Assembly: GCA_030271625.1 (NCBI GenBank) | Contig: JARXKN010000001.1 | Coordinates: forward strand, 558,001 to 622,000 | DNA from: Patescibacteria group bacterium | Lineage (GTDB): Bacteria; Patescibacteriota; Saccharimonadia; Saccharimonadales; UBA4665 | DNA: 64,000 bases | Reading direction: 5' to 3' | Part shown: one piece after another, positions 1-64,000 of the stretch | Layout of the letters: each line of letters opens with the position of its first letter | How positions within the stretch are numbered: position 1 is the first letter of the stretch | Translations under genes and position numbers: made by a program | Notes under the pieces: model-generated | Databases searched by the model: none | What the model saw: the letters and a program-made list of their open reading frames with translations, nothing else | What the model was told of the DNA's origin: nothing

Positions 1-2
1 AT

Positions 3-1073
<1,071 letters not shown>

Positions 1074-1102
1074 AACAGTTGCTTGGTCGGCGGTTGCCGG
1101 CT

Positions 1103-1111
1103 TGCTACACT
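1103..1111 (+). promoter_or_regulatory. Extended -10 promoter (TGCTACACT) of the ABC transporter, leaderless spacing
   Basis: TGC-TACACT ends 7 nt before the ATG at 1119, so transcription would begin at or next to the start codon. A weak -35 (TTGGTC, 1083-1088) stands 17 nt upstream. No Shine-Dalgarno sequence precedes the ATG. The promoter decides the start at 1119 over the TTG at 1083. Confidence 0.6.
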
Positions 1112-1118
1112 TAAAGCA

Positions 1119-2888
1119 ATGAAAAACATCTGGCGCATTGTTCGCTTCACTAGCCAGTTATGGCCGTTCTACATTGCTATCAGCTTCTTTACAGTGCTGT
1201 TGGCGCTCATGGGAGTACTACAACCATTGCTTACCGGTTGGGCAATTGATCAATTACGACAGGGAACCCACGCTAATTTACACAACCTGATAGTAATTGC
1301 TGTTGCCATCTTCCTGCTCGATTTCTTTTCAAATATTTTCTCTAACATTAGTGGCTACATTGGCGACCAACTCAATGCCCGGCTTAGCTACTACCTCAGC
1401 CACCGCTACTATGAGCATCTGCTTAGCCTCCAGCAGCAATTTTATGATACTGAGCTGACCGGTAAAATTATCAATCGACTCAACCGCTCCATCAGCCAAA
1501 TCACCAACTTCTTTCAATTCGTTACTAACAACTTCTTACAGCTGATATTCACCACCATCTTTACACTGACGGTGGCGTTTCATTACAGCTGGCAAGTCGG
1601 CTTGCTTCTGGCGTCGCTGTACCCGATTTATATCTTGCTAACTATCCGCAGCAGCCCTAAATGGCAGCACTACCAAACTGAAAAAAATGATAATCTGGAC
1701 ATCGCTAATGGGCGGTTTGCAGAGGTTATCAATCAGGTAAAAGTCGTTAAAACCTATCTCCAAGAAAAACGAGAACTCAACCTCTTTGACCACCATTACA
1801 AAAAAGTTATCGACATTAACAAACCCCAGTCCAAGCACTGGCATGTTAATGACTTCTATCGACGAATTGTCTTAAATGTTATTTTCTTCGCGGTCTACTT
1901 GTTTATATTTGTGCAAGCGGTGCATGGTCAATTATCACCCGGTAATGTCGTGACCTTAATTCTATTTAGCGCTCAAATTCGGATACCAATCTTTACCATC
2001 AGCTTTATGGTCGACAACTTCCAACGCGCCGTCGCCGATAGCCGAGACTATTTTGAGATAATGGAGATTAAACCGTCAATTGACGATAAGCCCAGCGACC
2101 ACACCCTCAAGCTGTCTCGGGCGGCCGTTAGTTTTAACAATGTCGTCTTTGGCTACGACGAGCAAGCGGTGCTAAAGGGTGTCTCCTTCGAGTTACAGCC
2201 AGGTACTAAAACTGCTCTCGTTGGCGAGAGCGGTGAAGGCAAGACCACCATTACCAGTCTGCTACTACGGTTGTACGATGTTAATAGCGGCAGTATCGCC
2301 ATTGATAACCAAATTATTAGTAACGTCTCGCAAGCTTCGCTCCGAGCCAATATCGCCGTCGTCTTTCAGGAGCCAGCGCTCTTTAGTGGCACGGTCCGTG
2401 AAAACATTTCCTACGCCAATCCGAAAGCGACCGAAGAACAGATTATGGCCGCCGCCAAAGCCGCCAATGCCCATGAATTTATAGTTAAATTTGAAAATGG
2501 TTACGAGAGCCAAATTGGCGAGCGCGGTCTTAAACTGTCGGGCGGTCAAAAACAACGCTTAGCGATCGCCCGGGCGCTCCTAAAAAATGCCCCGATTCTA
2601 ATTCTCGACGAAGCCACCAGCAGCCTCGATAGCAAGAGTGAACGGATGGTGCAGGAAGCGCTAGAGCGTTTAATGCGCGGCCGGACGACGCTGATTATTG
2701 CGCACCGTTTGAGTACTATCCAAGCTGTTGATCAAATTGTGACCATCCGCAATGGTACCGTCGATGAGACTGGTAGCCCGACTGCATTAGCCAAGAGTGG
2801 CGGTATTTATGCTCAATTGTTAGCCTTACAAACCGGATCGTCTGAAGCCACCAAGAAAAAACTACAAGCCTACGAGCTGAAAGGATAA
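1119..2888 (+). CDS. ABC transporter, fused membrane and ATPase domains (exporter type)
   Basis: This 589-residue half-transporter should act as a homodimer or heterodimer in the cytoplasmic membrane and export an unknown substrate (lipid, peptide or drug). The N-terminal half has about six hydrophobic segments (ABC_membrane fold). The C-terminal ATPase has Walker A GESGEGKT at about 369-376, signature LSGGQ at 473-477 and Walker B ILILDEA with Asp497, then the switch histidine in IIAHR. All catalytic motifs are intact, so it is probably active. The ATG at 1119 is chosen because a -10 box lies 7 nt upstream; the longer TTG-initiated frame would place the promoter inside the gene. The NUDIX gene follows with only one base between. 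Confidence 0.9.
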   Translation: MKNIWRIVRFTSQLWPFYIAISFFTVLLALMGVLQPLLTGWAIDQLRQGTHANLHNLIVIAVAIFLLDFFSNIFSNISGYIGDQLNARLSYYLSHRYYEHLLSLQQQFYDTELTGKIINRLNRSISQITNFFQFVTNNFLQLIFTTIFTLTVAFHYSWQVGLLLASLYPIYILLTIRSSPKWQHYQTEKNDNLDIANGRFAEVINQVKVVKTYLQEKRELNLFDHHYKKVIDINKPQSKHWHVNDFYRRIVLNVIFFAVYLFIFVQAVHGQLSPGNVVTLILFSAQIRIPIFTISFMVDNFQRAVADSRDYFEIMEIKPSIDDKPSDHTLKLSRAAVSFNNVVFGYDEQAVLKGVSFELQPGTKTALVGESGEGKTTITSLLLRLYDVNSGSIAIDNQIISNVSQASLRANIAVVFQEPALFSGTVRENISYANPKATEEQIMAAAKAANAHEFIVKFENGYESQIGERGLKLSGGQKQRLAIARALLKNAPILILDEATSSLDSKSERMVQEALERLMRGRTTLIIAHRLSTIQAVDQIVTIRNGTVDETGSPTALAKSGGIYAQLLALQTGSSEATKKKLQAYELKG

Positions 2889-2889
2889 T

Positions 2890-3339
2890 ATGCGTCAAGC
2901 AGTTCGAGTTATTGTCATCAAAGATCAGTCGTTGCTGGTAATGCACCGTAATAAGTTTGGCCAACAATTTTATGCCTTAGTTGGCGGCGGCATTGATTAC
3001 GGCGAAAATCCGGAGCAGGCCTTGTATCGTGAAGTCGCTGAAGAAACTGGCCTACAAATTACCAATCCAAAATTAGTAATTATCGAGGATGCTGGTGATG
3101 TCTACGGCATGCAGTATATCTACACCTGCGATTACGTCAGCGGCGAGCCAGCTTTGGCGGCTGATTCGGCCGAAGCCCTGATTCACGCCAAGGGTGAGAA
3201 CCTTTACACGCCGATGTGGTTACCGCTGAGTGACCTTCCCAACGTGGTATTTCAGCCCAAAGAGCTGCAGGCCACGCTCATTGCCCATGCTACTGCTGGC
3301 TGGCCAGCAGCGCCAATCGAGCTGCTTATCAACAGCTAG
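2890..3339 (+). CDS. NUDIX hydrolase
   Basis: This 149-residue protein has a full NUDIX box at about residues 34-56: G34, E39 and the core REVAEETGL (R47-L55), which binds the divalent metal and pyrophosphate. NUDIX enzymes hydrolyse nucleoside diphosphates linked to another moiety; the substrate cannot be told from sequence. An AAAGGAT ribosome-binding site (2880-2886) overlaps the end of the ABC transporter gene and lies 3 nt before the ATG, so the two genes are co-transcribed and probably translationally coupled. A second, different NUDIX gene lies at 8620. Confidence 0.88.
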   Translation: MRQAVRVIVIKDQSLLVMHRNKFGQQFYALVGGGIDYGENPEQALYREVAEETGLQITNPKLVIIEDAGDVYGMQYIYTCDYVSGEPALAADSAEALIHAKGENLYTPMWLPLSDLPNVVFQPKELQATLIAHATAGWPAAPIELLINS

Positions 3340-3343
3340 CCGT

Positions 3344-3370
3344 GTCAGCTGACGAGTTCGATGCTATACT
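3344..3370 (+). promoter_or_regulatory. FKBP gene promoter: extended -10 (TGCTATACT) with a palindrome over the -35 region
   Basis: TGC-TATACT at 3362-3370 is the -10. A perfect 10-bp palindrome GTCAGCTGAC (3344-3353) covers most of the -35 position (3342-3347, GTGTCA, poor match). The gene has a 20-nt leader with a GGGGAG ribosome-binding site before the ATG at 3398. The palindrome could be an operator, but a single 10-bp palindrome can occur by chance. Confidence 0.5.
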
Positions 3371-3397
3371 GGTTTAACAACAAATAAGGGGAGTTAC

Positions 3398-3922
3398 ATG
3401 GCAGCAAAACGAACACGTTTTTTTGCGCTGTTTGGGGCATTATTGTTCCTGTTCACATCTTCGGCACTGACTATTGCCGTAATTTACAGCGCGACGCAAC
3501 AGAATAAGACGACAACCACACCAGCAACTAATAAGAAAGCGAGCACCAAGATGTTACAAGGCAACCCATTAGCGAACTACACGCCAGTAAGCGCGATTTC
3601 AGAGTTAAAGAGCGAAGATCTAACACCAGGCACTGGTGAAGAAGTTCAAAAAGGTGACACCATAACGGCCGATTACACCGGCGCCTTAGCTACCACTGGT
3701 ACGGTGTTTCAAAGCTCGTTGGACTCCGGCCAGCCATTTACGACTGGTTTGAGCGGCGTAATCAAAGGTTGGCAAGAAGCAATTCCCGGTATGAAAGTCG
3801 GTGGAACTCGTCGCTTGTTTATTCCAGCTGCGCTGGCCTACGGCTCACAATCTCCTAGTGCCGACATCCCGGCTAACTCTGATTTAGTCTTTGACGTGAC
3901 GGTTCACGCTACCAAGCGATAA
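3398..3922 (+). CDS. FKBP-type peptidyl-prolyl isomerase, membrane-anchored
   Basis: This 174-residue protein has one N-terminal membrane segment (about residues 9-31, preceded by KRTR), a Thr/Lys/Asn-rich linker, and a C-terminal FKBP domain (about 80-174). Recognisable FKBP features are GDTITADYTG, the V-I-K-G-W motif of the active-site pocket (GVIKGWQEAI), GMKVGGTRRLFIP and the terminal FDVTV strand. It probably sits outside the membrane and speeds proline isomerisation in secreted or surface proteins. GGGGAG lies 7 nt before the ATG. It is followed by a separate promoter for the redox genes. Confidence 0.92.
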   Translation: MAAKRTRFFALFGALLFLFTSSALTIAVIYSATQQNKTTTTPATNKKASTKMLQGNPLANYTPVSAISELKSEDLTPGTGEEVQKGDTITADYTGALATTGTVFQSSLDSGQPFTTGLSGVIKGWQEAIPGMKVGGTRRLFIPAALAYGSQSPSADIPANSDLVFDVTVHATKR

Positions 3923-3947
3923 TTGGTAGTTTGTACTAAAAAACACA

Positions 3948-3985
3948 ATATATAGCGTATTGCATTAGCCGTAAGCGCTATATAT
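3948..3985. promoter_or_regulatory. 10-bp inverted repeat, candidate operator of the glutaredoxin operon
   Basis: ATATATAGCG (3948-3957) and its exact reverse complement CGCTATATAT (3976-3985) are separated by 18 nt. The arms flank the -35 box and the right arm overlaps the first bases of the -10 box of the promoter at 3960-3988. This geometry suits a dimeric repressor. No candidate regulator gene is adjacent. Confidence 0.55.
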
Positions 3986-3988
3986 ACT
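3960..3988 (+). promoter_or_regulatory. Promoter of the glutaredoxin / thioredoxin reductase pair
   Basis: TTGCAT (3960-3965), 17-nt spacer, TATACT (3983-3988). Transcription should start near 3995, giving a leader of about 33 nt that carries AGAGG before the ATG at 4028. It overlaps the inverted repeat at 3948-3985. Confidence 0.65.
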
Positions 3989-4027
3989 TATAAGTAGCAA
4001 TTACATAAACCCAAAAAGAGGTCTCTC

Positions 4028-4276
4028 ATGCCCAAAAACGTCACCATCTTCACCACCAACACCTGCGGCTACTGCCAGATGGTAAAAAAATACCTAAGCG
4101 CTAAGGGCGTGGGCTACCAAGAAGTTAATCTTGATGAACACCCGGACCGCCAGGCTGAAGCTTTAGCGCTCAGCGGCGCTATGACCGTGCCAGTTACGGT
4201 AGTGACTAAGAATGATGATAGCCAAGAAGTGATTGTTGGTTATAACCTGGCCAAGCTGGCTCCCGCAGTCGCCTAA
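4028..4276 (+). CDS. Glutaredoxin-like protein
   Basis: This 82-residue cytoplasmic thiol-disulfide carrier has the redox motif C13-G-Y-C16 after the first beta strand (VTIFTTNTCGYC), the cis-proline region TVPVT and the usual glutaredoxin length. It probably reduces disulfides or acts with the reductase encoded 34 nt downstream. CGYC is closer to NrdH/glutaredoxin-3-like proteins than to thioredoxin (CGPC), so the electron donor may be the fused reductase next door and not glutathione; that is an inference. Confidence 0.9.
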   Translation: MPKNVTIFTTNTCGYCQMVKKYLSAKGVGYQEVNLDEHPDRQAEALALSGAMTVPVTVVTKNDDSQEVIVGYNLAKLAPAVA

Positions 4277-4310
4277 TTTTCTGAAAAAACCTATAAATGA
4301 ATGGAGCGAT

Positions 4311-5525
4311 ATGAGTGATAGTATTTTAGTGTATGGCGCTGATTGGTGCGGTGATTGTCACCGAACCCGAGCCTTGTTTGATCAATATAATGTGGCCTAC
4401 ACCTACGTAAATATTGATGAAGACGCTGCTGCCAAAGCTAAAATGCTGGAACTGGTAGATGGTCGAAACACCCTGCCGACAGTCGTCTTTACCGACGGCA
4501 GTATTATGCAAGAACCGAGCAATGATGAGCTACTGATAAAACTCAATTTACGACCAGCTGCCGACGAAACTGCTACGCCGGTGGTACCAGAGCACGATAT
4601 TATCATTGTCGGCGCCGGACCAGCCGCCTTAACGGCAGCCATCTACACCACCCGCGAAGATATCGAGACCTTACTGTTTGAACGCGGTGTCGTCGGTGGC
4701 TTGGCAGCTGTGACTGATAAAATTGATAACTATCCAGGTTTTCCTGATGGCGTTGCCGGATTGACACTAGCTGACGATTTACGAAAACAAGCCGAACGGT
4801 TTGGCGCCGTAATTGAACTCGGTGAAGTGACGGGTCTAAAAACACAAGGCGACAAAACCCTAGTGTCGTCTACTAGTGGTGATATGTTGGCTCGAGCTGT
4901 TCTACTAGCTGTTGGCTCGGATTACAAGAAAATTGGTGTGCCGGGCGAACTTGAGTATTATGCTCGTGGCGTGCACTACTGCGCGACGTGCGATGGCGCC
5001 TTTTACCGTGATAAAAAGATAGTGGTTGTCGGTGGCGGTAATTCAGCTGTTCAAGAAGCGATTTTCCTGACTCGCTTTACCACCCATATCGACTTATTAG
5101 TACGCTCTAAGATGCGAGCCAGTGATGTCTTACAAAAAGACCTGCAAAAGTTTGTTGACGACGGTAAAATCACCATCCACTTGAATACCACAACTGATGA
5201 AATCGTTGGTGAGAATAACTCTGTCAATAAAGTCGTAATTACTGAAGACGGCACCAAAAAAGACTTGGCAGTGGATGGTGTTTTCGTGTTTGTTGGCCTC
5301 GAACCAAACTCCCAGTTCCTAAAGGATACGCCAGTTGAGTTAGATGAAATTGGTTTCATTAAGTCAGATGATCGTATGATGACCAGTATGCCAGGAGTGT
5401 TCGTGGCCGGTGACATCCGAGCTGGTGCCACCATGCAGATTGCTAGCGCCGCTGGCGAAGGTGCCACTGCAGCCTTGAAAATGCGCGAGTATCTCGAAGG
5501 CCAACCGCACCCTATTCAGAACTAG
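4311..5525 (+). CDS. trxB: Glutaredoxin-thioredoxin reductase fusion flavoprotein
   Basis: This 404-residue protein joins an N-terminal glutaredoxin domain (about 1-80, redox motif C13-G-D-C16) to a thioredoxin reductase (about 93-404). The reductase has the FAD motif GAGPAALTAAIY, the catalytic pair C224-A-T-C227, the NAD(P) motif GGGNSAVQEA and the C-terminal FAD motif FVAGDIR. The NADPH-specifying HRRxxxR motif is not intact (it reads LVRSKMR), so the pyridine nucleotide preference is uncertain. I chose the ATG at 4311 because GGAG lies 4 nt before it and homology begins there; the open frame upstream overlaps the preceding gene. The pair is probably one operon for reducing cytoplasmic thiols. 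Confidence 0.9.
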   Translation: MSDSILVYGADWCGDCHRTRALFDQYNVAYTYVNIDEDAAAKAKMLELVDGRNTLPTVVFTDGSIMQEPSNDELLIKLNLRPAADETATPVVPEHDIIIVGAGPAALTAAIYTTREDIETLLFERGVVGGLAAVTDKIDNYPGFPDGVAGLTLADDLRKQAERFGAVIELGEVTGLKTQGDKTLVSSTSGDMLARAVLLAVGSDYKKIGVPGELEYYARGVHYCATCDGAFYRDKKIVVVGGGNSAVQEAIFLTRFTTHIDLLVRSKMRASDVLQKDLQKFVDDGKITIHLNTTTDEIVGENNSVNKVVITEDGTKKDLAVDGVFVFVGLEPNSQFLKDTPVELDEIGFIKSDDRMMTSMPGVFVAGDIRAGATMQIASAAGEGATAALKMREYLEGQPHPIQN

Positions 5526-5527
5526 TC

Positions 5528-5536
5528 TGCTACAAT
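5528..5536 (+). promoter_or_regulatory. Extended -10 promoter (TGCTACAAT), leaderless spacing
   Basis: TGC-TACAAT ends 8 nt before the ATG at 5545, with no ribosome-binding site between. No -35 match is seen at 17 nt. Confidence 0.6.
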
Positions 5537-5544
5537 AAACGACT

Positions 5545-6174
5545 ATGACACATGAAACCACCAGCCACGAGCTGACAGTGGGCGGGATGAGCAAAGCGAA
5601 CATCGACCATGAACTATTTGAGTCGGGTAATTGGGGCGAAGTCTGGCTTGATAGGTATGAAGCGGCGATTGGTGATATTAATGCCCGTCAAAAAGAAGCT
5701 GTCGAGAGCGTTAATAGTTTACTGCAAATGTATGGTTTGCCCTTAGAAGCCGGCGCGTGGGCACAGCATGTTAGAGCTATCAGTACCACAGGCTACAGCA
5801 GTAGCGAGAACCCCGATGAACTGCCTAGACTTCTTGAGATTATCAAAACTAAAGGTATGACGCCTGGTGAATGTATTGATGACATGCTATGGCGGGATTT
5901 TAATATTGAAAGCGAACCTGAGGACGGTAACGGGTTAGTGCAGCTTCATTTCGAGACACCGGCGGGACAGCAGTTTATGATTTATGCTGAAGGGTACTAT
6001 TGGATGGAGCGCTACTACCGCGATGCCGCTGGTGAGCCGGCCGACTTATCACGCCTCACAGAATATGAAATCGACCGACACGAAGAGTCAGGAGCGATCA
6101 GCTACGACTCCAATGAGATCTTTGGCCATCTTACCTTTAAAGCACGACCCGTTAGCGGTCAGTCTGCGGGATAA
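5545..6174 (+). CDS. Uncharacterised acidic protein
   Basis: I do not recognise this 209-residue protein. It has no signal peptide or membrane segment and is acidic. An N-terminal helical half (residues 1-110) is followed by a beta-rich part with several aromatic residues (EGYYWMERYYRD at about 150-161). It is preceded by an extended -10 promoter with leaderless spacing. Its 3' end overlaps the convergent reductase gene by 16 nt, so the two transcripts must be complementary at their ends. Codon use resembles the neighbours, so it looks like a genuine resident gene. Confidence 0.75.
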   Translation: MTHETTSHELTVGGMSKANIDHELFESGNWGEVWLDRYEAAIGDINARQKEAVESVNSLLQMYGLPLEAGAWAQHVRAISTTGYSSSENPDELPRLLEIIKTKGMTPGECIDDMLWRDFNIESEPEDGNGLVQLHFETPAGQQFMIYAEGYYWMERYYRDAAGEPADLSRLTEYEIDRHEESGAISYDSNEIFGHLTFKARPVSGQSAG

Positions 6175-6863
6175 TTAGGGAAATAGTCGCCAACAATCTG
6201 ATGTTTATCTAGGCCAGCTGCTGCTAAATCTGTCGCTAGCGTTTCAACTAATGTTTCTGGCCCAGAAATATAGAAAAGGCTATCTTTGGTAGGGGGCTCT
6301 AAGCCAAGAATCAAATCGGCCGACAGGTGACCACGCTCACCACCCCAGGCCGCCGACGGTTGCGACACGACGATAGTGGCGTGCTGCCGAGCGCCATCCA
6401 ACACATCTTGGAAACCAATTTCATCTTCATTAGAAACGGCTTGCAGGAAGCGAATCGGCCGTTGCTCGCCAGTATCCTTTAGCCATTTGAACATACTCAA
6501 AAAAGGCGTAATACCAATGCCGCCGGCGACAAATACCAACGGCGTCTGAATCATCTTAGGGAGTACAAAATCGCCCATCGGGCTGCTCATTGTTAGTTGG
6601 GTGCCTGGTTTTAGCTCCTGTAAGGCCGCTTTGAAACTGCTGCCGCCGTTAGCAGCAAACTTAGTGGTGATGCTGAGTCTGGCTTGCGGTGGGGATGATG
6701 ACAACGTAAACCAGCGCTTAATGCCGCGCTTGTCAGGATTATCATGGGGCAGCGTTAGCTCAATAAACTGGCCAGCGGTGTAGGCAAATGGTTGCTCGGG
6801 CGTAAAGTAAAACGTGCGGCAACTAGGGGTATTGTCCTCGAAATGATTAAACGTTATTTGCAT
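6159..6863 (-). CDS. FAD/NAD(P)-binding oxidoreductase, ferredoxin-NADP reductase family
   Basis: This 234-residue cytoplasmic flavoprotein has the FNR fold: an FAD-binding barrel with RWFTLSSSP (flavin phosphate and isoalloxazine contact), then the NAD(P) domain with GGIGITPFLSM and ISGPETLVE. It has no [2Fe-2S] domain, so it needs a separate partner (ferredoxin, flavodoxin or another acceptor). The start at 6863 is fixed by a TGC-TACACT promoter 6 nt upstream; a longer open frame runs back into the phosphodiesterase gene and is rejected. It lies 16 nt downstream of the phosphodiesterase gene on the same strand but has its own promoter in that gap. Confidence 0.85.
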   Translation of the reverse strand: MQITFNHFEDNTPSCRTFYFTPEQPFAYTAGQFIELTLPHDNPDKRGIKRWFTLSSSPPQARLSITTKFAANGGSSFKAALQELKPGTQLTMSSPMGDFVLPKMIQTPLVFVAGGIGITPFLSMFKWLKDTGEQRPIRFLQAVSNEDEIGFQDVLDGARQHATIVVSQPSAAWGGERGHLSADLILGLEPPTKDSLFYISGPETLVETLATDLAAAGLDKHQIVGDYFPNYPAD

Positions 6864-6869
6864 CGTTTC

Positions 6870-6878
6870 AGTGTAGCA
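6870..6878 (-). promoter_or_regulatory. Extended -10 promoter (TGCTACACT) of the reductase, leaderless spacing
   Basis: Read on the minus strand, TGC-TACACT is followed by 6 nt (GAAACG) and the ATG at 6863. It lies in the 16-nt gap after the upstream phosphodiesterase gene. Confidence 0.6.
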
Positions 6879-6879
6879 G

Positions 6880-7557
6880 CTAATGGTCCTTAGGCTGAAA
6901 ACGATCAGGGAAATCGGTAATGACGGCGTAGATGCCAACTTTGGCCCAGCGCCGAGCTTTGTGTGGATCATTCAAAGTGTAGGGAGCTAGCTGATAGCCA
7001 TTACGTTGCATAGCGCGGATAAAACCCGACCACAACCACAGCTGCTGCATATTAAGTCGTTTGGTATTAACTTGGCGGGCCCGCCAGGTAGCCCGGACGC
7101 CACTCCAGCGTTCAATTACGACTTTGGTAATTGTCGGTAGGGCTTGGTGGAGCTCACGCAGAATCGGCTGACTAAACGAGCCGAGGAGCATGTCGGCATC
7201 CAACCAGCCGTTAGCTTGGAGAGCGGTAATTTCAGCGATGACGGGTGCTGTCGAGACATCGGGTTTGACTTCTATTAACACCGGGACGCGCCGGTTAATC
7301 AGCTGCATGGCAGCGGTAAACGTCATTAGGTCTGGTTTGTGAGCTAACAGCGTCGCATAATCACTGCCTTTGACACTGAGATGGTTACCGGCTGGATCAT
7401 GCAGTTCGGCGTCATGCTGCACGACGACTACGCCATCCCGGCTGACGCGGACATCAAGCTCAATCTCATCAACCCCACAGTCGATAGCTTTCTCAAATGA
7501 GGCAGCCGTATTTTCTGGGGCTAAGCCTTTAGCACCGCGGTGACCAATAATTTTCAT
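6880..7557 (-). CDS. Glycerophosphodiester phosphodiesterase
   Basis: This 225-residue enzyme of the GDPD TIM-barrel family hydrolyses glycerophosphodiesters to glycerol-3-phosphate and an alcohol, probably for phospholipid salvage. Visible motifs are IGHRGAKGLAPENT (catalytic His-Arg), EIELDVRVSRDG (metal-binding Glu and Asp), VVQHD, LIEVKPD and the C-terminal PYTLND and ITDFP. It lacks a signal peptide, so it acts in the cytoplasm. The start is the second of two tandem ATGs (7557), 6 nt after TGG-TACACT; the first ATG would be 3 nt after the hexamer. Confidence 0.92.
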   Translation of the reverse strand: MKIIGHRGAKGLAPENTAASFEKAIDCGVDEIELDVRVSRDGVVVVQHDAELHDPAGNHLSVKGSDYATLLAHKPDLMTFTAAMQLINRRVPVLIEVKPDVSTAPVIAEITALQANGWLDADMLLGSFSQPILRELHQALPTITKVVIERWSGVRATWRARQVNTKRLNMQQLWLWSGFIRAMQRNGYQLAPYTLNDPHKARRWAKVGIYAVITDFPDRFQPKDH

Positions 7558-7563
7558 CATTCC

Positions 7564-7572
7564 AGTGTACCA
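7564..7572 (-). promoter_or_regulatory. Extended -10 promoter (TGGTACACT) of the phosphodiesterase, leaderless spacing
   Basis: On the minus strand TGG-TACACT is followed by GGA and two tandem ATG codons; the second, at 7557, has the 6-nt spacing seen at other genes in the window. Confidence 0.6.
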
Positions 7573-7587
7573 AACCAAAAACATTTC

Positions 7588-7617
7588 ATGACAATTTGAC
7601 CATCTAAGGTGTACAAT
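7588..7617 (+). promoter_or_regulatory. Promoter of inorganic pyrophosphatase
   Basis: ATGACA (7588-7593), 18-nt spacer, TACAAT (7612-7617). Transcription should start near 7624, leaving a 20-nt leader with AGGAG (7636-7640) before the ATG at 7646. The ATG at 7616 lies inside the -10 box and cannot be the start. Confidence 0.55.
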
Positions 7618-7645
7618 GGCGGTTGAAGAAATAACAGGAGTACCT

Positions 7646-8176
7646 ATGGCTGACTTTAACCAGGTTCTGGAAACCGGTGATTATCAAAATGGCGTCGTTA
7701 ACACCGTCGTCGAAATTCCTCAAGGCAGTATGTTAAAAGTTGAGTGGGACCGTAAGCGGGCCGCCTTTATGCTCGACCGTGTTGAACCAGCAATTTACGC
7801 CAAGCCAGTAAACTATGGCTTTATCCCGCAGACTTTGGACGAGGACGGCGATGAATTAGACACGCTAGTAGTCTGTGCCGAGCCGATTCCAACCGGCGTC
7901 TGGCTAGAAGCCAAAATTATCGGTATTTTAAACTTTGTGGATGATGGCGAAGCCGACCACAAGGTTGTCTTAGTACCGGCTGACGATCGCAATACCGGCA
8001 ACAGTATAAATTCACTGGCCGATTTAGGGGAGCGCTGGCAGCAGCAGATTGTAGAACACTTCACGCACTATAAAGACTTAAAAAAGCCGGGCTCTACCGA
8101 AGTCTTGGGCTGGGGTGATGCCGAAGCTGCCAAGCTTATCATTGCCGAGTCTATTGAGCGCTACCAGAAAGCCTAA
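7646..8176 (+). CDS. ppa: Inorganic pyrophosphatase (family I)
   Basis: This 176-residue soluble enzyme hydrolyses pyrophosphate released by polymerases and tRNA synthetases. The signature DEDGDELDTLV carries the metal-binding aspartates; EWDRKR, YGFIPQT and the late VLVPADDRN and HYKDLK segments also match the family. AGGAG lies 5 nt before the ATG. It heads a tight run with the next two genes (gaps of 2 and 3 nt). It is divergent from the phosphodiesterase gene. Confidence 0.95.
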   Translation: MADFNQVLETGDYQNGVVNTVVEIPQGSMLKVEWDRKRAAFMLDRVEPAIYAKPVNYGFIPQTLDEDGDELDTLVVCAEPIPTGVWLEAKIIGILNFVDDGEADHKVVLVPADDRNTGNSINSLADLGERWQQQIVEHFTHYKDLKKPGSTEVLGWGDAEAAKLIIAESIERYQKA

Positions 8177-8178
8177 TC

Positions 8179-8616
8179 ATGACCGAACATCTTCCGACCG
8201 AGACTAACATTACCGAACTTCTGGACCAATACGTCGAGGCTCGTCACAACCTAGATGTTCTCCATAACAGTTTGCGAGATGCTCTTGGCGGCTTAGTTGG
8301 AAAATTTATTTCGGTATCAGGATTCCCCAGTACTGTCGGCGTCGCCGTACAGGAACCAGACTCAGCTGGCCGACAAAAGCTGAGTTTCGTGCCGGCCTAT
8401 AGATTTACGACGCCTGAGACGGAACGGAAACTATTTGTCCTACCGGTAAATAAGGTTGTTAACACATCGCACCGAGGTTTGACCGTGGAAGCATTAACTG
8501 CCGATGGCCACACTATGACGCCACCCCGGCAGTATCGATTTACCCTCAATGGCATTGTCGCGCTATCGCAAATACCTGAACTACCAACACCAGAAGCCAG
8601 TCAACCAGAAAACTAA
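8179..8616 (+). CDS. Uncharacterised protein between ppa and a NUDIX gene
   Basis: I do not recognise this 145-residue protein. It has a short helical N-terminus and then a beta-rich region (about 30-125) that ends in a Pro/Glu-rich tail. There is no membrane segment. Two-nucleotide spacing from ppa and three-nucleotide spacing to the NUDIX gene show that it belongs to the same operon. Nothing in the sequence indicates a catalytic site. Confidence 0.75.
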   Translation: MTEHLPTETNITELLDQYVEARHNLDVLHNSLRDALGGLVGKFISVSGFPSTVGVAVQEPDSAGRQKLSFVPAYRFTTPETERKLFVLPVNKVVNTSHRGLTVEALTADGHTMTPPRQYRFTLNGIVALSQIPELPTPEASQPEN

Positions 8617-8619
8617 ATT

Positions 8620-9042
8620 ATGGAACAATTACCGATCAGAAAAACCGCTCGCTTAGTAGTGCGTGATAAAAATGACCACATCTATGGTTTTATCCGGCCA
8701 CTCGGTTCTAAAAGCCGGGCTGGTGATTTGGACTTTAGTGGCGGCGGTGTGGCCGACAACGAGACGCCGGAAGCAGCCGCGCTTCGGGAGTTTAAAGAAG
8801 AAACTGGCTTTGAAATATCCGAGCCTATCACCTTCCACTACGGTGTTAGTGAGCGCGACGGCGACGAGTGGTTTACGCGCTACTACTATTTAAGTAGCGA
8901 AAGAATTTCGCCCTGCGACATTACCCAATTGCCGGAGCATATCGGCATGGTCTGTGCCTCCAAGACCACCGTTTTAGACTTAACAGATTGTCAGCCGCAT
9001 AAGGCGGCGATTGATTGCCTCGAGTTTACAGCGGTTGCATAA
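8620..9042 (+). CDS. NUDIX hydrolase
   Basis: This 140-residue protein carries a NUDIX box at about 43-65: G43, E48 and the core REFKEETGF (R56-F64). It is a different subgroup from the NUDIX protein at 2890, with FSGGGV before the box and an aromatic stretch (RYYYLSSE) after it. Being in one operon with pyrophosphatase suggests housekeeping hydrolysis of nucleotide by-products, but the substrate is unknown. The gap gene follows after 60 nt with its own promoter and ribosome-binding site. Confidence 0.88.
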   Translation: MEQLPIRKTARLVVRDKNDHIYGFIRPLGSKSRAGDLDFSGGGVADNETPEAAALREFKEETGFEISEPITFHYGVSERDGDEWFTRYYYLSSERISPCDITQLPEHIGMVCASKTTVLDLTDCQPHKAAIDCLEFTAVA

Positions 9043-9102
9043 GACGCTTAAGCTAATTACAATAGACCTAGAAACAAATTACACTGACCAAAGGATGGGC
9101 TC

Positions 9103-10140
9103 ATGAAAACACGTCTCGCAATTAACGGATTTGGTCGCATTGGCCGTAACGCATTTAAGGTCGCCTTCGAACGCAGTGACATGGAAGTCGTGGCTCTCAA
9201 CGACTTAACCGATACAAAAACTTTAGCGCATCTGTTAAAGCATGACAGCAACTATGGCACCTATCAGCACGAGGTTAGTTTTGACGATACCGGGATTATT
9301 GTCGACGGTAAGCACATCCGCGTCTTTGCCGAGCTAGACCCCGCTAAATTACCGTGGAAAACTAACAAAATTGATGTTGTTATCGAATCAACTGGTTTCT
9401 TTGTTGATCCAGCCAAAGCCCGAGCACACATTGATGCCGGTGCCCATAAGGTAGTTATTAGCGCGCCCGCCAAGGGCGAAGGCGCCACCACGATTGTGTT
9501 GGGCGTTAATGAAGACCAGCTGCCCGAAGCCAGCGAGATTGTTAGCAATGCTAGCTGTACTACCAACTGTATTACCCCAGTGGCGGCCATTATTGAGCAC
9601 AACTTTGGTATTGAAAAAGCTATGATGACCACCATCCACAGCTACACTGCCAGCCAGAAACTACAAGATGCACCATCGAAAGATCTCCGCGAAGGCCGTA
9701 ATGCTGCCGAAAACATCGTGCCAACCACGACTGGCGCCAGCATTGCCGCCGGTCAGGCGTTGCCAGCCTTGCAGGGCATCTTTGGCGGCCTGAGTGTGCG
9801 TGTACCGACGCCGGTCGTCTCGCTGAGCGATTTCGTCATTATTACCAAGAAGCCCGTCTCGGTAGAAGAAGTTAATGAAGTCTTTAAAAAGGCTGCAAAG
9901 GAACCGTACTACCAAGGTATCTTGGCGGTAACTGAAGAAGAACTAGTTAGCAGTGACTTCATCGGCAACAGCCACTCGGCCATCGTCGATCTGAAATTAA
10001 CCGCTGTCGTCGCCGGCAACATGCTAAAAGTCGTGGCCTGGTACGACAACGAGTGGGGCTACAGTAACCGTCTGGTCGAGAATGTGGCCGATATTGGTCG
10101 TTTGTTACATCAAAAAGATCAAAGTCACACGCACGCTTAA
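9103..10140 (+). CDS. gap: Glyceraldehyde-3-phosphate dehydrogenase
   Basis: This 345-residue enzyme oxidises glyceraldehyde-3-phosphate to 1,3-bisphosphoglycerate with NAD(P). It has the Rossmann motif NGFGRIGR at the N-terminus, the active-site SNASCTTNC with nucleophile C152, the base histidine in TIHSYTASQ and the C-terminal WYDNEWGYSNR. Length and motifs are typical of the phosphorylating class. AAAGGATG stands 7-8 nt before the ATG, and TACACT (9080-9085) or TACAAT (9058-9063) could serve as -10. It starts a sugar-phosphate cluster that runs to about 14.3 kb, and rpiB follows after 3 nt. Confidence 0.97.
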   Translation: MKTRLAINGFGRIGRNAFKVAFERSDMEVVALNDLTDTKTLAHLLKHDSNYGTYQHEVSFDDTGIIVDGKHIRVFAELDPAKLPWKTNKIDVVIESTGFFVDPAKARAHIDAGAHKVVISAPAKGEGATTIVLGVNEDQLPEASEIVSNASCTTNCITPVAAIIEHNFGIEKAMMTTIHSYTASQKLQDAPSKDLREGRNAAENIVPTTTGASIAAGQALPALQGIFGGLSVRVPTPVVSLSDFVIITKKPVSVEEVNEVFKKAAKEPYYQGILAVTEEELVSSDFIGNSHSAIVDLKLTAVVAGNMLKVVAWYDNEWGYSNRLVENVADIGRLLHQKDQSHTHA

Positions 10141-10143
10141 GCC

Positions 10144-10590
10144 ATGAAAATATACATCGGCGCCGACCATAACGGTTACCAATATAAACAAGATTTAACC
10201 TATGCGCTGCAGAGCGCTGGACATGAAGTTATCGATGACGGCAACGTTTCTATCGATCCGAACGACGATTTTCCGCAATTCGCCGGCAAGGTCGTTACCG
10301 ATCTACTGGTTGACCCCGACCCGAATGCCCGCGGTTTACTCATCTGCGGCAGTGGCCAGGGCATGGCGATGGCGGCCAATCGGTTCCGGGGCATCCGCGC
10401 TAGCGTGTGCTGGAATTTAGAAGAAGCCCGTGCTAGCCGAAATGACGACGATAGTAACGTGTTGTGTCTGAGCTCGCGCTACTTATCAATTGATGAAGCT
10501 CAATCAATTGTAACTACTTTTATGCAAACGCCGTTTGCGGGCGCACCGCGCTTTATCCGTCGGCTGCAAGAGCTTGACCAGCTGACCTAA
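10144..10590 (+). CDS. rpiB: Ribose-5-phosphate isomerase B
   Basis: This 148-residue protein of the RpiB/LacAB family interconverts ribulose-5-phosphate and ribose-5-phosphate. It has the N-terminal GADHNGY motif and the active-site segment ICGSGQGMAMAANR, in which the cysteine is the expected catalytic base. It lies between gap and rpe with gaps of 3 and 1 nt, which places it firmly in the non-oxidative pentose phosphate operon. Confidence 0.92.
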   Translation: MKIYIGADHNGYQYKQDLTYALQSAGHEVIDDGNVSIDPNDDFPQFAGKVVTDLLVDPDPNARGLLICGSGQGMAMAANRFRGIRASVCWNLEEARASRNDDDSNVLCLSSRYLSIDEAQSIVTTFMQTPFAGAPRFIRRLQELDQLT

Positions 10591-10591
10591 T

Positions 10592-11224
10592 ATGGCAATC
10601 ATCTGTCCCACAGTCACAGCCTTTAACGAGCATGACTATAAGGAACAGCTGCTGCGGCTGCGGCCGTTTGCTAAACACATTCACATCGATTTGATGGATG
10701 GGCACTTGGCACCCACAGTTTCGCCCGGCCTAGACCATATTTGGTGGCCACCGGAGTTTACGGTTGATATTCATTTGATGTATCAGGAGCCAATGACAGC
10801 GCTTGACGATTTAATTCGCCTGCGACCACGGATGGTTATCGTTCATAACGAAGCTCACGTGCATCACATGCATTTTGCCGGAGAATTACACAAAGCTGGG
10901 ATTCAGACCGGGCTGGCATTACTACAAGCTACGCCAGTAGCCTATGCCGAACAGATTATGCATAGCTTTGATCAAGTACTAATCTTTAGCGGCAATCTGG
11001 GGCACCACGGTGGCAGTGCTAATCTCGAACTCTTAGCCAAAGCTAAAGAAATTCGCCAGCATCACCCCGATGTCGAAATAGCTTGGGATGGTGGTATTAC
11101 TGATCAAAACGTCGCTCAGCTGGTAGCTGGCGGCGTAGAAATCCTGAATGTTGGGGGCTACATCCAAAACAGTGGTGATCCCGCTAGCGCTTATGCTAAA
11201 CTAGAGGCAGTACTGCGTAGCTAA
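10592..11224 (+). CDS. rpe: Ribulose-phosphate 3-epimerase, divergent
   Basis: This 210-residue TIM-barrel protein should interconvert ribulose-5-phosphate and xylulose-5-phosphate. The metal and catalytic residues can be traced: HIDLMDGH (canonical HxDxMDG), DIHLM and AWDGGI (canonical VDGGI), with the phosphate-binding NVGGYI near the end. The sequence diverges from classical Rpe, with additional histidines (HVHHMHF), but the operon position between rpiB and transketolase supports the assignment. Confidence 0.85.
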   Translation: MAIICPTVTAFNEHDYKEQLLRLRPFAKHIHIDLMDGHLAPTVSPGLDHIWWPPEFTVDIHLMYQEPMTALDDLIRLRPRMVIVHNEAHVHHMHFAGELHKAGIQTGLALLQATPVAYAEQIMHSFDQVLIFSGNLGHHGGSANLELLAKAKEIRQHHPDVEIAWDGGITDQNVAQLVAGGVEILNVGGYIQNSGDPASAYAKLEAVLRS

Positions 11225-11225
11225 C

Positions 11226-12080
11226 ATGAAAAAACAACCAATCGCCAGATTAGAGACGATCGCTAATGATATCCGCAAAGATATCATTAAAATGCTGGAA
11301 CACGCCGGTAGCGGTCATAGCGCCGGGCCCCTTGGCTTGGCCGATATTTTTACAGCTCTCTATTTCGATGTCTTAAAACACGATCCTAAAAACCCTGACT
11401 GGGCTGATCGTGACATATTATTACTGAGTAACGGCCACTGTGTACCGGTTCGCTACGCTGCGATGGCGCATGCTGGCTACTTTCCCGTTAAAGAGCTGCT
11501 GACGCTCCGCAAATTCGGCTCACGCCTGCAAGGCCACCCCGAACGGACCCGACTACCGGGTATGGAAACAACCAGTGGACCTTTAGGCTGTGGCCTCAGT
11601 CAAGCCTGCGGTATGGCGCTGGCGATGCGGATGGATAAGCAGACCCACCGCTGGGTCTATGTGGTCATGGGCGATGGCGAGCTTAACGAGGGTAATATTT
11701 GGGAAGCAGCCATGCTCGGCGGCAAGTATCGGCTCAATAACGTCATTGGCATCATCGATCGTAATAATATCCAAATTGACGGCCCCACCGAAGATGTTAT
11801 GCCGCTCGAGAATCTCAAAGGTAAGTGGGAAAGCTTTGGTTGGCACGTCTTAGAAGTTAACGGCAATGATATCGAAGCCGTTATCGACGCCTGTGCTATG
11901 GCTAAAACTATTGCCGAAAAGCCGGTCATGATTATTGCCCATACCATTCCCGGCAAGGGCGTAGATTTCATGGAAAGTGACTTCCATTGGCACGGCATGC
12001 CGCCGGATCACGAGCAAGCAAAAAAAGCTTTACACGAACTCCGCACCTTAGGCGGCAAGATTAGGGGCGAACATGAATAG
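11226..12080 (+). CDS. tkt: Transketolase, N-terminal (thiamine diphosphate-binding) subunit
   Basis: This 284-residue subunit carries the thiamine diphosphate/Mg motif GDGELNEGNIWEA followed by IIDRNNIQIDG, plus SNGHC and METTSGPLGCGLSQA. It equals the first half of a one-chain transketolase (about 650 residues) and needs the C-terminal subunit encoded at 12372. It moves two-carbon units between sugar phosphates. The split is a true two-gene arrangement: each half has its own start, and a membrane protein gene lies between them, overlapping this gene by 8 nt. Confidence 0.93.
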   Translation: MKKQPIARLETIANDIRKDIIKMLEHAGSGHSAGPLGLADIFTALYFDVLKHDPKNPDWADRDILLLSNGHCVPVRYAAMAHAGYFPVKELLTLRKFGSRLQGHPERTRLPGMETTSGPLGCGLSQACGMALAMRMDKQTHRWVYVVMGDGELNEGNIWEAAMLGGKYRLNNVIGIIDRNNIQIDGPTEDVMPLENLKGKWESFGWHVLEVNGNDIEAVIDACAMAKTIAEKPVMIIAHTIPGKGVDFMESDFHWHGMPPDHEQAKKALHELRTLGGKIRGEHE

Positions 12081-12375
12081 CCTTGGCATCAATCAGTACT
12101 CCTATCAGCGCCGGCCAATTAGCACTATTGTCTGGAGCTGGGTCGGAGCGTTAGTGAGCTTGTTATTACTGATTCCGGCCGGCGGTATGGTCGTGGCCGA
12201 TATATCAGCCTATCGCTCATGCTCGATTAACACTTCCGGCTTAACAGTCAGCGCCTGTGGCAAACACTCGGTTGACGTATCAGATCTGATTATCATCGGA
12301 CTGTTTATCGGCACGGTTTTATTAGTAATTTGCGCGGTTACCCACGCGCTCCGAATGTCGAGGAAAACCCAATGA
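12073..12375 (+). CDS. Small two-pass membrane protein between the transketolase halves
   Basis: This 100-residue protein is not recognised. It has two hydrophobic segments (about 17-40 and 73-95) around a short loop with two cysteines (SCSINTSGLTVSACG), which may form a disulfide outside the cell. Its start lies inside the last codons of the transketolase N subunit gene and its stop overlaps the next start as ATGA (12372-12375), so all three are translationally coupled. A possible role is membrane attachment of the transketolase, but nothing in the sequence proves this. Confidence 0.75.
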   Translation: MNSLGINQYSYQRRPISTIVWSWVGALVSLLLLIPAGGMVVADISAYRSCSINTSGLTVSACGKHSVDVSDLIIIGLFIGTVLLVICAVTHALRMSRKTQ

Positions 12376-13346
12376 GCAATCTACACTTAGCTGATTTATC
12401 GGCCGATATAACAGCCGAACCAATCCGCAAGGGCTTTGGTCGCGGCTTACTAGCGGCCGGCAAGCTCGACGTCAATGTCGTGGCAGCCTGTGCCGATTTG
12501 ACTGACTCAACCCAAATGAGCTTATTTAAGGCCGAATTTCCCGAACGGTTTGTAGAAATTGGCGTGGCCGAACAAAATCTGGCAACCGTCGGTGCGGGGC
12601 TGGCGGCGATGGGTAAGATTCCATTTGTCAGTAGCTACGCCGCCTTTAGCCCGGGCCGAAACTGGGAGCAGATCCGGACCACCGCCTGTCTGAACGAGCG
12701 AGCCGTTAAGATTGTTGGTTCCCACGCCGGCGTTAGCGTTGGTCCCGATGGCGCGACGCACCAAATGCTGGAGGATATCGCCCTGATGCGCGTCTTACCT
12801 AACATGGTGGTGATTGTACCCGGCGACAGCCTAGAGGCTGAACGGGCTACCATGGCGATGGCTAAAGATGGTCGACCTAACTACCTCCGTTTAGCCCGAG
12901 AAGCAACCCCCATCATTACTACTGCTAAAACACCGTTCGAAATTGGCAAGGCCTATGTCTACGAACCGGGGAGTGACGTGACTATTATTGCTACCGGCAC
13001 TATGACCTATCAGGCACTGCTGGCGGCCGAGCAACTGTTTAAAGACGGTATTGAGGCCGAGGTGGTACACGTACCGACCATTAAACCGCTCGATGCTGAC
13101 ACCATCTTAAAGAGCGTTAGAAAAACTGGTTGTGTTGTCACGGCCGAAGAAGGCCAAGTCATTGGCGGTTTAGGCGGGGCGATTGCCGAGTTGCTGGCCG
13201 AAAATCACCCGGCGCCCCTCAAACGAATTGGCATGTTAGATCACTTTGGAGAATCGGGCGAGCCAAATCAGTTGTTAGAACACTTTGGGCTAGATGCCAA
13301 GCACATCCGTTTAGCCGCCCATCACGTTATCGATAAGAAAAAATAA
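12372..13346 (+). CDS. tkt: Transketolase, C-terminal (pyrimidine-binding) subunit
   Basis: This 324-residue subunit supplies the pyrimidine-binding and C-terminal domains. The motif RFVEIGVAEQNLATVGAGLA contains the conserved glutamate that activates the cofactor, and VVTAEEGQVIGGLGGA marks the C-terminal domain. The start at 12372 overlaps the upstream stop (ATGA), has GAGGAAAA before it and gives the normal N-terminus; the open frame extending back to 12330 is rejected. It completes the enzyme with the subunit at 11226. Confidence 0.93.
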   Translation: MSNLHLADLSADITAEPIRKGFGRGLLAAGKLDVNVVAACADLTDSTQMSLFKAEFPERFVEIGVAEQNLATVGAGLAAMGKIPFVSSYAAFSPGRNWEQIRTTACLNERAVKIVGSHAGVSVGPDGATHQMLEDIALMRVLPNMVVIVPGDSLEAERATMAMAKDGRPNYLRLAREATPIITTAKTPFEIGKAYVYEPGSDVTIIATGTMTYQALLAAEQLFKDGIEAEVVHVPTIKPLDADTILKSVRKTGCVVTAEEGQVIGGLGGAIAELLAENHPAPLKRIGMLDHFGESGEPNQLLEHFGLDAKHIRLAAHHVIDKKK

Positions 13347-13361
13347 CCGTAAGGAAACCTC

Positions 13362-14279
13362 ATGTCTCAAACTCTTCGCCAAATGCGCTATAACTGTCAT
13401 AAAGCTCGAGCTCGCATGGCCCAAGCCCGAGCAGAGCACTGGGCTTTTGGGGCCTTTAATCTTGATGACGAAGCGACCTTAAAAGCCGTTGCGCTAGCTG
13501 CCAAAGCTAAGAATGCTCCCGTGCTAGTAGAAGTGAGCCAAGGCGAAGTCGATGACATCGGCATCGACACGGTTCGTGATATGGTTGATAATTTTATAGC
13601 TGAATACGGCGTTGAAATGTACGTTAACTTAGACCACAGTCCCAGCGTCGAAGCGGCCATGGACGGTATTGAAGCCGGTTTTGAATTCATTCATATTGAT
13701 GTTTCCCAGGCCGATCATGACGCCAGCGATGAAACGATTGCCGATGCCACCCGGGCGGTTGTAGAGTATGCGCAGCTGACCGGCGCCCTGGTAGAAAGCG
13801 AGCCACACTACTTTGGTGGTTCTAGCAATGTCCACACCGAAGATATTAATTATGATGAAATCAAAAAGACCTTTAGCACGCCTGATGGCATGCGGGCCTT
13901 TGTGGAAAGCACCGGCATCGATACCTTCGCTGCCGCCATTGGTAACCTGCACGGTAAATACCCGGTACCCAAGGTGTTAGATTTAGAACTGTTACAGCTA
14001 CTGCGTGACGCCAGCGACTGCAATATCAGCTTGCACGGCGGTAGTGGCACTCCCGGCCATTTTTTCCGCGACGCGGTTAAGATTGGTGTCACCAAGGTTA
14101 ATATTAACTCCGATATGCGCTATGTTTATCGCACGACGCTTGAACAAGCCCTTAAAGACAATCCCGATGAGTACGCGACCGCCAAACTGGTAGGGAAGCA
14201 TGTCGTACCTGCTGTCCAGGCGGTGGTAGAGAGCAAGCTGGTCGACTTCAGTTCGGCCGGTAAAGCCGTCATTGGCTAG
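13362..14279 (+). CDS. fba: Class II (zinc) fructose-bisphosphate aldolase family
   Basis: This 305-residue TIM-barrel enzyme should cleave fructose-1,6-bisphosphate to dihydroxyacetone phosphate and glyceraldehyde-3-phosphate, or condense them. Zinc ligands are seen in NLDHS, GNLHGKY and LHGGSGTPG; KVNINSDMR is the phosphate-binding loop. The central part differs from textbook class II enzymes (HIDVSQADHD in place of MIDGS), so a related ketose-bisphosphate is possible. GGAAA stands before the ATG, 15 nt after the transketolase gene. It closes the co-directional pentose-phosphate run. Confidence 0.88.
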   Translation: MSQTLRQMRYNCHKARARMAQARAEHWAFGAFNLDDEATLKAVALAAKAKNAPVLVEVSQGEVDDIGIDTVRDMVDNFIAEYGVEMYVNLDHSPSVEAAMDGIEAGFEFIHIDVSQADHDASDETIADATRAVVEYAQLTGALVESEPHYFGGSSNVHTEDINYDEIKKTFSTPDGMRAFVESTGIDTFAAAIGNLHGKYPVPKVLDLELLQLLRDASDCNISLHGGSGTPGHFFRDAVKIGVTKVNINSDMRYVYRTTLEQALKDNPDEYATAKLVGKHVVPAVQAVVESKLVDFSSAGKAVIG

Positions 14280-14361
14280 GTAGTTGCTCTAGTTCACCCA
14301 AGTATGGGACAATAGAGGCAGATAAGCATAACAATAATTAGAAAGTGGTGGGAACAATAGA

Positions 14362-15366
14362 GTGGCGCAACAACCAGATGTAATTTGTATCGGTGATATT
14401 GTTACCGATGCTTTTATTAAGCTAATCGATGACCAAGCACACACCTATGCTAATGAGCATGGCAAGTGGCTGGCCATGCAGTTTGGCACCAAGTTGCCAT
14501 TTGACCACGTCGAAGTCTTAGAAGCGGTCGGTAATGCCGCTAACGCGGCGGTCTCGTTTGCACGGCTCGGCCTCAACACCGCCTTCGTTACCAATGTTGG
14601 TGGCGACCAAGCTGGCCGTGATATGATAACTGCTCTCGAAAAAAACGGCGTCGATCACCGCTTTGTACGCGTTAACCCGGGCAAGAACAGCAACTATCAC
14701 TACGTCTTGTGGTACAAGGAAGAGCGGACTATCTTAATTAAGCACGAAGAGTACGACTACCACTGGCCGCACCTCCGCCCGAGTGAGGTTCCACGCTGGG
14801 TCTACTTTAGTTCTATCTCCGAACACGCCCTAGATTATTCTGATCAGATTGCTGATTGGCTGGAGGCTAATCCGGAGGTGAAATTAGCCTTCCAACCTGG
14901 TACTTTCCAAATGGAAGCTGGCATTGAGCGCTTGCGACGATTATACGCCCGAGCCGAAGTTGTCGTCTTGAACCGCGAAGAAGCTGTCTTTGTAACCGGC
15001 GGTGACTACGATAACGTTCATGATTTGATGGACCGTTTGCATAGCATTGGCACCAAGATTGTCGTCATTACAGATGGCCCGAAGGGCGCTTACGCCTCGG
15101 ATGGCCATACCCGTTTACAAATGCCACTGTATCCCGACCCAGCCCCACCAGTTGAACGAACCGGCGCTGGTGATGCCTTTGCTTCGACCTTCGTGGCCGC
15201 GCTAGCCAAGGGTAATACGCTGGAAGGCGCCTTACAATGGGCACCAATTAACTCGATGAATGTGGTCCAGCACGTTGGCGCTCAAAATGGCCTATTACCA
15301 GAAGCGCAGCTCGAAAACTTGCTACGCCACGCACCAGATTGGTACCGCGCTACGCCAATGCAGTAA
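14362..15366 (+). CDS. PfkB/ribokinase-family sugar kinase
   Basis: This 334-residue protein has the PfkB fold: an N-terminal strand DVICIGDIVTD, GGDQAGRD, and the signature RTGAGDAFAS, in which the aspartate is the catalytic base. The family phosphorylates ribose, fructose, fructose-6-phosphate, adenosine and related compounds. Its place after gap-rpiB-rpe-tkt-fba suggests a sugar or sugar phosphate entering this pathway. An insertion (YANEHGKWLAMQFGTKLP at about 28-45) and KEERTILIKHEEYDYHWPHL are features of a lineage-specific subgroup. Start is GTG with a weak upstream purine run, so it is less certain. Confidence 0.85.
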   Translation: MAQQPDVICIGDIVTDAFIKLIDDQAHTYANEHGKWLAMQFGTKLPFDHVEVLEAVGNAANAAVSFARLGLNTAFVTNVGGDQAGRDMITALEKNGVDHRFVRVNPGKNSNYHYVLWYKEERTILIKHEEYDYHWPHLRPSEVPRWVYFSSISEHALDYSDQIADWLEANPEVKLAFQPGTFQMEAGIERLRRLYARAEVVVLNREEAVFVTGGDYDNVHDLMDRLHSIGTKIVVITDGPKGAYASDGHTRLQMPLYPDPAPPVERTGAGDAFASTFVAALAKGNTLEGALQWAPINSMNVVQHVGAQNGLLPEAQLENLLRHAPDWYRATPMQ

Positions 15367-15449
15367 TTACCGCTATCAACGTGTTAAAAACATGGTGATT
15401 ATGGTAATCTGTAGATAGAGCTAACGTTTAAAACAAAAGAGACCAAGAC

Positions 15450-16694
15450 ATGACCCGCTTCCTGTCAGAATCGCTGCAAGCACCCGAGCCGTTCTTCCGG
15501 CTTCATTTACGCGGCCTGGAACGGGCCCATGGCAACCCAAGCGCTGATATAAAACTGACCAGTGCTATAAACGCCAGCTTGCAGGCCAAGCTGCAGCAGC
15601 TCGGGCTTGATCCGCACGACACAACCCCTCAAGAGCTATATCTGGCCCTAAATTCCAAGCTACAAGCCGATGAAGCTAAGCTAATCAAAGGCCTGCGGAC
15701 ACGCGCCGCCACGCACATTTCGGCCGAAGCCGATGTGGTCGCCGGCATGGCTCATGCTTTAGAACGGTTACCGATTAAAACTAACTGTTACGCCCTAAAA
15801 CCGGTCACCTTTAAGCAGCTCATTAAAGCCCAACCACCGAAGAAAGTCATGAAGCAACTAGGTTATCGGTCTATCGATTCCATGCTGAAGCAGGAACCGA
15901 TGGCGGCGATTATGGCCGCCGCCGTTATTGCCGAATCGCCATCATGGCAGCGGCATTTGTTTGATCGTTACAAAAAATTAACCCCCAGTAACTTCGAAAC
16001 TCGTCAACTAGCCATCGTTCACCCTAACTCGCGGCGCTGGCTCAGCTTATCGGCTAACAGTGTAGCCCGCCAAAAACACAATTTATTAGCCTTTCCAGAA
16101 TTGGGGGCGATTGTCTTGCTACCACTACCGGCCGCTGCGCCAGTCGGGGCAGTTACTGCCAGCTTAGCGTTGGCGTTGCACGCCCTCAACGAAGTGCGAG
16201 CCAGCGGTACCTATCTTAAGTTGTGCCAGGTTCGACCGGACTTTGGGACTATCGTCCAGTCGATTGCCACTTCAGAGCCGCAGCTCCAGGCGCAGTTGCT
16301 CGATAAGCAAGTGTCTTGGCAGGTAATACAGCGCTACTATGCGCGCTTACAACAACATTTCCGTGAGGATTTGTTTGAGCCACACATTCAGCTCGACGAT
16401 CTGGCCTGGCATGGTGTAGAGCAAGCCATGAGCTTTATTGAACCAAGTCTGCATTTCTGGCAGCACAGTAGCCATATTGGCATGCTACACAACCAAAAAG
16501 CAGTGTCGCTTAATATCATCGATACCGCGCTCAACGTCTGCAATAAATTACCGTTTGAGCAACGGGTGCATAGCTATTTCCAGAAATCACTGTGGCATGA
16601 GCTGCAGCTACAGTATTTGCAGCCGCACATCGTCGAACAAACCGTATTATCGGCATTACAACCCCAACTGACATACGCTCCGGCGATGGCCTAA
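15450..16694 (+). CDS. Uncharacterised 414-residue protein
   Basis: I do not recognise this protein. It is mostly helical, rich in leucine, glutamine and alanine, with no signal peptide; one hydrophobic stretch (AIVLLPLPAAAPVGAVTASLALALHAL, about 220-245) may be a buried helix pair or a weak membrane segment. AAGAGA stands 8 nt before the ATG, and TAATCT near 15404 may be its -10. It is followed after 17 nt by a LOG/SLOG-like gene and then a membrane-anchored protein, so the three look like one transcription unit. Base and codon use match the surroundings. Confidence 0.8.
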   Translation: MTRFLSESLQAPEPFFRLHLRGLERAHGNPSADIKLTSAINASLQAKLQQLGLDPHDTTPQELYLALNSKLQADEAKLIKGLRTRAATHISAEADVVAGMAHALERLPIKTNCYALKPVTFKQLIKAQPPKKVMKQLGYRSIDSMLKQEPMAAIMAAAVIAESPSWQRHLFDRYKKLTPSNFETRQLAIVHPNSRRWLSLSANSVARQKHNLLAFPELGAIVLLPLPAAAPVGAVTASLALALHALNEVRASGTYLKLCQVRPDFGTIVQSIATSEPQLQAQLLDKQVSWQVIQRYYARLQQHFREDLFEPHIQLDDLAWHGVEQAMSFIEPSLHFWQHSSHIGMLHNQKAVSLNIIDTALNVCNKLPFEQRVHSYFQKSLWHELQLQYLQPHIVEQTVLSALQPQLTYAPAMA

Positions 16695-16711
16695 AGATGA
16701 AAGGATAAATT

Positions 16712-17278
16712 ATGTATCAAATTTGTGTATCAGGAGCCGCTAAAGGCGACAGCGTCGAAGAAGGTAAGCTGCTGGCTGCCCAACTCGGCATCGCGATAGC
16801 TAAAGCCGGTCACTCGTTAATGACCGGGGCTACCATTGGCTTGCCTAACTATGCCGCCGAAGCTTACAAAAAAGCTGGCGGCATTATGAGCGTTGGAATT
16901 AGCCCGGCCGCCAGTAAAATCGAACACGTTATGAAATATCGGCTACCAACGTTGGCCTACGACACTATCCTCTATTCTGGGCTGCACTATGTTGGTCGCG
17001 ACACGCTGCTGATTACCTCCAGCGATGCCGTTGTCAGCATTGGCGGCCGGCTCGGGACCTTGCACGAGTTTACGATTGCTATGGAAACTGATACCCCGAT
17101 TGGCTTCTTGCAGGGGGCAGGTGGCATCAGTGAAGAAATTCAAACTTTAATGGGATTAGCTCACCCGTTGCGTTCCGGGGCCATGGTAACCTTCCATGAA
17201 GATTCCGACGAGCTAATTCGGGAACTGACGGCTCATTTAGACGTTGAGCACGTTAAATATAAAAACCTCTACCAGTAA
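16712..17278 (+). CDS. LOG/SLOG-like Rossmann protein (TIGR00725-type)
   Basis: This 188-residue protein has the Rossmann-like architecture of the 'lysine decarboxylase'/LOG group: N-terminal ICVSGAAKGD, GHSLMTGATIGLPNYAAEAY and the hallmark SIGGRLGTLHEF (LOG PGGxGTxxE, with the leading Pro replaced). LOG enzymes release free bases from nucleoside monophosphates, and SLOG proteins bind nucleotide-like ligands. The real substrate here is unknown. AAAGGAT stands before the ATG. The stop and the next start overlap as TAATG, so the downstream membrane protein is coupled to it. Confidence 0.82.
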   Translation: MYQICVSGAAKGDSVEEGKLLAAQLGIAIAKAGHSLMTGATIGLPNYAAEAYKKAGGIMSVGISPAASKIEHVMKYRLPTLAYDTILYSGLHYVGRDTLLITSSDAVVSIGGRLGTLHEFTIAMETDTPIGFLQGAGGISEEIQTLMGLAHPLRSGAMVTFHEDSDELIRELTAHLDVEHVKYKNLYQ

Positions 17279-17877
17279 TGAAAAAATCACATCCCAAAAC
17301 TGGCTATAAACTGACTGAAAAAATTCTGCTGCTGGTGATTCTGGCGCTGGTCATATTTGTTGGCGTCTATATTCAGCGAGTGACAGACCAGGTTAATAAC
17401 CTTTCTGAGGCCTCGTCACAGGTGCAGCCGCCACGAGCGGCAACTCGCACGTTTCCAAACGGTGAAGCTCGTGATGGCCTATTAACGGTTAAGCAATGGG
17501 GCGTGTCGTTGCCGGTAAGTAATACCATAGCGACGGCTAATTACCGATTTGATCCAAAATCACCTAATACGATTTACTTATCGACGGCTAAAAATGAAAC
17601 TATCCATGCTTGTGCTATGCAGATTGCTCAGGCCTTACACGGCCATGAGGCACTCTCTGAACAAGCTATCGCCCGCTATACTCTGACTGATACGGTTGAC
17701 TATGGTGTTGATACGCTAGCAGCCGCCAGCGCGGCTAGTAAGTATCCTGACAGCTTCAAAAAAATTAACAGCTACGTCTACCAATACTCCACCGGCAATG
17801 GGATTGATTGTGCCGGAACGAGCAACACAAAACAGGCCTTCTTCCAAGCATTTAAGGGATTACAGCCGTCCAAATAG
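17278..17877 (+). CDS. Membrane-anchored protein of unknown function
   Basis: This 199-residue protein has a basic N-terminus, one membrane segment (about 17-33) and an extracellular domain of about 165 residues. It has two cysteines well apart (near HACAM and IDCAGT) that could pair as a disulfide. I do not recognise the domain. Translation is coupled to the upstream LOG-like gene (1-nt overlap). It ends 21 nt before uvrB, which has its own promoter. Confidence 0.75.
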   Translation: MKKSHPKTGYKLTEKILLLVILALVIFVGVYIQRVTDQVNNLSEASSQVQPPRAATRTFPNGEARDGLLTVKQWGVSLPVSNTIATANYRFDPKSPNTIYLSTAKNETIHACAMQIAQALHGHEALSEQAIARYTLTDTVDYGVDTLAAASAASKYPDSFKKINSYVYQYSTGNGIDCAGTSNTKQAFFQAFKGLQPSK

Positions 17878-17884
17878 TCGAGCT

Positions 17885-17893
17885 TGCTACAAT
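17885..17893 (+). promoter_or_regulatory. Extended -10 promoter (TGCTACAAT) of uvrB, leaderless spacing
   Basis: TGC-TACAAT ends 5 nt before the GTG start at 17899. There is no ribosome-binding site. This would be a leaderless GTG start. Confidence 0.55.
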
Positions 17894-17898
17894 AAGGT

Positions 17899-19863
17899 GT
17901 GAGCAAATTTGAAATCAAAGCCAATTTTAAGCCGACTGGCGATCAGCCGGCCGCTATCAAGCAGCTAACGGCTGGCTTAGAAGCGGGGCTGCAGCATCAG
18001 ACACTACTGGGCGTTACTGGTTCTGGTAAGACCTTTACTATGGCTAATTTAATCCAGAATACGCAGAAGCCGACGCTGATTTTGAGCCATAATAAAACGC
18101 TAGCCGCCCAATTGTACGGCGAGTTCAAGCATTTCTTTCCCGACAACGCCGTCCATTACTTCGTCAGCTACTTTGATTACTACCAACCCGAAGCCTACAT
18201 TGCTCGGTCCGACACCTTTATTGAAAAAGACAGTCAGATTAACGAAGAGATTGATCGCTTACGACACGCTGCCACCGATGCCTTGCTAAGCCGTAAAGAC
18301 GTCATCATTGTGGCCAGTGTCAGCTGTATTTACGGTATTGGCTCTAAAGAGGATTACGGCGGCATGTCGCTGGAAGTTTCTAAGGGTGAAAATCGTAAGC
18401 GCGACAAGCTACTGCGCCACTTAACTGACATGCAGTATCAGCGTAACGACATTGATTTCCACCGTGGTACCTTCCGGGTGCGCGGCGATGTGGTTGATAT
18501 TTTCCCGTCCGGTGAAGAGTTGGCCTATCGGCTCGACTTCTTTGGCGATGAAATTGAACGTATCACCCAAATTGACCAGTTAACCGGTGAAATTCTAAAG
18601 ACACTGGACACCCTACGGGTGTTTCCTAGTTCGCACTACGTCACCCCGCAAGATAAGCTCAAGGTCGCCCTCGGCAAGATTCAGGACGAGCTGCAAGAAC
18701 GGCTGGCCCAATTTAAGCTCGATGGTCGCTTGTTAGAAGCTCAGCGTCTAGAGCAGCGCACCCGCTATGACCTAGAAATGCTGGAAGAAACCGGCTTCGT
18801 AAAAGGTATTGAGAACTACAGTCGTTATCTGACGAACCGCGAACCTGGCGAACAGCCCGCCACGTTGATGGACTATTTCCCCGATGATTACCTACTGCTG
18901 ATTGACGAAAGCCACATGACGCTGCCACAGGTGCGGGGCATGTATAACGGCGACCGGGCTCGTAAAGAAGTCTTGGTGGAGCATGGCTTTCGTTTGCCAA
19001 GTGCGCTTGATAACCGCCCACTGACCTTTACCGAGTTTGAGCGCCACGTCAATAAAGTCGTTTACGTCTCGGCCACGCCGGCCGAGTACGAACTGAGTCG
19101 GTCGCCAGCCCCGGCACAACAGGTTATCCGGCCAACCGGTCTGTTAGACCCACCAATTGAGATTCGACCGGTTGAGGGCCAGGTTGATGACTTATTGGCA
19201 GAAATCAGGGCTACCACTGCCAAACAGCAACGGGTGTTAGTGACGACCCTCACCAAGCGTATGAGTGAAGACTTAACCGAATATCTGCAAGAACTTAATA
19301 TTAAAGTGGCCTACTTGCACTCCGATGTCGATACGCTCGACCGGACTGACATTTTGCGAGACTTACGCTTAGGAGTCTACGATGTCTTAATCGGTATTAA
19401 CTTGCTACGCGAGGGCCTGGACTTGCCAGAAGTGTCGCTCGTCGCCATCTTAGACGCTGATAAAGAAGGTTTCTTACGCAGCGAACAGGCCTTAGTGCAG
19501 ACCGTTGGTCGCGCGGCACGGCACGTTGAGGGACGGGTTATTATGTATGCCGATAGAGTTACGAGAAGTATGCAAGCCACTATTGACGAGACCACCCGCC
19601 GCCGCGCCATTCAAGAAACGTACAATACTGAGCACGGTATCACGCCAACCGGCATTAACCGAGCTGTGGAAGCTGGTATGAATACCGAAGCGCAGCTGGA
19701 TGCTAAAAAGCCAAAGCTCAATCTTAATAAGATTCCGAAAGACGAATATTCATCACTCATCAAAGATTTATCGGGCCAAATGGAACTGGCAGCCCAAAAC
19801 TTACAATTTGAACAAGCCGCCGAGCTGCGTGATTTAATCGAACAGATTAAAGCGAAACAATAA
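17899..19863 (+). CDS. uvrB: Excinuclease ABC subunit B
   Basis: This 654-residue helicase-like subunit verifies DNA damage and hands it from UvrA to UvrC in nucleotide excision repair. It has Walker [13 protein letters not shown], the beta-hairpin region YYQPEAY, the DESH box ([10 protein letters not shown]), helicase motifs [12 protein letters not shown] and QTVGRAARH, and a C-terminal UVR motif (about 618-654) that contacts UvrC. All parts are complete. The GTG start at 17899 fits the promoter and the usual N-terminus. uvrA and uvrC are not in this window. Confidence 0.97.
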
Positions 19864-19867
19864 AGGC

Positions 19868-21016
19868 TTAGCGGCGGGGCAGGATTGGCTGGCTGCTGGC
19901 CTCGACAATGTCGCGTTTGCTAGCGCCACTTTCAATCAGTTCTAGAGATAGGCCGATGCTGCGGACTAAATTACCGACGGCGCTGGCACAGGCGGCTGAC
20001 AAGTGTCGACCTTTTTCATGGACAAAACTAGCATTGGGAAAATCGGCTAACTGCGCTTCGAACGCATCGCGATGATTTAATTTACTACCATCAAAGCTAT
20101 GGAGTACTACTGGCGTGTCTTTAGCGGCATGCTTGAGAAAGGTACCAGCTTCGCCGGTTAAAATCGTGCTCCATTTATCATAGGTGTTGGAGGCAAAGCA
20201 GGGTGCCAGGCTGACGGTCCCCATCCAACGGCGGGAGCGGGCCACCGTTTGGCTTAAGCCGGTTTCTAAAATGTTATGAAATATATTCTTCGGCACCAAG
20301 GCGGCATCGGCTAAATAGTACGATAGCATCTCTTTGGTCATTAGCTGGTTATACCCCAGCTGTTCGGCCACACAGGGATCAATACCTTTATTCATGACAA
20401 TATTCCAACCAAACTGTGGCGCTAATGATTGTTTGGCAAAGGCTTTCATTTCGCCCATCGAGTAGCCAAGATCTAAAGAAGTGTTGGGTGTGCAACTGGC
20501 TGCCCCCAGAAAGCTACGTTGATCATCGGCTCGTAGTATCGCCATGGTGGCCTGGGTATCGTGGAGCATGCTGTAGCCCTTGGTCTGATTGGTACCGACA
20601 ATCCGGGTATGGATACCTTGTTGGGCCAGCTTACGGGCAATGTAAGTGTTATAGCCGTTAACGCGCGTGCCGAGCGGCGGCATCATATCGACGCTGGTAG
20701 CAAAGCGTTGGGTATCGGGAATGATTTTACGAATAATAAAACGCGATGGTTTTCTAAAGTTGCTGTCGGTATCAGCTACTGTCACCAGCGAGGTCTCGGT
20801 AAGTCCCACACCAACGTCATATCTATTCGGCAGCTCCTGCCAATCACTCACTTCCAAGGAGAAAGGTAGGCTAGCTGGGCTGCTAGCACCGGCAGTATAT
20901 TCAGTTGAAAAAGAACCCCCATCACGTTGACGGGGGAGGATAAGTGTTGGAGGCATTGTTTCGCCGACTGCTGTTTGGCAGGAAGCCGATTGTTCGTAGC
21001 GAGCGGGAGTAGCCAT
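19868..21016 (-). CDS. Alpha/beta-hydrolase-like protein
   Basis: This 382-residue protein has a GYSMG nucleophile elbow (GxSxG with serine) in the middle (near residue 188) and HEKGRHLSAA late in the chain, a likely catalytic histidine. VVLHSFDGSKLN resembles the strand and loop that carry the acid residue. The first 100 residues are not recognised. No ribosome-binding site precedes the ATG at 21016, and an overlapping frame starting at 21051 has a good one (AAGGA), so the N-terminus is uncertain. It is convergent with uvrB (4 nt between stops) and divergent from gatC. The substrate is unknown. Confidence 0.65.
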   Translation of the reverse strand: MATPARYEQSASCQTAVGETMPPTLILPRQRDGGSFSTEYTAGASSPASLPFSLEVSDWQELPNRYDVGVGLTETSLVTVADTDSNFRKPSRFIIRKIIPDTQRFATSVDMMPPLGTRVNGYNTYIARKLAQQGIHTRIVGTNQTKGYSMLHDTQATMAILRADDQRSFLGAASCTPNTSLDLGYSMGEMKAFAKQSLAPQFGWNIVMNKGIDPCVAEQLGYNQLMTKEMLSYYLADAALVPKNIFHNILETGLSQTVARSRRWMGTVSLAPCFASNTYDKWSTILTGEAGTFLKHAAKDTPVVLHSFDGSKLNHRDAFEAQLADFPNASFVHEKGRHLSAACASAVGNLVRSIGLSLELIESGASKRDIVEASSQPILPRR

Positions 21017-21133
21017 ATATTTTTATTTACATAATCACTTTTCTTCATCATAGTCCTTACGTTACGGCTTTGTAAAGCAGATTATTTTGCTGGCCATTTT
21101 CAGTGTAAAATAGCGGTAAAATCACTAGTCGTC

Positions 21134-21142
21134 TGGTACAAT
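21134..21142 (+). promoter_or_regulatory. Extended -10 promoter (TGGTACAAT) of the gatCAB operon
   Basis: TGG-TACAAT ends 11 nt before the ATG of gatC, so the leader would be only about 4 nt, without a ribosome-binding site. Confidence 0.55.
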
Positions 21143-21153
21143 CGTACTTACAC

Positions 21154-21447
21154 ATGGGCAAACTTTCTCGCGATGACGTATTAAAATTAGCTAATTTAGC
21201 CCGGCTTGAGCTGAGCGAAGACGAAATCACTGAATATGTTACGGAGTTAAGCGAAATCTTACAGTATGTCGAAATGCTTCAATCGGTTGATGTTTCCGGC
21301 TTGGCGCCGACCAATCAGGTAACTGGCTTAACCAATGTGACCCGTGATGATGAAATTGTCGATTACGGCTACCAGGTTGCCGATTTATTGACCAATGTCC
21401 CGGCCGTCGAAGCCGGCCAGCTAAAAGTTAAACGGATGATTGGCTAG
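21154..21447 (+). CDS. gatC: Aspartyl/glutamyl-tRNA amidotransferase subunit C
   Basis: This 97-residue subunit wraps around GatA and GatB and stabilises the complex. The N-terminal motif DDVLKLANLARLELSEDE and the C-terminal TRDDEIVDYG region are typical for GatC. It opens the gatC-gatA-(membrane protein)-gatB-galU run, with 2 nt to gatA. The presence of GatCAB means that Gln-tRNA and/or Asn-tRNA are made by amidation of misacylated tRNA. Confidence 0.93.
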   Translation: MGKLSRDDVLKLANLARLELSEDEITEYVTELSEILQYVEMLQSVDVSGLAPTNQVTGLTNVTRDDEIVDYGYQVADLLTNVPAVEAGQLKVKRMIG

Positions 21448-21449
21448 TT

Positions 21450-22874
21450 ATGGAACAGTGGCCAGCAATTACAATCTTAGCGGCTGATGTTCAAGCCGGT
21501 CGTACAACTGCCCGCTCGCTGGTCGAGCGCTCACTCAAAGCTATTGCCGAGCAAGCTGATTTCAAGGCTATTATTGTTTCGCTCGATGAACGTGCCTTGG
21601 CTCGAGCTGACAGCATCGACGCCCAAGTGAGTGCTGGCACGGCAGTTGGTCGCTTAGCTGGCGTACCATTTATAGCCAAAGATAATTTCTTAGTTTACGG
21701 CGCCGAAACCACAGCAGCTAGTAACATTCTGAAGGGCTTTACAGCGCCCTATCAGGCAGCCGCTATCGAAAAACTAGAAGCTGAGGGTGCCATCTGTGTC
21801 GCCAAGGCTAACCTCGATGCTTTTGCGCATGGTTCTAGTACTGAAAACAGCGATTTTATGACTACTAAAAACCCCCACGATACGACTCGCGTGCCCGGTG
21901 GTAGCTCCGGTGGATCAGCTGCCGCCGTTGTGCTCGCTATGGCGCCGTTTGCCCTCGGTACCGATACCGGTGGCTCAATCCGTCTGCCGGCCAGTTACTG
22001 CGGCGCCGTCGGCTATAAACCAACCTATGGCCTGGTGAGCCGCTCGGGTGTGGTGGCGATGGCCAGCAGCACCGACGTCATCGGGCCACTAACAATGTCG
22101 GTGGACGATGCTGCGCTAGTGCTTGATGTTATGGCCGGCCGCGACCAACTGGACGGTACAACTATTGAAAAAGACGTCGCTGGTTATGACCACTTATCCG
22201 CTACCATAGCCGGTAAAAAAGTTGGTGTCATTAAAGAGTATCTGGCGGAGGGCATAGCGCCAGGGGTTAAACAACAAGTTGAAGCTGCAATTGCCAAGCT
22301 CAAAGCCGCTGGTGCTGAAATTATTGACTTAAGCTTGCCCAGCCTACCGACGGCTTTAGCAGTCTATTACATTTTATGTCCAGCCGAAGTTAGCAGTAAC
22401 CTTGGTCGCTACGATGGGCAACGCTTCGGCTTTAGTTATAGCGATGCTACCACGCTCGACGAAAGCTACAAACAGTCCCGCTCGCGCGGTTTTGGCAAAG
22501 AGGCCAAGCGTCGAATTATGATTGGTACCTATGTCCTCAGCAGCGGCTACTATGATGCTTACTACAAAAAAGCCCAGACGGTCCGTACGAAATTGATAAA
22601 CGAATTTATGGCTGCCTTCGAGCAAGTTGATATTTTAGTTGGTCCAACCGCCCCAGATGTGGCCTTTAAAATTGGCGAGAACATTGATGACCCGCTCAAG
22701 ATGTATTTAACTGATATTCTCACCGTGGCCGCCAATTTAGTGGGCGTGCCGTCCATTAGCTTACCGGCTGGGACAGTCGACGGTTTACCAGTTGGCTTGC
22801 AGTTAATGGCTGCGCAGCGGGCAGATCGAGCATTACTAGCTTTTGCTAAAGGCGCTGAGGAGCTAATCGCATGA
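21450..22874 (+). CDS. gatA: Aspartyl/glutamyl-tRNA amidotransferase subunit A
   Basis: This 474-residue amidase releases ammonia from glutamine for transfer to Glu-tRNA(Gln) or Asp-tRNA(Asn). The catalytic Lys-cisSer-Ser triad can be traced: lysine in PFIAKDNF and serines in GGSSGGSAAAV; GTDTGGSIRLPA follows. It is complete. Its TGA stop overlaps the ATG of the next gene (ATGA at 22871-22874). Confidence 0.97.
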   Translation: MEQWPAITILAADVQAGRTTARSLVERSLKAIAEQADFKAIIVSLDERALARADSIDAQVSAGTAVGRLAGVPFIAKDNFLVYGAETTAASNILKGFTAPYQAAAIEKLEAEGAICVAKANLDAFAHGSSTENSDFMTTKNPHDTTRVPGGSSGGSAAAVVLAMAPFALGTDTGGSIRLPASYCGAVGYKPTYGLVSRSGVVAMASSTDVIGPLTMSVDDAALVLDVMAGRDQLDGTTIEKDVAGYDHLSATIAGKKVGVIKEYLAEGIAPGVKQQVEAAIAKLKAAGAEIIDLSLPSLPTALAVYYILCPAEVSSNLGRYDGQRFGFSYSDATTLDESYKQSRSRGFGKEAKRRIMIGTYVLSSGYYDAYYKKAQTVRTKLINEFMAAFEQVDILVGPTAPDVAFKIGENIDDPLKMYLTDILTVAANLVGVPSISLPAGTVDGLPVGLQLMAAQRADRALLAFAKGAEELIA

Positions 22875-23380
22875 ATATTAAAACCTATATCTATGCCGGC
22901 GCTGGTTTAGTTTTCTTACTTATAATTGTAGGTTTAGTGCTAAAGTATCGCCCCAGAAAAATAAATACATCCAGCTGCTCAGACAAGTGGCAGGCTGTCC
23001 AAAAGCACTGTGCCGATAAAAAAACCTGGCACTTAGCAGTGACCGATGCTGATCGCTTACTCGATGATGTCTTAAAACGCCGTCACTACAAGGGTAAAAC
23101 AACTGGCGAGCGCTTAGTCAGCGCCCAACATGCTTTTAGTAATAATGAATCACTGTGGTTTGGACATAAGCTCTACAACCGTATCCACGATGATGGACTG
23201 GTTAAAATCAGCAAACAAGACACGCTTGAAGCCCTTGGTGGTTTTCGTCAGGCGCTGAAAGATCTGGGAGCCCTCCAAGACAAGATTATTACCGCACCAA
23301 CCGAAACAGTGCCAGCGACAATTATTATCGAACCTGAAGCAACTGAAACAGCTGCCGCAGTTGAGGAGGCGACCAAATGA
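22871..23380 (+). CDS. Membrane-anchored protein encoded between gatA and gatB
   Basis: This 169-residue protein has one N-terminal membrane segment (about 7-25) and a mainly helical cytoplasmic or extracellular domain. The core (about 55-140) includes DADRLLDDVLKRRHYKGKT and GERLVSAQ, then a Thr/Glu/Ala-rich tail. I do not know its function; similar one-pass proteins with this 'GKTTGERL' core occur in other CPR genomes, as far as I recall. ATGA overlaps at both ends couple it to gatA and gatB, which suggests balanced synthesis with the amidotransferase. Confidence 0.78.
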   Translation: MNIKTYIYAGAGLVFLLIIVGLVLKYRPRKINTSSCSDKWQAVQKHCADKKTWHLAVTDADRLLDDVLKRRHYKGKTTGERLVSAQHAFSNNESLWFGHKLYNRIHDDGLVKISKQDTLEALGGFRQALKDLGALQDKIITAPTETVPATIIIEPEATETAAAVEEATK

Positions 23381-24834
23381 TCGACCCCAAGCTCAAAGCC
23401 CAGTACACCACCACCATTGGCATTGAATGTCACGTCCAGCTTAAGACCAACACTAAGTTGTTTTCGGCAGTTGGTAACGACGCTCGGGAAGCTCCGGCTA
23501 ATAGCCTCGTCAGCCATATTGATTTCGGTTTGCCAGGAGCGCTGCCGGTACTCAATAAAGAAGCCTTAACACTGGCCGTCAAGGCCGCCTTTGCGCTTGG
23601 AACTGAGCCGGAACGATTTAGTAAATTCGATCGCAAACATTATTTTTATCCTGACCTGCCAAAAGGCTATCAAATCACCCAGTTTGACGAGCCGATTATT
23701 GGTAAAGGTGCTATTACTATCCAAGTTGACGGCCAGCCAAAGCTCATCGGTATTACCCGAGCCCACATGGAAGAAGATGCCGGCAAAAGTACCCATCCCG
23801 CCGGAACTGACTACAGCTTAGTCGACTTGAACCGGGCGGGTACACCGCTGCTAGAAATTGTCAGTGAGCCCGATATGCATACGAGTGCCGAAGCCAAAGC
23901 CTACGCCTACGAACTGTATCTGCGGATGCGTTACGCCGAAGTCTCGGAAGCCAATTTGTATTACGGTAATATGCGCTTTGACGTTAACGTCAGTGTTAGT
24001 AAGACTGACCAACTCGGCACCCGTTCCGAAACTAAGAACTTGAATAGTTTCCGGTCAGTCGAAAAAGCTGTGGACTACGAAGTTGAGCGCCAGATTAACG
24101 TCCTGGAGCGTGGCGAGTCAGTCGTCCAGGAAACTCGCGGCTGGAACGACGATAAGCAGGCCACCTTCAGCCAGCGTTCCAAAGAGAACGCCGATGACTA
24201 TCGTTATATGCCGGACCCTGATATCCCTCCCGTCGAGCTCGACGAAGCCTTTATTGCGGCTATCAAGGCCGACATGCCGCTACTACCAGATGATTACCGC
24301 TCAAAATTTGCAGCTATCGATTTTGACGGCAAGGTGGTAGCCGATATATTGGCGGTGCCAGAGTCGGCTAAGCTAGTGGCTCAGATTCTCGATACTGCTG
24401 GACCAGAGCATGCTCGCCGTATCGCGTTTTGGCTCATGCTCAACACGCCGACAGATGAAGAACCCACCGTAACGGCGGCGCCGATTGCCCCTGCCGAACA
24501 GCTTATCAAGCTCTCCCAGTTGGTTGCCGATAATAAACTCAGCTCCACGGCTGCCAAAGAGGTGTTAGCTGTACTTCAGCAGCAGGGTGGCGATGTGGAA
24601 GCAATTGCTACCAGCAAAAACCTCATGCAAGAATCAGACGAAAATGCGATTGCTGCCATCGTGACAGAAGTCCTAGCCGCCAACCCGAAAGCCGCCGAAG
24701 ATGTCAAAAACGGCGAAATGAAAGCGATTGGTTTCTTGGTTGGTCAAGTTATGAAGCAGAGCCAAGGCAAAGCTAATCCAGCCCTCGCTCAACAACTTAT
24801 TAAACGGCAGTTAGCGCTACCTAAGGAGGGTTGA
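23377..24834 (+). CDS. gatB: Aspartyl/glutamyl-tRNA amidotransferase subunit B
   Basis: This 485-residue subunit binds the tRNA and activates its acyl group with ATP. It has the N-terminal GIECHVQLKTNTKLFS, the kinase-like region with HKHYFYPDLPKGYQ-type sequence (KHYFYPDLPKGYQITQ), HMEEDAGK and the C-terminal tail domain (YqeY-like, about 380-485). It overlaps the upstream gene by 4 nt and its TGA overlaps the galU start by 1 nt. Confidence 0.97.
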   Translation: MIDPKLKAQYTTTIGIECHVQLKTNTKLFSAVGNDAREAPANSLVSHIDFGLPGALPVLNKEALTLAVKAAFALGTEPERFSKFDRKHYFYPDLPKGYQITQFDEPIIGKGAITIQVDGQPKLIGITRAHMEEDAGKSTHPAGTDYSLVDLNRAGTPLLEIVSEPDMHTSAEAKAYAYELYLRMRYAEVSEANLYYGNMRFDVNVSVSKTDQLGTRSETKNLNSFRSVEKAVDYEVERQINVLERGESVVQETRGWNDDKQATFSQRSKENADDYRYMPDPDIPPVELDEAFIAAIKADMPLLPDDYRSKFAAIDFDGKVVADILAVPESAKLVAQILDTAGPEHARRIAFWLMLNTPTDEEPTVTAAPIAPAEQLIKLSQLVADNKLSSTAAKEVLAVLQQQGGDVEAIATSKNLMQESDENAIAAIVTEVLAANPKAAEDVKNGEMKAIGFLVGQVMKQSQGKANPALAQQLIKRQLALPKEG

Positions 24835-25736
24835 TGTCTACCACCCCAACTCCTAAAGTTACCAAAGCCGTGATTGCGGCGGCTGGGTTTGGCACGCGGT
24901 TTTTGCCGCAAACTAAGGCCATGCCTAAAGAAATGCTCCCCCTAATTGATAAGCCAATCATTCAGTATGTCGTCGAGGAGCTCGTCGCTGCCGGCATTAA
25001 AGACATTATCATTATTAGTGGTTCTAATAAGCGGAGTATCGAAGATCACTTCGATACGCCTAATCAGGATTTGGTTAGCAACTTGCAGGCCGGCGGTGCT
25101 AAGAAAGAGCCATTGTTGCGTGAAGTCGAAGCTATTAGTAACATGGCAAACTTTATCTATGTGCGCCAGAAGGGGCCGTACGGTAATGCTACGCCGGTGG
25201 CCTGCGCCTCTCATTTAATTGGCAATGAACCATTTATCTACACTTTTGCCGATGACTTTTTTAAAGCCAGCCCTGGCCGAACGCAGCAGTTAATTGCGGC
25301 CCACACTAAATACGGCGGCTCTATTTTGGCCTGTAAGCGCGTTGAAGATGATGCTGAGTATGATCGTTACGGCTTTGCGGCTGGCGAAAGCCTGGCCGAG
25401 GGCATTATTAAAGTGAATCAGATTGTTGAAAAGCCCGGTAAAGCCAAAGCGCCGTCGGCGATGGCTAGTGTCAGCGGCTACCTGCTCACACCCCATATTT
25501 TCAGCTACATCGAAGACGCCATTGCGGCTTACGACGGTGGTGAGCTGATGATTCAACCAATCATGCAAACCATGATAGATGATGGCCTCGGCTTTCACGC
25601 CTGTGAAATAGCGAATGGCACCTACTATGATACCGGTGACAAGCTGGAGTATTTAAAAACGGCAGTTGCTTTTGCCTTAGAACGTGATGATATCGGGCCG
25701 GAGCTCTTGCAGTTCCTGCGAAAAAAGTTACAGTAA
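24834..25736 (+). CDS. galU: UTP-glucose-1-phosphate uridylyltransferase
   Basis: This 300-residue nucleotidyltransferase makes UDP-glucose from UTP and glucose-1-phosphate, for glycolipid or surface glycan synthesis. The N-terminal AAGFGTRFLPQTKAMPKEMLP loop binds the nucleotide; IEDHFD, FADDFF (metal-binding Asp) and VEKPGKAKAPS also match. AAGGAGG lies 4 nt before the ATG at 24834; the TTG three bases earlier is rejected. It is the last gene of the gatCAB operon. Confidence 0.94.
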   Translation: MSTTPTPKVTKAVIAAAGFGTRFLPQTKAMPKEMLPLIDKPIIQYVVEELVAAGIKDIIIISGSNKRSIEDHFDTPNQDLVSNLQAGGAKKEPLLREVEAISNMANFIYVRQKGPYGNATPVACASHLIGNEPFIYTFADDFFKASPGRTQQLIAAHTKYGGSILACKRVEDDAEYDRYGFAAGESLAEGIIKVNQIVEKPGKAKAPSAMASVSGYLLTPHIFSYIEDAIAAYDGGELMIQPIMQTMIDDGLGFHACEIANGTYYDTGDKLEYLKTAVAFALERDDIGPELLQFLRKKLQ

Positions 25737-25765
25737 TACTTAACAACTAACACTAAGGTATTACT

Positions 25766-26014
25766 ATGACAACTACTCAGTCCGTTCTGCTCATTATTCT
25801 GTCAGTCTTCCTAGCCCTGTTCTTGGGGCTCGCCATTGCACTCACCGTGCTGACTATTAAGCTCGTTAAAAGCGTTAAGCGGATTGTGCTCAAGGCCGAA
25901 GAGGTGGTCGACTCGGTCGAAACCGCGGCTGAAGTGGTAAAAAATGCTTCTGGCCCACTGGCCACCCTACGGGTTATTAAAAATATTGTTGACCTAGTAA
26001 ATAGAAAGAAATAG
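25766..26014 (+). CDS. Small membrane protein with amphipathic tail (DUF948-like)
   Basis: This 82-residue protein has one strong N-terminal membrane helix (about 7-31) followed by a charged amphipathic helix with a heptad-like pattern (VKSVKRIVLKAEEVVDSVE). This resembles DUF948-type envelope proteins but is short. It is followed after 8 nt by the YtxH-like gene, with which it is often paired in other bacteria. The function is probably structural at the envelope; this is an inference. Confidence 0.72.
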   Translation: MTTTQSVLLIILSVFLALFLGLAIALTVLTIKLVKSVKRIVLKAEEVVDSVETAAEVVKNASGPLATLRVIKNIVDLVNRKK

Positions 26015-26022
26015 GAGAACCT

Positions 26023-26433
26023 ATGGCACATCCCATGAAGACTGCAAAACGAATTGCTGCCAGCGCTGCCGTAGCCGGTGCTGCCGGTTACTTAGCTGGT
26101 CTGTTGACCGCCCCAAAAAGTGGTAAAGCCACCCGCGAGGAATTCCTGAAAGCGGCTGGTAAAAATGCGAGTGATATGGAAGCTCAACTTAACACCTTAC
26201 ACACAGAATTAGGTAACCTTGTAGATGAAGCTAAAGGCAAAGGTGATGACCTTGGCAGTAAGGCGCAAAAAGAATTACGTAAGCTAGTTGATCTTTCAAA
26301 AGACAGTAAAGACAAGACCGCTACGGTATTGAGTGCCCTAAAAAATGGCAAAGCCAGCGACAAAGATCTAAAAAAGGCCATGGCCGATGCGAAGCACGCT
26401 ATTGATCACATCAAAGACTACCTTAAAAAGTAG
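26023..26433 (+). CDS. YtxH-like envelope/stress protein
   Basis: This 136-residue protein has the YtxH signature: a short glycine/alanine-rich hydrophobic segment followed by LTAPKSGKATREE. The rest is a long, lysine- and aspartate-rich helical region, likely coiled coil. YtxH proteins are small membrane-associated proteins of general stress or envelope function. AGGAG lies 8 nt before the ATG. It forms a two-gene unit with the preceding small membrane protein. Confidence 0.8.
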   Translation: MAHPMKTAKRIAASAAVAGAAGYLAGLLTAPKSGKATREEFLKAAGKNASDMEAQLNTLHTELGNLVDEAKGKGDDLGSKAQKELRKLVDLSKDSKDKTATVLSALKNGKASDKDLKKAMADAKHAIDHIKDYLKK

Positions 26434-26487
26434 CCACTAGCCGTAGCCGTTGTAAATGTTAGGCCGGACGCAGCTGGGCATAAGCTG

Positions 26488-26493
26488 TATACT
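26488..26493 (+). promoter_or_regulatory. -10 box (TATACT) of dnaE
   Basis: TATACT stands 30 nt before the GTG start of dnaE. The leader carries AAAGGG (26513-26518), 5 nt before GTG, which fixes that start. Confidence 0.5.
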
Positions 26494-26523
26494 TAAAGCT
26501 ATAACTAACGCTAAAGGGTACAC

Positions 26524-29500
26524 GTGGCGGCTAATCCAGTTTTAACAGCGGCGGACTACGTCCATCTGCACAACCATACGCAATATAGCTTGCTGGATGG
26601 CCTGACTAAAGTACCAAAACTTATTGAATACGTAAAAAATGCCGGCATGCCAGCGGTGGCAATGACCGATCACGGTACGCTATCAGGCACAATTGAGTTT
26701 TACAAAGAAGCCCACGCTAACGGCATTAAGCCTATTATTGGTATGGAGGCTTATGTGGCCGCCCGGTCGCGCCATGATCGTGACGCCACCAAGGACAAGA
26801 CCTATTATCACCTGATAATCTTGGCTATGAATAACCAGGGCTATCAAAACTTGATGAAGCTCTCCACAATCGCCAATCTGGAAGGCGTCTACTATAAGCC
26901 GCGGGTTGATCATGAAATTCTTGAGAAATATAACGAAGGTCTGATTATCCTCAGCGGCTGTATTGGTGGTGAAGTCGGCGATAGCTTACGTAACGGCCAG
27001 TACGAGCAGGCCAAAGCCACCGCCGCCTGGTATCAGCAAGTCTTTGGCGATCGGTACTACTTAGAAGTTCAAGATCATGGCCATAAAGATCACCCTAGCC
27101 GTTGGGACGAGCAAGTCGGGGTTACCGAACAGACCCTCCAACTCGGTGGCGAACTTGACATCCCCTGTGTCGTTACCTGTGACGCCCATTACCTACGGCA
27201 CGTCGATCAGACGGCCCACGAAATTTTACTGTGTGTCCAAACCGGCGCCTTCCTCAGTGATGAAAAACGAATGAGCCTCAGTAACTTTGAATTGCATGTG
27301 ACCGAACCAGAAGCAATTATTGAACGCTGGGGCAGTGAGCACCCAGAAGTCATTACCAATAGTCGTGTGATTGCGGAGCGTTGTAACGTCGAAATTGAGC
27401 TCGGTAAAATCCTCATTCCTCAATTTCCGGTGCCGAAAGGCGAAACCGAAAAAACTTTCTTAGACCAACTAGTCTTCCGGGGCTTAGCCGAACGCTATCT
27501 TGGATTAGACCTTGCTGCAGCATCAGCTCTTACTATTGAGCAGGTAAAAGCCCAGCTCGACCCCGTGGTGCTGGAGCGGACGGAGTATGAGCTCCGGGTT
27601 ATCGACGGTATGGGCTTTAACGGCTACATGCTGATTGTTCAGGACTTCATTAATTGGGGTAAAAACCAAGGTATTATTTTTGGTCCAGGGCGTGGTTCGG
27701 CGGCCGGTTCGATTATTGCTTACACGCTGCACATTACCGATTTAGATCCGATTACCTATGGTCTGTTGTTCGAGCGGTTCTTAAACCCCGATCGTATCAG
27801 CATGCCTGATATCGATGTTGATATTCAAGATAACCGTCGCGACGAAGTAATTCAGTACTGTTCCCAAAAGTATGGCTCAGACCGCGTTTCTAACATTGTA
27901 ACCTTCGGTAAGATGGCGGCCCGTAACGCGGTGCGTGACGTCGCCCGGGTGTTGCAAGTACCGTATGCTGAAGCTGATCGACTGGCTAAGATGATTCCAG
28001 CGCCGGTGCAAGGACGACATATCCCCTTGGAAGTCAGTGTCGTCAAAGACGCCGATTTAAAGCGCGAGTACGAGTCCAGTGAAACCACCAAGCAAGTAAT
28101 CGATCTGGCAATTGCGCTGGAGGGCACAATTCGTAGCCACGGCGTGCACGCTTGTGGGGTGGTGATTGCCCCAGCCGAACTAGTGACCTACGTGCCGCTG
28201 GAAATGGCCCAAAAAGGCGTCGTTGCTACCCAGTACTCAATGGGGCATATTGAAGAGCTCGGGCTGCTGAAGATGGACTTTTTAGGGCTTAGTAACTTAA
28301 CGATTATTAAAAACGCCCTGCGTATCATTAAGCGCGTTCATACCGAAGACATCGATTTGGCGGCCATCCCGCTCGACGATCAAGCGACTTTTGAACTATT
28401 AGGCCGCGGCGACACCACCGGTGTCTTCCAATTTGAATCCGCCGGCATGAAACGCTATTTGCGTGAGCTGAAGCCGACCGAGTTTAACGATGTGATTGCT
28501 ATGGGTGCCCTGTATCGCCCCGGCCCCTTATCGGCTGGTCTGACCGATAGCTTTATCAAGCGCAAAAATGGTCTAGAGAAGGTAGAATACGCCCACCCGC
28601 TGATGGAATCAGCCCTAGGGACTACCTTTGGTGTCCTAGTGTATCAGGAGCAGGTGATGCAGATCTCGCGTGACGTCTGTGGCTTTACTGGTGGTGAAGC
28701 CGATACCCTGCGTAAGGCGATTGGTAAAAAGAAGCTTGATGTGATGCAGAAGATGCAAATTAAGTTCATTGATGGCGCCGTGGCTAACGGTGTGCCTAAA
28801 CCGGTGATTGAGAAATTTTGGAAGGACTTGCTCGGCTTTGCTGATTACTGTTTTAATAAGTCACACTCCGCTTGCTACGGTTTGATTTCTTACCAGACGG
28901 CCTTTCTAAAGGCGCACTATCCAGCGGCCTTTATGGCGGCGATTATGACCAGTGATTACGACGATACCGATCGCTTGGCAATTGAAATTGCCGAGTGTAA
29001 GCACATGGGTATTACCGTTATGTCACCCGATGTTAATGAATCATTTTTGGAGTTTGCGGTAGTGCCGGGTACCAAGCAGATTCGCTTCGGTATGGCGGCC
29101 ATTAAAAACGTTGGTACCGGAGCCGTCGAAGAGATTCTGCGCGCCCGCGACGAGAGCCAGTTTACCGGCATTGAAGATTTCCTGACACGCGTTAATGGTC
29201 GGGCCGTCAACCGCAAGGCCATGGAAAGCCTTATCAAGTCTGGTGCCTTTGACCGCTACGGTGAACGAACGACCTTGTTGCATAATCTGGATGTCTTACA
29301 GGCCTTTGGTAGCCGCGTCCAAAAACAAGCTAGTAGTGGCCAGACTGACATCTTTGGAAATAGTATTGATGACAGTGGTGTTAGCGAGATGCCCAAACTG
29401 GATTTGCAGCCACCAACTACCGTTATCGATAAGCGCGATCAGCTAGTTTGGGAACGGGAACTACTCGGACTGTATTTAAGCCAGCATCCGCTTGATGCCT

Positions 29501-30168
29501 TCGGCACTTTCTTGAGCGAGCAATGTGTGCCAGTCGCCAGCCTTAAACCCGAGCACGAAGGTAAGAATGTTAGTATTGGTGGCGCCATTACTGACGTCCG
29601 TGAAATTACCACTAAAAATGGCCAAAAAATGGCCTTTATAAAACTAGAAGATCAGTCAGGCGAAATTGAGGTTATCCTATTCCCGAACGCCTTTCAACAG
29701 ACACTGGGGCTATGGGAGCGCGACCGGATTGTGCTAATTCGCGGTAAGGTCAATGCCAAGGACCGAGAAGGTAATATAGGTACCGATGTAAAAGTTATGG
29801 TTGATGATGCCCGCGAAATAACCACTCAGCAGGCCACGGCCTATCAAGCGACTGGGCGCAAACCAAAGACGCCGAAAGCACCAAAAATTAAAGTGGGATC
29901 AATGATTGGGCCTGGGGCTAAGGCAGTGAGTGAAGTTACACCCCCGGAACGAATCTATATCCGCGTCGCCAGTACCAAAGATCAGGCACTGCTCACCACC
30001 CTCAAACAGACCCTCGACAATTACCGAGGCTCAACGGAAGTTGTTTTAGTGCTCGGCAACGAGATAAATCGTCAAGCTATTAAACTGCCAGCCGGCCTGG
30101 ACCGCGACAGCGAGGGCCTGTTTAAGCTCCGAGACCTGGTTGGCGCTGATAATCTTAAAATTCAGTAG
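26524..30168 (+). CDS. dnaE: DNA polymerase III subunit alpha
   Basis: This 1214-residue replicative polymerase begins with a PHP domain (HLHNHTQYSLLDG, TDHGTLSG). The polymerase active site is MPDIDVDIQD with D429 and D431; GPGRGSAAGS and the later KSHSACYGLISYQTAFLKAHYP are conserved. An HhH region and an OB fold (SIGGAITDVREI, LEDQSGEIEVILFP) complete it. It is DnaE-type, not PolC-type, and has no proofreading exonuclease domain. Start is GTG with AAAGGG 5 nt upstream. Its stop directly abuts the stop of the convergent CAP gene. Confidence 0.97.
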   Translation: MAANPVLTAADYVHLHNHTQYSLLDGLTKVPKLIEYVKNAGMPAVAMTDHGTLSGTIEFYKEAHANGIKPIIGMEAYVAARSRHDRDATKDKTYYHLIILAMNNQGYQNLMKLSTIANLEGVYYKPRVDHEILEKYNEGLIILSGCIGGEVGDSLRNGQYEQAKATAAWYQQVFGDRYYLEVQDHGHKDHPSRWDEQVGVTEQTLQLGGELDIPCVVTCDAHYLRHVDQTAHEILLCVQTGAFLSDEKRMSLSNFELHVTEPEAIIERWGSEHPEVITNSRVIAERCNVEIELGKILIPQFPVPKGETEKTFLDQLVFRGLAERYLGLDLAAASALTIEQVKAQLDPVVLERTEYELRVIDGMGFNGYMLIVQDFINWGKNQGIIFGPGRGSAAGSIIAYTLHITDLDPITYGLLFERFLNPDRISMPDIDVDIQDNRRDEVIQYCSQKYGSDRVSNIVTFGKMAARNAVRDVARVLQVPYAEADRLAKMIPAPVQGRHIPLEVSVVKDADLKREYESSETTKQVIDLAIALEGTIRSHGVHACGVVIAPAELVTYVPLEMAQKGVVATQYSMGHIEELGLLKMDFLGLSNLTIIKNALRIIKRVHTEDIDLAAIPLDDQATFELLGRGDTTGVFQFESAGMKRYLRELKPTEFNDVIAMGALYRPGPLSAGLTDSFIKRKNGLEKVEYAHPLMESALGTTFGVLVYQEQVMQISRDVCGFTGGEADTLRKAIGKKKLDVMQKMQIKFIDGAVANGVPKPVIEKFWKDLLGFADYCFNKSHSACYGLISYQTAFLKAHYPAAFMAAIMTSDYDDTDRLAIEIAECKHMGITVMSPDVNESFLEFAVVPGTKQIRFGMAAIKNVGTGAVEEILRARDESQFTGIEDFLTRVNGRAVNRKAMESLIKSGAFDRYGERTTLLHNLDVLQAFGSRVQKQASSGQTDIFGNSIDDSGVSEMPKLDLQPPTTVIDKRDQLVWERELLGLYLSQHPLDAFGTFLSEQCVPVASLKPEHEGKNVSIGGAITDVREITTKNGQKMAFIKLEDQSGEIEVILFPNAFQQTLGLWERDRIVLIRGKVNAKDREGNIGTDVKVMVDDAREITTQQATAYQATGRKPKTPKAPKIKVGSMIGPGAKAVSEVTPPERIYIRVASTKDQALLTTLKQTLDNYRGSTEVVLVLGNEINRQAIKLPAGLDRDSEGLFKLRDLVGADNLKIQ

Positions 30169-31092
30169 CTAGCGGATTAAGCCGCTGGTGCGAGTAACCA
30201 CAAAACCAATCGTGGCAATGGTAACAATTACGAAATCTACTTTAGGATGGCGAGCAACAAAAACCTCGCCGTTAACTAAGAGGCGGCGCAAGTACAGCCC
30301 GTGGCGAATGACAAACACCAACAGGGCGCTGCTGGCAATCATGGTCACTGCAAAGGTTGTCCAAGTCGGCTGGCCATTGGTAAGCAGCTGTAAGCGCGAC
30401 ACCAGCTGAGTTGCCGGCTCTCGTTGCTGATTGTTACTGGCGCTGGCTCCAGCCACGCTAGCTGCAGTCGGTGGTACGGTGAAGCGAATTGTCGCAACGC
30501 TGGTCGAAGGCTTGCCATATTCAGCCACGACAATGGTTTGCTCGCCCTTACCTTGATAATTGGGAGTGGTAACCACACCGAAGCCCACCTGTTGGTAGCC
30601 GGCGTTCAGTACGTTGGCCCGGTGAGTCGGGCTGTTCATCCAACCGTTGACGGCCGCTTGCGCGTCAGCAAAGCCATAGGCTAAGTTCTCGCCCGCTAAC
30701 TCGTAATTATAGCCAGCAGCCGTGATAAAGGCCCAGGGAGCTTTACCGTCGGGCGTATCGTGCGCCCAATAGTTGCGGGCCGCCATATCTTCGGCTTTAG
30801 CCTGGGCTGCAGCCGTTAACTGGGGGTCAATTGTCAGATCGGCTTCGTGAGCTTGGGCGCGTTGGGTGTTCGTGTCCGATAATAATGTTGTAGAGCTGTA
30901 ATCGGTGGCATCGCCCAGGACCCCATGATTGGCCCATAAACTGTTTACGGTAATACCAAGTGCTACCACCAAAAGCATCGGTAGATACGGCCAATACGAC
31001 TGTACGTACTGTTTACTTTTACGGTGATGAGCGGCCTGGCGCTTTTTATGATGCGACGGTGCCTTAGGTTTTGGTTTAGTAGAGATGGCCAT
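30169..31092 (-). CDS. CAP/SCP-domain membrane protein
   Basis: This 307-residue protein has a lysine/histidine-rich N-terminus, a membrane segment (about 33-53), a CAP domain of about 130 residues (about 72-205) and two more hydrophobic segments near the C-terminus (about 240-262 and 283-302). CAP motifs are seen: HDTPDGKAPWAF, GENLAYG, WMNSPTHRANVLN and VGFGVV. The CAP domain probably faces outside; bacterial CAP proteins of this kind are secreted and of uncertain function. TGG-TATAAT (minus strand, 31123-31131) lies 30 nt upstream, but no ribosome-binding site is obvious. Confidence 0.87.
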   Translation of the reverse strand: MAISTKPKPKAPSHHKKRQAAHHRKSKQYVQSYWPYLPMLLVVALGITVNSLWANHGVLGDATDYSSTTLLSDTNTQRAQAHEADLTIDPQLTAAAQAKAEDMAARNYWAHDTPDGKAPWAFITAAGYNYELAGENLAYGFADAQAAVNGWMNSPTHRANVLNAGYQQVGFGVVTTPNYQGKGEQTIVVAEYGKPSTSVATIRFTVPPTAASVAGASASNNQQREPATQLVSRLQLLTNGQPTWTTFAVTMIASSALLVFVIRHGLYLRRLLVNGEVFVARHPKVDFVIVTIATIGFVVTRTSGLIR

Positions 31093-31122
31093 GGTTTTTG
31101 TTTTTAGGTGTTTAGTAAGCTG

Positions 31123-31131
31123 ATTATACCA
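31123..31131 (-). promoter_or_regulatory. Extended -10 promoter (TGGTATAAT) of the CAP gene
   Basis: On the minus strand TGG-TATAAT lies in the 44-nt gap after the RNA methyltransferase gene, 30 nt before the ATG at 31092. Confidence 0.5.
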
Positions 31132-31136
31132 TACTG

Positions 31137-31637
31137 CTACTGCTTATCAACAAAGCGCCAATGGTACATGGCCATAGCTGCGGCTTGAACGACATTGAAC
31201 GATTCTTTTCGGCCAAACATCGGAATAACCACCGCGCCGTCACAGACTGCCAGCACCTCTGGCTCAACCCCTTCGACTTCGCGGCCGACAATTAAGGCCA
31301 GCTTCTCCGGCAAAACGAGCTCTGGCAGGGGTAGGGCGGCGGCTGTTTGTTCCAGCGCTAAAACCGTAAAGCCCTCAGCTTTTAGTTGACTAATGGCATC
31401 AGTAATTGACTCTTGGCGTTGCCAAATCGGCTGCGATTCAGCATCTAAAGCAGTTTTGTGTATCTGATTATGGATTTTGTGCGCCAAATGTGGCAGCCGA
31501 TTATCAGCGGCTAGCAGTGGGTACGGTGTATAGCCAGTGAGGATAATTTGAACACCCAGCCCTTCGGCGGTTCGCAGCAAGGAACCGACATTGTGAGCGC
31601 TTCGTAAATTATGGGCCACGATTACCAGCTGTTTCAT
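31137..31637 (-). CDS. TrmH/SpoU-family RNA 2'-O-methyltransferase
   Basis: This 166-residue SPOUT enzyme transfers a methyl group from S-adenosylmethionine to a ribose in tRNA or rRNA. The three family motifs are present: NLRSAHNVGSLLRTAEG, LIVGREVEGVEPEVL and IPMFGRKESFNVVQAAAMAMY (the knot). It is shorter than TrmH or RlmB and lacks an extra RNA-binding domain, so the target cannot be named. A TGT-TACAAT promoter with 6-nt leaderless spacing precedes it. It is divergent from the PilB-like gene. Confidence 0.9.
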   Translation of the reverse strand: MKQLVIVAHNLRSAHNVGSLLRTAEGLGVQIILTGYTPYPLLAADNRLPHLAHKIHNQIHKTALDAESQPIWQRQESITDAISQLKAEGFTVLALEQTAAALPLPELVLPEKLALIVGREVEGVEPEVLAVCDGAVVIPMFGRKESFNVVQAAAMAMYHWRFVDKQ

Positions 31638-31643
31638 CCGCCA

Positions 31644-31652
31644 ATTGTAACA
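31644..31652 (-). promoter_or_regulatory. Extended -10 promoter (TGTTACAAT) of the RNA methyltransferase, leaderless spacing
   Basis: On the minus strand TGT-TACAAT is followed by 6 nt (TGGCGG) and the ATG at 31637. It forms a divergent promoter pair with 31694. Confidence 0.6.
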
Positions 31653-31693
31653 ATAAAAGTCTCGCAGTCCTTCTTATTTATAGTCCTAAGCTT

Positions 31694-31699
31694 TATACT
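31694..31699 (+). promoter_or_regulatory. -10 box (TATACT) of the PilB-like gene, leaderless spacing
   Basis: TATACT ends 8 nt before the ATG at 31708. The -35 position reads TTCTTA (31671-31676). There is no ribosome-binding site. Confidence 0.55.
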
Positions 31700-31707
31700 T
31701 ATGCTTA

Positions 31708-33315
31708 ATGAGCCAAGACGCCCGCCTCGACGAAGAACAAGCAACTGCCCGCCGGGCCCGCGTTATTGGCATGAACTTTATTGACACCAGTCAGATTCAA
31801 AACAAAGTGCTTTACAAAGATATTCTGACTATCCCGGAGCTGCAACAGTCACGCATTATTCCATTGCAAGCCGATGAACATAACATTATGTTTGGTGTCA
31901 CCACCACCACGTCGCAGCAAACTATGACGGCCATTCGGACTAGATTCCAAGATCAGCGGATTGCTTTTGCAATTATCTCTGACACTGGCTACAGCGATTA
32001 TATGCGGCTGTATGATCCACCGGCTCAGGTCATCTATCAGGACATTAAGCTCAATCAAGCCGACAATGAGACGTTGGTGGAGCAGATTTCATCACTGCTG
32101 CAGCAGGTGCGAGCTGATGACATGCTGGCCTATCTGGTTGAACAAGCCCACCGCCTTAACGCTTCTGATATTCATATCGAAACCCAAACGAACGATGTAC
32201 GTATCCGGTTTCGGATTGACGGCGTGCTGCACCCCATAGCGACCCTCTTTTTAGATAAATACCGGGTATTGATTAGCGCCATAGCTAGCGCCGGCAATGT
32301 TTCAACTTCGGCCGACGAAGCCCAACAAGGTCACATTGCACAAAAGGCGACCATGGCCGATGGCACCCGGGTCGATGTTAACGTTCGCTTAGAGACGGTG
32401 CCAACCATAAATGGTATGGATGTGGTGATGCGACTGTTTAATATGAACGCCGATATGTACACGCTTGACCGGCTTGGCCTCAGCGGTAAGGAGCGGGCCA
32501 CGGTCGACGAGATTATCGCTAAGCCTAGTGGTTTAGTGATGATTGTTGGGCCGACTGGCTCCGGTAAAACGACCACGCTGTACTCGATGCTCAATACGCT
32601 CAATGTCGATACGCGAAAAATAATTACCATTGAAGACCCGGTCGAGTACCAGTTTCCCGGCATCACCCAGATCTCTATCTCTACCAAGCCAGGGGCCGAG
32701 CAAACTGATTTTGCCGAGAAACTGCGAGCGGTGCTACGATTAGATCCCGATGTCGTGATGGTGGGCGAGATTCGCGACATGGATACTGCCAAGACAGCTT
32801 TACAGTCCGCCTTAACCGGGCACTTAGTCTTGACTACCTTTCACGCCAGTTCCGCTGCCGCTGCTCTAACCAGGCTTGGTGACATCATTGGCCAAAACCC
32901 ACTCTTTGTCTCAGCCATCCGCCTAGTAATGGCGCAGCGCTTAATTCGCAAACTAGACGAATCGTTAAAGCAGGCCTACAGCCCGAGCGAGGCAGAATTA
33001 CAAACTATTAACGCCGTGCTGGATACGCTACCGCCCGACACGCCGCGTCCAAATCTCGATGGCCTCCAGCTCTTTAAACCGGGTAGCTCCCCTGAAAATC
33101 CCTATGGCTATACTGGTCAGATTGCCATTCGTGAACAATTCACCATGACAGACAAGTTACGAGCTTTATTGGAGAAACCAGAAACGGCCTTGTCAGCTCA
33201 GACTATCGAAGCTGCGGCCGCCGCCAGCGGTATGCATACCATGCTCCAAGATGGCATGCTGAAAGTAGTAAGTGGTGAAACTACCCTCGAGGAACTATTC
33301 CGTGTCGTCGGATAA
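31708..33315 (+). CDS. PilB/GspE-type secretion ATPase, cysteine-free
   Basis: This 535-residue ATPase of the type II secretion/type IV pilus family would power pilus assembly. It has an N-terminal MshEN-like region, then RLNASDIHIE, Walker A GPTGSGKTTT (from G281), the Asp box ITIEDPVEYQ, Walker B DPDVVMVGEIRD and the His box TTFHAS. The usual tetracysteine zinc motif after QRLIRKL is missing, and I find no cysteine at all in the protein. No pilC, pilD or pilin gene is adjacent, though CPR bacteria usually keep such genes elsewhere. It is divergent from the methyltransferase. Confidence 0.92.
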   Translation: MSQDARLDEEQATARRARVIGMNFIDTSQIQNKVLYKDILTIPELQQSRIIPLQADEHNIMFGVTTTTSQQTMTAIRTRFQDQRIAFAIISDTGYSDYMRLYDPPAQVIYQDIKLNQADNETLVEQISSLLQQVRADDMLAYLVEQAHRLNASDIHIETQTNDVRIRFRIDGVLHPIATLFLDKYRVLISAIASAGNVSTSADEAQQGHIAQKATMADGTRVDVNVRLETVPTINGMDVVMRLFNMNADMYTLDRLGLSGKERATVDEIIAKPSGLVMIVGPTGSGKTTTLYSMLNTLNVDTRKIITIEDPVEYQFPGITQISISTKPGAEQTDFAEKLRAVLRLDPDVVMVGEIRDMDTAKTALQSALTGHLVLTTFHASSAAAALTRLGDIIGQNPLFVSAIRLVMAQRLIRKLDESLKQAYSPSEAELQTINAVLDTLPPDTPRPNLDGLQLFKPGSSPENPYGYTGQIAIREQFTMTDKLRALLEKPETALSAQTIEAAAAASGMHTMLQDGMLKVVSGETTLEELFRVVG

Positions 33316-33317
33316 AA

Positions 33318-33326
33318 TGTTATAAT
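33318..33326 (+). promoter_or_regulatory. Extended -10 promoter (TGTTATAAT) of the WhiB-like gene, leaderless spacing
   Basis: TGT-TATAAT, a perfect hexamer, ends 7 nt before the ATG at 33334. It lies in the 18-nt gap after the PilB-like gene. No ribosome-binding site is present. Confidence 0.65.
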
Positions 33327-33333
33327 ACTGTTA

Positions 33334-33756
33334 ATGAGTCCAGAACATAATGCTTCATTTGCGATTACCCAACCACTTACTGAGTTGCGACTAGTCGAGT
33401 CACAACCCCCCAGGCTCCGGACCATCCTCTCGCCAGCTGAGCAAAGGCGGCAAGAAGCAACAGAAACCCGCAGTCTGATAGATGCCGAATTAGCCAGTAT
33501 CGAATTAGGTTCCAATGGGGAGCGCTGCGTCGGAAAAGACAGTTACTATTTTATTGAAGATGAAGACGACAAGCGCTTGCAGCTACGAAAAGAACAGGTG
33601 GCTAAAGCGATTTGCGCCGGCTGTCCGGTTGTAAACTCTTGCTTAGAGGAATCATTAGTTGATTACGAAATTCGGGGAACTTGGGGCGGAGTAACCGAGA
33701 GAGAACGGCAGCGCCTGATGCTTCACAGTTCTTCATTTAGTATAAATAGCAAATAA
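33334..33756 (+). CDS. WhiB-like (Wbl) iron-sulfur regulatory protein
   Basis: This 140-residue protein has the Wbl layout: C65, then C94-A-G-C97-P-V and C103 (C-x28-C-x2-C-x5-C) for a [4Fe-4S] cluster, followed by the beta-turn GTWGG (115-119) and TERERQRL. In Actinobacteria these proteins bind the sigma factor region 4 of RNA polymerase and respond to redox or NO; some act in stress or antibiotic response. The N-terminal 60 residues have no counterpart that I know. A short basic C-terminal DNA-binding tail (as in WhiB7) is not evident. It is expressed from its own leaderless promoter. Confidence 0.85.
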   Translation: MSPEHNASFAITQPLTELRLVESQPPRLRTILSPAEQRRQEATETRSLIDAELASIELGSNGERCVGKDSYYFIEDEDDKRLQLRKEQVAKAICAGCPVVNSCLEESLVDYEIRGTWGGVTERERQRLMLHSSSFSINSK

Positions 33757-33762
33757 AGGGGC

Positions 33763-33791
33763 TTGCAACAGATACGGCCATGTTGTATACT
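33763..33791 (+). promoter_or_regulatory. Promoter of rplS
   Basis: TTGCAA (33763-33768), 17-nt spacer, TATACT (33786-33791). The ATG at 33801 follows after 9 nt, so the mRNA is leaderless or nearly so. The ATG at 33780 lies inside the spacer and is rejected. Confidence 0.75.
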
Positions 33792-33800
33792 CGTTCAGAT

Positions 33801-34232
33801 ATGCAAAGTGTGATTCAAAAAATCGAAGCTAAATACTTAAAGCCAGCCGTCGTCGACGTCCGCAGTGGTGACACCGTTAAGGTACACCAGAAGATTCGCG
33901 AAGGTAACAAAGAGCGGGTTCAGATCTTTCAGGGTCTTGTAATTCGTACCGGCAACAAAGGCGGTCATATGAACCGTATTACGGTGCGCCGGATTGCTAG
34001 CGGCATTGGTGTCGAAAAGAGCTTCTTACTACACAGCCCGCTGGTTGTTCAGGTAGAAGTTACCAAGCGTTCTAAGGTCCGCCGTAACTACTTGACCTAC
34101 ATGCGAGCTCGAACTGGTAAAGCTGCTCGTTTAACTGGTCTCGACTTTGACCGTCGTGCCGTTAACACCCTGCCAGCTGTCGAAGCTGAAGTGGCCGCTG
34201 TTGACGCCGAAGTTGCTGAAGCTAGCACTTAA
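33801..34232 (+). CDS. rplS: 50S ribosomal protein bL19
   Basis: This 143-residue protein sits at the 30S-50S interface. It has the conserved DVRSGDTVKVHQKI, ERVQIFQGLVI and SFLLHSPLV-type segments and KVRRNYLTYMRARTGKAARL. The core is of usual length (about 115), with an Ala/Glu/Val-rich extension at the C-terminus. The start at 33801 gives the expected N-terminus (MQSVIQKIEAKYLKP) and agrees with the promoter. An intrinsic terminator follows at 34253. Confidence 0.96.
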   Translation: MQSVIQKIEAKYLKPAVVDVRSGDTVKVHQKIREGNKERVQIFQGLVIRTGNKGGHMNRITVRRIASGIGVEKSFLLHSPLVVQVEVTKRSKVRRNYLTYMRARTGKAARLTGLDFDRRAVNTLPAVEAEVAAVDAEVAEAST

Positions 34233-34252
34233 TTAGTATTTACTATCTTGCC

Positions 34253-34280
34253 TAAAAACTCCCTCGATAGGGAGTTTTTA
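34253..34280 (+). terminator. Intrinsic terminator of rplS
   Basis: An 11-bp perfect stem (TAAAAACTCCC at 34253-34263 with GGGAGTTTTTA at 34270-34280) encloses a 6-nt loop, and the 3' arm supplies a T5 run. It ends just before the rnhB promoter. Confidence 0.85.
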
Positions 34281-34282
34281 GC

Positions 34283-34291
34283 TGTTACACT
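34283..34291 (+). promoter_or_regulatory. Extended -10 promoter (TGTTACACT) of rnhB, leaderless spacing
   Basis: TGT-TACACT ends 6 nt before the ATG at 34298 and begins 3 nt after the rplS terminator. Confidence 0.6.
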
Positions 34292-34297
34292 AGGTAG

Positions 34298-34912
34298 ATG
34301 ATTATTGTTGGGATTGATGAAGTCGGTCGTGGTTGTTGGGCCGGTCCGTTAGTAGCTGGGGCGGTTATATTAGGTAAGCCAATTCCTGGTTTAGCAGACT
34401 CTAAAGTTTTATCAGCTAAGCGACGCCAAGCTTTAGCCAAGCAAATCGAAGCTGAGGCCGTAGCCTATGGCTTAGGCTGGGTAGCACCGGCCTTTATTGA
34501 CATGTATGGTCTCACCTTAAGCGTACAGCGGGCCATGCAGCAAGCCTTAGCGGCTATTAACGTGCCCTACGACTCAGTTATTATCGACGGCAATTATAAC
34601 TATCTGCCCAATGAGGCCAAAGCTAAGTTTTTGATCAAGGCTGATGCTACGGTTGCGGCCGTCAGTGCTGCTAGTATTCTGGCCAAAGTAGCTCGTGACC
34701 AGTTCATGGTCATGGCTAGCAAAGGCTTTCCTGACTATGGCTTTGAAAAGCATGTTGGTTACGGCACAGCCCAGCACTTAGCAGCGCTGCAGCAATCTGG
34801 CGTGAGTGAACTGCACCGTAAATCATTTAAACCAGTGCGGGCTTTGCTGAAACTTGCAACCGAAGAGCATACTCTAGCTACCAAGCAGATGGGTAATCAT
34901 GTCGCCAACTGA
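34298..34912 (+). CDS. rnhB: Ribonuclease HII
   Basis: This 204-residue enzyme removes RNA from RNA/DNA hybrids and excises single ribonucleotides. The N-terminal GIDEVGRGCWAGPLVAGAV holds the first Asp-Glu pair; the other acidic residues are in LADSKVLS, VIIDGNY and IKADATVAAVSAASILAKV. It is complete. Its 3' end overlaps yraN by 14 nt. The rplS-rnhB-yraN order is conserved in many bacteria. Confidence 0.96.
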   Translation: MIIVGIDEVGRGCWAGPLVAGAVILGKPIPGLADSKVLSAKRRQALAKQIEAEAVAYGLGWVAPAFIDMYGLTLSVQRAMQQALAAINVPYDSVIIDGNYNYLPNEAKAKFLIKADATVAAVSAASILAKVARDQFMVMASKGFPDYGFEKHVGYGTAQHLAALQQSGVSELHRKSFKPVRALLKLATEEHTLATKQMGNHVAN

Positions 34913-35243
34913 AATCGGTAAGAAGGCAGAGATTGCCGCCAGCGCCTATCTGGAGATGCGGGGGTTTTTAATATTAGAACGGAACTTTCGCCGCCCGCGC
35001 TGCGAAATTGATATTATTGCTCAAAAAGATAACGCCGTTCATTTTGTGGAAGTAAAGTATCGACGTACTGACGATCAAGGTAGTGGCTTTGACGCCATCA
35101 CCAGTGCTAAGTTACGGCAAATGGCGCGTGGTGCCCATATTTGGATAGACGAGACTAAGTGGCACGGCGAGTATGTGTTATCGGCTATCGAGGTGTCCGG
35201 TCCAACCTTTGCCATCATGGGCTTCATAGAAAACGCCTTCTAA
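34899..35243 (+). CDS. yraN: YraN family endonuclease-like protein (UPF0102)
   Basis: This 114-residue protein has the PD-(D/E)xK nuclease-like core of UPF0102: GKKAEIAASAYL, then RPRCEIDIIAQKD and VHFVEVKYRR, which contain the E, D and ExK residues. Its role is not established; the family is found next to rnhB in many genomes and is thought to act on nucleic acids. The gene starts inside rnhB, so translation is coupled. Confidence 0.92.
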   Translation: MSPTEIGKKAEIAASAYLEMRGFLILERNFRRPRCEIDIIAQKDNAVHFVEVKYRRTDDQGSGFDAITSAKLRQMARGAHIWIDETKWHGEYVLSAIEVSGPTFAIMGFIENAF

Positions 35244-35262
35244 AGCACGACTAACATAAACA

Positions 35263-35271
35263 TGTTATAAT
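35263..35271 (+). promoter_or_regulatory. Extended -10 promoter (TGTTATAAT), leaderless spacing
   Basis: TGT-TATAAT ends 6 nt before the ATG at 35278. No -35 or ribosome-binding site is visible. Confidence 0.65.
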
Positions 35272-35277
35272 AAGTCT

Positions 35278-35586
35278 ATGGAATTATTCAAAAGCGAAGG
35301 CTATGAGAGTATTAGTGTCTATGAATCTCCCACGCCGCAAGAACTGCAAGCCATGAAAGTCGGGAAATGTGTCTTGCTAAAGCAATATGCTGGCACGATA
35401 CCTATATCGTTAGCTTATTCACGCCCCGATCGAAGTGAGCTGCATGGCTACATCGAGGGTGAACTGACCATCCGTTACGATGTGATGTTTCCGGAGATTT
35501 TAACTGGTCGTTTGGCAATTGTCGCTTATCAGAATCGCGTTGAAGCGGCCGTAACCGAGCTAATCGACTTTTTAGGTGACCTTTAG
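35278..35586 (+). CDS. Uncharacterised small protein
   Basis: I do not recognise this 102-residue protein. It has an alternating strand/helix pattern, no membrane segment and no cysteine pair. It is expressed from a strong-looking leaderless promoter. Its TAG stop overlaps the TAA stop of the convergent aminopeptidase gene by 3 nt (35583-35586 shared). Confidence 0.7.
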   Translation: MELFKSEGYESISVYESPTPQELQAMKVGKCVLLKQYAGTIPISLAYSRPDRSELHGYIEGELTIRYDVMFPEILTGRLAIVAYQNRVEAAVTELIDFLGDL

Positions 35587-38159
35587 GCGGCTTGCAGCCA
35601 CTGCGTAACGGCCGTTTCGTTGCGATCACGCCAGGCAATGCGGCTGGCAATTTCTTGCTGGGCTAAGGTTATATCTCGCGTTAAAGCCACAATCGACTTT
35701 TTCGGTTCAAAGAAAGCCGTAAAATCATCCAACTCTCCCTGGCGGCTAAAGATACTCCCGCCATAACGGGCGAAGTAGCTATAACTTTTATCACTGGCGT
35801 ACTCGGCTTCAATCCATTCCCAATGGGCGGTCAGCCACTGCCAAGCCTCGGCGCGGGCGTAACGATTACGCAGCATCCAGACGTACCAGTGCATTAGGTC
35901 TTGGCGACGAATGTCGCTGCCGGTCAGCATAGCTAAAATCTTGTGGTAGCGCTCAGGATCTTTTACAGAAGTCAGGGCGCCGGCGTATTCATCGCGGTCT
36001 TCGGCGTTAGTCGATTGGTGGTGTAGGCTAAGTAATTTATCAAAGTCAGCCTGGTCGCCGTAGCGAGCGCCCACAAAGTAAACCACCGACCTGGTACTAG
36101 CCGGCAGGTCGCTGGGTTTGCTGAAGCCAGCAAAGCGTCGGGCGCCTTCATCTAAGACGGCTGGCAGTTTGGCGCTGGCCGCTAGGGAAATGATTAAACC
36201 ACGCAGATGTAAGGTACTGGCATCATCGTTTGGTTTGTCATCCCAGCCAAGCTTACTAACCAGTGGCTCCACTAAAGTAATGACTAAGGCATTCAGTTTA
36301 GCTTCGCTAGTCTCGTCACCTTCGATTAAGCGGCGACTTTCAGCAATCGCCCCGGCAATCGCCCCCCAAACGTTCTCACTGGTCTCGCCCTCATAAGCCT
36401 TCACGAGGTCAAGTAAATCCACCGTATCGCTGAAGCCACCACGCTGTAGCAGCGTGTAGCCATCAAGTAACAGGAGCCGGTCAATGGTTCCGACCGCACC
36501 AGCTGTAATTGCGTTGCTAATTTGGGTGCGGTGCTGAGCATTGGCATAGCGCGGCAAGCTGTAACTTTGACCGTCATGGTTAAGCAGCAGGGTTTTATCG
36601 GTGGTACTAACTTCGGTCTCGGCACTGCTAGTCGGTAACACACTGAGGCTCAGATCGGCAGTTGCCGCCAGCGGTACTTGCCATGGTGCTTGGCCACTGT
36701 CGGTGGCGGCCGGATCACTGTAGAAACGTTGCTGAGCCAGCTGGGCAGTCGCCGAGCCCGGTTCCCAATCAATAGTCACCATTGGGTAGCCCGGGTTATT
36801 AATCCAGTTGGCCATAAAGGCGCCAACGTCTTGGTGACTACTGTCGCTCAAGGCAGCCCACAAGTCAGCTGCCTGGGTGTTGCCAAAGCGGTGCTTGGTA
36901 AAGTAGGCTTCCAAGCCGGCCCGAAAGGCTGGTTCACCGATGTAGTGCATCAGCATGTACAGGACGGTGCCACCTTTGGCGTAGACAATTGATGGGTCGA
37001 ATAAGCTACTAATTTGGTCGGGGTGACTTACTTCACAGTGGATTGGCTGGACATCAGCTAGGCTATCGCGCCGTTTGGCACTGGCCCCCTCAGAAGAAAC
37101 AAATTGCTCCCAAATGTGCCACTCCGGATAGATAGCATCGACGGCGCGGTATTCCATCATGTTTGCAAAACTTTCGTTCAGCCAAAGATCATCCCACCAT
37201 TTCATAGTCACGAGGTTTCCGAACCACTGATGACTCAACTCATGGGCTACGACCGTAGCTATATACTGCTTAGATTCTATCGAGCCGCTGGCTTCATCGA
37301 GCAACATGGCAACTTCGCGGTAGGTAACCAGACCCCAGTTTTCCATGGCACCGCTGGAAAAGTCGGGTAGGGCAATCATGTCTAGTTTAGGTAACGGGTA
37401 GGGTGTCTTGAAATAATCACCAAAGAATTCTAACGATTTCACAGCTATGTCTAAGCTGTGCTTGGTCATGGGGACGTTATCAGGAGTAGCATAGGTGCGG
37501 ACTAAGACACCGTCTTTGGTGGTGGCTTCCAGATAACCTAGCTCGCCGTACACGAAGGCCAGGAGGTAGGTGCTCATGCGGGGAGTGGTTTCGAAGCTGG
37601 TTACTAAACCGGCATCGGTTGTCGTCTGAGTTTTGATGGGGGTGTTAGCAATGGCTGTCTCGCCAACTGGCGTGGTAAGCGTTAGGTCAAAGGTGGCTTT
37701 AGCTTCTGGCTCATCAATACAAGGGAAGGCTTCGCGGGCATGATGCGATTCAAATTGGGTGGCGATGAGCTGTTTGTTTTTACCATTATGTTTAAAATCA
37801 CAGGGGTAGATGCCATGCATCGGTGTGGTAATAACGCCTTCGAATTCCACGGTGACCGTGTAATTACCAGGATAGAGCTGCTCGTCGGCGTGGAGGCGGA
37901 CTTCATCGAAGCTAGCTTGATTATTAATGCGGACTACCGAGAACGTTTGGTCGCCTTTTTTGTCGTGTTTTACAATCGTGGCAGCGGTAACTTTTAAGCC
38001 TTTTTGGTGCAAAGTAAGGCGCTCCGATGGCCGACCAACTTTTTTGCCGGTTAGCTGCAGTTGGCCGCTAAAGGTCATTGTCTCTCGGCTAGGGTTGAGC
38101 GTTAAATTGTAATGTTCGGGTTGGAACTGTTGAAACAGTCGGGTCACGGCTTTAGTCAT
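35583..38159 (-). CDS. pepN: M1-family zinc aminopeptidase (aminopeptidase N type)
   Basis: This 858-residue metallopeptidase removes N-terminal residues from peptides and is well suited to peptide scavenging. Motifs are GAMENWGL (substrate N-terminus recognition) and H306-E-L-S-H310 with E329 (HExxH-x18-E zinc site). An N-terminal beta domain, the catalytic domain and an ERAP1-like C-terminal helical domain (about 540-858) are all present. There is no signal peptide, so it works in the cytoplasm. GGAGGA lies 9 nt before the ATG and TGG-TACACT (minus strand, 38189-38197) is the likely -10. It is divergent from nusA. Confidence 0.95.
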   Translation of the reverse strand: MTKAVTRLFQQFQPEHYNLTLNPSRETMTFSGQLQLTGKKVGRPSERLTLHQKGLKVTAATIVKHDKKGDQTFSVVRINNQASFDEVRLHADEQLYPGNYTVTVEFEGVITTPMHGIYPCDFKHNGKNKQLIATQFESHHAREAFPCIDEPEAKATFDLTLTTPVGETAIANTPIKTQTTTDAGLVTSFETTPRMSTYLLAFVYGELGYLEATTKDGVLVRTYATPDNVPMTKHSLDIAVKSLEFFGDYFKTPYPLPKLDMIALPDFSSGAMENWGLVTYREVAMLLDEASGSIESKQYIATVVAHELSHQWFGNLVTMKWWDDLWLNESFANMMEYRAVDAIYPEWHIWEQFVSSEGASAKRRDSLADVQPIHCEVSHPDQISSLFDPSIVYAKGGTVLYMLMHYIGEPAFRAGLEAYFTKHRFGNTQAADLWAALSDSSHQDVGAFMANWINNPGYPMVTIDWEPGSATAQLAQQRFYSDPAATDSGQAPWQVPLAATADLSLSVLPTSSAETEVSTTDKTLLLNHDGQSYSLPRYANAQHRTQISNAITAGAVGTIDRLLLLDGYTLLQRGGFSDTVDLLDLVKAYEGETSENVWGAIAGAIAESRRLIEGDETSEAKLNALVITLVEPLVSKLGWDDKPNDDASTLHLRGLIISLAASAKLPAVLDEGARRFAGFSKPSDLPASTRSVVYFVGARYGDQADFDKLLSLHHQSTNAEDRDEYAGALTSVKDPERYHKILAMLTGSDIRRQDLMHWYVWMLRNRYARAEAWQWLTAHWEWIEAEYASDKSYSYFARYGGSIFSRQGELDDFTAFFEPKKSIVALTRDITLAQQEIASRIAWRDRNETAVTQWLQAA

Positions 38160-38188
38160 AAAAGTATATCCTCCACTTCAATCACTCT

Positions 38189-38197
38189 AGTGTACCA
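38189..38197 (-). promoter_or_regulatory. Extended -10 promoter (TGGTACACT) of the aminopeptidase
   Basis: On the minus strand TGG-TACACT lies 29 nt before the ATG at 38159. The leader carries a strong GGAGGA (38169-38174). Confidence 0.55.
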
Positions 38198-38230
38198 AGC
38201 TTATCCCCGATGAGCCACCGGACCCAGCAA

Positions 38231-38259
38231 TTGACAATCAGCGTCGACGGCCGTACTAT
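38231..38259 (+). promoter_or_regulatory. Promoter of nusA
   Basis: A consensus TTGACA (38231-38236), 17-nt spacer, TACTAT (38254-38259). Transcription should start near 38266, leaving a leader of about 100 nt that contains a terminator-like hairpin. A second -10-like TACAAT (38335-38340) closer to the gene could be an alternative promoter. Confidence 0.7.
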
Positions 38260-38270
38260 ATAAGAGTTAC

Positions 38271-38294
38271 TCCGGCCACCAGGTCGGATTTTTT
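38271..38294 (+). terminator. Terminator-like hairpin in the nusA leader (possible attenuator)
   Basis: CCGGCC (38272-38277) pairs with GGTCGG (38282-38287) around an ACCA loop, closed by T38271-A38288, and is followed by TTTTTT (38289-38294). It begins about 5 nt after the predicted transcription start. A second hairpin follows at once: ATACCG (38296-38301), AGA loop, CGGTAT (38305-38310). Together they could limit read-through into nusA. The remainder of the 209-nt gap between the aminopeptidase and nusA holds the two divergent promoters. Confidence 0.55.
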
Positions 38295-38368
38295 CATACC
38301 GAGACGGTATACCGCGTACCTATTATGCAGCCCTTACAATTTAGAAAGTAATCAAGAAAGAAGAAACT

Positions 38369-39607
38369 ATGGAATTAGATTTCAAACAATTAGCACTAGC
38401 CATTAAAACGATAGCCGAAGAAAAGAACCTTCCCGAAGCCGTCGTCCAGGAAGCTGTCGAGCAAGCCTTAGCCGCTGCCTACCGCCGAGACTATGGTGAC
38501 CGCGAACAAGAAATCCGGGTTACTATGAACCTTAATACTGGTGAAGTTGATGCCTACGTGACTAAGGAAGTCGTCGAGCGTGTCGGCGATGACGCCTATG
38601 AAATTAGTGTCGCCGATGCCCAGGTCATGAAGAAAAACGCCGCTAAGGGCGACATGATTGAGATTCACGAAAAAGTCAGCAGCTTCGGTCGCGTGGCTGC
38701 TCAGACCGCCAAGCAAGTTATCTTGCAACGCCTCCGCGAAGCCGAGCGCGAAATTGTCATGAACGAGTATGAAGACAAGATCGGTACCGTCATTAACGCT
38801 ACCGTTTCACGCGTCGAAGGCAACATTTGCCGCATCGACCTCGGCAAGGCACAAGGAATTATGCCTCGCTCTGAACAAATCCAGGGCGAACGCTACTATC
38901 CTGGTCAGCGCATCAAGGTCTATTTAAAGGACGTCGAACGCGGCTTCCGTGGCCCACAACTGGTCGTTTCTCGTGGCAATAAAGAGTTTATCGAATGGCT
39001 GTTCCGCGGTGAAGTGCCAGAAATGGAAAGCGGTGCTGTCGAAATTAAAGGCATCGCCCGCGAAGCTGGCGTGCGTTCTAAAATTGCCGTCGCTAGTTCT
39101 GTTCCCGGCGTCGACCCAGTTGGCACCTTCGTCGGTGGTCACGGTACCCGTGTCAACGCCGTAGTATCCGAAGTCGGTGAACAGGAAAAAATCGACATTA
39201 TTGTTTGGGCCGATAACCCGATCGACTACATTACCCAGGCTCTGAGCCCTACGAAAGTTAGCAAAGTTATTCTTGACGAAGCCAACAAAAAGGCCCGGAT
39301 TGTTGTCCCAGAAGATCAACTCAGTATCGCCATTGGTAAAAGCGGTCAGAACGTCCGCTTAGCTAGTAAGTTGACTGGCTACGAATTAGATATTGAAGCC
39401 GAGCGCTTAACACAGGACAACGCAGCTGAAGTAGCTCCAGCTGCTGAAGCAGCGCCCGTTGCCCCTTCGGCACCAGTGCATGATGACACCGCTCCAAGTA
39501 GCCATGGCGTCATCGAAACCACAACACTACCAAAGCAGCCCAAGCTAAAGAAGAAAAGCGACCTCGAAAACAGCTTACTAGAGGCTATCGAAGAGCACGG
39601 CGAATAG
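38369..39607 (+). CDS. nusA: Transcription termination/antitermination factor NusA
   Basis: This 412-residue RNA polymerase-binding protein modulates pausing, termination and antitermination. It has the N-terminal polymerase-binding domain (about 1-130), an S1 domain (about 135-200, GTVINATVSRVEGNICRIDLG) and two KH domains (about 205-345; VDPVGTFVGGHGTRVNAV, LSIAIGKSGQNVRLASKLTG). The C-terminus (about 350-412) is an Ala/Pro/Ser-rich linker and lysine-rich end, without the acidic repeats of E. coli NusA. The leader suggests control by attenuation. infB, its usual neighbour, is not next to it. Confidence 0.96.
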   Translation: MELDFKQLALAIKTIAEEKNLPEAVVQEAVEQALAAAYRRDYGDREQEIRVTMNLNTGEVDAYVTKEVVERVGDDAYEISVADAQVMKKNAAKGDMIEIHEKVSSFGRVAAQTAKQVILQRLREAEREIVMNEYEDKIGTVINATVSRVEGNICRIDLGKAQGIMPRSEQIQGERYYPGQRIKVYLKDVERGFRGPQLVVSRGNKEFIEWLFRGEVPEMESGAVEIKGIAREAGVRSKIAVASSVPGVDPVGTFVGGHGTRVNAVVSEVGEQEKIDIIVWADNPIDYITQALSPTKVSKVILDEANKKARIVVPEDQLSIAIGKSGQNVRLASKLTGYELDIEAERLTQDNAAEVAPAAEAAPVAPSAPVHDDTAPSSHGVIETTTLPKQPKLKKKSDLENSLLEAIEEHGE

Positions 39608-39633
39608 TCACCGAAGCCCACTAAAAAAGCTAA

Positions 39634-39660
39634 TTAGCACTCTTGACGCGAGAGTGCTAA
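39634..39660. promoter_or_regulatory. CIRCE operator (HrcA site) of clpC
   Basis: TTAGCACTC (39634-39642), 9-nt spacer TTGACGCGA, GAGTGCTAA (39652-39660): an exact CIRCE consensus. The repeat extends to 12-bp arms (TAATTAGCACTC/GAGTGCTAATTA, 39631-39663). The spacer contains the -35 box of the clpC promoter, so bound HrcA would block RNA polymerase. hrcA is not in the window. Confidence 0.95.
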
Positions 39661-39671
39661 TTACTTATTAT
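39643..39671 (+). promoter_or_regulatory. Promoter of clpC, -35 inside CIRCE
   Basis: TTGACG (39643-39648), 17-nt spacer, TATTAT (39666-39671). The leader of about 49 nt ends with AAGGAG (39714-39719) 7 nt before the ATG at 39727. Confidence 0.8.
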
Positions 39672-39726
39672 GGACGTATAGGTTCTAACACAAACCTACC
39701 AACGTTTAAGCACAAGGAGAAAATAT

Positions 39727-42201
39727 ATGATGCCTAACTCTCCCGACTTTCAAGAATTTTTGAATCACCTGACTAATAATGCTCTGCAAAGTTTAAAACA
39801 TGCTGATGCTATTGCTCGCTCGTTCGGCAGTGCCTACGTGGGTACGGAACACTTACTCTTAGGTGTCCTGGCCCAAGACGGTAGCATGGGCGGTAAAATG
39901 CTCGAAGGAGCCGGCGTTACGCTGGACCGCGCCCGTTTAGCGCTTAACTTAACTCCCAAGACCCTCGTTATCAATATGGGCGCCAAAGGCTTAAGCGAAA
40001 CAGCTAAGCTGACCCTTAAAATGGCCTACGATGTAGCCCAAGATTACAGCCAGGAATACTGCGGCACGGAGCATATTCTGTACAGTATCCTGACCCAAAA
40101 GAATGCCCGCGCCACTATATTGCTCCGTGATATGAATATCGATGTCGATAGCATCATGAGCGAACTGGAACAGTTCCTAAATCGCCAGCAATACAATGAT
40201 GGTGAGGCGGCCAGCGGTCCACGCCGTAGCAAAAAAGCTAAAAAGACGGCCTTAGATTTTTATGGCACTGATTTGACGGCTCAGGCTCGTTCGGGGAAGT
40301 TAGACCCGGTCGTCGGGCGTGAAAACCAAATCCGACGCCTGATTACCATCCTTAACCGCCGGACCAAGAATAACCCGGTGTTGATTGGTGAGCCTGGCGT
40401 TGGTAAAACTGCCATCGTTGAAGGTTTAGCCCAACGCATCATTGCCGAAGAAGTGCCCGATAGCCTACTGGACAAGCGCATTGTTATGCTCGATCTAGCT
40501 GGCATGATTGCCGGTACTAAATACCGCGGTGAATTTGAAGAGCGGCTTAAAAAAGTTATGGCTGAACTAGAAAAAGATACCAAGACAGTTGTCTTTATTG
40601 ATGAGCTGCACCTAATAGTTGGCGCTGGTGCCGCTGAAGGCGCGATGGACGCCGGCAATATTTTGAAGCCAGCCTTGGCTCGGGGCAAAATCCAGGTTAT
40701 TGGTGCAACCACGACCAATGAATACGGCAAACACATCGAAAAGGATGCCGCTCTCGAGCGACGCTTCCAGCCAATTCAGGTGCCCGAAACTACTCCTGTC
40801 GAGACGCTAGCCATTTTAAAAGGCCTTCGGAAACACTATGAAGCCTTTCATGGCGTCAAGATAAGTGATGAAGTCCTGGAAGACGCCGTTACCCTTTCAA
40901 AGCGCTACATTAATGACCGTTTCATGCCCGATAAAGCAATCGATTTAATAGACGAAAGTGCCGCTCATTTACGCGTCGATAAGGGCAAAACTAGTCCTGA
41001 TGTCCGCAAGCTCCAGAAAGAAGCTAAGCTGGTTAACGCCCGCATTGAAGAAGCTGTTGATGCCGAAGACTATGAGCGCGCCGCGCAGTACAAAACTCGC
41101 GCTAGTCAAATTAGCGATGAACTAGCCGCCTTACTAAAAGGCGCCAAAGAACAGAAGCGCTTGACGCTGACTAGTGAAGATCTGGCCGACGTGGTGGCCC
41201 GTATGACCGGTGTGCCCGTTAAAAAAGTAATCCGTTCCGAAGCTAAGTATTTACTAACATTAGAGAAGACATTACAAAAGTATGTCATTGGCCAAGAAGA
41301 AGCCGTCTCGGCCGTGGCCCGGGCTGTCCGCCGCAACCGCAGTGGTATTGGTAGTGAAAAGCGACCAATTGGTTCCTTCATTTTCCTTGGTCCGACTGGT
41401 GTCGGTAAGACTGAGTTAGCCCGAGTGTTGGCTCGCGAGTTCTTTGGCTCCGAAGAGAACCTGGTGAAGATTGATATGAGCGAGTTTGGTGAACATCACA
41501 ATGTCTCGCGCCTCGTCGGCGCGCCGGCTGGCTATGTTGGCTACGATGAAGGCGGTCAGTTAACAGATAAGATTCGCCGCCAACCCTATAGTTTGGTTTT
41601 GTTCGACGAAATTGAAAAAGCCCACCCTGATGTCTTTAATATGCTGCTGCAAATGCTCGAGGATGGCTACTTAACTGATGCTAAAGGTCGTAAAATCGAC
41701 TTTACCAACACGATTGTCATCATGACCAGCAATATCGGTGCCGATAAATTACAAAAAGAAGCCAGCTTTGGTTTCCGCGTCCGCAACGAAGGCGACCAAA
41801 AAGATTTAGACGCTTTACACACCGCCAACGAAAGTCGTGTTCGCGATGAACTAAAGAAGTTGTTACGCCCCGAGTTACTAAACCGTATCGACAAGACAAT
41901 CGTTTTCCGGGCCTTAACCCAAAAAGATATCTTTAAGATTATCGACTTACAGATTGACGAACTGAAGGGTCGATTGCAACGCAAGGGGCTGAGCATTCAG
42001 TTAGCGCCAGCTGCCAAGCAGTTCTTGCTTGATAAGGGCTACGATGCCCATAACGGTGTGCGACCGCTGCGACGTTTAATTCAGGACACCATTGAAGACC
42101 ATTTAGCACTTGATCTGTTAGCTGAAAAATATGCTAAGGGTAACATTATTCAGGTCGCTGCTAAGAACGGCGAACTGAAATACGCAACCAGTAATGAGTA
42201 G
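39727..42201 (+). CDS. clpC: ClpC-type AAA+ unfoldase (ATP-dependent Clp protease ATPase subunit)
   Basis: This 824-residue Hsp100 protein unfolds substrates and feeds them to ClpP (encoded at 57620 under the same operator type). It has an N-domain with two Clp_N repeats (about 8-155), AAA1 with [13 protein letters not shown], a UVR-bearing middle domain (about 420-460, [15 protein letters not shown]), AAA2 with [13 protein letters not shown], and the D2-small domain. The ClpP-binding loop (VGF/IGF type, near SFGFRVRNE) is present. The middle domain and order fit ClpC and not ClpB. A second ATG three bases downstream is an equal start candidate. Confidence 0.95.
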
Positions 42202-42218
42202 GGCGCGGCTCGGCTTAC

Positions 42219-42227
42219 TGCTAAACT
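42219..42227 (+). promoter_or_regulatory. Extended -10 promoter (TGCTAAACT)
   Basis: TGC-TAAACT ends 14 nt before the ATG at 42242, giving a leader of about 7 nt and no ribosome-binding site. Confidence 0.5.
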
Positions 42228-42241
42228 AGTAACCATAAGCT

Positions 42242-43258
42242 ATGCAGCCATATTCAGACGCCATCAGCTATAACCAACCGCGAAAACCACAGGGGCGGGG
42301 TGGTACTTGGTTTTCGCTCGCTCTGCTGGTAACTGTCGGCCTGGGGTTTGTCTTTCGGCAACAGCTAACCGATGCCTATCGGCTCCACAATTACGTTCCA
42401 CCGGCTGCTATCGCGCAGCTGGCTGCGCAAGACGGCCTGCAACCGGGAACACGGCGGGTGTTTTTCGTCAATCATCCGCAACTTCAGAATAAAGCCACCT
42501 TTAAAACGGCTTGTCCAAATGGCGGTGGCGAGACAACAATTATCCTGGGCTGTTATCATGGCGGCCAGAACGGCATTTATTTACTGCAAGTTAGCGACAG
42601 CCGACTAGATGGTGTCACCCAGGTTACGGCCGCCCACGAAGCCCTGCATGCCGCCTACGATCGCCTTTCCAAATCAGAACGTCGTAAAGTCGACGCCATG
42701 CTGCTTGACTATTACAATCATGGGCTCCAAGATCAGCGTATTAAAGATACCGTCGATGGCTACAAAAAAACCGAACCAAAAGATGTCATCAATGAAATGC
42801 ACTCCATTTTTGGAACTGAAATCACGACCTTGCCCAAAGACCTGGAAGCCTACTATAGCCGCTATTTTATAGATCGCACCAAAGTCACCACCTTTGCTAA
42901 TCAGTACCAGGCAGAATTTAGTTCTCGACAAGCTGCCGTTAAGCAAGATGATGCGCTGCTGTCGACGCTCAAACAGCGAATCGATGCCCTAGAAGCAAAT
43001 CTCAATACCCAACAGATCCAAATAACTAGCCGACAACAAGACCTAGTCGCCAAGCGTAAGAACGGTGAAACAGCTGCCTATAACGCTGGTGTCCCCGGCT
43101 ACAATGCCTTGATTGAGACCTACAACACTAATGTCCGTGAAGTTCAAAAACTGGTCAGCCAATACAACGAATTAGTGGCGGCCCGCAACGACATTGCGGC
43201 CCAGATTTCGGAACTCAGTAACGCTCTGAGCTCGACAGCCACCCAAATTAATCAATAG
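42242..43258 (+). CDS. Membrane-anchored putative zinc metalloprotease with C-terminal coiled coil
   Basis: This 338-residue protein has a basic cytoplasmic N-terminus, one membrane segment (about 23-38) and an outer domain with TAAHEALHAAYD, an HExxH motif (H-E-A-L-H near residue 133-137) that normally binds zinc. Downstream NEMHSIFGTE might provide the third ligand. Two cysteines (KTACPN, LGCYHG) are close and could form a disulfide. The last 120 residues are a glutamine-rich coiled coil. I know of no characterised homologue; the protease assignment rests on the motif and the membrane topology. Confidence 0.75.
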   Translation: MQPYSDAISYNQPRKPQGRGGTWFSLALLVTVGLGFVFRQQLTDAYRLHNYVPPAAIAQLAAQDGLQPGTRRVFFVNHPQLQNKATFKTACPNGGGETTIILGCYHGGQNGIYLLQVSDSRLDGVTQVTAAHEALHAAYDRLSKSERRKVDAMLLDYYNHGLQDQRIKDTVDGYKKTEPKDVINEMHSIFGTEITTLPKDLEAYYSRYFIDRTKVTTFANQYQAEFSSRQAAVKQDDALLSTLKQRIDALEANLNTQQIQITSRQQDLVAKRKNGETAAYNAGVPGYNALIETYNTNVREVQKLVSQYNELVAARNDIAAQISELSNALSSTATQINQ

Positions 43259-43270
43259 TTAATACCAAAC

Positions 43271-43279
43271 TGCTACACT
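43271..43279 (+). promoter_or_regulatory. Extended -10 promoter (TGCTACACT) of radA
   Basis: TGC-TACACT lies 24 nt before the ATG of radA; the leader has AAAGGAG (43287-43293), 10 nt before the ATG. Confidence 0.55.
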
Positions 43280-43303
43280 AGAGGCTAAAGGAGCTTTGCT
43301 AGC

Positions 43304-44653
43304 ATGGCTAAACGACCCCCAACTCGCTACGAATGTACTAACTGCGGCGCCCAGAGCGGTAGCTACGCCGGCCGCTGCGCCCAATGTGGTGAGTGGAACA
43401 CTATGCAAGAACAACTGACCGGTACGGCCGTTCAGGCCAGTGTTCGCAGTGGTCAGCAACTCCAGGTACAATCAGTGGCAGCTTCGGTGGCGGCCGATCA
43501 GCCCCGTTTAAAAACTGGTATGACGGATGTCGATAATGTCTTTGGTGGCGGTATTGTGGCTGGCAGCGTCAATTTGATAGCCGGCCAGCCGGGGATTGGT
43601 AAAAGTACCTTACTGTTACAGCTGGCGTATGCCGTAGCCGCCCAGGCGCCAGTCTTATACATTAGTGGCGAAGAGTCAGCCTACCAAATTGGCTTACGGG
43701 CTGAACGGCTTGGCACCTTGCGGTCCGAGCTGCAACTAGCAACCAGTTCCTCAGCCGATGATATTGCGGCCACCATCGCCAATGGCAGCTATCAGTTGGT
43801 AATTGTCGACTCTATCCAGACGCTCCAGGCCAGTGCCATTAGCTCAGCGGCGGGCACGGTGACCCAGATAACCAATAGCACGCATCTTATTACCGCTGCC
43901 GCTAAGCAATCAGGCACGGCTGTGGTGTTAGTTGGCCATGTTACCAAAGAAGGGGCCATTGCGGGACCGAAAGTCTTAGAACACGTTGTTGATGTTGTCT
44001 TGCAGCTGGAAGGCGACCGCTACGGTGGCTTCAAAATTCTGCGGGCTGTCAAGAATCGCTTTGGATCAACTAACGAAGCTGGCATCTTTGAAATGGTAGA
44101 GCAGGGGCTCCAGCCGGTCGATAACCCATCGGCGGCGCTGTTAGCCGAACGCCAAATTAGCGACGGCTCAATTGTGCTGGCCACCCTAGAGGGTACGCGG
44201 CCGTTGCTGGTCGAGGTGCAGGCCCTCGTTAATAAATCGAGCTATGGCTATCCCAAGCGGGCGGCCAGTGGCTTTGATCTTAACCGGCTAAACCTACTGG
44301 TGGCGATGCTGGAACGTCGCACCAAGCTGAACTTATCGGAACAAGATATTTATATTAATATTGTTGGCGGCATGCGCATAACCGAACCAGCTGCTGACTT
44401 AGCGATTTGCTTAGCTATCGGCTCGGCGGCTAAGGGTTTGCAGTTAAAGAAAAACGCCGTCGTCTTTGGTGAGGTTGGCTTATCTGGCGAGGTTCGGCAT
44501 GTACCACATGCTGATAAACGCTTAGCTGAAGCTAAAAAACTCGGGTTTGACGGTGCCATCGGACCGCAGCAAAAGACCGGTAAAAAACTTACCGGTCTGC
44601 ATGCAGTGACGGATGTGCGCACCGCCCTTAATGTATTTCTAGAAAAAGATTAA
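43304..44653 (+). CDS. radA: DNA repair protein RadA/Sms
   Basis: This 449-residue RecA-like ATPase helps process recombination intermediates and branch migration. It has an N-terminal zinc finger (C11-T-N-C14 and C25-A-Q-C28), Walker A GQPGIGKSTLL (from G94), the RadA-specific KNRFGS motif and a C-terminal Lon-protease-like domain (about 290-449, GGMRITEPAADLA). All parts are present. It is convergent with the PBP gene with no base between the stop codons. Confidence 0.95.
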   Translation: MAKRPPTRYECTNCGAQSGSYAGRCAQCGEWNTMQEQLTGTAVQASVRSGQQLQVQSVAASVAADQPRLKTGMTDVDNVFGGGIVAGSVNLIAGQPGIGKSTLLLQLAYAVAAQAPVLYISGEESAYQIGLRAERLGTLRSELQLATSSSADDIAATIANGSYQLVIVDSIQTLQASAISSAAGTVTQITNSTHLITAAAKQSGTAVVLVGHVTKEGAIAGPKVLEHVVDVVLQLEGDRYGGFKILRAVKNRFGSTNEAGIFEMVEQGLQPVDNPSAALLAERQISDGSIVLATLEGTRPLLVEVQALVNKSSYGYPKRAASGFDLNRLNLLVAMLERRTKLNLSEQDIYINIVGGMRITEPAADLAICLAIGSAAKGLQLKKNAVVFGEVGLSGEVRHVPHADKRLAEAKKLGFDGAIGPQQKTGKKLTGLHAVTDVRTALNVFLEKD

Positions 44654-47600
44654 CTAGACTGTCGTCGCACCTTTATTGCCGGCACTATCGGTAATCTGGT
44701 ATTCACCTTTCGGTAACGCCGTAGTTGAGGTGCAACTGCTGGTTCCGGCTTTGACGCCAGCACAACCGGCCACGGGCACACCGGCTTTATTGGCGACATT
44801 GTAAGGACCGGTACCGCCAGTCCACTGGAACGTCACTGTATTACTGGGCTTGTTTATTGTGCCCCTTAGGTTTAGGTCCACCTGATTGTCCCCCGGCTGT
44901 GTTACTGCCCCCGTTGGCTGAGCCTGGGGTACCGTAAAATTTAGCGTCGCACTGTCCGATCCTTGGTAGAGCACGCTGTCGGTAACATTGACTACTAAAT
45001 TACCACTGCCGCTGCCAGTTGGCGAATAGGTAAAGGACACGGTGCTTGGAGAATCGGTGACATTTTCAGTATGGATAGCCTGGCCATCCAACGTAAAGGT
45101 TACCGTGCCTGGGAACTGAGCGTACTGACTATCTGACAGTGGGTGGGTGCCTTGAGAGACGGTGGCGGTTATAGTACAACTCGTGTCACAGCTGCCCGGG
45201 GCCGTTAAGGTGACGTTTGGTGGAGCGTCATTACAATTGTGGACATCATCCTGCGGCGCTGGGGTAGATGAACCGGTGCTGCCACCAGCCCCAACTAGAT
45301 TGGCTTTACCGCCACTAAAGGTATCAACATTCCAGAAGTTAGCATTACCGTTCGTTACGGTTTGCTTAGCTGCCGCTGGCGTACAGCTGGTAGCAACTTT
45401 GCCAGAAACTCGATCGGTCGTTTCCGAAGTCGTTGATTTTCCAGTGCCACCAATGTAGTAGCCGGGATAGATATCGTTCGTTGGGCTCGGTTCAATACTG
45501 CCGATACCGACGTGGCTACGGACAACAAAGGCAGCCGATGTCTTAATAGTAGCTGGTTGGGTCCAGTTAACTGGCTTTTCGTTGGTGTGGGCGTACTCCA
45601 TCCAGCCGCGCGTCAGGGGCTCGGTTAAGTTCTCCATGCTAGAGCGCAAGGTAACGTGACGGTTGTGGTTACCAACCCAGGAAACAAAGGCATACTTGGT
45701 AGACCAGCTGGTCATGAGACCATCGTAACCATCGTTGGTGGTACCGGTCTTGACGGCAAAGTTCCAGCCATTCTTTTGTTGTTGGAATTTGTAGCTTGCT
45801 GGTAGATAGCTGGCTTTACCATCACTGGCCATGCTGTTGACGATAAAGGCAGCATCGGCCTTAATCACCTGGTTCGCTTTCGGCTGCGTCCACTGGTAAA
45901 GATTGCGGTTGCCGGCATCGGTTACTTTTAAGATGTAGGTCCGAGGAATTGCGTTGCCGAGGCGGGCCAGGGTAGAGAGGCCATTAACATGATCGTCTAG
46001 GTGTAAGTAAGCACCATCACCAATTGCCGAGGCTGCATAACACTGGCTAACAACCGTTAAACTTTCGTCGCCGTAACAGTTGTAGGTGTTTTTGTGCTTG
46101 GCGGCTGCATAGGGATTAGCCATCATGGCACTAGCAGTGCTGATGACCTTATTGATGGAGTTAACTTTGCCAACGCTGGTGTCGCCAGGTACGGCTTGGA
46201 GCATAGCTTTCACGGCGGGTACGTTACGTGATCCACCAAGCGCATAACGCAGGGTGATGGCTCCTGGGTAGCGGAAGTCGTAGTCTTGCAGACAGTTACC
46301 GCCGTCTTTTGGCTTGGCCTTGTTGGTACAAGGGTAGCCGGGTAGGGTGGTTTGGGAATCGTACAGCACCGAACCAGCACCAACATTATTATTGTTATTA
46401 ATGAAGGTGGCGTAGTCGTAGGGCTTAAAGCTCGAGCCCGGTGGAATCTTAATACCGGCAGCGTAGTTGTTCTGACCGTAGTCGGGATTGGTAAAGTCGG
46501 TACCACCAACGAGCGAAACAATCTGCCCAGTCTGGACTTCTTCGCCAACTACCGCTTCTTGGTCGGCACCATAGCGGCTAATGTTTTTAAGATTAGTAGC
46601 AACTAGGTCTTCGGCTTTGTTCTGGAGATCCATATTAAGCGTCGTCGTAACTTTCCAGCCACCGCGCTGGACAATGTTGGCACCATATTTCTGCTGCAGT
46701 TCTTGTTTGGCCGCTAGCACGAAGTAAGGCGCTTTGATACCTTGGTATTTTGGAGCCTGGAGCTTAACCTGGGCTAAGACATCGACTTTTTTGGCATCAT
46801 TGGCTTGAGCCGTTGTAATGTAGCCCTGCTTAACCATTTGGTCCAGGATGTAGTGTTGGCGACCAATTAAAGCTGCTTGGTTAAAGGTATCAGCAGTAAC
46901 CGCCGGGTTAAACTTGCTACTGCCATACGGCGAGTAGTAGCTCGGAGCCTGTGGTATAGCGGCTAACATGGCCGATTGTGCCAAAGTGAGGTCTTTGGCA
47001 CTCGTCTGGAAGTAATCCCGAGCGGCGCTTTCAACACCGTATTCGACGCCACCATACGGTGCGGCGTTGAGGTAGCCGGCCAGAATATCTTTCTTGGAAT
47101 ATTCGCGCTCCAGTTCCACCGCTAAAATTAATTCCTTCACTTTGCGGGTTACGGTTCGATTGTCGGTCCATTGCTCATTAAGCTTGACGAACTGTTGGGT
47201 AATGGTTGATCCACCTTGGACGGAGCCACCACCACCAATAAGGTCATGGGCACCGGCCCGGGCAATACCGCGGACATCAAAAGCTCCATGCTTAAAGTAG
47301 TCCTTGTCTTCAATCGCGACGGTCGCCATCTTTATAAATGGCGAAATGTCTTTGTCCTCGACCGGGATTCGCTTGACGGCATCATAGTCCTGCCAGAGAA
47401 CCGTCTGACCGGTGCGGTCATAATAGGTAATACTGCCACCGAGGTCGCTGCCAGAAATGTCTTTTACTTTTGGAAGATCTTTACGGAAGTAGGCGAATAA
47501 GCCGATGGTCAAGAAAAAGCCAGCAATAATAGCAATGCCGATGATCTTTAGCGCCATAACACCACCTTGACGGCTAAACCAGTAAGCGGCCACCCGCTTC

Positions 47601-47797
47601 GGGTGCAAACGGTACAAAATGCGATGTAGGCGGTCTTTAGGTAGGGTACTTAAATAGGCCGCTTTATCGTTCATGACTGACTGCTTGCGCGCCTTGAGGC
47701 GATCGCTCATGGTGCGGTTTACTTTTATGGTTTTACCACTTTGGGTAGTGATTGTACTGCGAGGACGCCGACCGCGTCCTGAACCTGGTGTATTCAT
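44654..47797 (-). CDS. Class A penicillin-binding protein (PBP1A type) with C-terminal Ig-like tail
   Basis: This protein of about 1047 residues polymerises and cross-links peptidoglycan. It has an Arg/Lys-rich cytoplasmic N-terminus, one membrane segment (LKIIGIAIIAGFFLTIGLF), a GT51 glycosyltransferase (EDKDYFKHGAFD, GGSTITQQFVKLNEQW) and a transpeptidase with the active-site SSFKPYDY (SxxK), SRN and KTGTTNDG. A tail of about 250 residues rich in Thr, Ser and Gly with Ig-like beta repeats and several cysteines follows. The ATG at 47797 is chosen over a TTG ten codons earlier. It is divergent from tyrS; TGC-TATAAT (minus, 47845-47853) is the likely -10. Confidence 0.95.
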   Translation of the reverse strand: MNTPGSGRGRRPRSTITTQSGKTIKVNRTMSDRLKARKQSVMNDKAAYLSTLPKDRLHRILYRLHPKRVAAYWFSRQGGVMALKIIGIAIIAGFFLTIGLFAYFRKDLPKVKDISGSDLGGSITYYDRTGQTVLWQDYDAVKRIPVEDKDISPFIKMATVAIEDKDYFKHGAFDVRGIARAGAHDLIGGGGSVQGGSTITQQFVKLNEQWTDNRTVTRKVKELILAVELEREYSKKDILAGYLNAAPYGGVEYGVESAARDYFQTSAKDLTLAQSAMLAAIPQAPSYYSPYGSSKFNPAVTADTFNQAALIGRQHYILDQMVKQGYITTAQANDAKKVDVLAQVKLQAPKYQGIKAPYFVLAAKQELQQKYGANIVQRGGWKVTTTLNMDLQNKAEDLVATNLKNISRYGADQEAVVGEEVQTGQIVSLVGGTDFTNPDYGQNNYAAGIKIPPGSSFKPYDYATFINNNNNVGAGSVLYDSQTTLPGYPCTNKAKPKDGGNCLQDYDFRYPGAITLRYALGGSRNVPAVKAMLQAVPGDTSVGKVNSINKVISTASAMMANPYAAAKHKNTYNCYGDESLTVVSQCYAASAIGDGAYLHLDDHVNGLSTLARLGNAIPRTYILKVTDAGNRNLYQWTQPKANQVIKADAAFIVNSMASDGKASYLPASYKFQQQKNGWNFAVKTGTTNDGYDGLMTSWSTKYAFVSWVGNHNRHVTLRSSMENLTEPLTRGWMEYAHTNEKPVNWTQPATIKTSAAFVVRSHVGIGSIEPSPTNDIYPGYYIGGTGKSTTSETTDRVSGKVATSCTPAAAKQTVTNGNANFWNVDTFSGGKANLVGAGGSTGSSTPAPQDDVHNCNDAPPNVTLTAPGSCDTSCTITATVSQGTHPLSDSQYAQFPGTVTFTLDGQAIHTENVTDSPSTVSFTYSPTGSGSGNLVVNVTDSVLYQGSDSATLNFTVPQAQPTGAVTQPGDNQVDLNLRGTINKPSNTVTFQWTGGTGPYNVANKAGVPVAGCAGVKAGTSSCTSTTALPKGEYQITDSAGNKGATTV

Positions 47798-47844
47798 AGA
47801 TGTACCGTATTCTCCACTAAATTCCAATAACTATTGCTAGCAGT

Positions 47845-47853
47845 ATTATAGCA
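47845..47853 (-). promoter_or_regulatory. Extended -10 promoter (TGCTATAAT) of the PBP gene
   Basis: On the minus strand TGC-TATAAT gives a leader of about 40 nt; GTGGAG (47812-47817) is present but 14 nt from the ATG. Confidence 0.5.
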
Positions 47854-47887
47854 AAGTAGCCTACTATACCGGCTATGTTTTTAGTAA

Positions 47888-47896
47888 TGGTATACT
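47888..47896 (+). promoter_or_regulatory. Extended -10 promoter (TGGTATACT) of tyrS
   Basis: TGG-TATACT lies 27 nt before the ATG at 47924; the leader has only a weak AGAG ribosome-binding site. Confidence 0.5.
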
Positions 47897-47923
47897 ACGG
47901 CAATATAAACAGAGACACCTACT

Positions 47924-49171
47924 ATGACGCTTTCCGAAGAACTGACTTTGCGCGGTTTCACTAACCAAACAACCTATAAAGACATTACGGCGCTTGATGG
48001 CGAACCGATTAGTTTTTACCTTGGTGTCGACCCGAGCGCTGACTCGATGACGATTGGTAATTTAGCTATTGTGATGATGGTTCGGCACTTTATTAATCAT
48101 GGCCATAACGCCTTCATGCTGGTCGGTGGCGCCACTGGTTTAATTGGTGACCCCGATGGCAAAAGCCAGGAACGCGAGCTACAGTCTTTAGAAACTATTG
48201 CCCACAACAAGCAAGCCATCGCTGCCCAGTACACGACCTTACTTGGCGCCAACAGTTTCACGATGGTTGATAATTACGACTGGTTCAAAAACATGCATTA
48301 CCTCGACTTTTTACGCGATGTTGGTAAGCATGTGCCAATGCGGAGCATGCTGGGGCGCGATTTTGTGTCGAGCCGTTTAGGTGAAGACGGGGCGGGCATT
48401 AGTTATGCCGAGTTTAGCTATTCTTTAATCCAAGGGTATGACTTTTTACATTTACATCGTGAACATGGCGTCAGCCTGCAAGTTTGTGGTGCCGACCAAT
48501 GGGGTAACAGTATTGCTGGCGTCGATTTAATTCGACGCGTTACTGGCGCCGCGGCTCACATCTGGTCCGCTCCGTTAATTGTTAATAAGACAACCGGCGT
48601 GAAGTTCGGTAAAAGTGAAGCTGGCGCTGTCTGGCTTGATCCCGCTAAGACCAGCCCAACCCAGTTTTACCAGTTTTGGATTAACTGTGACGATGCCGGT
48701 GTAGCCGATTATCTGAAAATATACACGCTGCTCACTAAGGAAGAAATTGACGGTATTGTTAGTGAACAACAGGCCAATCCAGCAGCCCGAGTGGCTCAGA
48801 AACGATTAGCGGCTGCCGTCACCAGCCTCGTCCATGGCCCGGCGAATGCCGAATTAGCTGCCGCTGTGACTGATTACTTAACCGGCGCCACACCCTTGGA
48901 TACTATTTCGGACAGCCAGCTGGAAGCATTAAAAAATGAGATTCCCTACATACCCCAGACTGTCCAAACGCCGATACTCGAAAGCCTAGTAGCTAGCGGC
49001 TTAGCCAGCTCAGTTTCTGAAGGCCGAAGACTTTTAACGGGTAATGCCATCAGTGTTAATGGCCAAAAAGTAACCGAAACATCCTATGCCGAAGCAGGCT
49101 TCCAAACTGGTCGCGTCTTACTGCGTCGCGGTAAGGCCTTCAAAGACTCCGCCATCGTCGAACTACGTTAG
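47924..49171 (+). CDS. tyrS: Tyrosyl-tRNA synthetase
   Basis: This 415-residue class I synthetase charges tRNA(Tyr). The HIGH motif is degenerate (MTIGNL), the KMSKS motif reads KFGKS, and the tyrosine pocket region VCGADQWGNSIAG is present. A C-terminal S4 RNA-binding domain (about 350-415) is recognised by the GRRLLTGNAISVNGQKV stretch. Length is normal. It is preceded by its own promoter and followed by a methyltransferase gene with a leaderless promoter. Confidence 0.96.
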   Translation: MTLSEELTLRGFTNQTTYKDITALDGEPISFYLGVDPSADSMTIGNLAIVMMVRHFINHGHNAFMLVGGATGLIGDPDGKSQERELQSLETIAHNKQAIAAQYTTLLGANSFTMVDNYDWFKNMHYLDFLRDVGKHVPMRSMLGRDFVSSRLGEDGAGISYAEFSYSLIQGYDFLHLHREHGVSLQVCGADQWGNSIAGVDLIRRVTGAAAHIWSAPLIVNKTTGVKFGKSEAGAVWLDPAKTSPTQFYQFWINCDDAGVADYLKIYTLLTKEEIDGIVSEQQANPAARVAQKRLAAAVTSLVHGPANAELAAAVTDYLTGATPLDTISDSQLEALKNEIPYIPQTVQTPILESLVASGLASSVSEGRRLLTGNAISVNGQKVTETSYAEAGFQTGRVLLRRGKAFKDSAIVELR

Positions 49172-49196
49172 TAGCCTTGGGACAAATCTAGCAGGC

Positions 49197-49205
49197 TGGT
49201 ATACT
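49197..49205 (+). promoter_or_regulatory. Extended -10 promoter (TGGTATACT), leaderless spacing
   Basis: TGG-TATACT ends 8 nt before the ATG at 49214; there is no ribosome-binding site. Confidence 0.62.
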
Positions 49206-49213
49206 GAAGGCTT

Positions 49214-50005
49214 ATGAATACACCCAGCCCAACAAACCCAACCAGCAAACAAAAGAAAAAAGCCGATCAATATAACGACCCCACCCATAACTATTTACAC
49301 TACTGGGATGGTCGCGAATACGAACACGCTGCCGAAGAAATAGCGATTAAAAAATTGCTCCGCGGTAAGCGCTTCGCCCACGCCGTTGATATTGGTGGTG
49401 GCTATGGCCGCCTCTGCGTTTTACTGGAAAAGTACGCCGAGAAGGTGACTTTAGCCGAACCGAGCCAACAGCAGCTTGATATTGCGGCCGACTTCTTAAA
49501 AACCCATCCCGAAGTTGATCGGAAGCTGATGCAGGCCGATGACCTGAAGTTTAAGGACGGTACGGTTGATTTGTTTACCATGATTCGTGTCATGCACCAC
49601 TTACCAGATCCAACGGCAGAGTTTAATGAAATTGCCCGGTCACTGGCGCCTAATGGCTACGCGATAATTGAGGTCGCAAATTATGCCCACGCTCGCAATC
49701 GCTTAAAGCACTTTATAAAAGGCCAACGGCTGCCCGTTAAGCCGGTTGATATCCGCTCGGCAGCTAATAAGCGCGATGAAGAGATTGCTTTCGTTAACCA
49801 CAACCCGAAGACGGTCCTGCGCCAACTTGAACACGCTGGCTTGCATGTTGAATCGACGTTGTCGGTGTCTAACCTTCGCAGCACGCAGTTAAAGAAGTTA
49901 TTGCCTAAGAAATTATTGCTAACGGCCGAATATGTACTCCAAAAACCATTAGCTGGTAGCTACTTTGGTCCGAGCATTTTCTTCTTAGTCCGCAAAAAAG
50001 GCTAG
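49214..50005 (+). CDS. SAM-dependent class I methyltransferase
   Basis: This 263-residue protein has the class I (Methyltransf_11) core: motif I VDIGGGYGRL, an acidic residue at the end of strand 2 (LAEPSQQQ), MQADDLKF and MIRVMHHLPDP. The first 25 residues are lysine-rich and disordered, and a basic C-terminal segment (LKKLLPKKLLL) may touch a membrane or nucleic acid. The methyl acceptor is not known. It lies just upstream of recG, with its own promoter. Confidence 0.85.
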   Translation: MNTPSPTNPTSKQKKKADQYNDPTHNYLHYWDGREYEHAAEEIAIKKLLRGKRFAHAVDIGGGYGRLCVLLEKYAEKVTLAEPSQQQLDIAADFLKTHPEVDRKLMQADDLKFKDGTVDLFTMIRVMHHLPDPTAEFNEIARSLAPNGYAIIEVANYAHARNRLKHFIKGQRLPVKPVDIRSAANKRDEEIAFVNHNPKTVLRQLEHAGLHVESTLSVSNLRSTQLKKLLPKKLLLTAEYVLQKPLAGSYFGPSIFFLVRKKG

Positions 50006-50014
50006 AAACTCTCG

Positions 50015-50020
50015 TATACT
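50015..50020 (+). promoter_or_regulatory. -10 box (TATACT) of recG, leaderless spacing
   Basis: TATACT ends 6 nt before the ATG at 50027. It lacks the TGn extension seen in most others. Confidence 0.55.
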
Positions 50021-50026
50021 GACTGC

Positions 50027-52063
50027 ATGACATTGACTAGTCCGTTAACGGACCTAAAAGGTGTAGGTGAGGCAGTTGCCAAGAAATTTGCTGTGCTCGG
50101 TATTACCTCAGTCGGGCAATTAATAGATTATTTCCCGCGCCGCTACGAAGATTACTCGCGCCTGCTAACGACTGCCCAGGTCGAACCCGGCCCCGTAACA
50201 GTTCAAGCTACAATTACGAGCGTCACCGGTCGCTACGTGCGCCGTGGTATGCACATCACCGAGGCCGTGGCGACCGATGCCAGCGGCAGTATCCGGCTGC
50301 TATGGTTTAATCAACCGTATCGGGCGACAGCCTTAAAATCTAATCAGGCCTATTATATTTCCGGTAATTATGAACTGAGCCATCAACGGTTTGCCATCCA
50401 AAACCCTAGTTTAGAGCTGGTGAGCGACTTTACAGTTAACACGGCGCGAATTATCCCGGTTTATAAAGAAACCAAAGGTTTGACCTCGCGACAGATCCGA
50501 GCCGCGGTGGCCCAAACCTTGCCCGTATTACAAAAACTGCCGGAGACGTTGCCACTGTGGCTAGTCGCCGAGCAGCAGGTCGTCAGCTACGCCCAAGCGG
50601 TAGCAGCCATTCACTTTCCAGAATCAAGTGCCCAGCTGGAGCAGGCGCAGCGTCGGTTGGGTTTTGAAGAAGTATTCCAACTGACACTGGCGGCCTTACT
50701 TAATAAGCAAGCTAATGACCATGAAGTCTCGGTAGCGGTCCCGTTTGTAGCTGATCTGGCTAAGCAATTTGTCAGCCATCTACCATTTACGCTTACCGAT
50801 GCCCAGCGCCAAGTTATCTGGCAGATTTATCAGGATATGCAGCGCACTGAGCCGATGAACCGGTTAGTAGAAGGTGATGTGGGGTCTGGTAAAACCGTTG
50901 TGGCCGCCATGGCCGCCCTGATGGCGCTAGCCGAGGATTGGCAGGTGGCCTTAATGGCCCCGACCGAACTGCTGGCTCGGCAGCACGCCGATACCTTGCA
51001 CAAGCTCTTGCAACCACTGGGCTACGCCGACCGAGTGAGCTTACTGGTCGGTAGCATGACGACCAAGCAAAAGGTGGCTGCCCGAGCGGCCATTGCCGCC
51101 GGCGCGGCTCAGTTCTTAATTGGTACCCAAGCGCTTATCCAGGATTCCGTTGATGTCCACCGCCTAGCCCTAGTGGTAATCGACGAGCAACACCGCTTCG
51201 GGGTCGATCAGCGTAAGGCGCTCCAGGCTAAGGCGGGCCACATGCCCCATGTATTAAGCCTGACTGCCACCCCAATTCCACGCTCACTGGCGCTAACGCT
51301 GTACGGAGAGTTAGATGTTTCAATCTTGGGCGTTAAGCCAGCCGGCCGAAAACCAATCATCACTAAAATTGTCTCACCCAATTCTCGGGCTGATTTATAT
51401 CAAACAATCGATCAGGAACTGGCTAGTGGTCGACAGCTGTTTGTGGTCTGTCCGTTAATTACTGATTCCGAGACTCTTAACCTAAACTCAGCCGAAAAAG
51501 TCTATCAACAGATGAGTCACACAGACTTTAAGCACCGCCGGGTCGGTTTACTGCACGGGAAAATGAAACCGGCCGACAAAACCGCCGTCATGGCGCAATT
51601 TGTGGCTCATGAACTCGACATTCTAGTAGCAACTACTGTTATTGAAGTTGGTGTTGATGTGCCGAACGCCAGTATCATGCTGATCGAAGGCGCCGAACGC
51701 TTTGGGTTAGCCCAAGCCCATCAGCTACGAGGCAGGGTTGGCCGCGGCCAAGATCAAGGCTATTGCTATCTGATGCTTAGCGATTCTAAACCGCCGGGGC
51801 GGCGCTTGCGGGCGCTGGAAAGCTCTAACGATGGTTTCCGCTTAGCCGAACTAGACTTAGAGCTCCGCGGCCCGGGTGCCATTTATGGTCGGGCCCAACA
51901 TGGCCAATTAGATCTCAGAATTGCTAAACTAACGGATGTTAAATTAATTGCTAGCGCCCGCCAAGCGGCTCAGAAGTTCATCGATAACGGTGAAGATTTG
52001 CTACACTATAAGCAGTTAGCGCACACCGTCCATAAACTTCGCGCCGTTACTAATTTGAACTAA
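50027..52063 (+). CDS. recG: ATP-dependent DNA helicase RecG
   Basis: This 678-residue helicase remodels stalled forks and recombination intermediates. It has the wedge/OB domain (about 50-150), helicase lobe 1 with G283-D-V-G-S-G-K-T (Walker A), VIDEQHRFGVDQR (DExH box), SLTATPIPRSLAL, and lobe 2 with VATTVIEVGVDVPNAS and QLRGRVGRG. All motifs are present. It is followed after 53 nt by an unrecognised gene. Confidence 0.96.
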   Translation: MTLTSPLTDLKGVGEAVAKKFAVLGITSVGQLIDYFPRRYEDYSRLLTTAQVEPGPVTVQATITSVTGRYVRRGMHITEAVATDASGSIRLLWFNQPYRATALKSNQAYYISGNYELSHQRFAIQNPSLELVSDFTVNTARIIPVYKETKGLTSRQIRAAVAQTLPVLQKLPETLPLWLVAEQQVVSYAQAVAAIHFPESSAQLEQAQRRLGFEEVFQLTLAALLNKQANDHEVSVAVPFVADLAKQFVSHLPFTLTDAQRQVIWQIYQDMQRTEPMNRLVEGDVGSGKTVVAAMAALMALAEDWQVALMAPTELLARQHADTLHKLLQPLGYADRVSLLVGSMTTKQKVAARAAIAAGAAQFLIGTQALIQDSVDVHRLALVVIDEQHRFGVDQRKALQAKAGHMPHVLSLTATPIPRSLALTLYGELDVSILGVKPAGRKPIITKIVSPNSRADLYQTIDQELASGRQLFVVCPLITDSETLNLNSAEKVYQQMSHTDFKHRRVGLLHGKMKPADKTAVMAQFVAHELDILVATTVIEVGVDVPNASIMLIEGAERFGLAQAHQLRGRVGRGQDQGYCYLMLSDSKPPGRRLRALESSNDGFRLAELDLELRGPGAIYGRAQHGQLDLRIAKLTDVKLIASARQAAQKFIDNGEDLLHYKQLAHTVHKLRAVTNLN

Positions 52064-52116
52064 GGTTATTTGTGTCTTTATCCCTCGCATCACAATTCAG
52101 TCAGGACTACTAGCGA

Positions 52117-52932
52117 ATGTACGCCTTATTTTTCCACGCTCACCAGAAGCTCGATCGCATCGCTTATGGTCACTTGCAGACCTTGCTGCCTGAAAGCGGT
52201 TTCTTTCCTAAGCTCTCGACGGTCCTACATTTTGAAGGTCCCAACGGTCCGGACGCTCCAAAACTAAAGAATCATGAACATATCGAACAACCTTGGCATT
52301 TTATTGACCCGATGGATGTGACCGATACGCTGCTGCACGATTTAATAGATGGGCACTATGAACAGTTAGTCTTAGCCCTGCGGGCGCGTGATGAAATCCG
52401 GGCTGGTTTTGAAGCTGCTTGGCTTGCTCATGCGTTAGTCGATGGCCTAACACCGGCCCATCACTATCCCTATGAAAAAGAGTTGGCCGAGCTACGTGGT
52501 GAGGAACGCCATACCCGTAAAGGGCTTGTTGGCCGGGCGTATGTGAAAGGCGACACCGTTCGCGAATCCGTTCTGCGTAGTTTTAAGCTGATTGGACCAA
52601 AAGGCTTGCTGACGACCCATGCGTTGTTTGAGGCTGGAGCGTACGCTGTTATGGCGCCATTACGGCTCAAGCGGGCACTCCCGTCGCCAAAAGATATCGA
52701 GTTAGTTTCTACCCATGGCATAGTCGGCTTATTTCGACAGTTAGCCGAAGAAGTCTCGGACCTCAAGCTCTACGAGCGCTATTCAGTCGGTGGCTGGACG
52801 CAGCGTCTCAGTCGGGACATTCGTCAGGAACTAGCGCCCCGGATGGTGCGAGCCATTCTGCTAGCTTGGTTTACGGCTGCCCGCGAGGCCGAAGCCGCTG
52901 ACTTTCAAGCCATTCCGGGAGCCAAGCGCTAA
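52117..52932 (+). CDS. Uncharacterised helical protein with a possible zinc site
   Basis: This 271-residue protein is not firmly recognised. It is largely helical, and AWLAHALVDGLTPAHHYPYE near residues 106-125 has a His-x3-Asp and Pro-x-His spacing that resembles the metal sites of the zinc phospholipase C/S1-P1 nuclease fold. An N-terminal histidine cluster (FFHAHQKLDRIAYGH) might supply other ligands. It has no signal peptide, which is unusual for that fold. Its TAATG overlap with rsmD (1 nt) couples the two genes. Confidence 0.65.
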   Translation: MYALFFHAHQKLDRIAYGHLQTLLPESGFFPKLSTVLHFEGPNGPDAPKLKNHEHIEQPWHFIDPMDVTDTLLHDLIDGHYEQLVLALRARDEIRAGFEAAWLAHALVDGLTPAHHYPYEKELAELRGEERHTRKGLVGRAYVKGDTVRESVLRSFKLIGPKGLLTTHALFEAGAYAVMAPLRLKRALPSPKDIELVSTHGIVGLFRQLAEEVSDLKLYERYSVGGWTQRLSRDIRQELAPRMVRAILLAWFTAAREAEAADFQAIPGAKR

Positions 52933-53471
52933 TGCGAATTATTGCTGGCAGCCTCGGGGGCAGGCAGTTCGTCAGCCCTAAGGGTAATCGTACTCATCCC
53001 ATGAGTGATAAAGCTCGCGGTGCCATCTTTAATGCCCTGGGTGATATCAACGGCCTACGATTACTGGATGCTTTTGCCGGCAGTGGCGCCATCGCTTTCG
53101 AAGCGCTGAGCCGTGGAGCTAGGGCAGTTACCGCGGTTGATATTGAAACCAATGCCTTCAAAGCGATGACTGAAAGCGCCGAAAACCTTGGCGTTACCAA
53201 TAAAATTGAAATTGTTCGTGCCAACGTCGGCGGCTGGTTCAAGTCATCACGCCAGGATAACCGTTACGATATTATTGTCTGCGATCCACCGTACGATGCC
53301 TTACAGCTACCAATTGTCGAAAAGCTATCGTCTAAGCTAGAGGTTGGCGGTGTTATGGTCATATCACTGCCTCCCGGCGCCCGGTTAATAATGCCCGAGC
53401 GCTGCGAACCGTTGCAGACCAAAGATCACGGTGATATTACGCTACAGTTCTTCCGCCGCACCAAAATCTAG
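52932..53471 (+). CDS. rsmD: 16S rRNA (guanine-N2)-methyltransferase RsmD
   Basis: This 179-residue enzyme methylates G966 (E. coli numbering) of 16S rRNA. The N-terminal MRIIAGSLGGRQ, the RPMSDKAR-like HPMSDKARGAIFNAL, SAM motif I LLDAFAGSGAIAFEAL and the catalytic CDPPYDAL are all typical. Its start overlaps the stop of the preceding gene. tRNA-Leu follows after 59 nt. Confidence 0.94.
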   Translation: MRIIAGSLGGRQFVSPKGNRTHPMSDKARGAIFNALGDINGLRLLDAFAGSGAIAFEALSRGARAVTAVDIETNAFKAMTESAENLGVTNKIEIVRANVGGWFKSSRQDNRYDIIVCDPPYDALQLPIVEKLSSKLEVGGVMVISLPPGARLIMPERCEPLQTKDHGDITLQFFRRTKI

Positions 53472-53530
53472 CTGTGGGTAGTATTCTTACTCCGTACTGT
53501 GTAAAATAGGGCAGTTACCAACTATGTTCT

Positions 53531-53615
53531 GCGGATGTGGTGGAATTGGTAGACACGCCAGTTTTAGGAGCTGGTGTCGCAAGACGTGGAGGTTCAAGTC
53601 CTCTCATCCGCACCA
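53531..53615 (+). tRNA. tRNA-Leu (anticodon UAG)
   Basis: This 85-nt class II tRNA has the acceptor stem GCGGATG/CATCCGC with A73 and an encoded CCA, an anticodon stem CCAGT/GCTGG around loop TTTAGGA (anticodon TAG, reads CUN), a long variable arm (TGTCGCAAGACGTG) and the T arm GAGG-TTCAAGT-CCTC. TAAAAT (53502-53507) is the probable -10. The strong hairpin at 53613-53652 terminates it. Confidence 0.95.
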
Positions 53616-53652
53616 ACTAAAAAGGCCCACGAAAGTGGGCCTTTTTAGTTGG
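53613..53652 (+). terminator. Intrinsic terminator directly fused to the tRNA-Leu CCA end
   Basis: An 18-bp perfect stem runs from the CCA of the tRNA (53613-53630) to 53635-53652, around a GAAA tetraloop. The 3' arm contains TTTTT. Because the stem includes the last bases of the tRNA, formation of the hairpin and of the acceptor stem are linked only by C53611-A53612. Confidence 0.85.
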
Positions 53653-53673
53653 TTTGGTGAATGGATTTTAGAG

Positions 53674-53743
53674 CCTCTTTGCGCAGCAAATGAGGTTCGC
53701 AGAGCAAAGTCACGCGCACGAGCTCGCTCGGAGCATGACTTTG
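53674..53743. other. Two tandem imperfect inverted repeats in the tRNA-Leu downstream spacer
   Basis: CCTCTTTGC (53674-53682) pairs with GCAAA-T-GAGG (53686-53695), with one bulged base. Then CAAAGTCA (53705-53712) pairs exactly with TGACTTTG (53736-53743), enclosing the palindrome CGAGCTCG (53719-53726). The open frame through this region starts upstream of the tRNA and is not a gene. The remainder of 53653-53814 shows nothing else but the next promoter. Confidence 0.5.
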
Positions 53744-53799
53744 TGGCGGAGGCCAAAGGCCGATAGTCCTCTACCTATCACACGTACAGAGCCCAGGTC

Positions 53800-53808
53800 T
53801 GCTATTCT
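53800..53808 (+). promoter_or_regulatory. Extended -10 promoter (TGCTATTCT), leaderless spacing
   Basis: TGC-TATTCT ends 6 nt before the ATG at 53815; there is no ribosome-binding site. Confidence 0.58.
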
Positions 53809-53814
53809 AGACAG

Positions 53815-54411
53815 ATGAAACCACTCCACCTAATCTATGTCCCAGGACTGGGCGATCAGAAGATTGCCGTTCAAGCAAAGTTGGTTGCAACCTGGAAGCA
53901 CCATAACGTTAGTTACGAACTGTGTCAGATGAACTGGGCTGATGGCGAATGGGCTCCTAAATTAGAAAAAATCTTAAAGGCGATTGATACAGCGGTAGCG
54001 AACGGCCAAGATGTAGCCCTAGTCGGCGCTAGTGCCGGTGGCTGTGCCGTCGTCACGGCTTATGCCGCCCGCCAAGATGTTGTAACGGGCGTAGTGGTAA
54101 TTGCCGGTAAAGTTAATCGGCCACAAACCGTCGGCCATGGTTACAAGAGTAAGAATCCGGCCTTTTGGACAGCTATCAATGCCGCACAACCGGCGCTAGC
54201 CAGCTTAGGCCCCGACAAACGCAGTAAAATTTTGTCTCGGCGCGGGCTGTTAGACGAAGTGGTGCTGCCATCTGACAACATCATTGCAGGAGCAGTAAAT
54301 CGGGTAACCCCGAGTATCGGCCATGTGATAACTATTGGCAGTCAGTTACTGTTGGGTGCATCATCGTTTATTAAGTTTTTACGAAAACAGCAAACAGCCC
54401 CAAAAGCGTAA
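53815..54411 (+). CDS. Small alpha/beta hydrolase
   Basis: This 198-residue protein has the alpha/beta-hydrolase layout: YVPGLGDQ near the N-terminus, a nucleophile elbow VGASAGG (GxSxG, serine near residue 79) and possible acid and base residues in VLPSDNI and SIGHVI. The size resembles RBBP9/YdeN-type serine hydrolases. The substrate is unknown. It has its own leaderless promoter and is not obviously part of an operon with hisS. Confidence 0.82.
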   Translation: MKPLHLIYVPGLGDQKIAVQAKLVATWKHHNVSYELCQMNWADGEWAPKLEKILKAIDTAVANGQDVALVGASAGGCAVVTAYAARQDVVTGVVVIAGKVNRPQTVGHGYKSKNPAFWTAINAAQPALASLGPDKRSKILSRRGLLDEVVLPSDNIIAGAVNRVTPSIGHVITIGSQLLLGASSFIKFLRKQQTAPKA

Positions 54412-54432
54412 CTTCTTTTTCAAGCGTTACCG

Positions 54433-54438
54433 TATAAT
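54433..54438 (+). promoter_or_regulatory. -10 box (TATAAT) of hisS, leaderless spacing
   Basis: A perfect TATAAT ends 9 nt before the ATG at 54448; AAAGAAA between them is at best a very weak ribosome-binding site. Confidence 0.6.
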
Positions 54439-54447
54439 AAAGAAATT

Positions 54448-55749
54448 ATGGCTCTATCTACACAACCCTACAAAGGAGCGCGCGACTTTTTCCCAGAAGA
54501 TAAGCGGCTGCAAAAATACCTGTTTTCTAAATTACGTCAGACGGTCGAAAGTTTTGGCTACGAAGAATATGACGCTCCTATTCTTGAACCATTAGAACTC
54601 TACCTGGCGAAATCGGGTGAGGAAATTGTTAACGAGCAAACCTACAGCTTTACCGATCGTGGTGGTAGGGAAGTGGTAATTCGTCCCGAAATGACACCAA
54701 CGGTAAGTCGGATGGTGGCCGCCCGCCGCCAGGAGCTAGGCTATCCATTACGCTGGTACAGTATCCCTAACTTATGGCGTTACGAACGTCCGCAACGGGG
54801 CCGCTTACGCGAACACTGGCAGCTTAACGTCGACATGTTTGGTGTCGCCAGCAACGCCGCTGAGCTAGAAATGATTACCATTGTTGATGCCATTTACAAG
54901 AACTACGACGCTACACCAGATATGTACACCATCCTGCTCAATAGTCGACCGTTAATCAATGATGTGTTGCTTGGCTTCCTGGCGCTGTCGGAAGCCCAAG
55001 CCCACGCCGTTGGTAAGCTTATCGACCGCATCCACAAAATGGAGCGCAATGACTTTATTGCTAAAGTAGACGCGGTTTTGACGCCGGAGCAACGCGCGGC
55101 CGAAGCAGTTGAAAAGTTACTAAGCGTTTTGGACTGTCAGACGACGCAAGATTTACCAACCGAAGTTAAAACAAAGCCTTCGGTAGTAGAACTCGAACAA
55201 GTTCTTACTCAGCTGCAAGCTAGTGGCATCGCGAATGCCCGTTACGACGCCAGTCTGATGCGCGGCTTTGATTATTACACCGGCATTGTCTTTGAAGTTG
55301 CCGATACCCACCCCGAAAATAATCGGTCAATGATGGGCGGTGGCCGCTACGACGGCCTGGTTGGCCTGTTTGGCGTTGACCCGGTGCCGACCGTTGGTTT
55401 TGGCCTCGGCGATGCCACGCTAGCTAATTTCTTGGAGCTGCACGGCTTACTGCCGGCCCTGACTGTCGAGACCGATCTGTATCTGACCACTGTCGGTGAG
55501 GTCGATGCTGGCTTAGTGCAAGCCTTGGCAGCTCGTCTGCGAGCCGCCGGTTGTGCCGTGGCAGTCGATATTTCCGATCGCAAACTTGGTGATCAGCTGA
55601 AAACGGCATCAAAAAAAGGTATCACCTACTGTTTGGTGGTTGGTCCCGAAGAGCTGGCATCTCAAAGTTACAGTTTAAAAAACTTAGAGACCGGGGACAG
55701 CCAATCAGTTTCCGAAGCTGAGCTGATTAAACAACTCACCAAAGCCTAA
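54448..55749 (+). CDS. hisS: Histidyl-tRNA synthetase
   Basis: This 433-residue class II synthetase charges tRNA(His). It has motif 1 near the N-terminus, motif 2 WRYERPQRGRLREHWQLNVD (in which a tryptophan and leucine replace the more usual F-H-Q-F), the histidine-specific loop LMRGFDYYTGIVFEV and MMGGGRYDGLV, motif 3 GFGLGDATL, and an anticodon-binding domain (about 330-433). It is complete. The next gene begins one base after its stop. Confidence 0.95.
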   Translation: MALSTQPYKGARDFFPEDKRLQKYLFSKLRQTVESFGYEEYDAPILEPLELYLAKSGEEIVNEQTYSFTDRGGREVVIRPEMTPTVSRMVAARRQELGYPLRWYSIPNLWRYERPQRGRLREHWQLNVDMFGVASNAAELEMITIVDAIYKNYDATPDMYTILLNSRPLINDVLLGFLALSEAQAHAVGKLIDRIHKMERNDFIAKVDAVLTPEQRAAEAVEKLLSVLDCQTTQDLPTEVKTKPSVVELEQVLTQLQASGIANARYDASLMRGFDYYTGIVFEVADTHPENNRSMMGGGRYDGLVGLFGVDPVPTVGFGLGDATLANFLELHGLLPALTVETDLYLTTVGEVDAGLVQALAARLRAAGCAVAVDISDRKLGDQLKTASKKGITYCLVVGPEELASQSYSLKNLETGDSQSVSEAELIKQLTKA

Positions 55750-55750
55750 A

Positions 55751-56203
55751 ATGACCGCCACTAATCATGCCCTAACCGGCGCCTTAATAGGCCTAGCTGT
55801 TGGCAACCCATATATTGCCGTACCTGCCGCCCTAGCTTCTCACTTTGTGTGCGACGCCTTGCCGCATTTCGGCGCCGGCAACAAACAAACCAGCCAATCC
55901 TGGTTTCGCAATTTATTGATACTCGAATTCTTGCTGTGCGTGACACTCGTGTTTGTACTAGCGGTGACCCAGCCGGCCCACTGGCTACTGGCTGCCAGTT
56001 GTGCCTTTGTAGCTACTAGCCCCGACTTTATGTGGATCAAACAGTTTCTACGAGCTCAAAGGGGTCGGATTCCAACCGCTGATTCATCGATGCTACTGCG
56101 CTTTCACGCTGGTATTCAGTGGTTCGAACGGCCCATTGGGGCCGTCTTTGAAGTTGCTTGGGCGCTCAGTGCATTGATATTGCTTAAGCTTTATATATTC
56201 TAG
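55751..56203 (+). CDS. Small multi-pass membrane protein (possible YdjM-type metal-dependent hydrolase)
   Basis: This 150-residue protein has about four hydrophobic segments. The N-terminal NHALTGALIGLAVGN and the SHFVCDALPHFG motif (His-x3-Asp-x2-Pro-His) resemble the membrane-bound hydrolase family YdjM/DUF457, but it is shorter. ATSPDFMWI may carry a further metal-binding Asp. The role is not known. It lies 1 nt after hisS and is probably co-transcribed with it; tig has its own promoter downstream. Confidence 0.7.
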   Translation: MTATNHALTGALIGLAVGNPYIAVPAALASHFVCDALPHFGAGNKQTSQSWFRNLLILEFLLCVTLVFVLAVTQPAHWLLAASCAFVATSPDFMWIKQFLRAQRGRIPTADSSMLLRFHAGIQWFERPIGAVFEVAWALSALILLKLYIF

Positions 56204-56220
56204 TCAAACAAAAAGTCATC

Positions 56221-56229
56221 TGTTACACT
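56221..56229 (+). promoter_or_regulatory. Extended -10 promoter (TGTTACACT) of tig, leaderless spacing
   Basis: TGT-TACACT ends 8 nt before the ATG at 56238; there is no ribosome-binding site. Confidence 0.62.
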
Positions 56230-56237
56230 AGACAACT

Positions 56238-57521
56238 ATGCAAATTAAACTCGAAACCACCGGACCTACAAACGTTAAGCTACAAGTGACTGCCGATCAG
56301 GCAACGCTGGATGCCCTCAAGACAGCCGCTATCGGCCGCCTGAGTCGCAACCTCAAATTATCAGGCTTCCGCGCCGGTAAAGCACCATTACACCTTGTGG
56401 AAAAGCAGCTCGACCAACAGTTACTGCAATCAGAATTCTTAGAAACGGCTGTTAATCGCCTGTATGTCGATGCTATTCAAGAGCAAAAACTTCGCCCGGT
56501 AGCGCAGCCAAAAGTCGATATTATGAAATTTGTACCGTACGCCACTTTAGAAGTTAGTTACGAACTGGAAGTTCTAGGCAGTATTACTTTGCCCGATTTA
56601 AGTAAGCTATCGTTAGCCAAGCCAGAAGTAAAAGTAACTGCTAAAGACGTTGATGAAGTAGTCGCCAATCTACGCGCTCGGGCCGCCACTAAAGAAGAAG
56701 TTAAACGCGTCGCTAAAGACGGCGACGAAGTTACTATTAACTTCAGCGGCGTCGATACCAAGACCAAAGAGCCAATCACCGGGGCCACCGGTACCGATTA
56801 CCCGTTAGTGCTCGGCAGCAACAGCTTTATTCCTGGCTTTGAGCCTGAACTTATTGGCCTGAAGGCTGGTGACAGCAAAGACTTCCCGATTACCTTTCCC
56901 GCTGATTACAGCGCCGTCGAACTCCAGAAACGCAAAGTCACCTTTAGCGTCACCGTCAACAAAGTCCAAGCCGTAACCGAGCCGAAGCTCGATGACGCTT
57001 TTGCGGCTACGGTCGGGCCATTCAAAGCCTTAAGTGAGCTTAAGGGTGATATCAAGAAGCAACTCGAGCAAGAACGCGCTGGCCAAGCCGAGCGAGCCTA
57101 CGAAAACCAGTTACTGGAACTGATTGCCGGTAAAACCAAAGTCAACATCCCAACTGTCCTGATTGATGAAGAAATTGAGCGTATCGAAGCCGAAGAAAAG
57201 CGCGAAGTCGTTTACCGGGGCCAAACCTGGCAGCAACACCTCGATGCCGAGCAGCTCAATGAAGACCAGCACCGTGAGAAGCAGCGACCAGCCGCCGAGC
57301 TACGGGTTAAAGCCGGCTTAGTCCTTGGTGAGATTGCCGATCAAGAAAAAATCATCGTCGAACCGGCCGAACTAGAAGCCCAGATTCAAGCTCTGAAGCA
57401 GCAGTACACTGACCCAGCTATGCAAGCCGAACTCGGTAAGCCCGAAAACCGCCGCGACATTTTGAGCCGTATCCTGAGTCAAAAATCTCTAGAGCGCGTT
57501 AAACAACTGATTGGCAAATAG
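56238..57521 (+). CDS. tig: Trigger factor
   Basis: This 427-residue ribosome-associated chaperone receives nascent chains. The N-terminal domain has the ribosome-docking signature G43-F-R-A-G-K48-A-P; the central FKBP-like isomerase domain (about 150-235) shows GDEVTINFSG and FIPGFEPELIGLKAGD; the C-terminal helical arm domain (about 250-427) is complete. It lies just upstream of clpP, as in many bacteria, but clpX does not follow. Its terminator appears to be the CIRCE hairpin at 57538-57570. Confidence 0.95.
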   Translation: MQIKLETTGPTNVKLQVTADQATLDALKTAAIGRLSRNLKLSGFRAGKAPLHLVEKQLDQQLLQSEFLETAVNRLYVDAIQEQKLRPVAQPKVDIMKFVPYATLEVSYELEVLGSITLPDLSKLSLAKPEVKVTAKDVDEVVANLRARAATKEEVKRVAKDGDEVTINFSGVDTKTKEPITGATGTDYPLVLGSNSFIPGFEPELIGLKAGDSKDFPITFPADYSAVELQKRKVTFSVTVNKVQAVTEPKLDDAFAATVGPFKALSELKGDIKKQLEQERAGQAERAYENQLLELIAGKTKVNIPTVLIDEEIERIEAEEKREVVYRGQTWQQHLDAEQLNEDQHREKQRPAAELRVKAGLVLGEIADQEKIIVEPAELEAQIQALKQQYTDPAMQAELGKPENRRDILSRILSQKSLERVKQLIGK

Positions 57522-57537
57522 GGCTCATACCTAACAG

Positions 57538-57564
57538 TTAGCACTCTTGACGCGAGAGTGCTAA
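57538..57564. promoter_or_regulatory. CIRCE operator (HrcA site) of clpP
   Basis: TTAGCACTC (57538-57546), spacer TTGACGCGA, GAGTGCTAA (57556-57564). Arms and the 9-nt spacer are identical to the clpC site. The spacer holds the -35 box. In RNA the same repeat forms a stem of 10 bp followed by TTTTTT (57565-57570), so it should also terminate tig transcription. Confidence 0.95.
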
Positions 57565-57575
57565 TTTTTTATACT
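57547..57575 (+). promoter_or_regulatory. Promoter of clpP, -35 inside CIRCE
   Basis: TTGACG (57547-57552), 17-nt spacer, TATACT (57570-57575). The leader of about 38 nt ends with AAAGGAG (57608-57614) before the ATG at 57620. Confidence 0.8.
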
Positions 57576-57619
57576 GCAGTAGTAACATTGCTCTCACTGA
57601 GCGAAACAAAGGAGCCACC

Positions 57620-58219
57620 ATGTCTGTACTTATCCCCACTGTAGTCGAAAACGAAGGCCGCTATGAACGAGCCTACGATATTTACAGCCGTCTACTGAAA
57701 GACCGCATTATCTTTTTGGGTAGCGACGTCAATGAAGCTAGTGCTAACGTCGTGGTAGCTCAATTATTATTCTTGCAATCTGAAGACCCCAAGAAAGATA
57801 TTTATTTTTACATTAACAGCCCCGGCGGCAGCGTCTACGATGCGTTAGCCATTTATGACACCATGCAATACATTACTAACGATGTCCAAACGGTGGGCAT
57901 TGGCGTCCAGGCTTCAGCCGCCGCCTTCTTGCTCAGTAGCGGCACGAAGGGCAAACGCTTTGCATTGCCTAATGCGACCGTCATGATTCACCAACCCAGC
58001 AGTGGTACGCGTGGCAAAGTGACTGACCAAGAAATTGATCTGCGTGAAAGTCTGCGCATCAAGAAATTACTGGAAAGTATCATGGCTGGTAACACCGGCC
58101 AGAAGCCAGAAAAAATCCACGAAGACATGGAACGCGATAAGTGGCTGACCGCTAAAGAAGCCAAGCAGTACGGTATCATTGACGCCATCATTGATAGCCC
58201 TAAAGATTTAGAAAAGTAA
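57620..58219 (+). CDS. clpP: ATP-dependent Clp protease proteolytic subunit
   Basis: This 199-residue serine peptidase forms the ClpP barrel and works with the ClpC unfoldase. The catalytic triad is S99 ([10 protein letters not shown]), H124 (MIHQP) and D173 (ERDKWL). In the serine segment the usual Met-Gly after Ser is Ala-Ala. INSPGGSV and the handle helix region are normal. The N-terminal processing sequence is very short. It is under CIRCE control like clpC, so the two subunits are probably induced together on heat or protein stress. Confidence 0.96.
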
Positions 58220-58248
58220 ACGCTCATGGTTAAAAGCGACTTATTGCG

Positions 58249-58254
58249 TATTAT
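58249..58254 (+). promoter_or_regulatory. -10 box (TATTAT), leaderless spacing
   Basis: TATTAT ends 6 nt before the ATG at 58261. This spacing favours that ATG over the TTG at 58258. Confidence 0.5.
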
Positions 58255-58260
58255 ATTTTG

Positions 58261-58995
58261 ATGACAACCAACAACGAAACCATTAAGCCAATCTCAGCCC
58301 TCTGGAATCCCGGTGAAAAAGAGTGGATCTCTTCCTATCTGCACGCCTTATTCACTAAAACCAAGCAACGAGAGGTCCTAAAAGACTTCTTTGTGGCCCG
58401 TAATTTAGGCGAGGTGATATCAACCTACAGTTCCAAGCAGCTGCGAACTGCTAACGAAGCCATCCTGAAAGCCGACGATTTACATAAACAGCGAACATTA
58501 GGTACCTTTGTCTTGCGCGCCAGCAACGGCAACTTCCAGGGCATTGCCGAGATTAATCCCCATAGTAAGCTGCGTAAGCGCGTCATCAAGCCAGTTAGCA
58601 ATAAACTTGTACCTATAAGTAAACTCCAAATCCCGAACCCAAAGACGCTAATTCCTAAACCGCAGCCCGTCACCGGGCCATTCGTACGAGCCTGGACGAT
58701 TCCGGGCTACGGTGAAACTGGTGGTCGGACGTTAACTGCGGCCTTAAAGGCCCTGGCTGATCCTAACGGTATTGCCAGCGATTTTTATGATGTCTATAGC
58801 GCTGAGAACCCCGAGCAGGCCGGGCCAGTCCGGGCTTATACCGTCGAACCATTGACTGCCAAAGACTGGGTGCACAAAGCTATCCGCCACGCCGGCTTGG
58901 TAAAAGCCGATAGTGGTTACTTTGACGACAACAGCACCTATCTATCGTTGCCAAACATTAGCAATTTGTATATTGCCCCCGCGCTTGACAATTAG
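58261..58995 (+). CDS. Uncharacterised protein between clpP and rpoB
   Basis: I do not recognise this 244-residue protein. It has a helical N-terminal part (about 1-80), a lysine- and proline-rich linker (about 100-140, several IP-K and PK repeats) and a C-terminal part with VRAWTIPGYGETGGRTL. There is no signal peptide or membrane segment. In most bacteria rpoB follows ribosomal protein genes; here this gene takes that place, but it is separated from rpoB by 210 nt. Confidence 0.72.
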   Translation: MTTNNETIKPISALWNPGEKEWISSYLHALFTKTKQREVLKDFFVARNLGEVISTYSSKQLRTANEAILKADDLHKQRTLGTFVLRASNGNFQGIAEINPHSKLRKRVIKPVSNKLVPISKLQIPNPKTLIPKPQPVTGPFVRAWTIPGYGETGGRTLTAALKALADPNGIASDFYDVYSAENPEQAGPVRAYTVEPLTAKDWVHKAIRHAGLVKADSGYFDDNSTYLSLPNISNLYIAPALDN

Positions 58996-59205
58996 CGTCT
59001 TTTAAAACAGAATATAGGATAAGAAGTAGTGTAAGTAGAGTTTTTCTCGCTTAGGATCTTCGGCCGAAAACAATACAAACACTCGTTAGTTACAAATAAA
59101 TAACCTTCGACAATTAAAAATTGCCTTATTTACATGTGTAAGGAACGCCAATTTTTAGTCAAGAAGTTGTACGCATTAATTTAATCAGGGGGCGTTGATT
59201 GCAAT
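58996..59205 (+). promoter_or_regulatory. rpoB upstream leader with a bulged stem-loop
   Basis: This 210-nt region precedes rpoB. It holds a 10-bp palindrome TTCGGCCGAA (59059-59068) and a bulged stem-loop at 59115-59157: TAAAAATTG pairs with CAATTTTTA (9 bp), continuing into CCTTA/TAAGG (5 bp), with a 5-nt bulge (AACGC, 59144-59148) and a 10-nt loop. A G-rich stretch (CAGGGGGCG, 59186-59194) lies 11 nt before the ATG at 59206. I cannot place the promoter with confidence. Confidence 0.5.
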
Positions 59206-62200
59206 ATGGCAAAAGCAGCAACTACTAGTAATGCCCGTGTCTTTTTTACGAGCACGGACGATACGTTAGATTTACCAAACTTAGTTGACCACCAGAACCG
59301 TTCGTTCCAGTGGTTTGTAGATGAAGGCCTTGGCGAATTACTTGCCGAAATTAGCCCGATTGATGACTACACCGGTGGCAAATTATCATTAAGCTTCAAA
59401 GATTACCGCTTTGGCGATCCTAAAATTACCGAAGCAGTGGCTCGTGAAAACAATGTTAGCTATGACGCGCCATTAATGGCCAACGTTGAGCTGGTTAACA
59501 AAGTTACCGGCGAAGTTAAAGAGCAAGAAATCTACCTGGGCGATTACCCATGGATGACCAGCCGTGGAACGTTCGTTATTAACGGCGCTGAGCGGGTCGT
59601 GGTTTCTCAGCTGATCCGTTCGGCTGGTGTGTTCTTTACCTCCGACCAGCACGGCACCTCTAACCTTTACGGTGCTAAGGTCATTCCTGGCCGTGGTGCG
59701 TGGTTAGAGTTTGAGACAGCTGCTAACGGCGCTCTGTATGTAAAAATTGACCGCAAGCGCAAGATCCCCGTCACGACCCTGTTGCGAGCACTCGGTGTTA
59801 CCGAAGCCCGTATGCGTGAGCGCATGAAGCACGTCGATACGGGTACCAAGAGTCACTTAGACGCCACCCTCGAAAAAGACCCGACTCGTGGTCAAAACGA
59901 TGCCTTAATTGAAGTCTACCGTCGTTTACGACCGGGCGACCTAGCTACCGTTGATAACGCTCGTAGCCTCATCGAAAACATGTTCTACAACTACAAGCGC
60001 TTTGATTTTAGTCGCGTCGGCCGCTACAAAATCAACAAGCGTTTAGACCTTGATGTGCCTAACACCATGGAAAACCGCGTTATGCGCTTGGAAGACATCG
60101 AAGCTATCATTGCCGAGATTATTCGCCTTAACAACACCCAAGAACCAGCTGATGACATTGACTCATTGGCCAACCGCCGCGTGAAATTAGTTGGTGAGCT
60201 CGTCCAGCGCCAGTTCCGAATTGGCTTACTGCGCATGGAACGCAACACTAAAGACCGCATGAGCATGAGCGAAATCGAAACTGTAACGCCGGGACAGCTC
60301 ATTAACGCTCGTCCTGTCGTCGCGGCCGTTCGTGAATTCTTTGCTAGCTCTCAGCTGTCACAGTTCATGGACCAGATTAACCCGTTGTCAGAACTAGCTC
60401 ACAAGCGACGCCTGAGCTCGATGGGCCCTGGTGGACTGTCCCGTGAGCGCGCCGGTTTTGAAGTCCGTGATGCCCACGCGACGCACTATGGTCGTATCTG
60501 TGCGGTTGAAACTCCCGAAGGTGCCAACATTGGTTTGGTACTTAACCTGGCCAACTACGCTCGGGTTAACGACTACGGCTTCGTAGAAACTCCTTACCGT
60601 AAAGTTGTTAACGCTGTTACCGCTAAAAACGCCGTTGGTAAAATTGCCAGCGCTGATTTAGAAGATAAAGCCGGCAAACTGATCGTCAAAAAAGGCGCTA
60701 CCATTACTGCCGCCGACGCCGCCAAGCTGGCTAAGGTCACCGACCAAGTGACATGGCCCGTTAAAGCTCAAGTTACATCAGAAATTGTTTTCCTAGATGC
60801 TTACGACGAAGAATCAGCCGTTATTGCTGGTGGTGGTACGGAACTCGACAAAGACAACTACTTTATTGAAGAGCGCGTTAGTGCTCGTACCCGACTTAAG
60901 TCTGGTGAATACGACTCCGATGACGTGACCCACATGGACGCCAGCCGTAACCAAATTATTGGTTCCAGTGCCGGTTTAATTCCATTCATTGAAAAGAACT
61001 ATGTCTACCGCTCACTCATGGGTAGTAACCAGCAGCGTCAGGCCGTACCACTGATTCAGCCCCAGGCTCCAATTGTTGGTACGGGTCTCGAAACAGCGGC
61101 TGCTCGTAACACCGGTCAGGTTATTTTGGCCGAAGCTGATGGTGAAGTTACCAAAGCGACTGCCCAGGCCGTCGTTGTTAAGTACAAAGAGGGCAGTATT
61201 ACTTACGAGCCACAACGTTTCCTGCGTTCCAACGAAGGTACCAGCGTTAACCAAAAAGTAGTCGTCAGTACTGGCGATAAGGTTAAAGTCGGTGACGTGC
61301 TGATTGAAGGTATGTCCATCGACGGTGGTGAACTGGCGCTTGGTAAAGACCTGATTGCCGCCTTTATGCCATGGGGTGGTTACAACTTCGAAGATGCCAT
61401 CATCATCAGCCGCAAGCTGGTGGAAGACGACACCCTAACTAGCGTGCACATTGTTGACTTCATGATTGAAGTCCGCGAAACCAAGCTAGGCCCTGAAGTT
61501 GTTACCCGTGATATCCCTAACGTTTCTGAAGAAACCCTGCGTCACCTCGACGAAGACGGTATTGTCCGTATCGGTGCCGAAGTGCACCCCGGTGACATTT
61601 TAGTTGGTAAAATTACGCCAAAGGGTGAGCAAGAACTCAGTTCTGAAGAGCGCTTACTGCGCGCCATCTTTGGTGAAAAAGCTAAGGAAGTTCGCGATAC
61701 CTCACAGCGTATGAGCAACGGCAAGCACGGTAAAGTTGTTGGTGTTAAAATCTTTAGCCGTGAAAACGGTCACGAACTAAAAGCCGGTGTGATTATGCAA
61801 ATCCAGGTCTTTGTGGCCCAGATGCGCAAAATTGCCGTTGGCGATAAGCTTGGTGGTCGTCACGGTAACAAGGGTGTAATTGCACGAATTCTACCGGTTG
61901 AAGACATGCCATTCATGGCCGACGGTACACCTGTTGATATCGTGCTGAACCCACTTGGCGTTCCATCTCGTATGAACATTGGTCAGTTGTTCGAAACGCA
62001 CCTTGGTATGGCGGCTCGTGCTCTTGGCATGAAAGTAGCCAGCCCATCGTTTAACGGTGTGCCAGTTGCGAAGATTCAAGAACTGCTCAAAGAAGCCGGC
62101 TTCCCAGAAGATGGTAAGCAACAACTCTTCGATGGCCGCACCGGCGAAGCTTTCAAGGAACAAACTACCGTCGGTAGCATGTACATGATTAAGCTAAACC

Positions 62201-62745
62201 ACATGGTCGCCGATAAGATCCACGCCCGTTCAACCGGACCATACACTATGGTTACGCAGCAGCCACTTGGTGGTAAGGCTCAAAATGGTGGTCAGCGCTT
62301 TGGAGAAATGGAAGTCTGGGCCCTCGAAGCTTATGGCGCCGCTACAACACTGCAGGAAATGTTGACCATTAAGTCAGACGACGTTTACGGACGTTCTAAG
62401 GCTTACGAGTCAATCATTAAGAAAACCGCCATTGTTGGTCCGAAAGTTCCAGAGAGCTTTAACGTCCTTGTTAAAGAACTACAAGGTCTCGGCCTTAAGG
62501 TTGACCTAGTTCACTCCGACGTCGTCGTTGACGCCGAAGCCGTCCTGGCCAGCAACATTCACGAAGAAGCCAACCATTTATCTGATTTAGAAGTGCCTCA
62601 AGCCGCTATCTCAGAAGTAGATGTAACCGAAGAAGCCGCCGCCGACGAATTTAGCGTCGTTGGAATTGGCATAGATGATGACGCAGCTCTAGTAGGAATT
62701 GTCGACGATACAACAACTGATACTACAGAAGAGGAGGTAGCGTAA
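59206..62745 (+). CDS. rpoB: DNA-directed RNA polymerase subunit beta
   Basis: This 1179-residue subunit forms half of the catalytic cleft. Conserved regions are complete: the rifampicin-pocket region ([38 protein letters not shown]), [16 protein letters not shown], the C-terminal [11 protein letters not shown] and [10 protein letters not shown], and the clamp [15 protein letters not shown]. The length is close to that of actinobacterial and firmicute forms, without the large E. coli insertions. The C-terminal 40 residues are strongly acidic (Asp/Glu/Thr). Its TAA overlaps the rpoC start by 1 nt. Confidence 0.97.
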
Positions 62746-64000
62746 TGAATCCCCAACGCTACGCTAACACAGGCACTGATATTGCCGATTTTGACGCCGT
62801 TCGTTTAGCTGTTGCCAGCCCAACCGATATTCTCGATTGGAGCTACGGCGAAGTTACCAAGCCAGAAACTATTAACTACCGAACCCAAAAGCCTGAGCGC
62901 GATGGTTTGTTCTGTGAGCGAATCTTCGGACCGGTCAAAGACATTAACCCACACGATGCTAAGTACAAAGGCGTTCGGTCTCGCGAAGCTGCCGTCGATA
63001 AGAATGGCGAGCTAGTCACCAAGAGTATTGTCCGTCGTGAGCGCATGGGCCACATTAACTTGGCCGTCCCGGTAGCCCACATTTGGTTCCTCCGTGGTAC
63101 CCCATCGGCCATGGGTCTTTTACTCGGCATGACCGTTAAGAACCTGGAGCGGGTGGCTTACTTTGCCGCCTACATCCTTAAGGATGTTGATACTGACAAG
63201 CGCGACAAGCTGCTGAGCGATAAAGAAGCCGAATTTGCGGCTGCTAAAGAAGCCATTAAAATGCGCTACGCCAAAGAAGCTGAAGCTGAAGACGCCAACG
63301 TTAAGGCGCTAGCTGAACTGCAGACCAAAGAAACTGAAGAAGTTACTAAAGACTTTGAACTCCTGCGCGAGCAAGTTAAAGCCCTTAACAAACTGAGCCT
63401 CATTAACGAAACCGATTACCGCAACTTACCAGACGAACTGCGTTCGATTGTGAAGGTTGGCATGGGTGGTAACTCACTCCGTGACTTACTGGAAGACATC
63501 GACCTTAAAGAATTGATTGAGCAATTAAGTGCCGAATCGGAAGAAGCCAAAGGTCAACGTAAAAAGAAGCTGATGAAGCGACTCCGTTTACTGGAAAGCA
63601 TGGAACGCGCTGGCATTAAGCCATCGAGCATGTGTCTCAGTGTCCTACCTGTTATTCCTCCGGATCTTCGCCCTATGGTGCAGTTAACCGGTGGTCGTTT
63701 TGCAACCTCCGACTTAAACGACCTCTACCGTCGTGTCATCAACCGTAACAATCGACTTAAGAAGCTGATGGACTTAAATGCGCCAGAAGTTATTCGTCGT
63801 AACGAGCAGCGTATGCTGCAAGAAGCCGTTGATGCCTTAATTGACAACAACAACGCCCGTAGTGGTCGCGCTGTGGCCGCTACTGGCCAACGCCGCCGCT
63901 TGAAGTCCCTGAGCGATATGCTTAAGGGTAAGCAGGGTCGTTTCCGCCAGAACTTACTTGGTAAGCGCGTTGACTACTCTGGTCGTTCAGTGATTGTGGC
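62745..64000 (+). CDS. rpoC: DNA-directed RNA polymerase subunit beta', N-terminal part; runs off the window
   Basis: About 418 codons are visible. Start: GAGGAGGT lies 6 nt before the ATG, which overlaps the rpoB stop (TAATG). [33 protein letters not shown] and the switch region [19 protein letters not shown] are conserved. The N-terminal zinc-binding domain keeps its spacing but all four cysteines are replaced (P69, D71, V84, N87). A charged helical stretch (about residues 145-215) matches the variable insertion after the zipper. The NADFDGD catalytic loop lies beyond the window. Confidence 0.97.

Follow-up and report, generated by a model that had tools for sequence, protein, structure and literature searches.

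A WhiB-like protein gene between pilB and rplS in a Saccharimonadia genome, and the presence of its family across the class

Introduction

The WhiB-like (Wbl) proteins are called exclusive to the Actinobacteria in the main review of the family (PMC6282962), and the abstract of a further paper likewise describes them as restricted to that group (PMC7363131). In M. tuberculosis, the binding of WhiB3 to the sigma factor is abolished by the substitution H516A in sigmaA or by F31A, F32A or W76A in WhiB3 itself, W76 being required for sigma binding (PMC10245118). Here we describe a Wbl gene in a member of the Saccharimonadia, carried on a stretch of 64,000 nucleotides that was analysed as a whole (the window), and place it among the Wbl genes of its class. 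In the literature that was searched, with most subscription journals outside the search, no report of WhiB genes in Saccharibacteria, Patescibacteria or TM7 was found. Public protein databases probably already contain such Wbl entries.

A Wbl protein encoded in the window

The gene (P0001; 33334..33756, + strand) encodes a protein of 140 aa. The initial annotation had assigned it to the Wbl family and proposed a search with the Pfam profile PF02467 (Whib), and the assignment held: hmmscan aligned profile positions 6-65 of 65 with a score of 56.5 bits (E 4.1e-15), against a cut-off of 23.6, and the profile search of the whole genome gave 57.7 bits. The lack of a profile match, which had been named beforehand as grounds for refuting the assignment, thus did not arise. 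Sequence matches in the PDB were exclusively to Wbl proteins, with WhiB3 at the top (E 2e-9), while no NCBIfam model matched either this protein or eight related Wbls. An AF2 model, calculated with the window protein and 47 other Wbls as input, had a mean pLDDT of 76, with values mostly of 75-89 in the domain. When this model was used for Foldseek, the best 14 matches were Wbl structures, in the order WhiB3, then WhiB and WhiB1, then WhiB7 and WhiB6, and the superposition on WhiB3 (8cyf_A) has an rmsd of 1.4 Å, with a TM-score of 0.83 relative to the target.

The residues that had first drawn attention to the protein, C65, C94, C97 and C103 together with the GTWGG and TERER motifs, are all present in the 140-aa reading frame. 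The first predicted Fe-S ligand is C65 (codon at 33526..33528, +), invariant in alignment A2, and ligands two to four are predicted in C94-X2-C97-X5-C103 (33613..33642, +), invariant in alignments A1 and A2, so that the cysteine spacing, C-X28-C-X2-C-X5-C, is intact. The GTWGG turn (residues 115-119; 33676..33690, +) contains W117, the counterpart of WhiB3 W76, and departs from the family pattern G[I/V]W[G/A]G through a Thr in place of Ile/Val at the second position, which is merely a preferred one; TERER occupies residues 121-125. Across the window protein and the 47 other Wbls of alignment A2, the four cysteines, G115, W117 and G118 are invariant. The Pfam and PDB matches and the fold seen with AF2 and Foldseek together establish family membership, and 33334-33756 thus encodes a genuine Wbl protein, in its family and, as predicted by the model, in its fold.

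The genome holds a second Wbl (L150:7199-7705, on G000:C15; 76 bits), surrounded by helicase, ResIII and methyltransferase-like genes, in which no ATG, GTG or TTG lies ahead of the first cysteine.

A variable gene in a fixed slot

The window forms part of a 640-kb contig from a genome of 1.15 Mb that is 98.5% complete. Upstream, the slot of the Wbl gene is bordered by a pilB/GspE-type ATPase gene (31708..33315, +; PF00437 T2SSE, 294.8 bits), and downstream by a promoter-like sequence of rplS, TTGCAA-N17-TATACT (33763..33791, +), with a matching sequence in the closest relative (G002), which lacks a Wbl here. The gene for ribosomal protein L19, rplS, follows (33801..34232, +; PF01245, 122.7 bits). 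Its start is probably 33801 rather than 33780, the longest reading frame beginning 21 bases too early, since the alignments with most homologues begin only at residues 5-9 of the longer frame and the -10 element of the promoter lies inside it. With a GC content of 48.0%, against 51.1% for pilB, 49.4% for rplS and 50.1% for the window, the Wbl gene resembles its neighbours in composition.

The order pilB-Wbl-rplS is found in four genomes from three genera: the window genome (G000), a member of the same genus (G001), and G018 and G020 from other genera. In seven further genomes (G002, G004, G007, G012, G014, G016 and G031) pilB and rplS adjoin without a Wbl, separated by a gap of 42-76 bp; G002, with a pilB 90% identical, is among these. 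As the flanking genes keep their order in relatives (pilB 70-90% identical, rplS 73-95%) with or without the Wbl, the latter is best described as a gene that is present or absent in a fixed slot. This slot was recognised through synteny and not through sequence: an ortholog search in 60 relatives with the full-length protein returned none by sequence, the matches being partial and over the domain alone. A tree in which the four slot Wbls form one clade gave an AU p of 0.168, and the slot may thus reflect either common descent or refilling.

These surroundings also bear on whether the gene belongs to the genome at all. Wbl being a classic actinobacterial marker, a contaminating or mis-binned actinobacterial contig comes to mind, an explanation that we find barely credible and have rejected for the window gene, because the contig extends over 640 kb and both the flanks, in the same order, and the slot are common to relatives. 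Wbl genes moreover occur in single-contig genomes of the class, including G008, G051, G106, G125 and G138.

The initial annotation had noted a strong -10 box ahead of the gene. This is borne out by a perfect extended -10 sequence, TGTTATAAT (33318..33326, +), which runs from 3 bases past the pilB stop to 7 nt ahead of the Wbl ATG, so that TATAAT begins at -13 relative to the start codon; the layout is in addition of the leaderless type, and no clear Shine-Dalgarno sequence precedes the ATG. The slot Wbls of G000, G001 and G018 all have TATAAT 6-7 nt ahead of the ATG. We therefore predict from this arrangement that the window Wbl is made from its own leaderless promoter. In a set of 300 reading frames taken from the window and the class loci, 73 boxes of the -10 type lie between -15 and -12 relative to the ATG, 39 of them at -12, compared to about 2 per position elsewhere. 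Given so sharp a peak, leaderless mRNAs seem to be frequent in the class.

Distribution and origin of Wbl genes in the class

Matches above the cut-off were obtained in 68 of the 195 Saccharimonadia genomes, representing 50 of 93 genera, with some of the positive genomes carrying two to four Wbls in tandem. When 333 genomes were sampled across the phylum, Wbl was present in 16 of the 32 members of the class and in none of the 301 others (Fisher p 8e-19), while among 14 control genomes only Corynebacterium glutamicum, the sole actinobacterium, had a match above the cut-off. Presence across this class does not agree with "Actinobacteria only" as a defining property of the family; it corrects the claim on distribution, and distribution is no criterion of homology. 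The window Wbl is a member of a known family with an unexpected, class-wide distribution.

Some arrangements in the class are more elaborate. Four diverged Wbl genes lie in tandem at L134:3141-4888 (G107), three Wbl matches are found near one another in G118, and a reading frame of 960 aa (L118:1088-3970, -) has an N-terminal Wbl domain and no further Pfam match.

The main tree holds 83 Wbl domains of the class and 53 of Actinobacteria, 136 in all. The two sets interleave within the WhiB2-, WhiB1-, WhiB4- and WhiB3-like parts of the tree, the subfamily names resting on matches to solved structures and on motifs. The same picture comes from a reduced tree, which forces at least 8 label changes, and a single clade of all Wbls of the class was rejected (AU p 9.4e-9). 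With a single origin rejected and the tree interleaved, the simplest reading of these sequences is that there were several transfers into the class. The initial annotation was right to see a Wbl outside the Actinobacteria, but in place of one stray acquisition there is a class-wide presence with several transfers. The direction of transfer is not given by the tree alone; Wbls are, however, diverse among Actinobacteria and patchily distributed in the class, and it is most likely that the class took its Wbl genes several times from Actinobacteria, the presumed hosts on whose surface these tiny bacteria would live. The actinobacterial origin proposed earlier fits the interleaved tree, although no donor is singled out that would identify a particular host. 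Wbls are also plentiful in actinophages, viral contigs and plasmids, and such copies could have served as vehicles of transfer.

Within the 136-domain tree, the window Wbl falls into a WhiB3-like, mostly actinobacterial set (support 98/95), but it is in none of the starred sets of the reduced tree and its branch is very long (1.89-2.25), so that this placement is not robust. Such a branch, the many Wbls on actinophages and viral contigs, and the slot without Wbl in the closest relative would all suit a domesticated fragment of a phage or other mobile element, in which a phage-borne Wbl was left in the slot and acts on host or phage promoters with no conserved role. We consider this improbable, as the slot and the promoter layout are shared with other genomes, neither the cluster ligands nor W117 have been lost, and the neighbours are housekeeping genes.

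Recurrent neighbourhoods are seen elsewhere in the class. In 11 loci (L006, L013, L026, L115, L116, L120, L123, L124, L126, L128 and L142) a Wbl gene immediately precedes polA, in the same orientation, and in several of them rpoD lies upstream at a distance of one or two genes. These Wbls belong to different subfamilies, as if the place before polA accepted one regulator after another; in the window genome it is held by a second sigma factor. A TrkA-type protein also recurs among the neighbours, as does a microbial rhodopsin in G099 and G139. In the latter two genomes, both from the family of the window genome, a tandem Wbl pair is found together with the rhodopsin gene and a small unnamed protein (L136:2059-4251 in G139 and L137:2873-4815 in G099).

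Sigma factors and a possible mode of action

The second sigma factor (P0002; G000:C6:83311-84327, equivalent to L188:4309-5328; - strand) lies directly upstream of polA and is of actinobacterial type. Its PDB matches were led by actinobacterial SigA (349 bits) and SigB (322 bits), with the best Firmicutes match at 299 bits, and its best NCBIfam models were PRK05901.1-3, PRK05901.1-1 and the SigB model PRK07921.1, all below their curated cut-offs. The tail of P0002, LRHPARS, retains the pair that is His516-Pro517 in M. tuberculosis sigmaA, as numbered backwards from the last of its 528 residues, whereas the native primary sigma factor (P0003), with Firmicutes-type SigA as its best match, ends in LRKHRDA and has Lys-His at this place. 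His-Pro is also present in solved Firmicutes SigA chains and is thus not peculiar to Actinobacteria; the native sigma factors of the class are without it. On the side of the Wbl, the residues that contact sigma are largely present in the window protein.

The initial annotation had suggested docking on the primary sigma factor and a search for the Wbl-binding residues of region 4. Docking as such is plausible, these residues being found in P0002, but the native primary sigma, with its Lys-His, does not have them. Among genomes with a Wbl in the slot, G018 has a second sigma with His-Pro and G020 has a second sigma, while none was found in G001; G005, which has no Wbl, has a second sigma without His-Pro. 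The pairing of slot Wbl and His-Pro sigma in G018 as opposed to G005 is suggestive only, and across the class a second sigma-like match and a Wbl do not go together (6/17 against a background of 35%).

The reading we favour, and hold to be probable, is that of a genuine, class III-like Wbl of host origin that occupies a slot, is expressed leaderless and acts as an Fe-S regulator docking on sigma region 4. By analogy with the described members of the family, the four cysteines would hold a [4Fe-4S] cluster, and with the cluster intact F73, I74 and W117 would dock on region 4 and thereby change the promoter choice of RNA polymerase; damage to the cluster by oxygen, NO or a change in redox state would end or alter the binding. 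The likeliest partner in the window genome would be the second, actinobacterial-type sigma, since it keeps the His-Pro docking site that is absent from the native primary sigma. In this capacity the window Wbl is probably a sensor of redox or NO.

Two alternatives touch on separate steps of this scheme. The first concerns the metal: SufB and SufD are absent from the window genome (the control search was positive in 14/14 genomes), which allows for zinc in place of [4Fe-4S]. We judge it unlikely that the protein binds Zn or acts as a disulfide/thiol switch, its four-cysteine set and fold matching [4Fe-4S] Wbls of solved structure. The second concerns the partner. A Wbl present by descent might act on the native primary sigma through an altered interface that accepts Lys-His for His-Pro, as would also be required of Wbls whose genes adjoin rpoD elsewhere in the class. 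Relatives with a Wbl beside rpoD have a sigma of the Lys-His type there, with a LRKHKDAKKLHEYL-type tail in L116, L120, L126, L128 and L142, and those Wbls must therefore bind differently; His-Pro is, in addition, missing from most second sigmas that were read in the class. On the other hand, H516 is essential for the binding of WhiB3 in M. tuberculosis (PMC10245118), and the native sigma has Lys. For the window Wbl we regard such an interface as a serious possibility, though short of the expected outcome.

Beyond the docking Fe-S regulator that we favour, the class could have imported a regulatory module of its hosts, with Wbl sensors and, in the window genome, a matching actinobacterial-type sigma that bears the Wbl docking site, and with these read redox or NO signals on the host. 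This proposal is tentative and on present evidence rather doubtful; if true, host-type machinery works side by side with a native sigma from which that site is absent. The occurrence of Wbl in half of the sampled genera of one class, and nowhere else in the phylum sample, would link the family with life as an epibiont. These genes make the passage of regulators from host to parasite open to testing and, with the native sigma altered at the key residue, offer a natural experiment on the Wbl-sigma interface.

Comparison with described Wbl proteins

In sequence and in predicted fold, the window Wbl is most like class III (WhiB3/WhiD), its best match in both respects being WhiB3 of M. tuberculosis (PDB 8cyf, 8cwr, 8cwt), to which it is 37% identical in the domain. 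WhiB3 F31 and W76 are retained as F73 and W117, while F32 is replaced by Ile (I74), and the first two cysteines are separated by 28 residues rather than 29. Other features set the two apart: WhiB3 has an invariant N-terminal Trp, whereas no Trp precedes C65 in the window protein, which has an N-terminal extension of 64 aa and few basic residues at the C-terminus. R38 and R42 of WhiB3 align with D79 and Q83, and although K80/R81 and R85/K86 lie nearby, conservation of the Arg-rich DNA-binding motif is not clear. Like the absence of SufB and SufD, the missing Trp, the indistinct Arg-rich motif and the scarcity of basic C-terminal residues speak against too simple an account of the mechanism.

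Class II (WhiB/WhiB2), as represented by S. venezuelae WhiB (PDB 8dy7), has the same fold but is far less similar to the window protein (33 bits); it holds many other Wbls of the Saccharimonadia, for example that of L036 (132.9 bits; starred clade). The Wbls of actinophages and plasmids, a possible vehicle, share the domain, whereas the window Wbl has pilB and rplS as its neighbours and no adjoining phage or plasmid genes.
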